A DNA stretch of 39,024 nt, taken from assembly GCA_020851635.1 (NCBI GenBank), contig JADZCJ010000134.1, positions 1-39,024 of the forward strand. Direction: 5' to 3'. Below are positions 1-39,024 of the stretch, piece by piece. This stretch comes from Anaerolineae bacterium (lineage in GTDB: Bacteria; Chloroflexota; Anaerolineae; UBA4142; SHND01). Below the pieces are notes generated by a model. That model worked only from the letters and a program-made list of their open reading frames with translations, searched no databases and was not told the origin of the DNA. The position numbers and the translations under genes were made by a program. Numbering within the stretch: the first letter of the stretch is position 1; every line of letters starts with the position of its first letter.

Positions 1-127
1 ACGCGATAATATCGGATGGCAAACTTGGGTCTTGCTTGTTCAGATCGGTAACATATGATTTTGCATTTTCTTCACGGAGAGCGCCCAAACGCAGTGCGCC
101 ATCCTGATGAAACATAACCAACTTCAT
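1..127 (-). CDS. Fumarylacetoacetate hydrolase (FAH) family protein, 5' end only
   Basis: Only the first 42 residues are in the window; the gene runs off the left edge. The translation starts MKLVMFHQDGALRLGALR and continues with YVTDLNKQDPSLPSDIIA. This resembles the N-terminus of FAH-family enzymes (2,4-diketo-acid hydrolases, fumarylpyruvate hydrolases, 2-keto-4-pentenoate hydratases), which open with MKLV.F, a short strand containing RLGAL, then a V.DL segment. The start at 127 is preferred over the ATG at 133 because AGGAG directly precedes the latter and lies 6 nt from the former. The gene is divergent from the GntR-family gene at 320 and is a likely target of it. In deoxysugar-acid catabolism such hydrolases cleave 2,4-diketo-3-deoxy acids, which would fit the aldolases and dehydrogenases downstream. 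The catalytic part is outside the window, so the exact substrate is unknown. Confidence 0.6.
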   Translation of the reverse strand, partial: MKLVMFHQDGALRLGALREENAKSYVTDLNKQDPSLPSDIIA

Positions 128-191
128 ATTCATCTCCTCTGTGTGTTCTTGTATTCTTTCGGTTGCGCCGCCAAACGGACAAAAATCATCG

Positions 192-207
192 GACTTGTTT
201 GCAAGTC
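192..207. promoter_or_regulatory. Inverted repeat in divergent intergenic region (possible operator)
   Basis: GACTTG-TTTG-CAAGTC is a perfect 6-bp inverted repeat with a 4-nt centre. It lies between the FAH-family gene and the GntR-family gene. It could be a second binding site for the regulator, but its sequence is unlike the palindrome at 271-284, so assignment is weak. Confidence 0.3.
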
Positions 208-253
208 ATCTGCGGACAGGTTGCAACAAAAAATAGCAAAAATAACGCTTAAC

Positions 254-284
254 TTGACACCTATCCTACAGTATGATAGCATAC
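254..284 (+). promoter_or_regulatory. Candidate promoter of the GntR gene with overlapping palindromic operator
   Basis: TTGACA (254-259) is a consensus -35 hexamer. TAGCAT (277-282) after a 17-nt spacer is a 4/6 match to the -10 box. The -10 is embedded in GTATG-ATAG-CATAC (271-284), a palindrome matching at 12 of 14 positions. FadR-type GntR regulators usually bind short palindromes with a GT...AC core over their own promoters, so this is a plausible autoregulatory operator. Binding is inferred, not shown. Confidence 0.45.
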
Positions 285-319
285 AGCGACACTGTTTTGC
301 AAGCGTCTGCGGAAATCTT

Positions 320-1102
320 ATGGCTGAAACCTCCAAGCCGCCGCTTCAGGTCCTCAAAAGGCGTCAGCTCTTGTATCAGGCAGTCCAGGACGAGATCAAG
401 AGCTATATCATCGCCAATAATCTGCGCCCCGGCGACCCCCTGCCGAGTGAGGGCGAACTTGCTCAACAACTGGATATCAGCCGCAACTCGGTGCGCGAGG
501 CGGTCAAAGCGCTTGAAGCGCTCGGTATCCTCGAAGCGCGCGCCGGTTCGGGCCTCTTTGTTCGAAACTTTACGTTTGATTCCATCCTGGACAATTTGCC
601 CTATGGCATCCTGTTTGCCATGGAGCAACTCGACAACCTCGTCGAAATTCGCTTTCATATCGAATATGGGATGATGGAGCGCGTCAGCCAGGAATGCACG
701 GACGAGCAGTTGAGCCACCTCCACCAGGTCCTGGATCGGTGGCGTGTGTTTGCAGAGCAAGGGCAGTATTCGGCTGCCGACGACCGCCTTTTTCATCGAA
801 TTCTTTACGAGAATGTGGACAATCCCATCTGTCTGCAAATTCTCGATATCTTTTGGGTTATTTTTCGACACGCCCAGACTGAGGCGGATTTGCCCGACGT
901 GCGCGATCCCATGCGCACCTTTTTGATTCATGAACGTCTCGTCCGGGCATTGCATGACCGTGATGTCGTCCGTATGCGCACTCTGGTCACAGAGCATCGT
1001 GAGGGTATCGAGTCCAGAATTCGTCAGATGCGTTCTGCGCCGCGTGGGGCATTGGCTGTTTCCCCTGCGACCCCTGATTCTTCCGCTCGTGCTACGACAT
1101 GA
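320..1102 (+). CDS. GntR family transcriptional regulator, FadR/FCD subfamily
   Basis: A 260-residue one-component regulator. Residues about 15-85 form the GntR winged helix (LRPGDPLPSEGELAQQL, then SRNSVREAVKALEALGI and the wing EARAGSGLFV). Residues about 100-235 form an all-helical FCD effector domain that retains the typical metal ligands Asp155, His159 (D-x3-H), His204 and His226. FCD regulators commonly sense organic acids or sugar acids and repress neighbouring catabolic genes. The ATG at 320 is chosen because residue 1 then lies just before the winged helix. An upstream in-frame ATG at 107 would add 71 unrelated residues and run through the promoter. It is divergent from the FAH-family gene and upstream of the Opp/Dpp importer, so it is the best local candidate to control the cluster. 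The ligand is unknown. Confidence 0.9.
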   Translation: MAETSKPPLQVLKRRQLLYQAVQDEIKSYIIANNLRPGDPLPSEGELAQQLDISRNSVREAVKALEALGILEARAGSGLFVRNFTFDSILDNLPYGILFAMEQLDNLVEIRFHIEYGMMERVSQECTDEQLSHLHQVLDRWRVFAEQGQYSAADDRLFHRILYENVDNPICLQILDIFWVIFRHAQTEADLPDVRDPMRTFLIHERLVRALHDRDVVRMRTLVTEHREGIESRIRQMRSAPRGALAVSPATPDSSARATT

Positions 1103-1543
1103 TCAGGATGCCTGGTCAGACGCTGACATGCGAGTTATCGAACTCGATATTCTGCTGCGCGCTTTATTCCAGCTCAGCTATCTCATGTTGATATGCCTGT
1201 GATTTCCTAATGCTCCAAGTTGTGACTTATGCCCACGATGAGGTGACACGCGTGGTTCAACTGCCCCATAGCCAAAGATAACGGTCGGGTTTTGATGGGG
1301 GGCGCGTGCTTCGCACAAGTGGGTAAAGGAGGTGCCAACTCAAGACGCTGTCATGTGTGCATTGGACCCGAAAATCTCGGTATGACAGCACAGAACCCTT
1401 TTATTGCATACACTCTATGATTGGTGCAAGAGCAAGTATTCGGGTAGGTCAAGGGAACAAGCTCCATCCTCCCCGTGCCGCCCAGCGAACCCTTGTTGGC
1501 GCACCACAATGCCCCGTATTTCCAAAGGAGGAGACTAATTACC
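1103..1543. other. 441-nt intergenic region with small stem-loops
   Basis: No convincing gene. Two short hairpins follow the GntR stop codon: TGATCAGG-ATG-CCTGGTCA (1100-1118, one wobble pair) and CGAGTT-ATCG-AACTCG (1131-1146). Neither has a T-tract. A 23-codon open frame at 1210 has no ribosome site and is not called. The last 30 nt hold the strong AAAGGAGGAG ribosome site of the binding-protein gene. A promoter for the importer is expected here, but I could not pick a convincing -35/-10 pair. Confidence 0.5.
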
Positions 1544-3259
1544 ATGAAAAGCAAGGCAATGAGTGCCAAACAGCTTTTGGTCGTACTGTCTGCCGTTTTG
1601 GTCGGCGGAATCTTTGCCGCCTGCGGTACGCCTGCGGCCGCCCCACAAGTCGTTCGCGAAACCGTCGTGGTACAAGCGACCCAGGTCGTGCGCGAAACCG
1701 TTGTAGTGGAAGGGACCCCGCAGGTAGTAGAGCGTGTTGTCACCGCAACACCGGAACCCACCTCCGCCCCCCCCTCTGCGGGCGAACCCATCGAAAATGT
1801 CCGCATCTCGATCAACTCGAAACTGACCGCGCCCGATGCTCACAAACAGATGGGTCTTGGGGCATTTATGCTGCAGTACCTTGTGGGCGGGCAATTGTTC
1901 CGTTTGAATCCCGATTTCTCGGTCACCCCGTATCTTGCGGAAGGATACGAGGTTTCGGATGACGGGCTGACCTATACCGTCAAACTCAAGCCCGACCTCA
2001 AATTCTCGGATGGTTCACCCATCACCGCGGAAGACGTGGTCTATACTTTTACGCGCTCGACCGAACTCAAGAACCCGCGCAACCTGCAGCTTGGACCCCT
2101 CGAATCCGTCACGGCCGTGGATCCGCAGACCGTCGAGTTCAAACTCACTCAGCCGTTCCCGAACCTGTTGATTGGTCTTGCCGACGCCGGTTTCAGCATC
2201 TATCCGAAAGCCGCCCTCGAAGCGGACCCGGATTACTTTGCCAAGGGTCCGTTTGTCAGCGCAGGTCAGTACGTCCTGAGCGATTGGACGCCCGGCGCAT
2301 CCGAATGGACTGTTTCAGAGAATCCGGAATTCTTTGGCGGACCGTCCATGGTCAAGAACGTCACATTCGTCGCCGTTCCTGACCAGACCTCACGCGTGCT
2401 CCAGGTGACGACTGGCGCGATTGATTATGCCTATGATCTGCCCGCGTCTGCCCGCCAGGATTTTCCCGAAGAAGTAAAAACGTTTGCCGTGCCAATCTTG
2501 GGCATGTACAATGTGAATTTTAATCTTGAACGAGCCAAGGGCCAGCCGTGGGGTGATCCCAAGGTGCGCCAAGCGATTTCGTTGGCGATTGATCGGCAGG
2601 CAATCCAAGACCGCGCCTTTTTTGGTATTTCGCCCGCGGCTGAGGGGTTCCTCTACAAGGGTCCGCCCGAATGGATTGGTGTTCTTCCGAACGGCGGCAA
2701 GCAAGACCTTGAAGCGGCTAAAGCGCTTTTGGCTGAAACCGATTGGCCGAACGGCGGTTTCGGCTTTTCAATCCAGCCCTGGGGACAGCGTCCCGGTTGG
2801 ACGGACGCTGCCACCATCATTAAAGAAAATCTCGCCGGGCTCGGGATCGAAGTGACGGTCGAACCCAAGACCGACGCCGATGCGATTGCCAATCTCAATG
2901 CCGGCAACTATGATGCGCAGTTCAGCGGCAACACCCAGGACCCCCTCTCCATGCTCAAGAACCAGTTCGCCGAAGGCGGCACCTGGACCAAGTGGTCGCG
3001 CTACAACAACCCCGAAGTGACCAAGGCGCTTGTAGATGCCGGTTTCGCGGCTGACCAGAAAACCCGCATCGAGCTTTTCCACAAAGCGCAAGAATTGGCA
3101 TATGGGGATATGGTGTTTATTCCGATCTCGGAACGCGTTGTACTTGTGGCGTCGCGCATCCCGCGCAATATTTTGTGCGAGGCAAACCTGCTCCCCGGCT
3201 ACAACCCCCGCATTGCTACGGTACAAGAATTCACTGACGGCTCGGGACCCTGCAAGTAA
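1544..3259 (+). CDS. ABC transporter substrate-binding lipoprotein, family 5 (Opp/Dpp type)
   Basis: A 571-residue extracytoplasmic solute-binding protein. It starts with a basic N-terminus and hydrophobic segment ending in the lipobox IFAAC, giving Cys27 as the lipidated residue. Next comes a Val/Glu/Thr/Pro-rich linker with a repeated VRETVVV motif, typical of Chloroflexota lipoproteins. From about residue 75 it matches SBP_bac_5: YLAEGYEVSDDGLTYTVKL, LKFSDGSPITAEDVVYTF, and the mid-domain KVRQAISLAIDRQAI. The ATG at 1544 follows AAAGGAGGAG. It opens a five-gene importer operon. Family 5 proteins bind oligopeptides, nickel, opines or oligosaccharides and sugar derivatives; next to sugar-acid and inositol genes a carbohydrate-like ligand is possible, but the ligand cannot be read from sequence. 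Confidence 0.93.
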   Translation: MKSKAMSAKQLLVVLSAVLVGGIFAACGTPAAAPQVVRETVVVQATQVVRETVVVEGTPQVVERVVTATPEPTSAPPSAGEPIENVRISINSKLTAPDAHKQMGLGAFMLQYLVGGQLFRLNPDFSVTPYLAEGYEVSDDGLTYTVKLKPDLKFSDGSPITAEDVVYTFTRSTELKNPRNLQLGPLESVTAVDPQTVEFKLTQPFPNLLIGLADAGFSIYPKAALEADPDYFAKGPFVSAGQYVLSDWTPGASEWTVSENPEFFGGPSMVKNVTFVAVPDQTSRVLQVTTGAIDYAYDLPASARQDFPEEVKTFAVPILGMYNVNFNLERAKGQPWGDPKVRQAISLAIDRQAIQDRAFFGISPAAEGFLYKGPPEWIGVLPNGGKQDLEAAKALLAETDWPNGGFGFSIQPWGQRPGWTDAATIIKENLAGLGIEVTVEPKTDADAIANLNAGNYDAQFSGNTQDPLSMLKNQFAEGGTWTKWSRYNNPEVTKALVDAGFAADQKTRIELFHKAQELAYGDMVFIPISERVVLVASRIPRNILCEANLLPGYNPRIATVQEFTDGSGPCK

Positions 3260-3267
3260 TGTTAACG

Positions 3268-3297
3268 CCCGGAGAGGAGCATGCGCTCCTCTCCGGG
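3268..3297 (+). terminator. Stem-loop between binding-protein and permease genes (attenuating terminator or mRNA stabiliser)
   Basis: A perfect 13-bp stem, CCCGGAGAGGAGC paired with GCTCCTCTCCGGG around the loop ATGC, starts 8 nt after the SBP stop codon. It has no clean T-tract (TGATCGTTTCG follows). In ABC importer operons such stem-loops commonly cause partial termination or protect the upstream mRNA, so that binding protein is made in excess of permease. Confidence 0.6.
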
Positions 3298-3324
3298 TGA
3301 TCGTTTCGTACAAGGAGAGAGGGT

Positions 3325-4332
3325 TTGTCCACTCACCAGATGGCAAAGCTGCCATCCCGCTCGCGCTTTGACGCGGTCGCGTTTGGCATGGGCATCATCC
3401 AAAATCGAATTGTATCTCGGCTGCTTCGTTCGCTCTTGGTGGGGTTTGGTGTCATGACCATTGCCTTTTTCCTGCTGCGATTGGTCCCCGGCGACCCGGT
3501 GCAGCTGCTGTTGGGTGACACGGGCACACCGGAACTGGTCGAGGCGTATCGTCAGATGCTTGGGCTGGACGGCACTTTGCCGGAACAGTATCTGCGATAT
3601 CTCGGCAGTGTGATGCAAGGTGATCTCGGGACATCGATCAATTCGAGCGTAAGTGTCAATACCATTATTGCGCGCAGTCTGCCGGTGACGTTGTGGCTGA
3701 TTGCCGTAACTATCGTTCTGGCGCTTGCCCTCGCGCTCCCGCTTTCGATTGCAGCGGCAATTTACCAGCGCACCTGGTTCGGTCACACGTTTCGAGTCGC
3801 TTCTTCCATTCTCCTCGCCACCCCTGTCTTTTACAGCGGGTTGCTTTTGCTCTTGCTTTTTGCGATTCAACTCAAAGTTGCGCCCGTGGCAGGGTATCGC
3901 ACAACGTTCCCTACCAATTTGAATTATCTGTGGCTGCCTGCGCTGGTTTTGTGCGGAGTCATGGTCCCCATTACTGCGCGGGTTTTGCAAAGTTCCGTCA
4001 TTGATACGCTCGATCAGGAATTTGTGGAAACCGCTGTCGTGCGCGGACTGGGGCGACTGACCTTCACCTGGCGTTATCTGCTCCGCCCATCGCTTGCGCC
4101 AACGATCAGTCTGCTGGGTTACATGATCGGGCAGCTGCTCAGCGCCGCCGTCGTAGTCGAGCTCGTCTTTAATCTCCCCGGAATCGGAACGTCGCTCATT
4201 GTCGAAGGTGTTCTCTTGCGTGACTATCCCGTCGTGCAGGGAATTGTATTGGTCTTTGGCATGATTGTCGTCATTGTCAGTTTTCTGTCGGACCTTGTCA
4301 GTGGCTGGCTCGATCCGCGCACTCAGACCTGA
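3325..4332 (+). CDS. ABC transporter permease, DppB/OppB type
   Basis: A 335-residue inner-membrane permease subunit. The N-terminal hydrophobic helix is followed by the family hallmark LRLVPGDPVQLLLGD. Further on are several membrane segments and the BPD_transp_1 core with the cytoplasmic EAA-type loop (ETAVVRGLGRLTFTWRYLLR) near residue 235. The start is taken as TTG at 3325, 7 nt after AGGAG; the next ATG (3340) is too far from a ribosome site. The stop overlaps the next gene's ATG by 1 nt (TGATG), indicating translational coupling with the DppC-type partner. Together they form the channel for the family 5 binding protein. Confidence 0.92.
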   Translation: MSTHQMAKLPSRSRFDAVAFGMGIIQNRIVSRLLRSLLVGFGVMTIAFFLLRLVPGDPVQLLLGDTGTPELVEAYRQMLGLDGTLPEQYLRYLGSVMQGDLGTSINSSVSVNTIIARSLPVTLWLIAVTIVLALALALPLSIAAAIYQRTWFGHTFRVASSILLATPVFYSGLLLLLLFAIQLKVAPVAGYRTTFPTNLNYLWLPALVLCGVMVPITARVLQSSVIDTLDQEFVETAVVRGLGRLTFTWRYLLRPSLAPTISLLGYMIGQLLSAAVVVELVFNLPGIGTSLIVEGVLLRDYPVVQGIVLVFGMIVVIVSFLSDLVSGWLDPRTQT

Positions 4333-5159
4333 TGAAAAGCATGACACGCGTTCTGCCCAAACTCAACGGCGAGGCGCACTGGGGTGTCGCCATCCTTGCT
4401 ATCATCATCCTCCTCGGTGTTCTGGTGCCGTTACTCAGCCCCTTCAACCCCATCCGGAGCGCGGGCGACACCTTCATTACGCCGGGAATGCCGCACCTGT
4501 TTGGGACGGACCAGCTGGGACGCGATGTTTTCACACGCACCTTTGCTGCTGCACAACTCGACATTACCCTCGCGGTGCTTGGCGTTGCTTTTCCCCTCGT
4601 GATCGGCACGTTCATGGGCGGCGTACTGGGCACAACGCGCAATCCGGTGGTTTCGGGTGCGTGGCTCATTATTATTGACGCGATCAATGCGTTCCCGTTC
4701 CTCGCCATTGTCATTGGTGTCGTTGCAATGGTCGGGTCCGGTGTACAGGGACTTTTGATTGCCCTCGCCGCGGTCAACTGGGCGCGCTATGCCAAAATCG
4801 CTCGCGCGCGTGCCTTGCAGCTGCGCGATGCAGATTTCATCCACGCGACCCAAGTGTTGGGGTATTCCCGCGTTCAAGTACTGACGCGACACATTCTGCC
4901 CAATGTGTACTCAGAATCGCTTGCCTACGGTCTCTCTGATTTTGTCATTGTCATCATCGCCATCGCAGGGCTTTCATTCCTCGGCGTTGGCGTGCGTCCA
5001 CCTGAAGCGGAGTGGGGCGCCATGATCAGTGATGGGCGACCGTTTCTCCGGCAGGCATGGTGGATTACTGTGTTTCCGGGGTTGACGCTTTCCTTGACGG
5101 CTATCGGCGTCGCGCTCTTGGCTCAGGGTTTGACGAATCGCTCGCGAGGTGAGGACTAG
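4332..5159 (+). CDS. ABC transporter permease, DppC/OppC type
   Basis: A 275-residue membrane permease, the usual second subunit of Opp/Dpp importers. It shows the N-terminal membrane helix followed by HLFGTDQLGRDVFTRT, a signature of DppC/OppC proteins. It then has the BPD_transp_1 core with five predicted membrane segments and the cytoplasmic EAA loop HATQVLGYSRVQVLTRHILP. The GVRPPEAEWGAMISDGR segment near the C-terminus is also typical. The start overlaps the stop of the DppB-like gene by 1 nt and the stop TAG overlaps the GTG start of the ATPase gene, so the operon is tightly coupled. It is slightly shorter than the usual 290-300 residues but has all core elements. Confidence 0.92.
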   Translation: MKSMTRVLPKLNGEAHWGVAILAIIILLGVLVPLLSPFNPIRSAGDTFITPGMPHLFGTDQLGRDVFTRTFAAAQLDITLAVLGVAFPLVIGTFMGGVLGTTRNPVVSGAWLIIIDAINAFPFLAIVIGVVAMVGSGVQGLLIALAAVNWARYAKIARARALQLRDADFIHATQVLGYSRVQVLTRHILPNVYSESLAYGLSDFVIVIIAIAGLSFLGVGVRPPEAEWGAMISDGRPFLRQAWWITVFPGLTLSLTAIGVALLAQGLTNRSRGED

Positions 5160-6199
5160 TGCAAAGCGGACCCCTTTCCCTCGAAAATCGCGCGGGCGAG
5201 TTACAAGACAATGGACAACCCCTTTTGCAGATACGTGACTTGAAGGTTGGATTTGCCAAGAGTCATGGCATTTTGCCGGTGATCAACACCGCGAACCTGA
5301 CGTTGGGCCGCCGCGAAGCGATCGGTGTGGTCGGCGAGTCGGGCTCAGGCAAGACCATGCTCTGCCGCAGTGTGCTTGGCACACTGGACCGTCACGGCGC
5401 GCGCGTGTTGGGCGGACAGATTATGTTTGAGGCGCACGATTTGGCGAACGCTCCCGAGAGTGTTTGGAGCAAGGTGCGCGGCAAGCAAATTGGATATGTG
5501 CCCCAAAGCTCGCTTGCCGGGCTGAATCCCGTGATCAATGTCAAGACCCAGATGGTTGAAGCCATCACCGCCGCGCGTCCGATGAGTGTGCAGGATGCAG
5601 AAAAGGAGGCAGTCGAATTACTGGAAGTCGTGCGCATTCCGCGCGCCAAGGATGTTTTGAGAGAGTATTCGTATCAACTCTCTGGCGGGATGCGCCAGCG
5701 TGTCATGATTGCTGCCGCGTTGGCACAAAAACCAAAGCTGCTGGTGGCGGACGAGCCGACGACCGCGCTGGATGTTACCGTCCAAAAAGAAATCCTGACG
5801 CTCATTAGCCGTCTACGCCGTGAGCTAGGCATGGCATTGATTCTCGTGTCGCACGATTTGGCGGTTATCGAAGAGGTCTGTGACAGTTTGATGGTCATGT
5901 ATGCCGGAGCTTCATTCGAAGCAGGATCTGTAAGTGTCACCGTGCATGCCCCGCGTCATCCCTACACCAAAGCTCTGCACGATTCACGCGTCGATACGGC
6001 CGAGCGAGGTAAACCGCTCGAAGCAATTGCGGGTGAGCCGCCAACGATTGGTTCCTGGCCCTCCGGGTGTCGTTTTTGGCCCCGCTGTCCGCTGGGCGAT
6101 GACAAGTGTCGCGCGGGAGACCAACCCACTTTGCGCCATGTCGCCCAACAGCTGACCGCATGCATTTATGCCGAACGAATGGGTGACGGGCATGACTGA
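5159..6199 (+). CDS. ABC transporter ATP-binding protein, DppD/OppD type
   Basis: A 346-residue cytoplasmic ATPase. Walker A GESGSGKT is at residues 59-66, the Q-loop YVPQSS follows, the signature LSGGMRQR is near 173, Walker B LLVADEPT near 194, and the H-loop is in LVSHDLAV. The C-terminal 80 residues form the oligo_HPY extension with the Cys-rich SGCRFWPRCPLGDDKC and a later Cys. It begins with GTG overlapping the DppC stop; no better start exists upstream of the first conserved strand (LLQIRDLKVGF). It pairs with the following DppF-like ATPase to energise the importer. Confidence 0.93.
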   Translation: MQSGPLSLENRAGELQDNGQPLLQIRDLKVGFAKSHGILPVINTANLTLGRREAIGVVGESGSGKTMLCRSVLGTLDRHGARVLGGQIMFEAHDLANAPESVWSKVRGKQIGYVPQSSLAGLNPVINVKTQMVEAITAARPMSVQDAEKEAVELLEVVRIPRAKDVLREYSYQLSGGMRQRVMIAAALAQKPKLLVADEPTTALDVTVQKEILTLISRLRRELGMALILVSHDLAVIEEVCDSLMVMYAGASFEAGSVSVTVHAPRHPYTKALHDSRVDTAERGKPLEAIAGEPPTIGSWPSGCRFWPRCPLGDDKCRAGDQPTLRHVAQQLTACIYAERMGDGHD

Positions 6200-7001
6200 A
6201 CCATTACTCGAAGCGCGTGCTGCCACCGTCACCTATGGATATGGCGGTGCTGCCTTTAATGCGGTCAATGACGCCAACGTCTATGTTCAACCTGGTGAGG
6301 CGGTCGGCGTAGTGGGTGAGAGCGGCAGCGGCAAGACCACGCTTGCGCGCGTGCTCGTCGGTTTACAGCCTCCGACCAAAGGAAATGTGTTGCTGGAAGG
6401 CAAGCCCATTTTTGGCGCGACTGCTCAGCGCAAGTTCCCGCGCAGCGAACGTTGGAAGGTGCAAATGGTCTTTCAGGATCCCTATTCATCGCTCAACCCG
6501 CGCCAGCGCGCCTGGGAAGCGGTTGCGGAAGCGGTCAGCGCGTGGCAGGGTTTGCGCGGCAACCAAGCCAAGACAGAAGCGCTGCGGCTCTTGCGTTCCA
6601 TGGGCATCAGCCCTGAGCAGGCCGAACAATTTCCACACCGGCTCTCGGGTGGTCAGCGTCAGCGCGTCAGTGTCGCCCGTGCGCTTGCTCCCAAACCAAA
6701 AATTCTGATTGCGGATGAACCGACTTCTTCCATTGATCAGTCGGCGCAAGCCCAGCTGTTGAACCTACTTTCGCAGCTGCAACGAGAATCCGGTTTGGCA
6801 ATTCTGTTCATTTCCCACGACCTCGGACTGGTTCGCTATTTAACCTCACGGGTCTATGTGATGAAAAGAGGAGATGTTGTAGAACAAGGAGATACGGTCC
6901 GAGTCTTCAATAAACCGGAAAACCCCTATACTCGCCTGCTAATCAATTCTATTCCCGGTCACAGTTCGCTTGCAGAAACGACTTTGCCGTACGAGTCTTG
7001 A
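6192..7001 (+). CDS. ABC transporter ATP-binding protein, DppF/OppF type
   Basis: A 269-residue ATPase with Walker A GESGSGKT (about 42-49), Q-loop VFQDPYSSLNPR, signature LSGGQRQR near 151, Walker B LIADEPTSSID near 171 and H-loop ISHDLGLVRY. The ATG at 6192 lies inside the end of the DppD-like gene (8-nt overlap) and begins MTEPLLEARAATVTY, where homologues begin; an upstream ATG at 6168 would add eight residues. It ends after NPYTRLLINSIPG and lacks the longer C-terminal oligo_HPY extension of many OppF proteins, so it is a short form. It is the last gene of the importer operon; decayed sequence follows directly. Confidence 0.92.
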   Translation: MTEPLLEARAATVTYGYGGAAFNAVNDANVYVQPGEAVGVVGESGSGKTTLARVLVGLQPPTKGNVLLEGKPIFGATAQRKFPRSERWKVQMVFQDPYSSLNPRQRAWEAVAEAVSAWQGLRGNQAKTEALRLLRSMGISPEQAEQFPHRLSGGQRQRVSVARALAPKPKILIADEPTSSIDQSAQAQLLNLLSQLQRESGLAILFISHDLGLVRYLTSRVYVMKRGDVVEQGDTVRVFNKPENPYTRLLINSIPGHSSLAETTLPYES

Positions 7002-7007
7002 CCGCCC

Positions 7008-8042
7008 GTCCGTTGGGGCTTGTTGAGCACTGCGCGCATTAACGAACGCTTCATCCCTTGTTTGTGTCGCTCACCGCGCAGCGGGTTGGTCGCGGTGGCG
7101 AGTCGAAGGCAGTAAACTGCCGATGTCCACGCCGCGCAGTGGCACATTCCGCGGGCGTATGGCTCGTACGAGGCGCTGCTGGCGGACCCGCAGGTGGATG
7201 CGATTTACATTTCACTGCCGAACAGTTTGCATGTGGAATGGGCAGTCAAGTGTGCGGAGGCGGGCAAACATGTCTTGTGCGAAAAACCGCTGGCGCTGAC
7301 GACCGCTGAAATCGAGCAAATGATGGACGCGGCACATCGCGGCGGCGTCGTGATCCAGGAAGCGGCAATGATGCGCTTTCATACCCAAACAGATTTTGTG
7401 CGCGAGCTCGTCGCATGCAGGACGATTGGGGAGATTCGACTGGCGCGCGGCTTGTTCAAGTTTTTGCTCGAAAGTGCCAAAGATATTCGGTGGGTTCGTG
7501 TGGAACCCGGGCACGTACCGCGTTCGCTGGTTTCGCGCCATTTTTGACGCCGAGTCGAACGAGGTTTCGGTAGTGCAGTTGAGCAGCCTCACCGGCATGG
7601 ATTCGAGATTTTTGGGCGAGTTGAATTTTCCGGGTGGCAGCATTGCCCATTTCTTTAGCAGTTTTTTCTCCTTTGCGCACACCGAAGCAGGGATGTCGGC
7701 AGCAGCGGGTGCATTTTTCTCGACATGCCCTGAGTGAATTTGTCCGAACGAGACGCGCATGTGAATTGGGTGCAGGAAAGGGGCACGCGGTAGACCGGGA
7801 CCTTCGGCAGCGTGGACAACATCGAGCGGGATTCGCGCGCGTTCGAGCAAGTGAATCTGTCTCAGGACGAGATCGAATCGATGGCTGCTTCGATTCCGGA
7901 CAACGCGCCGCAATAAATTTCGCTCGCCGGCAGTTACAACAACACTGCCATTGTCACTGCGCTCTACTCGTCCGCGAAACAGAGACGTCCGATCGCCGTC
8001 GAAACCACAAGAAGCATAGCGCCTTGTGCGCGTTCCACATAG
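7008..8042 (+). pseudogene. Decayed Gfo/Idh/MocA-type oxidoreductase and adjoining remnant
   Basis: Pieces of a nucleotide-binding oxidoreductase are spread over two frames. Frame A starts VRWGLLSTARINERFIP (from 7008) and is stopped in frame by TAA at 7113. It then resumes with AYGSYEALLADPQVDAIYIS and AGKHVLCEKPLAL, the EKP motif of Gfo/Idh enzymes, to about 7510. The C-terminal domain continues in another frame (FRAIFDAESNEV, FLGELNFPGGSIAHFF) to a TGA at 7735. The expected segment with the family's conserved His/Asp region is missing at the junction, so there is a deletion plus frameshift. A third piece (FEQVNLSQDEIESMAAS, TAA at 7914, then SYNNTAIVTALYSSA to TAG 8042) looks like a C-terminus but may come from another gene. 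Not functional as sequenced; assembly indels could explain part of it. Confidence 0.75.
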
Positions 8043-8118
8043 GATCGCGACCCGGGTAGCATAGCGCCTGGTTTGCGTGTTGTATTGTAGATAACGACAT
8101 CCCTACGGGAGCATCCTC

Positions 8119-8889
8119 TTGAGAACCAACACCGTTCGTGAAAAGCTGCGCTCGGGAAAACCTGTCATCGGCTGCTTTATGGGACTTGGCAGTCCGACCG
8201 TCGCCGAAATGCTCGCCCATGCGGGTTTCGATTATCTCGTTATTGAAACCGAACACAACGGTCTCGACTCTGCCGAGATTCAGGAAATGCTGATGGCAAT
8301 GAACGGCGCCGATGCGATTCCGTTCGTGCGTATTCCTTCCGCCAATCCCGTTTTCATCCAGCGCGCGCTCGATATTGGCGCACTGGGCATTGTCGTGCCG
8401 CTGGTGCGGACCGCCGCTGAAGCCGAAGCGATTGTGCGCGCCACGCGCTATCCGCCGCAGGGGACGCGCAGCTTTGGCGGTTTGCGTGCGTCGCATTTCA
8501 CTTTTGATAACTACGACTATTTCTATCGCGCGAATGACAACCTGATGGTTACGCTGATTCTGGAGACGCGCGAGGCGGTTGAGAACATCAACGAAATAGC
8601 GGCGGTGCCGGGCATTGATGTGTTGATGTTTGGCTATTACGACCTCTGCCTTTCGTATGGGCTCGACCCGATGAAACAGCCATACCCGCAGATCGATGCC
8701 ATCACCGCGCAGGTGATGAAGGTCGGCAAAAAAGCCGGCGTTGCCATCGGCGCGGGCGCAAACACACCGGACGGCGTCAACAAACTCTTGTCCGATGGCG
8801 TGCACTTTGTCAGTTATGGTCCCGATTACGCGCTCATCGCCAACGCCGTCAGACCCGGCATTGCAAGGTTTCGCGAATTGACCGCGTGA
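8119..8889 (+). CDS. HpcH/HpaI family class II aldolase (2-keto-3-deoxy acid aldolase type), copy 1
   Basis: A 256-residue TIM-barrel pyruvate-type aldolase. The family's functional residues are present: His46 in ETEHN, Arg71 in FVRIP, and metal ligands Glu149 (LILETREAVENI) and Asp175 (GYYDLCLSYG). These fall at nearly the same positions as in E. coli HpaI as I recall it. The usual IGP.DLS is replaced by FGYYDLCLSYG, so substrate recognition probably differs. The start is TTG at 8119, 7 nt after GGGAG. Members reversibly cleave 4-hydroxy-2-oxo acids to pyruvate (or another 2-oxo acid) and an aldehyde; 2-keto-3-deoxy-L-rhamnonate and 4-hydroxy-2-oxoheptanedioate are known substrates. Two diverged copies lie at 17884 and 18949, suggesting different substrates rather than redundancy. 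Confidence 0.88.
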   Translation: MRTNTVREKLRSGKPVIGCFMGLGSPTVAEMLAHAGFDYLVIETEHNGLDSAEIQEMLMAMNGADAIPFVRIPSANPVFIQRALDIGALGIVVPLVRTAAEAEAIVRATRYPPQGTRSFGGLRASHFTFDNYDYFYRANDNLMVTLILETREAVENINEIAAVPGIDVLMFGYYDLCLSYGLDPMKQPYPQIDAITAQVMKVGKKAGVAIGAGANTPDGVNKLLSDGVHFVSYGPDYALIANAVRPGIARFRELTA

Positions 8890-8894
8890 CTTTT

Positions 8895-8919
8895 CCCCTC
8901 ACCTCTACAAGGAGAGGGG
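8895..8919. repeat. Intergenic stem-loop
   Basis: CCCCTC-A-CCT pairs with AGG-A-GAGGGG (one A/A mismatch) between the aldolase and dehydrogenase genes. No T-tract follows, so it is more likely an mRNA structure or one unit of a dispersed intergenic repeat than a terminator. It is followed by AATTTGTCCTA, also found in the inverted repeat at 12894. Confidence 0.4.
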
Positions 8920-8964
8920 CAGGCCAATTTGTCCTATTTCCAAACTTGCTTACGCAGGAGAACC

Positions 8965-9942
8965 ATGTCCAGACGAATTAATGTCTTGTTCTTGCCGCCC
9001 CGTGACCAGGAAATGTGGGTCCCGTGGGTAGATGATGTGATCGCGGCGGTCAGTCCCAACCACAATCTGACTTTGCTCGACTATACCCGGCCGCTCGCGC
9101 CACAGTTCAAGAACCAGGAAATGGTCATTGACTTTGGCGGCTCGATGGGCACACGCGAGATGGTGGATGCCGCGCACGATGCGCGCTTGTGGCAGGTGTT
9201 GGGCACCGGATTGGACCATTTTGATCTCGACTATTGGCGCTCAAAGAAAATGCCCGTTGCCAATGCGCCGGGACCGTTCAGCGCGGTCGCGCTCGCCGAA
9301 TGTGCCATGATGTTTATTTTGATGTTGACGCGTCACTATAACCAGGCGGTCGCCAACCTCAAACAGCTCAAAATGTACAAGCCGGTGGGCCAGGAATTGA
9401 TTGGCAAGCGTCTCGCCATGATCGGTTTCGGTGCCAGCGCGATTGAACTGGCAAAACGCGCCGGGGGGTTCGGCTTTAAATTGTCCGCCATTGATATTCG
9501 AAACATCAGCCCGGCGGAAAAACAAGAATACGGTCTCGATTTCGCGGGCTATCCTGATGACATGGACAAGGTCATTGCCGAAGCGGATATTGTTTCACTG
9601 CACCTCCATCTGAATCAAGAAACGCGCCACACCATCGACGCGCGCCGTCTTGCGTTGATGAAACCATCGGCATACTTGATCAATGTCGCGCGCGGCGCGC
9701 TGGTGGACGAGGATGCGCTGGTCAAGGCGCTGCAGGAAGGCAAGATTGCGGGCGCGGGCATTGATGTCTTTGGCAAAGAACCGCCGGACTTGAACGATCC
9801 GATCTTTGCCTTGCCTAACGTCATCACCACACCGCACATTGCGGGTGTCACCGACGGCACCTCGTGCAAGCGCGCGGGGTGCGCCGCCACCAACGCCGAC
9901 CGTCTCGCCGCCGGTCTTGAACCGCTCTATCGCGTGGATTAG
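8965..9942 (+). CDS. D-2-hydroxyacid dehydrogenase family protein, copy 1
   Basis: A 325-residue NAD(P)-dependent dehydrogenase of the formate/glycerate dehydrogenase fold. The catalytic triad is visible: Arg243 in NVARGALVDED, Glu272 in FGKEPPD and His291 in TPHIAG. The dinucleotide loop is GFGASA (154-159), so the third Gly of the GxGxxG motif is Ala. The C-terminus (AATNADRLAAGLEPLYRVD) is complete. ATG 8965 is preceded by AGGAG at 4 nt; an upstream in-frame start at 8929 would add a junk-like extension. Enzymes of this type interconvert 2-hydroxy and 2-oxo acids. It is followed by a second dehydrogenase, and a third lies after the corrinoid gene, so several related hydroxy/oxo acids are probably handled. 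Confidence 0.88.
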   Translation: MSRRINVLFLPPRDQEMWVPWVDDVIAAVSPNHNLTLLDYTRPLAPQFKNQEMVIDFGGSMGTREMVDAAHDARLWQVLGTGLDHFDLDYWRSKKMPVANAPGPFSAVALAECAMMFILMLTRHYNQAVANLKQLKMYKPVGQELIGKRLAMIGFGASAIELAKRAGGFGFKLSAIDIRNISPAEKQEYGLDFAGYPDDMDKVIAEADIVSLHLHLNQETRHTIDARRLALMKPSAYLINVARGALVDEDALVKALQEGKIAGAGIDVFGKEPPDLNDPIFALPNVITTPHIAGVTDGTSCKRAGCAATNADRLAAGLEPLYRVD

Positions 9943-9970
9943 TTGCAAGGGCACAAGAGGCACAACGCAC

Positions 9971-11026
9971 ATGTTCCGCATTTGGTTTGAACGGGGCTTG
10001 CCCCCCATCTATGCCCACCTGATTCAGGATCAGGCAGTTGCCGTGGGCCCCGGACGTTTGAACCCGGATGTTGACTTGATTGCACAGGCAGGCGCGCAAG
10101 CCGTAATTGCCTCATCACGCGTCCGTTATGACGGCGGCTTTTTTGATCGCGCCGCTCACGTGTGTGTGGTCTCGCGCACGGGCATTGGGTACGACAACAT
10201 CTCGGTGGATCAAGCGACCGAACGCGGCGTCGCCATTTGTGTCACGCCCGATGCGCCCACGATTTCCACCGCCGAATTTGCCATCACGCTCATGCTGACC
10301 GTCCTGCGTCACGTCAAGTCCGCGGAAAAAATGCTGCGCGGGACCGAACGGCGCGACTTTTTCAGCGAGTATGTGGGGCTTGAAGCGCACGGGCTGACGC
10401 TCGCACTCATTGGCGTTGGGCGCATCGGTTCGCGCGTCGCCCAGGTGGCGCGCGCCCTTGGTATGCGAGTTTTGGCGTATGACCCATTCATCACGCCGGA
10501 ACGCGCGCGAGAACTCGACATTGAACTCGCGCCCACGCTGGAATTTGCATTGGGACAGGGGGATGTGATTTCACTGCACGTGCCTCTTTCCCCCGAAACG
10601 CGGCACCTGATCAATGCCGAGACGATTGCTCAAATGAAAACGGGCGCCTATCTCGTCAATACGGCGCGCGGCGGTCTGGCGGATCAAGCGGCGCTCTACC
10701 GCGCCCTCACGGACGGCAAACTGGCAGGCGCGGGGTTGGATGTGTTTGACCCCGAACCGCCCGAACCCGGTCACCCGCTCTTAAATCTCGATAATGTGGT
10801 GGCGACACCCCATATTGCGGGCGCGTCGATGCAGAGCAAGGACCGGTTGTGGGAGCAGGCAATCTCGCAGGCGCTCATGATCTTGCGCGGCGAACGCCCG
10901 CCGCATCTTTTGAACCCGCAAGTGTTGCCCCGGCTCGCCGAACGCCGCGCCCGCGCACTGGGGAATCGGGTCGAAAATTCGAATGTCTCGAGCGAAAAAT
11001 CCCCCGCGACGGATCTGCGGGCGTGA
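9971..11026 (+). CDS. D-2-hydroxyacid dehydrogenase family protein (phosphoglycerate dehydrogenase-like), copy 2
   Basis: A 351-residue enzyme of the D-isomer 2-hydroxyacid dehydrogenase family. The Rossmann motif GVGRIG is at residues 148-153. Catalytic Arg233 (NTARGGLADQA), Glu262 (FDPEPPEPGHPL) and His281 (ATPHIAG) are all present. The N-terminal substrate domain contains VVSRTGIGYDNISVDQATERGV, a signature shared with SerA-like proteins. ATG 9971 (MFRIWFERGLPP) is chosen although the ribosome site is poor (AGAGG about 10 nt upstream); an upstream start would overlap the previous gene's coding sequence. The protein ends with a non-conserved, Arg-rich tail of about 30 residues. There is no ACT domain, so serine biosynthesis is not implied. 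Confidence 0.87.
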   Translation: MFRIWFERGLPPIYAHLIQDQAVAVGPGRLNPDVDLIAQAGAQAVIASSRVRYDGGFFDRAAHVCVVSRTGIGYDNISVDQATERGVAICVTPDAPTISTAEFAITLMLTVLRHVKSAEKMLRGTERRDFFSEYVGLEAHGLTLALIGVGRIGSRVAQVARALGMRVLAYDPFITPERARELDIELAPTLEFALGQGDVISLHVPLSPETRHLINAETIAQMKTGAYLVNTARGGLADQAALYRALTDGKLAGAGLDVFDPEPPEPGHPLLNLDNVVATPHIAGASMQSKDRLWEQAISQALMILRGERPPHLLNPQVLPRLAERRARALGNRVENSNVSSEKSPATDLRA

Positions 11027-11045
11027 AGGAAAATGGAGGTCTGAG

Positions 11046-12074
11046 ATGGAACGCATGACAGGTAAACAACGCTTTCTCGCCGCTTTGAACGGCGAACCGG
11101 TAGACCGTCCGCCGGCGGCAAGTATCGTCTCGGTAATCAACTATGAACTGATGGATATTGTAGACTCGCATTTTCCTGCCGCCAATACCGAACCTGTTCC
11201 TATGGCGCAGCTCGCGGCTGGTGCGCATGAGGTGATGGGATTTGACAGCGTCATGCCGATCTTTAGCATTTCGCAGGAAGCGACGGCGCTGGGATGTGAG
11301 GTGGAATGGTCCGATACGACCATGATGCCAACCCCGCTTACCCATCCCTGGGAAGACCGCCAAGCTGAAATCAAACTGCCCGATGGGTTTCCCGATTCAT
11401 TTCTCAACGACAAATATGTCCGCTGTGCCCTCGAAGCGATTCGCGAGCTCAAAAAACACTTTGGCGACGAGGTCATGATTCTCGGCAAAGTGATGGGTCC
11501 CTGGACGTTGTCGTATCATATGTACAATGTGCAGGAATTTTTATACGACACGATCATGGACCCCGACCGCGTGCGCTTGTCGCTGGAAACTCTAAAGGTG
11601 GTGCCGATTACTTTTGCCAGGGCGCAGCTCGCGGCAGGCGCGGATGCGATTCTGTGGGCAGATCACGCGACGGGCGATCTCGTCCGCAACACCACCTACC
11701 GCGATTTTCTTTTGCCCCTGCATCAGGAATTGGTCCCACAGGTGCCTGCGCCCGTCATTCTGCACTGTTGCGGACCAACGCTCGACCGCATTCAATATTT
11801 CCGTCAGGCGGGGTTCAGCGCATTCCATTTCGAGTCCCAGGTCCCGCCCGACAAAGCGATCGCCGAAACGCAGGATAAAATCAAACTCGCGGGCAACATC
11901 AACAACCCCGTAACCCTGTTCTCGCGCGGCCCCGCCGAGGTCCGCTTCGAAGCGCAACGCGCCATAGACGCCGGTGTTCACATCATCGCGCCCGAATGTG
12001 CCGTCCCCTTGCAGACCACCGTTGAGAACTTGAAGGAAATCGTCGCCACCTGCGAGGACAACCGCAAAAACTAA
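11046..12074 (+). CDS. UroD-family methylcobamide methyltransferase, MtaA/MtbA-like
   Basis: A 342-residue TIM-barrel protein of the uroporphyrinogen decarboxylase superfamily. It carries the zinc-thiolate methyltransferase motif rather than heme-enzyme features: His240 and Cys242 in VILHCCGPTLDR, and Cys318 in APECAVPLQTT. This H-x-C...C spacing matches the zinc ligands of MtaA/MtbA, the enzymes that move a methyl group from a methylated corrinoid protein to a thiol, as I recall them. The N-terminus MTGKQRFLAALNGEPVDRPP is typical of the family. The gene sits 67 nt before a corrinoid protein gene and near metF, so the likely role is methyl transfer to or from that corrinoid protein. Whether it acts as MT1 (substrate demethylation) or MT2 (transfer to an acceptor) cannot be decided here. 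ATG follows GGAGGT at 5 nt. Confidence 0.85.
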   Translation: MERMTGKQRFLAALNGEPVDRPPAASIVSVINYELMDIVDSHFPAANTEPVPMAQLAAGAHEVMGFDSVMPIFSISQEATALGCEVEWSDTTMMPTPLTHPWEDRQAEIKLPDGFPDSFLNDKYVRCALEAIRELKKHFGDEVMILGKVMGPWTLSYHMYNVQEFLYDTIMDPDRVRLSLETLKVVPITFARAQLAAGADAILWADHATGDLVRNTTYRDFLLPLHQELVPQVPAPVILHCCGPTLDRIQYFRQAGFSAFHFESQVPPDKAIAETQDKIKLAGNINNPVTLFSRGPAEVRFEAQRAIDAGVHIIAPECAVPLQTTVENLKEIVATCEDNRKN

Positions 12075-12141
12075 ATTCAGCGGAGCGGCTTCGGTCACTT
12101 TTGACCGCTGTCCGCCGCCCAATTCCAAGAGGTGAAATTAA

Positions 12142-12888
12142 ATGAGTCGCGAACAAGAAATCAAACAAGGACTGTTCGACAACACCCTGACCGGCAACCG
12201 CAAAGCTGTCGAAGAGCTGACCAACGAAGGCGTGGCGCTGGGTATGACGCCGATGGATATGCTCTTTGGCGCGTTGATTCCGTCCCTGCAAGAAGTCGGG
12301 CGGCGTTTTGAAGTGGGCGATTATTTCGTTCCCGAAATGTTGGTCGCGGCTAAAGCGATGCAGGGCGCAATGACTATTTTGCGCCCGCTTCTGGTCGCGT
12401 CCGGCGCCAAACCTATTGCTACTGTCCTCATGTTCACCGTCAAGGGCGACGTGCACGACATTGGCAAAAATCTTTGCAACATCATGCTCGAAGGCGCGGG
12501 CTTTACTGTCATAGACCTCGGCGTCAACTGTTCAACCGACAAGATGATGGCTGCCATCAAACAACACAATCCTCCGATTGTCGGCATGTCCGCCTTTTTG
12601 ACCACCACCATGCCCGTGTTCAAAGTGAATATCGAAGCATTGACCAAAGAGGGGCTGCGCGACAAGATCCGCGTTATGGTGGGCGGCGCGCCGGTTACAC
12701 AGGAATACGCAAACCGCATGGGCGCCGACGGTTATGCTCTGGATGCCAACTCTACCGTGCGCCTCGCCAAGCAGTTCGCGGCAGAGATGGGATATGATGT
12801 TGGCGATGGCCAGGTCAAAAAGGAACTCTCGGATGCCGTCCAAGCGGTCGAAGAAATGATGAACAAAGCCGAGGTCCATGAAACATAG
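12142..12888 (+). CDS. Methyltransferase cognate corrinoid protein (MtaC/MtbC/MttC type)
   Basis: A 248-residue cobamide-carrying methyl shuttle. Residues about 5-88 form the helical cap (B12-binding_2; VGRRFEVGDYFVPEMLVAA). Residues about 92-215 form the B12-binding Rossmann fold with GDVHDIGKN: Asp103, His105 (lower axial cobalt ligand) and Gly108 of the DxHxxG motif. The later VGGAPVTQEYANRMGADGYA is the family's second cobamide-contacting stretch. AGAGGTGA precedes the ATG by 7 nt. It lies directly after the MtaA-like gene, with a second UroD-family protein and MetF downstream. The expected cycle is methyl transfer from a methylated substrate to Co(I), then onward to tetrahydrofolate or another acceptor. 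A reductive activator would be needed and is not in the window. Confidence 0.93.
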   Translation: MSREQEIKQGLFDNTLTGNRKAVEELTNEGVALGMTPMDMLFGALIPSLQEVGRRFEVGDYFVPEMLVAAKAMQGAMTILRPLLVASGAKPIATVLMFTVKGDVHDIGKNLCNIMLEGAGFTVIDLGVNCSTDKMMAAIKQHNPPIVGMSAFLTTTMPVFKVNIEALTKEGLRDKIRVMVGGAPVTQEYANRMGADGYALDANSTVRLAKQFAAEMGYDVGDGQVKKELSDAVQAVEEMMNKAEVHET

Positions 12889-12893
12889 GAGTG

Positions 12894-12921
12894 GTACGAC
12901 AAATTTACAAATTTGTCCTAC
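12894..12921. repeat. Intergenic inverted repeat
   Basis: GTACGACAAATTT pairs with AAATTTGTCCTAC around a 2-nt loop (12 of 13 pairs). It begins six bases after the corrinoid gene and overlaps a possible TTG start (12913) of the next gene. The half-site AATTTGTCCTA also occurs at about 8927-8937, and a relative GTAGGACGAATTTG at about 24926. This suggests a dispersed short repeat family. Confidence 0.55.
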
Positions 12922-12939
12922 TTTTCAACGGAGCCATCA

Positions 12940-13935
12940 GTGACAGACAAAGTAGTACTCGTAACGGACTATACCTGGTCATCCACCGAGCCCGAGGCCC
13001 GGGTGTTGGCAGAGGTGGGCGCATCCCTTCTAACCGCGGAAACTGGGAGCGAGCAAGAACTTGTCAAACTTGTCCCCGAAGCGGATGCGATTCTCACCTG
13101 CTTTGCGCACGTGACGCCCAAGGTGGTCCGGGCGGGCAAGAAACTGCAAATCATCGGGCGTTATGGCATCGGCGTGGATAACATTGCCGTGGACCAAGCC
13201 ACAGAACTCGGCATTCCCGTGACCAATGTGCCCGCGTACTGTTTGGACGAGGTCGCCGAGCACGCGCTCGCGTTCTTTTTCTCGCTGGCGCGGCATGTAT
13301 GCAGTTACGATTCGGCGGTGCGCGCAGGCAACTGGGAACTCAAAACCGGCATGCCCATGTTTCGTATGGCGGGGCGCACGCTGGGTATTCTCGGTTTTGG
13401 CAAAATCGGACAGACACTCGCCGCAAAAGCGCGCGGCTTGGGTTTCAAACTGATCGCTCATGACCCTTTTCTGCCCGCAGGGGTCTTTGTCCAGCATCAT
13501 ACTGAATCGGTAAGTCTCGACGAGCTCTTTTCCCGTGCCGATTGCATCAGCGTCCACATGCCGCTTTCGCCGCAAACGCGCCATATGGTCAATCGGGATC
13601 TCTTGCGCAGAATGAAACCGACCGCGTTCCTCGTCAATACCTCGCGCGGCGGCGTCATTGACCAGTCCGCGCTGCTGCTTGCGCTGCACGAAGGTTGGCT
13701 GGCGGGTGCAGGGCTGGATGTCTTCGAGCCCGAACGACTCCCACCGGGACATCCTCTGTTGAACGCGCCGAATCTTTTGGCGACCCCACACGTGGCATTC
13801 TATTCTGAAGAATCGGTTGTCGAACTTGAAACCAAAGCAGCACAGAATGTTGCAGACCTTTTGTCGGGACGCCGCCCGGATCATGTCGTTAACCCAGAAG
13901 TTTTGAAACTCCCGCGCTGGGCCCACCTGAAATAA
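12940..13935 (+). CDS. D-2-hydroxyacid dehydrogenase family protein, copy 3
   Basis: A 331-residue enzyme closest in style to phosphoglycerate-dehydrogenase-like C-terminal-binding-protein relatives (RYGIGVDNIAVDQATELG, AGAGLDVFEPERLPPGHPLL). The Rossmann motif GFGKIG is at 152-157; catalytic residues are Arg236 (NTSRGGVIDQ), Glu265 and His284 (ATPHVAFYSEES). GTG at 12940 is preferred because ACGGAG lies 6 nt upstream; TTG at 12913 would start inside an inverted repeat. The gene is inserted between the corrinoid protein and the second UroD-family gene, which links it to the demethylation module by position. The substrate is probably a 2-hydroxy/2-oxo acid; which one cannot be read from sequence. 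Confidence 0.88.
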   Translation: MTDKVVLVTDYTWSSTEPEARVLAEVGASLLTAETGSEQELVKLVPEADAILTCFAHVTPKVVRAGKKLQIIGRYGIGVDNIAVDQATELGIPVTNVPAYCLDEVAEHALAFFFSLARHVCSYDSAVRAGNWELKTGMPMFRMAGRTLGILGFGKIGQTLAAKARGLGFKLIAHDPFLPAGVFVQHHTESVSLDELFSRADCISVHMPLSPQTRHMVNRDLLRRMKPTAFLVNTSRGGVIDQSALLLALHEGWLAGAGLDVFEPERLPPGHPLLNAPNLLATPHVAFYSEESVVELETKAAQNVADLLSGRRPDHVVNPEVLKLPRWAHLK

Positions 13936-13964
13936 CGCGCCCATGCCTTCTGGCGAGGTGAATC

Positions 13965-15116
13965 ATGAATACCGTAGAACGCTTTCGGGCTGCCTATACG
14001 GGCAAGCCAATTGATCGAATTCCGATTGTCGCATGGATTGGAATGCCTTTACTCGAGACAATGCTGGGCAAGAGCATTCCGACCATTCTGCGCGAGCATG
14101 TCGAAAATCCTTTGCCCCTGATTGAACTGCAAGAGCAGTTGGGTCTCGATCCCATCGTCGTGACCGTAGACGACCGCTGGTTCTCGATGCACAACTATTG
14201 GCGCTTTTTGTACAGTTGGTCGGCCGAAGGTCTGGAGCATTGGAATGTACAACAGCGCGTCGTCGAGCGTGGCAGGGGATTTGTTACGTACGACTTTACG
14301 GTGGATACGTCCGAGGGTGTGCTGGACTGGGGCTATACTGTCGGCAACGCGCAGGTAAGCGAAAACGCGCGCCCCATCAAACAAGAGGACGATCTCGAAC
14401 TCTTGCGCAAATACATGCCTTCGCCCGAGACCCTCGATCATACCAAACTCTCTGCCATGATTGAAACCGTAGGCGACCGCGCGTTTTTTACGCACAATTT
14501 CATCGGTGTCTGGGGCGAAGCGGCAAACATGCGCGGGTTGATTGCGCTCTGCACGGACCTCTACGAGCGTCCTGAATTTGTGCATCGTCTTTCGGAATTC
14601 CTTACCGAACGCTCCGTGAGGCGCGTCAAACATCTCGCGAGCACGGGCATCCATTCGATTCTCTATGATCAGAGCTGGATTGGGATCGGACTTTCACCCG
14701 CCGTCTACCGCGAATTTATCCTACCATACGACAAGCAAGTGGTGCATGCGGCGCAAGAAGCGGGGATCCTGGTCAGTTATCACAACTGCGGTCGCGGCAC
14801 CGTCTTTTTACAAGATATGGTATCCACCGGCGCGGAGGCGTTGGAAACCCTGACGCCCAAATCCAGTTCCGGTGATTTTGACCTCGCAACCGTAAAGGAA
14901 CAGGTTGGCAGCCAGATTACTCTGAACGGCGGCTTTAACGAACGGTTGCTTGGCGAGGCATCCGCCGACGAGGTGCGTGACGAAGTGAAACGGTGTCTCG
15001 ACGCGGCAGCGGCGGATGGGCGTTACATTCTCCGCGCCTGTGGGCAGGTCTTTGACGTTGCTCCGGGCAACTGGCACGCCTTTACCGACACCGCACGCGA
15101 ATACGGAAAACTTTGA
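13965..15116 (+). CDS. UroD-family protein, second methyltransferase-like paralogue
   Basis: A 383-residue protein of the uroporphyrinogen decarboxylase superfamily, clearly diverged from the one at 11046. Possible zinc ligands are His273 and Cys275 (SYHNCGRGT) and Cys359 (ILRACGQVF), again an H-x-C...C pattern. The N-terminus NTVERFRAAYTGKPIDRIP is family-typical. The gene is followed by metF with a 4-nt TTGA overlap, so expression is coupled. Close linkage to a corrinoid protein and MetF makes a methyltransferase role more likely than heme synthesis. It could be the substrate-specific MT1, with the MtaA-like protein acting as MT2, or the reverse. AGGTGA precedes the ATG. Confidence 0.82.
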   Translation: MNTVERFRAAYTGKPIDRIPIVAWIGMPLLETMLGKSIPTILREHVENPLPLIELQEQLGLDPIVVTVDDRWFSMHNYWRFLYSWSAEGLEHWNVQQRVVERGRGFVTYDFTVDTSEGVLDWGYTVGNAQVSENARPIKQEDDLELLRKYMPSPETLDHTKLSAMIETVGDRAFFTHNFIGVWGEAANMRGLIALCTDLYERPEFVHRLSEFLTERSVRRVKHLASTGIHSILYDQSWIGIGLSPAVYREFILPYDKQVVHAAQEAGILVSYHNCGRGTVFLQDMVSTGAEALETLTPKSSSGDFDLATVKEQVGSQITLNGGFNERLLGEASADEVRDEVKRCLDAAAADGRYILRACGQVFDVAPGNWHAFTDTAREYGKL

Positions 15117-16132
15117 GCCAATCAAACATGAGCGTTCATGAATCCAAACCAATGCGCGCCGGGGGGCGTCTCGAACGCGTCCTCCGCGCCGGACTCTTTG
15201 CCGTAACCGCAGAACTGAACGCGCCCGACTCGGCGGCGCCGCAAGAAGTTTATGACGCCGCGCTCGTGCTTTCCGAAGTGGCGGATGCGATCAATGCGAC
15301 CGATGCCGCGGGGGCGAACGTTCACATGTCGTCGCTGGGCATGTGCGCGCTGCTTGTGCGGGCGGGTTATGAGGTCGTTCTGCAAATGTCCTGCCGCGAC
15401 CGGAATCGCATTGCCCTGCAGGGCGATCTGCTCGGCGCCGCGGCGCTGGGCGTCAAAAATGTCTTGTGCATTACGGGGGACGATGTGACGGCGGGGGACC
15501 AACCCGCAGCCAAGCGCGTATTCGATTTCGATTCGGTCCAACTTTTACGCACCGTGACGTTGATGCGTGACCGCGGGACGTTTTTGAGCGGGCGCAAGCT
15601 CTCGACTCGCCCCAACATTTTTGTCGGCGCGGTTGAAAACCCGTTTGCGCCGCCACTGCCGTGGCGTCCCGAACGCGTGGGCAAAAAGATCGCGGCGGGC
15701 GCCGAGTTTCTTCAAACCCAATACGTGTTTGATATCGAAATCTTTCGCAATTTCATGAAACGCATCGTGGACCTGGGTTTTCACGAACGGATTTATATTC
15801 TCGCGGGCGTCGGACCCCTGCGTTCACCCAAAGTCGTCGAGTTTATGCGCAACAAGGTGCCGGGCGTGGTCATTCCCGATGCGCTCGTCAAGCGCATGAA
15901 CGACACGCCCAAAGCGCGCGGGCAGGAAGAGGGCATGCAAATCTGTGTCGAGCTGATTCAACAGATTCGTGAAATCGAGGGCGTGGCAGGCGTGCATGTC
16001 ATGGCATATCGTCAGGAAGAAATGGTCGCTGAAATCATCCACCGCGCGGGTCTCTTGCCGCGTTTGAAACTCAAGGACCTGGTTCCGGTCAAACAAACTG
16101 CGCCGCAGGTCTCGGCGGCGGTGACGGTATGA
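15113..16132 (+). CDS. metF: Methylenetetrahydrofolate reductase, MetF family
   Basis: A 339-residue flavin TIM-barrel enzyme that interconverts methyl-THF and methylene-THF. Visible family features are the catalytic-type Glu34 (FAVTAELNAP), QMSCRDRNRIALQGDLLGAA, VLCITGD, and FLQTQYVFDIEIFRNFM, followed by YILAGVGPLRS. It resembles the MetF partner of acetogen-type MetF/MetV pairs; a metV-like gene is at 24980. The start is taken as TTG at 15113, overlapping the previous stop (TTGA) with GGA about 5 nt upstream; ATG 15128 is an equal alternative. The stop overlaps the next ATG (ATGA). After corrinoid-dependent demethylation it would oxidise methyl-THF; run in reverse it could supply methyl groups. 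Confidence 0.9.
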   Translation: MSQSNMSVHESKPMRAGGRLERVLRAGLFAVTAELNAPDSAAPQEVYDAALVLSEVADAINATDAAGANVHMSSLGMCALLVRAGYEVVLQMSCRDRNRIALQGDLLGAAALGVKNVLCITGDDVTAGDQPAAKRVFDFDSVQLLRTVTLMRDRGTFLSGRKLSTRPNIFVGAVENPFAPPLPWRPERVGKKIAAGAEFLQTQYVFDIEIFRNFMKRIVDLGFHERIYILAGVGPLRSPKVVEFMRNKVPGVVIPDALVKRMNDTPKARGQEEGMQICVELIQQIREIEGVAGVHVMAYRQEEMVAEIIHRAGLLPRLKLKDLVPVKQTAPQVSAAVTV

Positions 16133-16971
16133 CCATAGACGCCCATTTGCACATTTGGCGTGCCACGAGCACATATCCCAACCGCTCGGCAACACACGTC
16201 AGCCCATATTCGGACGTGCCGCTCGAACTGTTAAGAGAGTATATGGATGAGTATGGGATTGTCGGTGCGGTCTTGGTCCAGCCTCTTTTCCCCGGCAGTG
16301 ACAACAGCTATGTCGCCGATTGCGCGATGCGCGAACCAAAAAATTTCGCAGCTGTCTGCGTGGTGGATCCCCGCCTGCCCGACGCGGCTCAGAAACTGCG
16401 CTATTGGGTCGAAGAACGCGGCTGCAAGGGCATTCGCCTGCGTCCGCGGCTCGCCGGGGAACAATCTGCGTTTGGCGACCCGTGTACGTTTCCTCTCTGG
16501 GAGCGCGCCGTCGTGTCGAATGCAGTTGTCAGTGTGCTTGCCAATCCCGAGCATCTGCCGATTTTGGACACACTCGCGGACCGTTTCCCGGAAGCAACCA
16601 TCGTAGTTGACCATTACGCTCACCCTGACGTGAGTGCAGGGGTGGATGCAACCGAGTTCCAAAATCTGCTCGCGCTGGCGCGTTTTCCGAATGTATATGT
16701 CAAGGCGACGGGCTATTACTATTTCTCGCGCGAAAAATATCCGTGGCAGGACTGTTGGCAGTATGCCCGCGCGGTGTATGAGGCGTTCGGTGCGCGGCGC
16801 ATGCTCTGGGGCAGCGATTTTCCGCACATCCTGCTCGCCGCAGGTTATCGTCGCAACCTGCTTTTGCAGGAACGCTATTTCACCTACATGACAGGCGCGG
16901 AACGCGAACAGATGATGCATCACAACGCCGCGCGTTTGTATTTTGGCAAATCAGCCCAAGGCTCTTGCTGA
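16129..16971 (+). CDS. Amidohydrolase-2 family hydrolase (lactonase/decarboxylase-like)
   Basis: A 280-residue TIM-barrel metal-dependent hydrolase. The N-terminal DAHLHIW supplies the HxH metal pair (His6, His8). VDHYAHPDV and WGSDFPH give the later His and the catalytic Asp typical of PF04909. This family includes sugar lactonases (L-fuconolactonase, L-rhamnono-lactonase, galactaro-lactonase), LigI-type lactonases and ACMSD-type decarboxylases. Near aldolases and dehydrogenases, a lactonase in a sugar-acid or cyclitol route is the most natural reading, but that is inference. It overlaps the metF stop by 4 nt (ATGA), so it is co-translated with the C1 genes. Confidence 0.85.
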   Translation: MTIDAHLHIWRATSTYPNRSATHVSPYSDVPLELLREYMDEYGIVGAVLVQPLFPGSDNSYVADCAMREPKNFAAVCVVDPRLPDAAQKLRYWVEERGCKGIRLRPRLAGEQSAFGDPCTFPLWERAVVSNAVVSVLANPEHLPILDTLADRFPEATIVVDHYAHPDVSAGVDATEFQNLLALARFPNVYVKATGYYYFSREKYPWQDCWQYARAVYEAFGARRMLWGSDFPHILLAAGYRRNLLLQERYFTYMTGAEREQMMHHNAARLYFGKSAQGSC

Positions 16972-17048
16972 TTTTTCTCGCCGTTTGACGATTGGACCTT
17001 GGTGTCCGCAATCTGTTGCCAGCCGCTGCTTTGCTTCCTGGAGGGCAT

Positions 17049-17732
17049 ATGTATGTTAAATGGTTTGCCCATGCTTCGGTAAAGCTGCAAGGCGATAGCT
17101 TGACCATTATCACCGATCCTTATACCCCGCAGGAACTCGGCTTTTTGCCCATCGCCGAACCTGCTGACATTGTGATTCGCAGTTCGGCGGATGATTCAGG
17201 ACACAATCACGCCGAAATGATTACGGGGAATCCTATTGTCGTCACAGCCACCGAGCTGGAACCCGAGGGCGAGACAGTCAAGGACATTCACATTACGCCC
17301 ATTTATGCACAAGAGAGCTTGATTTACAAGGAACGCCCGCGTGACAACGCCATGTACCTGTTCAATCTCGACGGACTGCGCGTCGCGCATCTCGGCGACA
17401 TTGGCAACCGCATCACCGAGCACCAGCTCGCGTCGCTGCTTGGCATAGATGTGCTCATTGCTCCGACAGGTGGTCCGCCCACGATTGATCTCGCCGATCT
17501 GGCTGACGCCGTGCGCGCCGTGAAACCGCGCATCATGATTCCCGTCCATTACGATTTGCCATTCACCAAAGTGAAAATGCTGCCCGTCACTGAATTTACG
17601 GCGTTTTTTCAGCCCGAATCCGTCGTCGTCAATCCGACACCCGAGATCGAAATCACGCGTGCCAATCTGCCTGCCGAAACGCGCATCGTCGTCTTGCAGG
17701 CCAGCACCCTGCGCAAATCACCCGACGAATAG
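17049..17732 (+). CDS. Metallo-beta-lactamase-fold protein, UlaG-like, with altered metal motif
   Basis: A 227-residue protein with the strand order of UlaG-like MBL-fold hydrolases: KWFAHASVKL at the N-terminus, TDPY, then VAHLGDIGNRI, LIAPTGGPPTID and a C-terminal MIPVHYD. The region where family members carry HxHxDH reads SSADDSGHNH (45-54), so the canonical first His pair is replaced while Asp and later His residues remain. It may bind one metal, use a different set, or have lost hydrolase activity. ATG 17049 follows GGAGGG closely. UlaG is a sugar-phosphate lactonase, so a lactone or cyclic-sugar substrate is conceivable. Confidence 0.78.
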   Translation: MYVKWFAHASVKLQGDSLTIITDPYTPQELGFLPIAEPADIVIRSSADDSGHNHAEMITGNPIVVTATELEPEGETVKDIHITPIYAQESLIYKERPRDNAMYLFNLDGLRVAHLGDIGNRITEHQLASLLGIDVLIAPTGGPPTIDLADLADAVRAVKPRIMIPVHYDLPFTKVKMLPVTEFTAFFQPESVVVNPTPEIEITRANLPAETRIVVLQASTLRKSPDE

Positions 17733-17793
17733 CGTCCGGTTGATGTACCAACATACCGTCTCACAAAACTCGTTTCCAAACCCATTCGTCCAA

Positions 17794-17828
17794 ATTCGTT
17801 GTTACGCAGAGCGCAGCCAAGATTCGTG
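17794..17828. repeat. Dispersed 35-bp intergenic repeat, copy 1
   Basis: This segment begins ATTCGTTGTTACGCA and ends GATTCGTG. It matches 29 of 35 positions of the segment at 38972-39006. Both copies are intergenic. Their function is unknown; they look like degraded members of a small genomic repeat family. Confidence 0.5.
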
Positions 17829-17883
17829 TTTTCCGACCCGATCATAACGACTCATCAACTATGACAACCTCCCGGAGATACTC

Positions 17884-18645
17884 TTGCAGACAAACAAAAC
17901 CAAGGCGAAACTTCAAGCCGGCGAAACCGTTCTCGGCGTCTTTGTCCGTTATCCTGACCCGACGCTGGTCGAGGTCATCGGCTATCAGGGGTGGGATTTT
18001 TGCATCTTTGATGCCGAGCACGGCGTTATCGAGCCGCGTGATTGCGAAAACATGGTGCGCTCTGCCGAACTGCGCGACATGACACCCCTCATTCGCGTTA
18101 CCACGAATCTCCCGCCTATCATTTTGCGCTACATGGATTCGGGCGCGCAGGGTCTGCATATTCCGTGGGTCAACAGCGCCGCCGAAGCGCGCGCCGCCAT
18201 CCGATCCGTCAAATATCATCCCACAGGCATTCGCGGTCTGGCGGCCATTCGTGCAGCCGATTATGGACAGCGCGGCTCGTTCGCCGAATACGTTCAAAAA
18301 GCGAATCGGGAAACTCTCGTCGTCATTCATATCGAGACGATTGATGCTGTCAATCAACTGCCCGAAATCGTCGAGGTGCCGGGAGTGGATGTGATCTTTA
18401 TTGGACCCACCGATTTGTCGCACTCGCTTGGCGTCCCCGGCAATGTCGCGCATCCCAGCGTGCAGGACGCGATCTCGCGCATCGTCGAAACAGTCAAAAA
18501 CTCATCCGCCACCTTGGGTATCATGGTCGGCAATGCGTCGGCGGCGCGCGAATGGCGCGCGCGGGGCGCGCGCTATATCGGCATCACATCTGAGGCGATC
18601 TTTGCGTCTGCCATGCGCGAATATCTCCGCGCCGCGCGCGAGTGA
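17884..18645 (+). CDS. HpcH/HpaI family class II aldolase, copy 2
   Basis: A 253-residue aldolase that keeps the most canonical active site of the three copies: His46 in FDAEHG, Arg71 in LIRVT, Glu151 in IHIETIDAVNQL and Asp177 in IGPTDLSHSLG. It resembles 2-keto-3-deoxy-L-rhamnonate and 4-hydroxy-2-oxoheptanedioate aldolases, which cleave 2-oxo-3-deoxy acids to pyruvate and an aldehyde. The start TTG at 17884 is 7 nt after GGAG; no ATG is available in frame near the start. A Gfo/Idh remnant follows its stop codon immediately, suggesting that it once belonged to an aldolase-oxidoreductase pair. Confidence 0.88.
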   Translation: MQTNKTKAKLQAGETVLGVFVRYPDPTLVEVIGYQGWDFCIFDAEHGVIEPRDCENMVRSAELRDMTPLIRVTTNLPPIILRYMDSGAQGLHIPWVNSAAEARAAIRSVKYHPTGIRGLAAIRAADYGQRGSFAEYVQKANRETLVVIHIETIDAVNQLPEIVEVPGVDVIFIGPTDLSHSLGVPGNVAHPSVQDAISRIVETVKNSSATLGIMVGNASAAREWRARGARYIGITSEAIFASAMREYLRAARE

Positions 18646-18924
18646 ATGGTCTCAATCATGTCAGACAATCGCGAGACATTCATTCCTGAACGCCTACTCG
18701 CGGCGCCGGGGGAGGGCACGCATTATTCGCAGCGGACAAAGGGTCCGACCGGACCCATCACCAATAAAGATTATGTCGGCGCACTCGTCTGCTTTATCAA
18801 CGGCGTGCAGGGCACGTTCGAAGCATGCCGCATCATCAACGGCGCCCAGTGCGAAATGGCGTCCGAGGCGAATGGCACGCTCGGCGCGGTGCGCTGGAAT
18901 TTTGAAAAGATGAACGGATTTTGA
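18646..18924 (+). pseudogene. Fragment of a Gfo/Idh/MocA oxidoreductase C-terminal domain
   Basis: A 92-codon frame starting right after the aldolase stop codon. The residues GEGTHYSQRTKGPTGPIT, DYVGALVCFINGVQGTFEA, INGAQCEMASEANGT and GAVRWNFEKMN resemble the middle of the C-terminal domain of Gfo/Idh dehydrogenases. Both the NAD-binding N-terminal domain and the end of the protein are absent, and no ribosome site precedes it. It is a relic left by deletion, not a small functional protein, unless expressed by accident of coupling with the upstream aldolase. Confidence 0.7.
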
Positions 18925-18948
18925 ATTTACTTTGTTATAGGAGCTCAC

Positions 18949-19713
18949 ATGCCCCCTCGCGGTAATCGCATCAAAGAAAAACTAAATGCCGGACAGGTCG
19001 CCACCGTTCTCGGCGGACACGATAACAGCACACACACCATTGATTTTTTCGGGCCATTGGGTTTTGACGGCATGTGGTTGGAGGGAGAGCACGGCACGGT
19101 CAGTTGGCACCAGATTGACGATCTCGCGCGGGCGTGCGACTTGTGGGACATCTCGTCCGTACTGCGCGTCTATTCCGATGAACCCTGGGTCATTACCCGC
19201 GCGCTTGATCGCGGCGTCAACAGCATCGTCATTCCGCACGTCAACACGCGCGAACAAGCCGAGCGCATCGTCCGTTCCGCCAAATTCGGGCCCATCGGTC
19301 AGCGCGGTATTTATCCGAGCCGTCGTTCCTACGGTGTACCCGATTACTTTGAACACGCCAACGACGAAATCATGGTCATAGTTCTCATCGAGGAGCTGCG
19401 TGCGGTCGAAAATCTCGACGAGATCCTCGAGGTGGACGGCATTGATGCGTTCCTTGTCGCGGCGGGCGACTTGTCCCAGACGATGGGCTATGTGGCGCAG
19501 ATGGAACACCCGGAAGTGATCAAGGTCGTCGACCAATCCATCCGCAAAATCGTCGCGGCGGGGCGCACCGCCGGAGCGCTCGGTCTCACTGATACAATGT
19601 TGGAACGTAATCTCAAAAGCGGCGCGCGCCTTATCATGACCATCTATGACGGCTGGCTCCGCGCCGCCACCGCCCAATACCTTGACAATCTGAACAGGCT
19701 ATCTGGTTCGTAG
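18949..19713 (+). CDS. HpcH/HpaI family class II aldolase, copy 3
   Basis: A 254-residue aldolase-fold protein. His48 (GEHG), Arg73 (LRVYS), Glu148 (LIEELRAVENL) and Asp174 (AAGDLSQTMG) occupy the family's catalytic and metal positions. It differs from the other copies in several loops: GGHDNSTHT near the N-terminus and YPSRRSYGVPDYF where copy 1 has FGGLRASHF. That points to a separate substrate. AGGAG lies 6 nt before the ATG. It stands between a Gfo/Idh relic and an SDR gene. Activity as a retro-aldolase on a 4-hydroxy-2-oxo acid is likely from family; the substrate is unknown. Confidence 0.85.
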   Translation: MPPRGNRIKEKLNAGQVATVLGGHDNSTHTIDFFGPLGFDGMWLEGEHGTVSWHQIDDLARACDLWDISSVLRVYSDEPWVITRALDRGVNSIVIPHVNTREQAERIVRSAKFGPIGQRGIYPSRRSYGVPDYFEHANDEIMVIVLIEELRAVENLDEILEVDGIDAFLVAAGDLSQTMGYVAQMEHPEVIKVVDQSIRKIVAAGRTAGALGLTDTMLERNLKSGARLIMTIYDGWLRAATAQYLDNLNRLSGS

Positions 19714-19750
19714 AGGCGCAAATTAATGCGTCTCTTTTGGGAATACATGA

Positions 19751-20548
19751 ATGAGACTACGAAATCAAGTCGCCATCGTCACCGGCTCGGGGAAGGGCAT
19801 CGGACGCGGCATTGCCGAACGTTTTGCGCAAGAAGGCGCAGCCGTCGTCGTCGTGGACCGTGATACCTCGGTCCTTCCAGAGGCACAGGCAGCGGTCAGC
19901 GCTCACGGCAGCAAAGTTTTGACTGTCACCGCAGATGTGAGTAAGACGCAAGAGGTCGCGCGCCTTTATGACGAAACACTGAAAGCGTTTGGCACGGTAG
20001 ATATTCTCGTCAACAATGCCGCGTGGGCTGTGCCCATTTCCCACTTTCTCGATATGACTGAAGAATTTTGGGACACGGTCATGAACAGCAATCTCAAAAG
20101 TATGTTTCTCTGTTCCCAACGCGCCGCGCGCCTTTGGGCGGAACAAAAGAAACCCGGTTCCATCGTCAACATGAGTTCGTTCGGCGCGGCACGCGCCCAT
20201 CGCGAAATGGTCGCCTATGATGCCACCAAGGGTGGCATCGAAGCTGCAACCCGCGCGATGGCAATGGACCTGGCTCCCTGGCAAATTCGCGTCAACTGCA
20301 TCGGACCCGGACCTATCGCTACACCGGCCCTGCTTGGCTTGCTCAAGACCGAAGAAAACGTCGAGCGCATGCGCAAGACCATCCCTCTCGAACGCCTCGG
20401 TCAGCCGTCCGATATTGCAGGCGCGGCGCTGTATTTTGCTAGCGATGACGCTTCCTTTATCACTGGACAGGTTCTCTATGTAGATGGCGGTGTCGTTGCT
20501 CAACTTCGCCCCGCCGCCTTTGAACGTCATCAAAAGCGACCACCATGA
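19751..20548 (+). CDS. Short-chain dehydrogenase/reductase (SDR), classical type
   Basis: A 265-residue NAD(P)-dependent oxidoreductase. The cofactor motif TGSGKGIG is at 11-18, NNAA near 89-92, catalytic Ser142/143 (NMSSFG), Tyr156 and Lys160 (YDATK), and the family end ITGQVLYVDGG. Asp36 after the second strand (VVVVDRD) favours NAD over NADP. Possible roles include oxidation of a sugar, deoxysugar or cyclitol hydroxyl before the lactonase and aldolase steps. The stop overlaps the start of the following PIG-L relic by 4 nt (ATGA), so the two were once coupled. The ribosome site is weak. Confidence 0.88.
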   Translation: MRLRNQVAIVTGSGKGIGRGIAERFAQEGAAVVVVDRDTSVLPEAQAAVSAHGSKVLTVTADVSKTQEVARLYDETLKAFGTVDILVNNAAWAVPISHFLDMTEEFWDTVMNSNLKSMFLCSQRAARLWAEQKKPGSIVNMSSFGAARAHREMVAYDATKGGIEAATRAMAMDLAPWQIRVNCIGPGPIATPALLGLLKTEENVERMRKTIPLERLGQPSDIAGAALYFASDDASFITGQVLYVDGGVVAQLRPAAFERHQKRPP

Positions 20549-21124
20549 ACATTCTGGCAATCGAACCCGCGCGTGTGCCCGACACACACATCTTTTTCAA
20601 AAAGGGGCCGCGCGACCTCGTCATCGAGATTTCTTGCCATGTCAGACCCGATGTTGTTATTATGCTCTCGCCACACGATTACATTCTCGATCATGAATTT
20701 ACATCCATGATTGTGCGCGATGCCGCAACCAACGCCTCCGCGCCAAACTTTTGCGTCGGTGCATCCAATCCCGCGCCGCTGATCAAAACCATTCCGCATC
20801 TCTATTATTGCGCGCCGATTCACTGGATGGATGTGTTTGGCGACCCCATAGATTCGCCAACGTATGTGGATATCGGCTCGACGATAGAGTCCAAAGAAAA
20901 AATATTGGCGTGCCATGCAGCTAGCGAGAATGGATTCAGATTCGTTTTGGCATGGAGTCGAGACCATGCGCCACTGGGCACGTTAGACAGGCGAGCAGCG
21001 CGATCTCGTTTACGTCGAAGGGTTTCGCCAACAACTCGCCCCGCCATTCCCCTCGGACAATTTGTTGGTAAAATTGTTGGACGCAAAATATCTGCCGATC
21101 AATACAAGGAGAGATGACCTATGA
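20545..21124 (+). pseudogene. Decayed PIG-L/LmbE-family deacetylase
   Basis: The frame opens MNILAIEP, the normal start of LmbE-like N-acetyl-sugar deacetylases, but the zinc motif HPDD and roughly the next 70 residues are missing. It then continues with VRPDVVIMLSPHDYILDHEF (the later His region), IVRDAATNASAPNF, TIPHLYYCAPIHWMDVFG and YVDI. Near 20950 the frame breaks: the remaining homologous sequence (VETMRHWAR, then an in-frame TAG at 20984, then GEQRDLVYVEGFRQQLAPPF) lies in a different frame and ends at TGA 21122-21124, overlapping the iolD start. With no HPDD site, a frameshift and a stop, it cannot be an active deacetylase as sequenced. One continuous 190-codon frame exists, but its last 50 residues are out of register with the family. 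Confidence 0.75.
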
Positions 21125-23019
21125 CCGAAACGATTCGCTTGACCGTAGCACAGGCGCTGGTCAAGTATCTGACAATGCAGTATAGCGAACGTGACGGCAA
21201 CACCCGACGGCTCATTCCGGGCATCTTTGGAATTTTTGGACATGGCAATGTGGCGGGGTTGGGGCAAGCGCTCATCGAATATGGCAAGGACTTGCCCTTT
21301 CATCAAACGCGTAACGAACAATCCATGGTCCACATTGCGAGCGGTTTTGCCAAAGCGAACCGTCGTCTCGCCACGTTGGCGTGCGCGTCCTCTATTGGAC
21401 CTGGCTCGACCAACATGGTCACGGGCGCGGCGACGGCGACGATCAATCGCTTGCCCGTCTTGCTGCTCCCCGCCGATTACTATGTCACACGGCATCAAGG
21501 ACCGGTGCTCCAGCAGCTCGAACATCCCATCTCGGCTGACGTGAGTGTGAATGATTGTTTTCGTCCCATCAGCCGTTTCTTTGACCGCATCTCGCGCCCC
21601 GAACAGTTGCTCACCGCGCTCCCCGAAGCGATGCGCATCCTCACCGACCCTGCCGAAACGGGCGCAGTGGTCGTCTCGCTGCCGCACGATGTGCAGGCGC
21701 ACGCCTACGATTACCCCGCCCACCTGTTTCGCGAACGGGTCTGGCGCGTCGAGCGTCGCCAACCGGACCCCATGCGGATTCAGGAGGCAGTGGCGCTGCT
21801 TCAAGCGGCGCAGCGTCCCATCATCATCGCGGGCGGCGGCGTCATCTATTCCGAGGCAGAGGCGGAACTGCAAGCGTTTGCCCGCGCGCTGGGCATCCCC
21901 GTCGGTGAAACGATGGCGGGCAAGGGCGCAATGTCCGCTGCAGGAATAGCGGGCGACGAAACGACCTTTTCCATCGGTGGCTTGGGTGCAACGGGCACGG
22001 GCGCGGCCGGACGTCTGGTGCATCAAGCCGACCTCGTCATTTGCATCGGCACGCGTCTCACCGACTTTACGACCGGCTCGCAGTCCGCGTTCCAAAATCC
22101 CGACGTGAAATTCATCGGTATCAATGTCAACGGGCACGACGCGTTCAAACAAGGCGCGCTCCCCATCCTCGCCGATGCGCGCGAGGCAATCCGCGCACTT
22201 CACAAGACAGCGGTCGAGGCGGGCATCCGTCCGAATCCCGCGTATGTCGAAGAGATCGAGGTCGAGAACCAGGACTGGCAGGCGCTCTTGCAAAAAGAGG
22301 TCTTTGTCCGTCACCCCGGCGAAATTTTCAATCAACTCCACGCCATCAACGTCATCAATCGCGCCGCCCGGTCCGGTGACACGATTATCTCCGCCGCAGG
22401 CGGCGCTCCCGGCGACCTGCACCAGCTCTGGGACCCGCGCGGCGGAAAACGCGCGCATATCGAGTTTGGCTATTCGTGCATGGGCTATGAGATTCCCGCG
22501 GGTCTGGGTGTGCGCATGGCGCAGCCCGAGGGCGAGGTCTATGTTTTTATCGGCGATGGCACATATCTGATGAACCCCACCGAACTGGTCACGGCAATGC
22601 AGGAAGGTCTCAAGATCACGGTCATCCTTTCCAACAATCACGGGTTTCAAATCATTCGCCGTCTGCAAATGGGCCGCGTCGGCGTCAGCTTTGGCAACGA
22701 ATTTCGCGCGCGTGACGAAACAGTAGATCGCCTCGAAGGGGACTATCTCAATATTGATTATGCCAAGAACGCCGAGAGTATGGGCGCGCGTGCCTGGAAC
22801 GTGGAAACCCCGGAAGAGCTCGAACGCGCCCTCGCTAAAGCGCGCGCGGAAACACGCTCATGCGTCATCGTCGTCGAGGTCGAAAAACACCGCTATGGTC
22901 CGTCATCCGAAGTGTGGTGGGACGTAGCCCCCGCCCAGGTGACCGACATCCCGGAAACGCAGCAAGCGCGCGTCACCTACGAACAGGACCGCGCAAAGTG
23001 GCAGCGTTATCACACATAA
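21121..23019 (+). CDS. iolD: 3D-(3,5/4)-trihydroxycyclohexane-1,2-dione hydrolase (IolD)
   Basis: A 632-residue ThDP-dependent enzyme that opens the cyclitol ring of the dehydrated inosose, giving 5-deoxy-glucuronate. Glu66 (HQTRNEQSMVHIASG) is the expected ThDP-activating Glu. The cofactor motif runs from GDGTYLMNPTELVTAM to VILSNNHGF (about 478-505). Features specific to IolD rather than acetolactate synthase include GIFGIFGHGNVAGLGQAL, the EHPISADVSVNDCFRP segment, GAPGDLHQLWDP and the YGPSSEVWWDVAPA near the C-terminus. AAGGAGAG lies just upstream of the ATG. It starts the iol block of this window and overlaps the end of the PIG-L relic. Confidence 0.95.
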   Translation: MTETIRLTVAQALVKYLTMQYSERDGNTRRLIPGIFGIFGHGNVAGLGQALIEYGKDLPFHQTRNEQSMVHIASGFAKANRRLATLACASSIGPGSTNMVTGAATATINRLPVLLLPADYYVTRHQGPVLQQLEHPISADVSVNDCFRPISRFFDRISRPEQLLTALPEAMRILTDPAETGAVVVSLPHDVQAHAYDYPAHLFRERVWRVERRQPDPMRIQEAVALLQAAQRPIIIAGGGVIYSEAEAELQAFARALGIPVGETMAGKGAMSAAGIAGDETTFSIGGLGATGTGAAGRLVHQADLVICIGTRLTDFTTGSQSAFQNPDVKFIGINVNGHDAFKQGALPILADAREAIRALHKTAVEAGIRPNPAYVEEIEVENQDWQALLQKEVFVRHPGEIFNQLHAINVINRAARSGDTIISAAGGAPGDLHQLWDPRGGKRAHIEFGYSCMGYEIPAGLGVRMAQPEGEVYVFIGDGTYLMNPTELVTAMQEGLKITVILSNNHGFQIIRRLQMGRVGVSFGNEFRARDETVDRLEGDYLNIDYAKNAESMGARAWNVETPEELERALAKARAETRSCVIVVEVEKHRYGPSSEVWWDVAPAQVTDIPETQQARVTYEQDRAKWQRYHT

Positions 23020-23034
23020 ATTCGAGGCAAATAG

Positions 23035-23895
23035 ATGAGAGTAGCAATCGTTGGAGCGACAGGAGTCTTGGGACGCGCGCTCGTGCCCATGCTCTTGCAA
23101 AAGAGTTATACTGTGCGCGTATTGGCGCGCTCGACCGCCAAAGCGCACATGCTGTTTCCGCAAGTAACTGAAATCGTCGAATGTGATCTGCTTTCAAATA
23201 TCGCAAATGAATTGCCCTCCATGCTCGAGGGCTGCGATATAGTGGCGCATCTTGCCACGGCGATTCCGAGCGATTTCACGGCTCCCAACGCCTGGGAAGC
23301 GAACACGCGCTTGAGGACGGACGGCGTTCGTATGTTGCTTGATGCGTCTCAGAGAGCTGGGGTGAGACGATACTTGCAGCAGAGCATCACGATGGCATAC
23401 CCTGATCACGGGGATGATTGGATTACCGAAGACATGCCGCTTGATTCATCGCCCACGCGCGCCCGGACTACCGCCCCCGTGATAGCGATGGAGCAAATGG
23501 TGCGGGATACGCCATTGGAGAAAATGGAATGGTGTATTCTGCGCGGCGGCTCGTTTGTGGGCAAGGACACATTTCAGCAGGATACGATTGCAAGACTGCG
23601 CGCGGGCAAGGAGAGTGTCGCCTGTGACGGCAGAAACTTTACTTCACTGATCCATGTTATGGACATGGCATCCGCAGTTGTTGCGGCAATCGAGAACGCT
23701 CCCGCAGGTTCTGTATTCAATATCGTCGCCGAACCTTTGCGCCAAGGCGAATATCTTGACCGGCTCGCCGATTCAATCGGAGCAGCCCGACCGGGCAGAG
23801 ATAATGCAGCTGAATGTCCGCCGTCATGGCGGTGCAGCAATCAAGCCGCCAAAACTGCGCTGCACTGGCTGCCGTCCTCGAGTATTATTCCTTGA
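23035..23895 (+). CDS. NAD-dependent epimerase/dehydratase family protein (extended/atypical SDR)
   Basis: A 286-residue Rossmann-fold protein with the N-terminal motif GATGVLGR, CDIVAHLATAIP in the fourth strand region, and ILRGGSFVGKDT plus LIHVMDMASAVVAAIENAP in the C-terminal part. The usual YxxxK dyad is not obvious; the position after the Ser strand reads ITMAYPDHGDDW, so it is an atypical SDR. It lies 15 nt after iolD and before the IolE-type gene, so it is probably co-expressed with inositol catabolism. It might act as a cyclitol or sugar epimerase or reductase, for example converting inositol stereoisomers, but nothing in the sequence fixes that. Confidence 0.75.
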   Translation: MRVAIVGATGVLGRALVPMLLQKSYTVRVLARSTAKAHMLFPQVTEIVECDLLSNIANELPSMLEGCDIVAHLATAIPSDFTAPNAWEANTRLRTDGVRMLLDASQRAGVRRYLQQSITMAYPDHGDDWITEDMPLDSSPTRARTTAPVIAMEQMVRDTPLEKMEWCILRGGSFVGKDTFQQDTIARLRAGKESVACDGRNFTSLIHVMDMASAVVAAIENAPAGSVFNIVAEPLRQGEYLDRLADSIGAARPGRDNAAECPPSWRCSNQAAKTALHWLPSSSIIP

Positions 23896-24031
23896 ACGAC
23901 GGCGGTTGGCAGTTCTCTGCTCATGTGTCATGCAAGATTTATCGGCAGCCGTGGACTATGGACGCCGAAACTTGTCTATCTCAAGCAAATTGGGATTGGC
24001 TAGGATAAATCAAGCGGTAGAGGAGTTCACC

Positions 24032-24919
24032 ATGCAAGTCACTGTTGGCACTGCACCCGACAGCTGGGGCGTCTGGTTTTCCAGCGACCCCAAACAAATT
24101 CCCTGGAGCAGCTTTCTCGATCAAGTCCAGCAGGCGGGCTATGAATGGATCGAACTCGGTCCATATGGCTATCTCCCGTCCGAACTGTCGGCGCTTCGGC
24201 AAGAGCTCGGCAAACGCAAGCTTCATGTCACGGGCACCTTTGTGATGAGCCATTTGGAAGACGCCGATGCCTGGGATGCCATTCAAGCCGAGGCGCACCG
24301 CGTCGGCGAACTCGTCAGCGCGATGGGCGGCAAGTTCATGGTGTTGATTGACGACACCTATTCCGACCTTTTCACGGGCACTCCCACGCGTCCGAGCCGG
24401 TTGGACGCCAAGGGCTGGAAGCAGCTGGTCGAAACCAGCAACCTCGTCGGCAAACTCGCGCGTGACAAGTATGGCTTGCAGCTCGTCTATCACCCGCATG
24501 CTGAAACGCACGTCGAATACGAAGACCAGATCGAAGCGCTGTTGAACGACACCGACCCTGAATATGTCGCGCTCTGTCTGGACACGGGACATCACGCGTA
24601 TCGCTATGGTGATCCTGTTGCGTTCATGCGCAAACATCACAAACGCATTCCATATCTTCACCTCAAAAGCGTGGATGCGACAATGCGCAGGCGCGTCAAG
24701 GACGAAAACATTCCCTTTGCCCTTGCTGTCGCACAAGACATGTTTTGCGAACCTTCAGAGGGAGCAGTAGACTTTATCGCGTTTCGCGATATGCTAAAGG
24801 AAATTAACTTTGAGGGTTGGGGCATTGTCGAGCAGGACATGTATCCTGCTCCGTTCGACAAACCCCTGCCCATCGCCGCCCGCACGCGCCGCTATCTGCG
24901 CGACATCGGCATCGGCTGA
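24032..24919 (+). CDS. Inosose dehydratase/isomerase family protein (IolE/IolI type), copy 1
   Basis: A 295-residue xylose-isomerase-like TIM barrel. Metal-binding acidic and His residues are visible: Glu41 (WIELGPYGYLP), Asp in CLDTGHHAYRYGDP, His in IPYLHLKSVD and Glu in GIVEQDMYPAPFDKPLP. The N-terminus VGTAPDSWGVW matches the APxSWG start of IolE-type proteins. ATG 24032 has AGGAG 6 nt upstream; a longer in-frame extension overlaps the preceding gene and is rejected. IolE removes water from 2-keto-myo-inositol, IolI isomerises inososes. As a second IolE-type protein is encoded at 35838, one may be the dehydratase and the other the isomerase, or they may take different stereoisomers. Confidence 0.85.
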   Translation: MQVTVGTAPDSWGVWFSSDPKQIPWSSFLDQVQQAGYEWIELGPYGYLPSELSALRQELGKRKLHVTGTFVMSHLEDADAWDAIQAEAHRVGELVSAMGGKFMVLIDDTYSDLFTGTPTRPSRLDAKGWKQLVETSNLVGKLARDKYGLQLVYHPHAETHVEYEDQIEALLNDTDPEYVALCLDTGHHAYRYGDPVAFMRKHHKRIPYLHLKSVDATMRRRVKDENIPFALAVAQDMFCEPSEGAVDFIAFRDMLKEINFEGWGIVEQDMYPAPFDKPLPIAARTRRYLRDIGIG

Positions 24920-24979
24920 CATCCGGTAGGACGAATTTGCTGCGAACCTGTCGCCATTTGCCCCAGAGAACACAAACAT

Positions 24980-25468
24980 ATGTTTCGTTGGCTTCAAAAT
25001 TATCCGCACTTTTTAGAATGGGCATACGACATGACCCATCATGCCCTCGTTCCGTTTCGCCGCTGGCTCAAACCCGGCGGCGGCGTCGAAAAACTGCTCG
25101 TCGTCGGCGAAGAGGTGGGCAAGGGAGAAATCTTTAACTGCAAAATGTGTGGGCAGTGTGTGCTTCATTCGACGGGCATGACATGCCCGATGAACTGTCC
25201 AAAAAATCTACGAAACGGACCCTGCGGCGGCGTCCGCGCGAATGGCCACTGCGAAGTGATTCCCGAGATGCGCTGTGTATGGGTGCAGGCGTGGGAACGC
25301 TCGCAAAAAATGCCGACCTACGGGCACGAGCTGCATAATGTTCTGCCGCCACTCAACCGTCAACTGCAAGGCACTTCTGCCTGGGTCAACGAATTCACCG
25401 GCGTCGCCGAAACTCCGCCCCCCGGCTGGGTCCCGGTCGCCGAAATCGCGGCGGGCTCGAAAAAATAA
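24980..25468 (+). CDS. metV: Methylenetetrahydrofolate reductase C-terminal/MetV-like zinc-binding protein
   Basis: A 162-residue Cys-rich protein of the kind found beside or fused to MetF in acetogens and other anaerobes (MTHFR C-terminal family). Cys54, Cys57 and Cys60 (CKMCGQC), Cys69 and Cys73 (MTCPMNCPKNLRNGPCGG), Cys82, Cys91 and Cys99 form the family's metal-binding region. MetV forms a complex with MetF and is thought to help electron delivery. Here it is 9 kb from metF, between an iolE-type gene and iolA. That arrangement ties the C1 branch to inositol breakdown. The ribosome site is weak; ATG 24980 begins the conserved helix region. Confidence 0.85.
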   Translation: MFRWLQNYPHFLEWAYDMTHHALVPFRRWLKPGGGVEKLLVVGEEVGKGEIFNCKMCGQCVLHSTGMTCPMNCPKNLRNGPCGGVRANGHCEVIPEMRCVWVQAWERSQKMPTYGHELHNVLPPLNRQLQGTSAWVNEFTGVAETPPPGWVPVAEIAAGSKK

Positions 25469-25528
25469 CGCAGACCCTGACGTCTTGCGTTTGACCGTCC
25501 GTGGCGCATAACCTTTGATTGGAGTGAC

Positions 25529-26998
25529 ATGCAACACGTCCAAAATTTCATCAACGGACAATGGCAAACCTCAGATTCGACCGAATATTGGGATATTCCC
25601 AATCCGGCGACGGGTGAAAACATTGCGCGCGTCCCTTTTTCGACCCCCGCCGAGATAGACGCCGCCGCGCAGGCGGCGCTAGCCGCGTATCCCGCATGGC
25701 GACGCACCCCGCCAAATGACCGCGCCCAGTATCTTTACAGATACAAGACCCTGCTCCAGGACAACGCGCAAGAGATCGGGCGCATCATAACTACCGAGTG
25801 TGGCAAAACCTATGCCGAGTCGGTTGGCGAATTACAGCGCGGCATCGAAAATGTCGAAGTTGCCTGCGGCATCCCCAGTCTGATCCAGGGCTATTTGAGT
25901 GAAGACATTGCGAGCGGAATTGACGAATTCATGATTCGTCAGCCCGTCGGCGTCGTCGCGGCAATCACCCCCTTTAATTTCCCCGCCATGATTCCGCTCT
26001 GGTTCTTGCCCTATGCGATTGCATGCGGCAACACCTTTATCCTGAAACCGAGCGAACGCGTCCCGCTGACCGCCGTGAAATTGATTGACCTCTTGCATGC
26101 CACCGGTCTGCCGCAAGGCGTTGTGCAGCTCGTGCACGGCTCCAAGGACACCGTCAACAGCATCCTCGACCATCCCACCATCCGCGCGATCTCGTTTGTC
26201 GGCTCGTCGGCGGTGGCAAAACACGTCTATAGTCGCGCGACTGCCAATGGCAAACGCGCCCAATGTCAGGGGGGCGCCAAGAATCCTGTCGTGGTCTTGC
26301 CCGACGCCGATGTGGAAATGACGACCAAGATAGTTGCCGACAGCGCGTTTGGCTGCGCGGGTCAGCGGTGTCTTGCATCCTCGGTGGCAATTGCCGTCGG
26401 AGCCGCGCGCGAGATGTTTGGTGAGGCGATTATCGGCGCCGCGTCGAATCGTCAAGTGGGCTCGGGGCTTGATGAGGGCATCCAGATGGGACCTGTGATC
26501 AGCGCCGCGAGCAAGACGCGCATCGAAAAACTCATTGCGCTTGGGCAATCACAGGGCGCAGAAATTTTGCTGGATGGACGCAATCAACCCATTCACGGGT
26601 ATGAAGGCGGTTTTTTCCTTCGCCCCACCATCCTCCAAAACGTTGCGCCCGACAGCGATCTGGCGCGCACCGAAATTTTCGGTCCTGTCCTGAATCTGGT
26701 CCATGCCGAGACGGTGGACGATGCTCTCCAATTCGTCAATCGCTCGGCGTATGGCAACATGGCGTGCATTTTTACTTCGAGCGGCGCAGCCGCGCGGAAA
26801 TTTCGTTACGAAGTGAACGCGGGAAATGTTGGCATCAACGTCGGCGTCGCCGCGCCGATGGCGTTCTTTCCGTTCAGTGGCTGGAACGAGAGCTTTTTTG
26901 GCGACCTGCACGCGCAGGGGCAGCACGCCGTCGAGTTTTACACCCAGACCAAGGTCGTTGTAGAACGCTGGCCCCGCGAATGGAGCCGCAAGTTTTAG
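25529..26998 (+). CDS. iolA: CoA-acylating methylmalonate-semialdehyde dehydrogenase (IolA/MmsA)
   Basis: A 489-residue aldehyde dehydrogenase superfamily protein. The catalytic Cys is about residue 281 in [11 protein letters not shown], and the proton-shuttling ELGGK motif of hydrolytic ALDHs is replaced by CQGGAKN, the hallmark of CoA-dependent MMSDHs. The N-terminal NFINGQWQ and [21 protein letters not shown] are also family-typical. In inositol breakdown it converts malonate semialdehyde to acetyl-CoA and CO2 with NAD and CoA. GGAGTG precedes the ATG. Its stop codon overlaps that of the opposing aldolase gene by 4 nt, so the two 3' ends are interlocked. Confidence 0.95.
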
Positions 26999-27924
26999 TG
27001 TCTGTGCCATGGCGTCGCGTATCGGTCCGCAATCGCCGCCAACTCGCACAAGCGCGGGCGTGCTGTTGTTTCGAGAAAATCATCACGTGCCGCGCCTGCC
27101 AACGTCGCCGCGTCACGCCACACCGAGCGTCCGACCAGAAACCCGCTGCACCCGTTCTCACACGCAATCTGCAGCTGACGTTTGAATGTGTCGAACGGCT
27201 CGTCGCCGGATAACAATGCCCACGGCACGGGGGACGCGGCGTTCAGCTCGGCGCACGCGTCCGCCCAGACCGTTTCGTCCCGGTCGTGTTTGGCATCAAT
27301 CGGAAATTCGACCTTGAGAACATCGGGTCCCAGCGCCCCCAGCCGTCGCACGCTTTCGATCACTATCCGCCGTCGTTCTCGCGCAAACTCCGCGCTGCCT
27401 TTTGGCTTTGTCGCATCCGCCGCATACGAAATCGGTTCCAAAAACAGGGGAATTTCGAAACGCCCGCAATCGTCCAACACACCGCGCACCAGGTCGTCCT
27501 GTGCGTCTGCGCTCACCGTGTCGGGGTTGTACAATAGCAAGAGCTTGACGCCTGTTGCGCCCAACAATTTTGACTGCTCTACGCTCCACCCGTTCAACAA
27601 AACGGTCTCGCGCGCAAACGGGTCGCCCAGATACCCCTGGTCTTCGAGCGCGCAGAGCAGCCCCACATGTCCGGGCAAAGTGTGAGTTGTAACTGCCTGC
27701 TCCGCGCTGTAAATGGGGTCCAGCAGCACGGCGCTCGCTTCGGCTGCTAGTTTACCAACCACAGCCAGTTTGATTTCGGTCAATTTCTCTGCGCTCACCG
27801 TCTCTGGCGCGTTCGGATTCACCATTACACGCATCGCATCGCGATGGTCAATCGCCAAAATGGAAAATACGCCGCGCGCTGTCGCGCTCGCCTGTAATGC
27901 CCGTGTCCGTCCTGATGACAGCAT
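26995..27924 (-). CDS. LacD-like class I aldolase (probable 5-dehydro-2-deoxygluconate-6-phosphate aldolase role)
   Basis: A 309-residue protein of the DeoC/LacD (tagatose-1,6-bisphosphate aldolase) family. Visible motifs are [46 protein letters not shown] (probable Schiff-base Lys) and [10 protein letters not shown]. Canonical iol clusters use the class II aldolase IolJ for this cleavage; a class I LacD-like enzyme next to iolC and iolA would be a non-orthologous replacement giving dihydroxyacetone phosphate and malonate semialdehyde. The start is ATG at 27924 with CGGAG 6 nt upstream; the frame remains open a further 36 codons through the palindrome at 27952, which is rejected as coding. 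It is the only - strand gene inside the iol block and is divergent from iolC. Confidence 0.85.
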
Positions 27925-27951
27925 GAATGTCTCCGGTAAACTTGCAGTTTC

Positions 27952-27992
27952 AATTGGGAACCGAAACGACGACGTCGTTTCGGTTCCCAATT
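27952..27992. repeat. 41-bp near-perfect palindrome between divergent aldolase and iolC genes
   Basis: Two perfectly complementary 20-nt arms (left arm AATTGGGAACCGAAACGACG) flank a single central A. It begins 28 bp from the - strand aldolase start codon and ends 28 bp before the iolC start. On the + strand TTTTAGCATCTTTTT follows, terminator-like, yet no + strand transcript should end here. It could be an operator, a transcription-insulating element or a REP-like insertion; the GGAAC...GTTCC ends resemble the hairpins at 29072-29213. Confidence 0.9.
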
Positions 27993-28020
27993 TTAGCATC
28001 TTTTTGCGCGGAGGCGCCGT

Positions 28021-29031
28021 GTGACGAAACAATTCGATCTCATCACCATGGGGCGCAGCGGACTCGATCTGTATTCAAACAATGTCGGTTCCCCGTTTGT
28101 AGAGATCACCGGCTTTGCCGCCTATGTCGGCGGCTCGCCCACCAATATCGCGGTCGGCGCAAAACGGCTCGGCTTGAACGTCGCGCTCCTCACCGCCGTC
28201 GGTCCCGACCCCGTCGGCGATTTCATTCTCCATTTCCTCGATCGAGAAAAGGTGGACACCCGGTTCATTCCGCGCAAACCCGGCACACGCAGTTCTGCGG
28301 TTGTGCTCGGCATCGAGCCGCCCAACAAATTCCCGCTCGTCTTTTATCGTGACAACGCGGCGGACATCCAATTGACTATTGACGATGTACTTGCGCTCCC
28401 GCTCGACCAAACGCATGTGTTTGAATTTGCGGGCACCAACCTCTCGCGCGAACCCTCACGCAGCGCCACTCTCTTTGCCGCCGAACGCGCCAAACAATCG
28501 GGCGTCACCGTCATTCTTGATCTCGATTTTCGTCCCGACCAGTGGCATGACCCCCGCGCCTTTGGCGTCGCTGCCCGGTCCGCTCTCGGCAGTGTCAGCA
28601 TCGTCATTGGCACCGAGGACGAAATCAACGCCACGATGCTCCAAGACCCCAAACAGATTGAAATGCATGCCAGCCAGGTCTCGGACGCGCACGTCGAGGG
28701 CGAAACCACGCGTGCGATCGAAACTCTGCTTGCGCTCGGTCCCCGCGCCGTCATTGAAAAGCGCGGCGTCCACGGTGCGCGCATTCACCGCTTGGACGGC
28801 ACAAAACAGGATGCGCCCGGTTTTCCCGTCGAGGTCTATAATATTCTCGGCGCCGGCGATGCGTTCGCCGCCGGATTCATCTATGGCATCGTCAATGAAT
28901 GGGATTTCTATCGCGCCTGCCGTCTCGGCAATGCCTGCGGCGCGATTGTCGTCACCAAGCATGGCTGCGCCAATTTTATGCCCACCCTCGACGAGGCGCT
29001 CGGCTTTGCCAACCGTGCGGGTGGTTTGTAG
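28021..29031 (+). CDS. iolC: 5-dehydro-2-deoxygluconokinase (IolC), PfkB family
   Basis: A 336-residue ribokinase-fold sugar kinase. The N-terminal GGSPTNIAVGAKRLGL is the first PfkB signature. The C-terminal NILGAGDAFAAGFIYG carries the catalytic Asp (about residue 280). VILDLDFRPDQW is typical of IolC proteins. It phosphorylates 2-deoxy-5-keto-D-gluconate before aldol cleavage. The start is GTG at 28021 with GGAGG about 7 nt upstream. There is no C-terminal DUF2090 aldolase domain, which fits the presence of a separate aldolase gene. It is divergent from that aldolase, with the 41-bp palindrome between them. Confidence 0.93.
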   Translation: MTKQFDLITMGRSGLDLYSNNVGSPFVEITGFAAYVGGSPTNIAVGAKRLGLNVALLTAVGPDPVGDFILHFLDREKVDTRFIPRKPGTRSSAVVLGIEPPNKFPLVFYRDNAADIQLTIDDVLALPLDQTHVFEFAGTNLSREPSRSATLFAAERAKQSGVTVILDLDFRPDQWHDPRAFGVAARSALGSVSIVIGTEDEINATMLQDPKQIEMHASQVSDAHVEGETTRAIETLLALGPRAVIEKRGVHGARIHRLDGTKQDAPGFPVEVYNILGAGDAFAAGFIYGIVNEWDFYRACRLGNACGAIVVTKHGCANFMPTLDEALGFANRAGGL

Positions 29032-29071
29032 CAGCCCCATTCAAGATGTGCGCCACGACTTTGAACAGTAA

Positions 29072-29213
29072 GGAACGAACGCCGTTTCGTTCCGATGACA
29101 GGTGGGGCGAGAGTAGGGAACGAACGCCGTTTCGTTCCGATGACAGGTGAGGCGAGAGTAGGGAACGAACGCTGTTTCGTTCCCTGCTGCCGGAACGCTG
29201 CGGCGAGCGTTCC
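29072..29213. repeat. Tandem array of 45-bp hairpin-bearing repeats (three copies plus a fourth related hairpin)
   Basis: Direct repeats start at 29072, 29117 and 29162. Each begins with a hairpin of arms GGAACGAA and TTCGTTCC (one point change in the third loop). Copies one and two carry nearly identical linkers (GATGACAGGTG, then GGCGAGAGTAG). A fourth hairpin, GGAACGCT paired with AGCGTTCC, is at 29192-29213. The array fills the space between iolC and the promoter of the next operon, where it may act as a terminator or mRNA-stabilising element. Confidence 0.85.
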
Positions 29214-29242
29214 CTACGCGTACCTCCCACATCCGCGCTCGC

Positions 29243-29271
29243 GTGAAATTCGGCAAAAAGTGTGCTATATT
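29243..29271 (+). promoter_or_regulatory. Candidate promoter of the AfuABC-like operon
   Basis: GTGAAA (29243-29248, 4/6 to the -35 consensus), a 17-nt spacer and TATATT (29266-29271, 5/6 to the -10 consensus) lie in an AT-rich stretch about 100 nt before the binding-protein gene. This is a prediction from sequence only. Confidence 0.4.
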
Positions 29272-29372
29272 ATCAAAACTTTCCATTCTCAAGCGCAAAG
29301 GAGGTGTGCGTATCTTTCAACTGTTCATTCGCATTTGAATCTATACCCTGATTTTCTCGAGGAGGAGAAGGC

Positions 29373-30500
29373 ATGAAGATTAGCAAATTTATGGTTCTGA
29401 TGGGACTTGGGATCGCAATGTCCCTGTTTGTCCTTGGTTGCGCCCCTGTTGCAGCGCCACCGGCTGCCCCCCCCGCTGCTCCGCAACCAACCACTGCCGC
29501 CGCCGAACCTACCGCCGCGGCTGCCCAACCCACCGCCGCGCAAGCGGCGGAGCTCAAGGGCGAATTGAATATGCTTTGCACGCCGCAACAGGAATGGTGC
29601 GACGGGATGAAAAAGGAATTTGAAGCAAAATATCCCGGCGTCACCGTGAATTTTGTGCGCCTTTCCAGCGGCGAAGCGCTTGCCCGCTTGCGCAGTGAAA
29701 AAGAGAATCCCCAGTTTGATATTTGGTGGGGCGGTCCCATTGATTCCTTTATCGCCGCCAAAAAAGACGGCATCCTGGAACCCTACCAGTCCCCCAATTA
29801 TGCCAACATCATTGACCCGAAACTGATGCTCGACCCCGATGGTCAATGGGTCGGCATCTATGTCGGCTCGCTCGGTTTTGGGACCAACACCGATTTCCTC
29901 AAAAACAACCCGGACGCAAAAGCGCCCACCTCGATGGACGATTTGCTCAAACCGGAATTCAAGGGGCAAATCTATATCGCGCACCCTGCCACTTCGGGCA
30001 CCTCATACACCTTTGTTTGCACCATCCTTCAGCAAAGAGGCGAGGAAGCGGGTTGGGAATACCTCAAGAACTTTGCCCAGAACGTCGCCCAGTTCACCAA
30101 GAGCGGCGCGGCTCCCGTTCAATCCGTTGGTCAGGGTGAAGGCGCGCTGGGCATCGTCTTTTCGCATGACATTGTCGCTGGCATCGAAAAAGGTCTGCCC
30201 TTGACTTTGAGTTTCCCGGCGGAAGGCACCGGGTATGAAATCGGCGGTATGGGTCTCGTCAAAGGCGCCAAGAACCCCGAAATTGCCAAGGCGTGGTTTG
30301 ACTGGGCGCTGGAACCGTCCACGCAAGAGTTGGGACCCAAATACAACGCATTCCAGGCGCCGACGGTCAAGGGCGCCAAGCCGTCCAGACCGGAGCTGCT
30401 CGAGGTCAAGTTGATTGACTATGATTTCGAGTGGTGCGGCTCGCACAAAAAAGAATTTGTTGACAAGTTCACCAACGAAATCGCCCAGCCCCCGCAATAA
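29373..30500 (+). CDS. ABC transporter substrate-binding lipoprotein, AfuA/FbpA-like
   Basis: A 375-residue binding protein. The lipobox LVLGC gives lipidated Cys23, followed by a long Ala/Pro/Thr linker to about residue 60. The rest is a SBP_bac family 1/6-type domain (FDIWWGGPIDSFIAAKKDG, VGSLGFGTNTDFL). The ferric-binding subgroup uses an adjacent Tyr pair; none is present here. Instead His265-Asp266 (IVFSHDIVAG) and Glu289 (GTGYEIGG) match in spacing the His-Asp...Glu set described for the sugar-phosphate-binding AfuA, as I recall it. Uptake of a phosphorylated sugar or polyol is therefore more likely than iron. A strong GGAGGAGAAGG precedes the ATG. Its operon continues with a fused permease, an ATPase and a HAD phosphatase. 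Confidence 0.88.
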   Translation: MKISKFMVLMGLGIAMSLFVLGCAPVAAPPAAPPAAPQPTTAAAEPTAAAAQPTAAQAAELKGELNMLCTPQQEWCDGMKKEFEAKYPGVTVNFVRLSSGEALARLRSEKENPQFDIWWGGPIDSFIAAKKDGILEPYQSPNYANIIDPKLMLDPDGQWVGIYVGSLGFGTNTDFLKNNPDAKAPTSMDDLLKPEFKGQIYIAHPATSGTSYTFVCTILQQRGEEAGWEYLKNFAQNVAQFTKSGAAPVQSVGQGEGALGIVFSHDIVAGIEKGLPLTLSFPAEGTGYEIGGMGLVKGAKNPEIAKAWFDWALEPSTQELGPKYNAFQAPTVKGAKPSRPELLEVKLIDYDFEWCGSHKKEFVDKFTNEIAQPPQ

Positions 30501-30516
30501 GAATCGGATCCAATGA

Positions 30517-30545
30517 TGCGTGTGCGCGGGTTTCGCGCACACGCA
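30517..30545 (+). terminator. Stem-loop between AfuA-like and permease genes
   Basis: A perfect 12-bp stem, TGCGTGTGCGCG paired with CGCGCACACGCA around GGTTT, ends 7 nt before the permease ATG and occupies its ribosome-site region. There is no T-tract. It probably protects the binding-protein mRNA and/or lowers permease translation, like the stem-loop at 3268-3297. Confidence 0.6.
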
Positions 30546-30552
30546 TACTGTT

Positions 30553-32901
30553 ATGGACACGTCTCTCCCTCTGACCCAGTCCGCCGCTTCGTCTCAATCC
30601 TCTCTGGCGCGCCGTATCCGCGAGTTCCGATTGATCGCGCGTGACCCTGCGCTGCTCGTCGGCTTGCTCGTCGCAGGCGCGTTCATTCTCATCTTTGTCC
30701 TCTGGCCCCTTGTGCGCGTGATCGTGCAGGGGTTCTTTACGTCCGAGGGCGAGTTCAGCTTGAAATATTTTGCGCGCTATTTCGAGCCCGGCTATGCGCG
30801 CGTGTATTGGGAAATTTTGTGGTGGACTTTGCTGATGGGCGTGCTCACGGCGTTCGGCAGCACCCTGCTCGGATTTCTATTCGCCTATACGGTCGTCCGC
30901 TGTCAGATTCCGTTCAAGGGTCTCGTCCACGCGCTCACCCTGCTTCCGACCATTTCGCCGCCCTTTGCCATTGCGCTATCGGCAATTCTCTTGTTTGGGC
31001 GCGCGGGCTTTGTCACGCGCGATATCCTGGGCATGCGTTTTGGTCCGGGCATCAACGACATTTATGGGTTGGATGGAATCATCTTTTGCCAGATCATTAC
31101 TTTTTTCGCCATCGCCTATTTGATTCTGCGCGGTTTGCTCGAACGCATTGACCCGTCCATGGAAGAAGCCGCGCTGTCGCTCGGCGCCAGCAAGTGGCAC
31201 ATCTTCCGGACGGTCACCCTGCCCCTGCTCACGCCCGGCATCGCCGCGTCGTTCCTGCTGATGTTTGTCGAATCGCTCGCCGACCTGGGCAATCCCATCC
31301 TGATCGGCGGCAACATTACCGTCCTCTCGACGCAAATCTGGATTGCGGTCAACGGCGAGCACGATCTGCAAAAGGGTGCGGCGCTTTCGCTCGTCCTGCT
31401 CTTGCCGACGCTGACCGTTTTTATGCTTCAACGCTACTGGGTTTCGCGACGTTCGTATATTGCGGTCACGGGGAAACCAACCAGCGGCGCCGCGACCTTT
31501 GTGCGCGAGCCGTTTGTGCGGTGGACTTTTATCACCTTGACCTCTCTGGTCCTCGTGTTGATTGTCACGCTGTATGCCGCAATCCTCGCCGGCTCGATCA
31601 CCAAATTGTGGGGCATTGATTACACGCTCGATTTCTCGCATTTTCAAGGCGTGTTCAAGCGTGGTCTCGAAGCAATTCTCGACACCACCTTTCTTTCCGC
31701 CGTTGCCACACCCATCGCGGGCGTGGCGGGCGTCATCATTGCCTTTCTCGTCGTGCGCAAGGCGTTCAGCGGCAAAGAATCGCTCGATTTCATGTCGAAT
31801 CTTGGCGGCGCGGTGCCCGGCACGATCTTGGGCATTGGCTATATTCTCGCCTTTATCCGCGCCCCCATGTTTGTCGTCGTCATTGTCTATTTTGCGCTCG
31901 CCTATTTCTTTGTCGGCGCGGTCACCAAACAGGCGGGCTGGCGTCTGATTATCCTCGTCGCCGCGTCGTTGATTGGCATTGTGCTCGCCTGGGCGTCGTA
32001 TGATGAACGCCTTCGTACCACTTCCGAGTTCAATATTCTGAGCGGTGGTTTGAACTGGATGCCGACCCTTGCCCAGACCCAGTGGCTCTATCTTGCCGGC
32101 GGAATCTTGTTCCTGCTGGCGCTTGCGAGTATCTTTTTCGTCACCGCTGCGCGTCGGCGGCGTGTATTCATGACGCTCGCGTTGATGGCGCTCTACCTGC
32201 TCTCGCGCGAGTGGATTCTGCTGCTCACCGAGCCGATGGCAGTTTGGGGTCGGACTCTGGGCGGCGATTATCTCCCGGGCGTCGTCACCTCGATTGCGTC
32301 GTGGATCACCCTCGTGTTTCAACCGCCGCTGGCAATTCTGGGTTTCACCTATATCGTGCTCGGCGGATTTATCATGACGGGTTGGGCGGCGCGGACACGA
32401 CCCTTTGCCGCCATCGTATTCCTCGCCATCAGCTGCGCGCTCACCTTTTACGGCGACCCCCTTGCGCTCGTTGGCAGCGCCTATATCGTCATCGCCGCGT
32501 ACGCGGTCCGCAGTTTGCCCGCCACGGTGCGCGCCAGCATCGCCTCGTTGCAGCAAATTGACCCCGCGATTGAAGAGGCCTCGACCTCGCTGGGGGGGGA
32601 CGCTCAACACACATTCCGCACCGTGACCCTGCCGCTGATTCTGCCCGCTTTTATTGCCGGTCTTATTTTTAGTTTTGCGCGTCACATGACGTCACTCTCG
32701 GCGATCATCTTTCTCACCACGCCCAAGTGGCCCATTCTCACCGCCTTGATTCTGAGTGAGGTCGAGCAGGGCGGGGTCAGTCTCGCCGCCGCCTATTCGG
32801 TCGTCCTCATCGCCATTGTGCTTGCCGCCATCGGTCTCTTGTATTTCTGGGCGGGTCGCGCCTATCGTGTTGGCGACAGCGTCTCGATGGGCTCCGGCTA
32901 G
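30553..32901 (+). CDS. Fused ABC transporter permease (two BPD_transp_1 domains) with extra membrane insert
   Basis: A 782-residue integral membrane protein of the FbpB/AfuB type, in which both permease halves are in one chain. EAA loops are visible in each half: EEAALSLGASKWHIFRTVTL (about residue 203) and EEASTSLGGDAQHTFRTVTL (about 672). Between GTILGIGYILAFIR (about 430) and YGDPLALVGSAYIVIAAY (about 632), where homologues are nearly contiguous, there are about 190 extra residues with several additional hydrophobic segments. The likely start is ATG 30553, although the ribosome site is hidden in a hairpin; GTG 30520 lies inside the hairpin. It works with the AfuA-like protein and the following ATPase. 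Confidence 0.88.
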   Translation: MDTSLPLTQSAASSQSSLARRIREFRLIARDPALLVGLLVAGAFILIFVLWPLVRVIVQGFFTSEGEFSLKYFARYFEPGYARVYWEILWWTLLMGVLTAFGSTLLGFLFAYTVVRCQIPFKGLVHALTLLPTISPPFAIALSAILLFGRAGFVTRDILGMRFGPGINDIYGLDGIIFCQIITFFAIAYLILRGLLERIDPSMEEAALSLGASKWHIFRTVTLPLLTPGIAASFLLMFVESLADLGNPILIGGNITVLSTQIWIAVNGEHDLQKGAALSLVLLLPTLTVFMLQRYWVSRRSYIAVTGKPTSGAATFVREPFVRWTFITLTSLVLVLIVTLYAAILAGSITKLWGIDYTLDFSHFQGVFKRGLEAILDTTFLSAVATPIAGVAGVIIAFLVVRKAFSGKESLDFMSNLGGAVPGTILGIGYILAFIRAPMFVVVIVYFALAYFFVGAVTKQAGWRLIILVAASLIGIVLAWASYDERLRTTSEFNILSGGLNWMPTLAQTQWLYLAGGILFLLALASIFFVTAARRRRVFMTLALMALYLLSREWILLLTEPMAVWGRTLGGDYLPGVVTSIASWITLVFQPPLAILGFTYIVLGGFIMTGWAARTRPFAAIVFLAISCALTFYGDPLALVGSAYIVIAAYAVRSLPATVRASIASLQQIDPAIEEASTSLGGDAQHTFRTVTLPLILPAFIAGLIFSFARHMTSLSAIIFLTTPKWPILTALILSEVEQGGVSLAAAYSVVLIAIVLAAIGLLYFWAGRAYRVGDSVSMGSG

Positions 32902-32970
32902 AATTTTCCATCGTATATTGCCAGCCGCCGCGCTCTCCGCGCCATTCGAAAATCGAAAATCAGCAATCTC

Positions 32971-34047
32971 ATGTATCTATCCCTCGAACACATCACCAAA
33001 AAATTTCCGGGCCGCGGTCAGGAAGGACTTGTCACAGCTGTAGACGACGTCTCGCTGGAAATCGGCAAGGGCGAATTTTTTACCCTGCTCGGTCCTTCGG
33101 GGTGCGGCAAAACGACCACACTGCGTTTGATTGCGGGTTTTGAATTTCCCACCGACGGACGCATCATGCTGGACGAACAGCGGTTGGATGACGTGCCGCC
33201 CAATCGCCGCGACATGGCGATGGTCTTTCAAAGCTATGCCATCTTTCCGCATTTGAACGTCTTTGAAAATATTGCGTATGGGTTGCGCATCAAGAAATTG
33301 CCCAACGACGAAATCCGCCGTCGCGTAGGTGGGGTGATGGCGCTCACCAAACTGACGGGTCTCGAAAATCGGATGCCCAACCAGATGTCGGGCGGTCAAC
33401 AGCAGCGCGTGTCGCTTGCGCGCGCCCTCGTCGTTGAACCCAAGGTCCTCTTGTTTGACGAGCCGCTTTCGAACCTCGATGCGAAATTGCGCGAAGAGAT
33501 GCGGTTCGAGATTCGGGACCTCCAGCGGCGGCTCAATATCACCTCTATCTATGTCACTCACGACCAGGAGGAAGCGCTCGCGCTGTCGGACCGGATTGCC
33601 GTGATGAATCGCGGCAAACTGGCGCAGCTCGGCACGCCGGAAGAAATCTACGAACGCCCGCGCTCGAAATTTGTCGCAGACTTTATCGGGCTTGCCAACT
33701 TTTTGCCCGTGCGGGTCGAGTCCGTGCAGGCGGACCGGGTTCAGGTCTCGGTCGAGGGTGTGTCCTTGCAAGTCAGCCCAATCGCGCAAACGCAGCCGGG
33801 TGAGAGCGCGCTGATCTTTATCCGTCCCAGTGATGTCAAAATCGTCAATGGCGGTGTGACCGAGAATGTGCTCCCCGGTCAGGTAACCAAAGTGACCTAT
33901 CTGGGTGAAAAATTCGATTATCGCGTCCGCTGTGGTGAGATCGCCGAACTGCGCGTCCAAACCGACAACCCCACGCGCTATGCGCCCGGTGCGACCATTC
34001 GTCTGCATTTTCCTCTCGAACACGCGCATTTGATTGGTGCCGAGTAG
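32971..34047 (+). CDS. ABC transporter ATP-binding protein, FbpC/PotA-like with TOBE domain
   Basis: A 358-residue ATPase. Walker A GPSGCGKT, Q-loop MVFQSYAIFPHLNVFENIAYG, signature MSGGQQQR, Walker B VLLFDEPLSNLDAKLRE and H-loop YVTHDQEEA are all intact. The C-terminal 110 residues (FLPVRVES..., LIFIRPSDVKIV, VTKVTYLGEKFDYRV) form a TOBE_2 domain, usual for ATPases of carbohydrate, polyamine and ferric/sugar-phosphate importers. ATG 32971 begins the first conserved strand (MYLSLEHITKKF); the upstream ribosome site is weak. It energises the AfuA/AfuB-like pair. Confidence 0.92.
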   Translation: MYLSLEHITKKFPGRGQEGLVTAVDDVSLEIGKGEFFTLLGPSGCGKTTTLRLIAGFEFPTDGRIMLDEQRLDDVPPNRRDMAMVFQSYAIFPHLNVFENIAYGLRIKKLPNDEIRRRVGGVMALTKLTGLENRMPNQMSGGQQQRVSLARALVVEPKVLLFDEPLSNLDAKLREEMRFEIRDLQRRLNITSIYVTHDQEEALALSDRIAVMNRGKLAQLGTPEEIYERPRSKFVADFIGLANFLPVRVESVQADRVQVSVEGVSLQVSPIAQTQPGESALIFIRPSDVKIVNGGVTENVLPGQVTKVTYLGEKFDYRVRCGEIAELRVQTDNPTRYAPGATIRLHFPLEHAHLIGAE

Positions 34048-34084
34048 CGCTTGCTTTCTCGATCACCCCTCACTCAACAGCTCA

Positions 34085-34837
34085 ATGTCCGGCGCAGACC
34101 TGCGGGTTGTCGTAACAGATATTGATGGGTGTCTCACTCCCGGTGAAGGGGGGGCGTGGGACTTTGACGTTTTGCGCTTTGTCGCTGCGCTGAACCGCCG
34201 CGCTCGCGCGGGCGACGCGCCTTTTGCGGTTACATTGTGCACGGGACGACAGCAGCCGTATGTCGAAGCCATGATGCAGGCGATTGATGGGCATCTGCCC
34301 GCGATTTACGAAAATGGCGCCGGGCTTTATTTTCCCCATCCCTATCGCTTTGTCGCACACCCTGCCATTACGCCCACAGCTCTTGGGCAGCTGGCGGAGA
34401 TTCGCCGTGTGCTGCAAACTGAAATGGTCGAGCGCGGGTTGGCGCAGCTTCAGCCCGGCAAAGAACTCTCGCTAACGCTCTATCCCGCGCGCGAACCACT
34501 CTCGCTCGCCGAACTCGCCGAACGCGCTCGCGCCGTTCTGGGCGGAACTTTGAACGGCTTTGTGTTGTATGCCTCGGTCAGCTCGGTCGAAATTCTCGCC
34601 GCGGGCATCAACAAGGGCGCAGGCGTCGAATGGCTCGCGCGCGAACTTGACCTTTCACTCTCGTCTTTTGGCGGCATTGGCGATGCCCCCGCCGACCTGA
34701 CCTTTCTCTCAAAACTTCGGTCTTCTGCCGCTCCCGCCAACGCCACCGCTGATGTCCGGGCGAGCGTGCAATATACCTCTCCCTACAGCGATGCGCGTGG
34801 CGTGCGCGACATTCTCGAAAAATGGCTCGAATCCTGA
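34085..34837 (+). CDS. HAD-superfamily phosphatase, Cof/SPP-like (class IIB)
   Basis: A 250-residue haloacid-dehalogenase-type phosphatase. Motif I is VVTDIDGCLTPG with nucleophile Asp12 and Asp14, motif II is TLCTGRQ, motif III Lys in GINKGAGVEWLA, and motif IV GGIGDAPADLTFL. The large cap between motifs II and III places it with sucrose-phosphate, mannosyl-3-phosphoglycerate and Cof-type phosphatases acting on phosphorylated sugars or polyols. It follows the AfuABC-like importer and overlaps iolG by 16 nt. A role in dephosphorylating an imported phospho-sugar or inositol phosphate is a reasonable inference. ATG 34085 is chosen; TTG 34034 would overlap the ATPase gene. Confidence 0.85.
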   Translation: MSGADLRVVVTDIDGCLTPGEGGAWDFDVLRFVAALNRRARAGDAPFAVTLCTGRQQPYVEAMMQAIDGHLPAIYENGAGLYFPHPYRFVAHPAITPTALGQLAEIRRVLQTEMVERGLAQLQPGKELSLTLYPAREPLSLAELAERARAVLGGTLNGFVLYASVSSVEILAAGINKGAGVEWLARELDLSLSSFGGIGDAPADLTFLSKLRSSAAPANATADVRASVQYTSPYSDARGVRDILEKWLES

Positions 34838-35838
34838 ACATTGGTTTGATCGGCGCGGGGCGCATGGGTCGCCTGCATGCCAAAAATATCGCGAATCAAC
34901 TCTCCGGGACACGTCTGCACGCGGTGGCGGATGTGGTGCCGGAAGCTGCACGGCTTTGCGCCGAACAGAATGCCGGTTGTCTTGTCTCGCCTGATTATCG
35001 GGAAATGCTCGCAGACCCCGCGTTGGATGCGGTCGTCATTTGTTCCGGCACGCACACCCACGCCGAAATCATTCGCGATGCCGCGTACGCGGGTAAACAT
35101 ATCTTTTGCGAAAAACCGATTGCGCTCACTCTTGCAGATACCGATATGGCGCTCGCGGCAGTGCAAGCGGCAGGCGTCAAACTGCAGCTCGGTTTTAATC
35201 GCCGGTTCGACCCTACGATGCGGCGTGTCTATCAGGCGCGGGCATCCGGCGAAATTGGCGCGCCGCAGCTTTTGCATATCATCAGTCGTGACCCTGCGCC
35301 GCCGCCCATCGCATACATCAAGACTTCGGGCGGCATTTTCTTGGACATGACGATTCACGACTTTGATATGGCGCGCTATATCGTCGGGTCCGAGGTGCAA
35401 GAAGTCTATGCGCGCGGCAATGTCTTGTTTGATCGAGAGATTGGGCGGACCGGCGATTTTGACACGGCGGTGGTCATGTTGAATTTTGCAAACGGCGCGC
35501 TCGGCACGATCGAAAACAGCCGTCAGGCGGTCTATGGCTATGACCAGCGGCTTGAATTGCTCGGCGGTCGCGGCGGCGTGAGCGCGCAAAATCATTTTCC
35601 AAACCAGGTGACCATCAGCCACGCTCAATTCGTCCGGCGCGACCCTCCGCTCAACTTTTTTCTTGAACGTTATGTCGGCTCTTATCTTTCCGAAATGACT
35701 GGCTTTGTTGATGCGATCATTGACAATACGCCTGTGCCTGTTACGGGACAGGACGGACGCATGGCGCTCGTCCTTGGTCTCGCCGCCACCACGTCCGCGC
35801 GCGAACATCGCCCGGTCCGCGTTGATGAAATCGGATAA
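34822..35838 (+). CDS. iolG: Inositol 2-dehydrogenase (IolG), Gfo/Idh/MocA family
   Basis: A 338-residue NAD-dependent dehydrogenase. The Rossmann motif GAGRMG is at 11-16, catalytic Lys98 in CEKPIAL, and Asp175 and His179 in LDMTIHDFDMARY, matching the Lys-Asp-His triad of Bacillus IolG. The RDPAPPPIAYIKTSGGIF segment is a strong myo-inositol dehydrogenase signature. It oxidises myo-inositol to 2-keto-myo-inositol, the entry step of the pathway. The start lies 16 nt inside the HAD gene and the stop overlaps the next ATG (TAATG), so HAD-iolG-iolE-iolB are translationally coupled. Confidence 0.92.
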   Translation: MARILNIGLIGAGRMGRLHAKNIANQLSGTRLHAVADVVPEAARLCAEQNAGCLVSPDYREMLADPALDAVVICSGTHTHAEIIRDAAYAGKHIFCEKPIALTLADTDMALAAVQAAGVKLQLGFNRRFDPTMRRVYQARASGEIGAPQLLHIISRDPAPPPIAYIKTSGGIFLDMTIHDFDMARYIVGSEVQEVYARGNVLFDREIGRTGDFDTAVVMLNFANGALGTIENSRQAVYGYDQRLELLGGRGGVSAQNHFPNQVTISHAQFVRRDPPLNFFLERYVGSYLSEMTGFVDAIIDNTPVPVTGQDGRMALVLGLAATTSAREHRPVRVDEIG

Positions 35839-36737
35839 TGCTAAAAATCGCCAATGCCCCCTGTTCCTGGGGTGTCCTCGAATTTGATCTTGAAAGGGAT
35901 GTCGCGGACTATGCCCAGGTCCTGGACGAAATCCGCGCGACGGGCTATGTGGGGACCGAGCTGGGCGATTGGGGATTCTTTCCCACCGACCCCGCGCAGT
36001 TGCGCGACGAACTCGCACGCCGCAATCTGCTGTTGTTTGCCGCGTTCGTCCCCGTTGATTTTTCCAACCCCGCGAACCACGCCGCAGGGCGGGAATCTGC
36101 CTTGCGTGTTGCCCGTCTCCTCGCCGCCGCGGGTGATAACTCACCCGTGGTTGTCCTCGCCGACGACAACGGGAAAAATCCCGGGCGCACAAAAGGTGCG
36201 GGCCGGATTCAACTCGCTCAGAGCTTGACCTCCGCGCAGTGGGACGTGTTTGCGCGCGCCGTTGACGACCTTGCGCGAGTGATCCGCGAACAGACGGGCG
36301 TGCGCGCGGTTTTTCATCATCACGGCGCGGGCTTTGTCGAAACGCCCGCCGAAATCGAGACCCTCCTCGAACGGACGAATCCTGACCTCGTCGGTCTCTG
36401 TTTTGACACGGGGCATTATCGTCTCGGCGGGGGCGATGTGATATTCGGTTTAGAGAAACATGCCGCCCGCATCGGCTTGGTCCATTTCAAGGACTTTGAC
36501 CCACAGATCGCAGAGCAGGCGAGGGCGAACGATTGGGACTATTTTCAAGCGGTCCATCACGGTATCTTTTGCGAACTCGGCAAGGGCGACGTGAATTTTC
36601 GTGCTGTGCTGGATTGGCTTGCCGCGCACAACTATGACGGCTGGATCACCGTCGAACAGGATGTTTTGCCGGGCATGGGCACACCAAAGGCAAGCGCGCA
36701 GCGCAACCGGGACTATTTGCGCTCGTTAGGAGTCTGA
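35838..36737 (+). CDS. iolE: Inosose dehydratase (IolE type), copy 2
   Basis: A 299-residue xylose-isomerase-like TIM barrel. It starts MLKIANAPCSWGVLEFDL, the form typical of IolE, and keeps metal ligands in GTELGDWGFFP, LCFDTGHYRLGGGD, LVHFKDFD and ITVEQDVLPGMG. It dehydrates 2-keto-myo-inositol to the trihydroxycyclohexane dione that IolD then opens. Placement directly between iolG and iolB makes it the better candidate for the true dehydratase than the copy at 24032. The start overlaps the iolG stop by 1 nt and iolB follows after 1 nt. Confidence 0.9.
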   Translation: MLKIANAPCSWGVLEFDLERDVADYAQVLDEIRATGYVGTELGDWGFFPTDPAQLRDELARRNLLLFAAFVPVDFSNPANHAAGRESALRVARLLAAAGDNSPVVVLADDNGKNPGRTKGAGRIQLAQSLTSAQWDVFARAVDDLARVIREQTGVRAVFHHHGAGFVETPAEIETLLERTNPDLVGLCFDTGHYRLGGGDVIFGLEKHAARIGLVHFKDFDPQIAEQARANDWDYFQAVHHGIFCELGKGDVNFRAVLDWLAAHNYDGWITVEQDVLPGMGTPKASAQRNRDYLRSLGV

Positions 36738-36738
36738 G

Positions 36739-37569
36739 ATGCATCATTTCAAACCAAATCGCGCCTCCAACATCGTCCATCAGGTGACACCCGCGAGCGC
36801 GGGCTGGAAGTATTTGGATTTCAGCGTGATTTCTCTCGCCGCCGGTGAAACCTACACGACCGACACCAAGACAAATGAAGTGGGCGTTGTCCCCCTGCGC
36901 GGCACGGCGCGGGCGCGTGTGACGAACGAAACCTTTTCGCTTTTCCGCAGCGATGTGTTCCGGGAAGCAGGTCAGGCGCTTTACGTGCCGCCGCGCCGCA
37001 CCATCACGGTTACGTCAGAAACCGCATTCGAGTTTGCCATTGGCGGCGCGCCCGCCGAGGGCAAATATCCCACGCGCTTGTTTTCGCCCGCCGAAATGCG
37101 GCACGAGGCGCGCGGCGGCGGCGCGGCGCGGCGGCATGTGTGTCACACGCTCTCGTATCCGTCACCTGCCGAGCGCTTGATATTATTTGAAGTGTGGGTG
37201 CCGGGGGGCATGTGGGCGGGGATTCCGCCGCATTGTCACGACGGGTATGCGGGGTCGCCCTATCTGGAAGAAACGTATTATTACCGGATTGACCCGCCCG
37301 CGGAAGGGTTCGCCATCCATCGCAACTATCGCATCGAGCCGCCGTTTGATGAAACGTTCACCGTGCGCGATGAGGACCTGGTCCTCGTGCCCTACGGTTT
37401 TCACCCCGTCGCCGTGCCGCCCGGCTCAAACGTCTATTTTCTCAATTACCTCGCGGGCGATCTGGTGGACGAACAGCGCAAGGCGCCGATGTATGATGAC
37501 CCCGCGTTCGTCTGGATCAAGCAGAATTGGGCGACCGAGCCAACGGATTTGCCCATGCTCAAGTTTTGA
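36739..37569 (+). CDS. iolB: 5-deoxy-glucuronate isomerase (IolB), KduI/IolB family
   Basis: A 276-residue bicupin. Metal ligands are visible in PPHCHDG and LEETYYYRID (about 164-185) and YGFHPVAVPPG near residue 220. It converts 5-deoxy-glucuronate to 2-deoxy-5-keto-gluconate, the substrate of IolC. TTAGGAGTCTGAG precedes the ATG. It is the last gene of the operon and is followed by a strong terminator, which marks the end of the catabolic island. Confidence 0.94.
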   Translation: MHHFKPNRASNIVHQVTPASAGWKYLDFSVISLAAGETYTTDTKTNEVGVVPLRGTARARVTNETFSLFRSDVFREAGQALYVPPRRTITVTSETAFEFAIGGAPAEGKYPTRLFSPAEMRHEARGGGAARRHVCHTLSYPSPAERLILFEVWVPGGMWAGIPPHCHDGYAGSPYLEETYYYRIDPPAEGFAIHRNYRIEPPFDETFTVRDEDLVLVPYGFHPVAVPPGSNVYFLNYLAGDLVDEQRKAPMYDDPAFVWIKQNWATEPTDLPMLKF

Positions 37570-37597
37570 GATGGACGAATCGAGGAAAAAACTGTTA

Positions 37598-37649
37598 GGT
37601 GAAAAAGAGCGGGCTGCCAAAAAGACTTGGCAGCCCGCTCTTTTTCACC
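37598..37649. terminator. Strong bidirectional intrinsic terminator after iolB
   Basis: Arms of 23 bp (37598-37620 and 37627-37649) pair perfectly around the loop AAAGAC. The GC core GAGCGGGCTGCC is flanked by A5/T5 tracts, so it works as an intrinsic terminator on both strands. It ends the + strand iol operon and could also stop - strand transcripts from the XRE gene. Confidence 0.9.
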
Positions 37650-37924
37650 ACTCACTCCCGTTCCACGAGCCGCGGCTGCACGAGCTCCATCGTCGCCGCG
37701 CTCAATCATAGTGCATGACAGTATCCCACAGGTCCAAGCTGTTCGAGCTCCTGATGTCGGCTGCGACGACGATGCGCACCTCCTGTTCAAAGGACACACC
37801 GGACTGGCACTTGCCACAGCAGCAAGGACGACGACAGGGTACGAGTAAAGTATTCAGATTCCGAATAAAAGTTATTCACGGGACGAATAATATTCGCAAC
37901 CCGTTCCCCGACGGACCCCGTGAC
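37650..37924. other. 275-nt intergenic stretch without an assignable gene
   Basis: The - strand has a short open frame ending at 37702 that reads CCCGKCQSG and later RIVVAADIRSSNSLDLWDT, but it has no usable start codon and I do not recognise it. It may be a gene remnant. Near 37884-37896 the AT-rich palindrome CGAATA-A-TATTCG lies among several GAATA/TATTC half-sites. Confidence 0.4.
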
Positions 37925-38869
37925 CTATCGGATCTCTTTTCGTTCTGTGGCGAGGTAGGATTGGAGCGCGGCGGGAAGGTTGGGTAGGGCGAGCGCTTGT
38001 GTGAGAGCGGCGCGGGCAAGGTCGGAGTCCGAACGCTGGCGGGCGAGTTGCGCGACCAGGAGCAACGCGAGAGCGCGGAGGTTGTCGGGGGAGCTGCTGT
38101 TGATTTGCAGGGTTTGCGCGGTTGGCTCGGTGGGAGAGATGAGTTGCAGGGTGGTTGCGGCGCCCTGATAGGTTCCCCAAAGCGCGAGGACTGCGCCACT
38201 TCGCGTGCGGACTGTTTCGGCGGTGAGCGGGTCGGTGATTTCGTTGGGCGAGACAACCACGCGCACGCGGTCGAGACGCGCGGCGTCCAGTTCGCGTTCT
38301 ATCGCCTGGCGAACGCGGGCGGTAACATCAAAGTTGGGCGGGTCGCCACCGCCGGATTGGAGACGTCCGAGGAGGATGATCTGTTCGGCAAAGACAGCCG
38401 CAGGCGTGGGAAACGACGAGACTGTGGCGATTTTACTATTTTCAAGCGTATTCAAGAATGTTACACTCGATGCAACAGCTGCCAGAACGGTCAGAACGGC
38501 GACGAAGAGGAGCACAACCCACCGCGGACGGGTGCGAGAGGCGCCTGGCGCGGTCCTGGGAGCGAGTTGAGGTTCGGCTGAAGCGAGCGGTTGAGGAGCT
38601 GGTTCCGTGGCAGCAAGCGCCGCGGGGATTGCGGGCGCGGATTGTGGCGGAAAACCCGCCGCGAGAAGAAGCGTGTCGCGTTCGGTGTCGGAAAGGCGCA
38701 GGCGGGCGGCGATTTTTAGGACGTCGTCGCGCTCTCGGGGTCGAGCGGTGTGCCCTTCTTTCCAGCGAAAGATGGTCTGCCGCGAGACGCCAAGATGCCG
38801 GGCAAGTTCGCTGTCGCTGATACCACTGCGCGACATGTAGCGGGTGAGGAGTTCGCCAAAGGATTCCAT
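37925..38869 (-). CDS. XRE-family HTH protein with a single membrane segment and C-terminal sensor-like domain
   Basis: A 314-residue protein. Residues 1-70 form an XRE/Cro-type helix-turn-helix (DSELARHLGVSRQTIFRWKEG). A Pro/Ala-rich linker follows, then one membrane helix at about 117-139 (WVVLLFVAVLTVLAA). The C-terminal 170 residues, probably outside the cytoplasm, contain ARVRQAIERELDAARLDRVRV, AVLALWGTYQG and a helical tail. This layout puts DNA binding inside and a possible sensor outside. The ATG at 38869 begins directly before the HTH. It is separated from the iol operon by a bidirectional terminator, so a regulatory link to the cluster is only possible, not shown. Confidence 0.85.
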   Translation of the reverse strand: MESFGELLTRYMSRSGISDSELARHLGVSRQTIFRWKEGHTARPRERDDVLKIAARLRLSDTERDTLLLAAGFPPQSAPAIPAALAATEPAPQPLASAEPQLAPRTAPGASRTRPRWVVLLFVAVLTVLAAVASSVTFLNTLENSKIATVSSFPTPAAVFAEQIILLGRLQSGGGDPPNFDVTARVRQAIERELDAARLDRVRVVVSPNEITDPLTAETVRTRSGAVLALWGTYQGAATTLQLISPTEPTAQTLQINSSSPDNLRALALLLVAQLARQRSDSDLARAALTQALALPNLPAALQSYLATERKEIR

Positions 38870-38888
38870 GGATCTTGTTATTCCATCT

Positions 38889-38902
38889 AGCTTTAAAAAG
38901 CT
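38889..38902. promoter_or_regulatory. Inverted repeat upstream of the XRE-type gene
   Basis: AGCTTT-AA-AAAGCT lies about 20 bp upstream of the start codon of the - strand XRE gene. It might be an autoregulatory operator; there is no further support. Confidence 0.3.
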
Positions 38903-38971
38903 GACAGATTCGGTCTCGACAACTCGGAGGAAAACGCGAATCTGCGCGAATTTGGGCTAATTTTGATCCTT

Positions 38972-39006
38972 ATTCGTGGTTACGCAAAGCGTAACAATGA
39001 TTCGTG
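38972..39006. repeat. Dispersed 35-bp intergenic repeat, copy 2, with internal hairpin
   Basis: Matches 29 of 35 positions of 17794-17828. This copy has the perfect hairpin GTTACGC-AAA-GCGTAAC at 38979-38995, which copy 1 has lost by mutation. The preceding ACGCGAATCTGCGCGAATTT is also repeat-like. No gene is seen from 38870 to the end. Confidence 0.55.
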
Positions 39007-39024
39007 CCAAGCCGCAGTTTGGCG

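Follow-up and report, generated by a model that had tools for sequence, protein, structure and literature searches.

Two divergent sugar-breakdown genes, one for a LacD-type aldolase on the - strand and iolC on the + strand, are separated by 96 bp, and a perfect 41-bp palindrome lies in the middle of this gap. They belong to a 39,024-nucleotide stretch of DNA from an Anaerolineae bacterium, which was analyzed as a whole and is referred to here as the window. According to our analysis, the palindrome is less likely to be something new than a terminator-like hairpin at an unusual site. In our preferred reading, to which we give a probability of roughly one in three, it acts as a modest terminator, mainly in the + direction, by which read-through from mmsdh is kept out of iolC. 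The features concerned are collected in Table 1.

Table 1. Genes and sequence elements around the palindrome (window coordinates).
Feature	Position	Strand	Basis and remarks
mmsdh, CoA-acylating methylmalonate-semialdehyde dehydrogenase	25529..26998	+	Convergent with the aldolase gene; possible source of + read-through
LacD/tagatose-1,6-bisphosphate aldolase-type gene (LacD/PRK12858 type)	26995..27924	-	NF009498 above cut-off; ATG at 27924
Weak terminator-like match	27051..27064	+	Stem of 5 pairs and loop of 4 nt, some 50 bp beyond the end of mmsdh; consensus match only
Weak promoter-like site left of the palindrome	27915..27942	+	9/12; consensus match only
Palindrome, 41 bp	27952..27992	.	20-bp perfect arms, 1-nt centre; RNA folds; single copy
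Possible extended -10, TGCTAAAAT	27990..27998	-	Overlaps the right end of the palindrome; proposed by eye, no tool match
T-rich tail, TTAGCATCTTTTTGCG	27993..28008	+	4 T in the 8 nt from the end of the GC stem
iolC, 5-dehydro-2-deoxygluconokinase	28021..29031	+	TIGR04382 above cut-off; GTG start

Structure and flanks of the palindrome

The two arms (27952-27971 and 27973-27992) are 100% complementary around a single central base, which bears out an earlier, sequence-only reading of this DNA that had described perfect 20-bp arms between divergent genes. The same reading placed the palindrome 28 bp from each start codon; this is exact for the GTG of iolC (28021) and within 1 bp for the ATG of the aldolase gene (27924), which is 27 bp away. 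Ribosome sites are found ahead of both starts, GGAG for the aldolase and GGAGG for iolC, and the base of the hairpin lies outside both. When the RNA of either strand was folded with its flanks (95 and 96 nt), the folds beat those of shuffled sequences (z of -6.49 and -7.15; 0 of 200 shuffles folded as well for each strand), and in either RNA the palindrome forms a 19-bp stem with a 3-nt loop. The stem-loop is GC-rich, a feature of intrinsic terminators. T-rich DNA lies beyond it on the + side alone (AATTTTAGCATCTTTTT): read in the + direction the GC stem is followed by AATTTTAGCA, with 4 T in the first 8 nt, whereas the flank on the - side is AATTGAAACT, with 2 T in the first 8 when read in the - direction. 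The sequence-only reading was right about the terminator-like look. The palindrome was not among the matches of our terminator scan, which needs at least 5 T in 8; the same scan gave 11 matches of all kinds in 2.6 kb versus 3.5 in shuffles.

The strong fold on both strands, and the position of the hairpin base 27-28 bp from both start codons and clear of both ribosome sites, would also suit a two-way 5′-UTR hairpin, whereby both mRNAs start outside the palindrome and carry a stem-loop that shields them or serves as an RNase III cleavage site. The sequence-only reading had proposed a two-way 5′ UTR element or an insulator, and either may apply. One report describes an excess of inverted repeats in E. 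coli 5′ UTRs at a distance of about 20-45 bp ahead of the start codon (PMC6060812), and a + promoter-like site is present to the left of the palindrome. However, this arrangement would require each promoter to sit at or inside the start region of the other gene. A longer palindrome that takes in both ribosome sites was considered and rejected, as the pairing of the flanks was not clearly above that of shuffled flanks (38 and 137 of 500 paired as well), and this result also weighs against the 5′-UTR hairpin. In addition, we searched the upstream DNA of 13 other iolC genes, over as much as 300 bp each, and found no palindrome (arms of at least 10); the gene starts were set by eye, and the set includes one gene with only 103 bp of upstream sequence (L053) and one gene fragment (L055). 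On this finding a conserved iolC leader was rejected, and it again argues against a 5′-UTR hairpin, which we regard as rather unlikely.

Similar hairpins in the genome

The hairpins of this genome, defined by perfect arms and loops of up to 10, were counted in 80 stretches of 20 kb plus the window (1.64 Mb of 5.8 Mb), a non-random sample taken mostly from large contigs. The sample contained 148 perfect hairpins with arms of at least 12, 78 of which had arms of at least 15. In the first 839 kb of the sample (41 stretches), 55 hairpins had arms of at least 14, whereas the 26 hairpins of a Markov-1 control, generated once for each stretch, all had arms of 10-13. Since arms of 14 or more were absent from this control, the palindrome is real and not a product of chance.

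To place the hairpins relative to genes we used a crude home-made gene caller, which set the aldolase start at 27858 and not 27924; its calls underlie all gap and gene-end counts given here as well as the rule counts given below. In the 1.64-Mb sample, hairpins with arms of at least 15 were present in 23 of the 123 convergent gaps, in 46 of the 1091 tandem gaps and in 3 of the 123 divergent gaps. Samples from two genomes of the same genus, counted for arms of at least 13, gave 9/25 convergent, 19/175 tandem and 0/20 divergent gaps (G004) and 8/30, 11/205 and 1/26, respectively (G001). Likewise, 42 of the 60 intergenic hairpins with arms of at least 13 in the 839 kb were located no more than 60 bp from a predicted gene 3′ end; beyond these 60, four were inside predicted genes and two at the edges of stretches. 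Most of the 78 hairpins with arms of at least 15 (54) were lone in the sample, and seven of them, the palindrome included, combined arms of at least 20 with a centre of 0-1 nt. These counts indicate that long, perfect, lone hairpins with a small centre are ordinary here and are mostly placed like intrinsic terminators. Such hairpins seem to number a few hundred in the genome as a whole, most of them at the ends of genes; the palindrome is unusual for its position in a divergent gap. Perfect inverted repeats past gene ends are described as general in bacteria (PMC13155455), including E. coli (PMC6060812).

The T tail was compared in the same way. Reading outward from gene 3′ ends, the mean number of T in 8 nt was 4.3 (57 readings), versus 3.2 for hairpins of tandem gaps read in the wrong direction (29 readings). 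Because 37 of the 57 sense gene-end readings had at least as many T as the palindrome, its tail is only average. The window also has a hairpin at 37598-37649, between iolB (+) and an XRE-type gene (-), with perfect 23-bp arms and a 6-nt loop; its position would suit a two-way terminator, though its T tails are weak.

Copies and mobile repeats

Near-matches to the palindrome were sought in its own genome and in others. At up to 1 mismatch the arm had no further site in the genome and none in 297 relatives; at up to 3 mismatches both arms and five other single sites were recovered in the genome, and the reversed control recovered four. The whole gap had no match among 198 other genomes, with no more than 4 candidates scored per listed genome, and the paired core had none among 399, these sets and that of the 297 relatives being overlapping. 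There was no exact match to the arm in viral contigs and no match in plasmids, and the window contained neither partial copies above shuffled motifs nor an Rfam match at gathering scores. A genome-wide search for related palindromes, which the sequence-only reading had put forward as a check, found this one to be lone; similar hairpins in the sampled part of the genome lie mostly at gene 3′ ends. Many identical copies at random intergenic sites would mark a simple REP, and there is a single copy in 5.8 Mb; being single, the palindrome is not a REP-type repeat, the earlier proposal of a REP-like insertion is unsupported, and the REP/BIME candidate was rejected. The RAYT/Y1 transposase profile PF01797 has one match in the genome, on contig C44, and the window of the palindrome is on C134.

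The genome does contain an interspersed, MITE-like repeat with at least 55 matches, one copy of which occupies 29050-29222 of the window, downstream of iolC. It comprises two small hairpins, GGAACGAA..TTCGTTCC and GGCACGCT..AGCGTGCC, and by eye several of the 30 copies compared have inverted ends like GTGCGTCACGATTTTGG / CCAAAAATATGACGCAC. Membership of the palindrome in this repeat was considered, as its arm is alike (GGGAAC(C)GAAACG), and rejected, as the flanks and the hairpin layout differ in the 30 copies on inspection by eye.

Other hairpins in divergent gaps

In the own-genome sample, hairpins with arms of at least 13 were found in 4 of 123 divergent gaps: that of the palindrome and those of L151, L135 and L160. 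L151 has two 35-bp perfect palindromes (2308-2342 and 2505-2539), with a LacI-family gene on one side and, divergent from it, the gene of a solute-binding protein on the other, and the pair are likely operators. The sequence-only reading had called the 41-bp palindrome far longer than a normal operator, a general statement beside which this pair from the same genome can be set. The pair is also a precedent for reading the palindrome, which sits between divergent start codons in a putative promoter region, as a DNA operator, at which one or two regulator dimers would bind and control both divergent promoters. Both cases are perfect palindromes in a divergent gap; however, L151 has two copies, with 14-bp arms, a 7-nt spacer and an adjoining regulator gene, whereas the palindrome has one copy and no adjoining regulator gene. 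Moreover, it has no clear second site (the five near-matches stand against four for the reversed control), no partial copy in the window rises above shuffled motifs, and nothing similar occurs upstream of the 13 other iolC genes. The analysis likewise gave no sign of a link to the GntR and XRE-type proteins, for which the sequence-only reading had suggested a gel shift. An operator appears unlikely.

The palindrome of L135 (9967-10003) is flanked by a DDE_5-domain gene and an IS4/5-type transposase gene. Its 18-bp arm is found again at 10145 (+) and 11082 (-), on each side of the transposase gene, and this recurrence is most simply explained if two insertion-sequence ends, placed head to head, make up the palindrome. 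The L160 hairpin has T tails both ways (4 and 6 of 8) and has CCTTCGAGG in common with palindromes in L169 and L170.

Gene order around the aldolase gene

The + strand iol series runs from iolD (21121) onward, and the order mmsdh (+), aldolase (-), iolC (+) places an opposite-strand gene within a related series. Mmsdh, the aldolase gene and iolB follow one another in this order on one strand in the same-genus genome G001, as do iolE, the aldolase gene and iolB in G003. Hence in both same-genus genomes where it was located the aldolase gene is co-directional with its iol neighbours and beside iolB, whereas here it follows mmsdh in inverted orientation, and iolE and iolB are direct neighbours. 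Two further loci (L093 and L094) have, about 1.7 kb ahead of iolC and on the other strand, a piece resembling the aldolase (37% over 105 aa), and no palindrome with arms of at least 12. Of 41 iolC loci from genome contigs, among which at least two duplicate the G001 and G003 records, two had such a palindrome, about 1 kb downstream of iolC in each. Such palindromes were also present in six of 19 other aldolase loci (L073-L091), in four of them downstream of the aldolase gene and in the other two some 270 and 840 bp upstream of it. An invertible segment around the aldolase gene was rejected, the flanks having only one 9-bp inverted word in common. Elsewhere in the window, at 10983-16132 of the catabolic cluster, genes for UroD-type methyltransferases, a corrinoid-protein-like gene and a MetF-like gene stand in a row, suggesting that methyl transfer may be coupled to the pathway; the first UroD-type gene was the one tested, and the other identities were read from translations.

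This inverted position of the aldolase gene between mmsdh and iolC, compared with its co-directional position beside iolB in the two related genomes, raises the prospect that the palindrome is a relic without present function at the inversion junction, either the abutting ends of a lost mobile element, for which the head-to-head ends in L135 are a parallel, or a template-switch hairpin. The arm, however, was absent elsewhere in its own genome and in the 297 relatives (up to 1 mismatch), in viral contigs (exact) and in plasmids, which leaves no known element carrying it, and the perfection of the arms would point to recent formation or to upkeep. We therefore consider a relic doubtful.

Read-through from mmsdh toward iolC

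The 3′ ends of mmsdh and the aldolase gene overlap by 4 bp (gap -4), there is no perfect hairpin with arms of at least 10 at their junction, and the DNA from mmsdh to the palindrome has a single + terminator-like match, the weak stem at 27051-27064. Given this overlap and the lack of a perfect hairpin within it, transcripts of the + strand iol series could reach the palindrome by running antisense through the aldolase gene, and the earlier assertion that there is no upstream + strand transcript to end is unsafe. The 4 T of the + tail versus the 2 T of the - tail, taken with the gene-end means of 4.3 and 3.2, make a modest, mainly + direction terminator the best single reading. The palindrome would then be one of the many lone, perfect, small-loop hairpins of intrinsic-terminator type in this genome. 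RNA polymerase that passes mmsdh would meet at most a weak terminator, make an antisense copy of the aldolase gene and arrive at the palindrome, where the 19-bp RNA hairpin and the U-rich RNA behind it would halt part of the polymerase ahead of iolC, and iolC and the aldolase gene would each be under their own divergent promoter. We infer the read-through, its stop at the palindrome and the places of the promoters from the sequence. Counting for a terminator are the gene-end placement of the class, the lone status, the one-sided T tail, the overlap of mmsdh with the aldolase gene and the inversion of the latter. Counting against it are the average T tail, the failure of the terminator scan to list the palindrome, the rarity of such hairpins in divergent gaps compared with other gap types, and the weak + match at 27051-27064, which could end mmsdh transcripts earlier and so compete with the palindrome.

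A more general proposal is that of a displaced terminator: where the overlap of an inverted gene with the end of its convergent neighbour leaves no space for a terminator, a perfect hairpin would be retained beyond the inverted gene, in the divergent gap. An antisense copy of the inverted gene would be made and halted exactly at the next operon, giving a hairpin-bounded form of noncontiguous operon. We tested this as a rule, scoring hairpins on the far side of short runs whose ends overlap a convergent neighbour, with cut-offs chosen after the focal case had been seen. In this genome, with the focal case included, hairpins were present in 2 of 6 such divergent gaps versus 2 of 112 others (p 0.012), the second of the two positive gaps being that of the insertion-sequence ends. 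Pooling with two relatives gave 2/11 versus 3/152 (p 0.037), and the two relatives alone gave 0/5. Other cut-offs gave p values of 0.03-0.2, the looser ones 0.14-0.19, and no association was seen when the gaps were split according to whether the convergent gap contained a hairpin (p 0.2-1). The rule is suggestive in this genome, but independent support for it was not found, which also counts against the terminator reading, and we consider a displaced terminator quite improbable.

Discussion

We found no reason to call the palindrome categorically new. On its own it means little: a striking, lone palindrome in a divergent gap turns out to be of a type that abounds in this Chloroflexi genome. 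A cruciform that senses supercoiling was considered as a further candidate. Divergent expression is also known to arise from bidirectional promoters (PMC12825309).

With REP/BIME and MITE-like repeats the palindrome has in common that it is palindromic intergenic DNA; it differs in being single copy, and the MITE-like repeat of its own genome is another sequence. It resembles intrinsic (Rho-independent) terminators in its perfect stem, small loop, lone occurrence and A/T at both ends, but it lies between two start codons, its T run is short (4/8) and interrupted, and its centre is 1 nt. The closest parallel in gene layout is the noncontiguous operon, described as an arrangement with an opposite-strand gene inside a related series (PMC7154746), and both it and the present locus have an opposite-strand gene in a + series with overlapping convergent ends. 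In the noncontiguous operon, according to the same source, one mRNA runs through (PMC7154746), whereas at the present locus the hairpin may stop the transcript. If antisense read-through does stop here, the locus would offer a clear example from nature of a terminator placed so as to insulate a promoter within a mixed-strand gene series.
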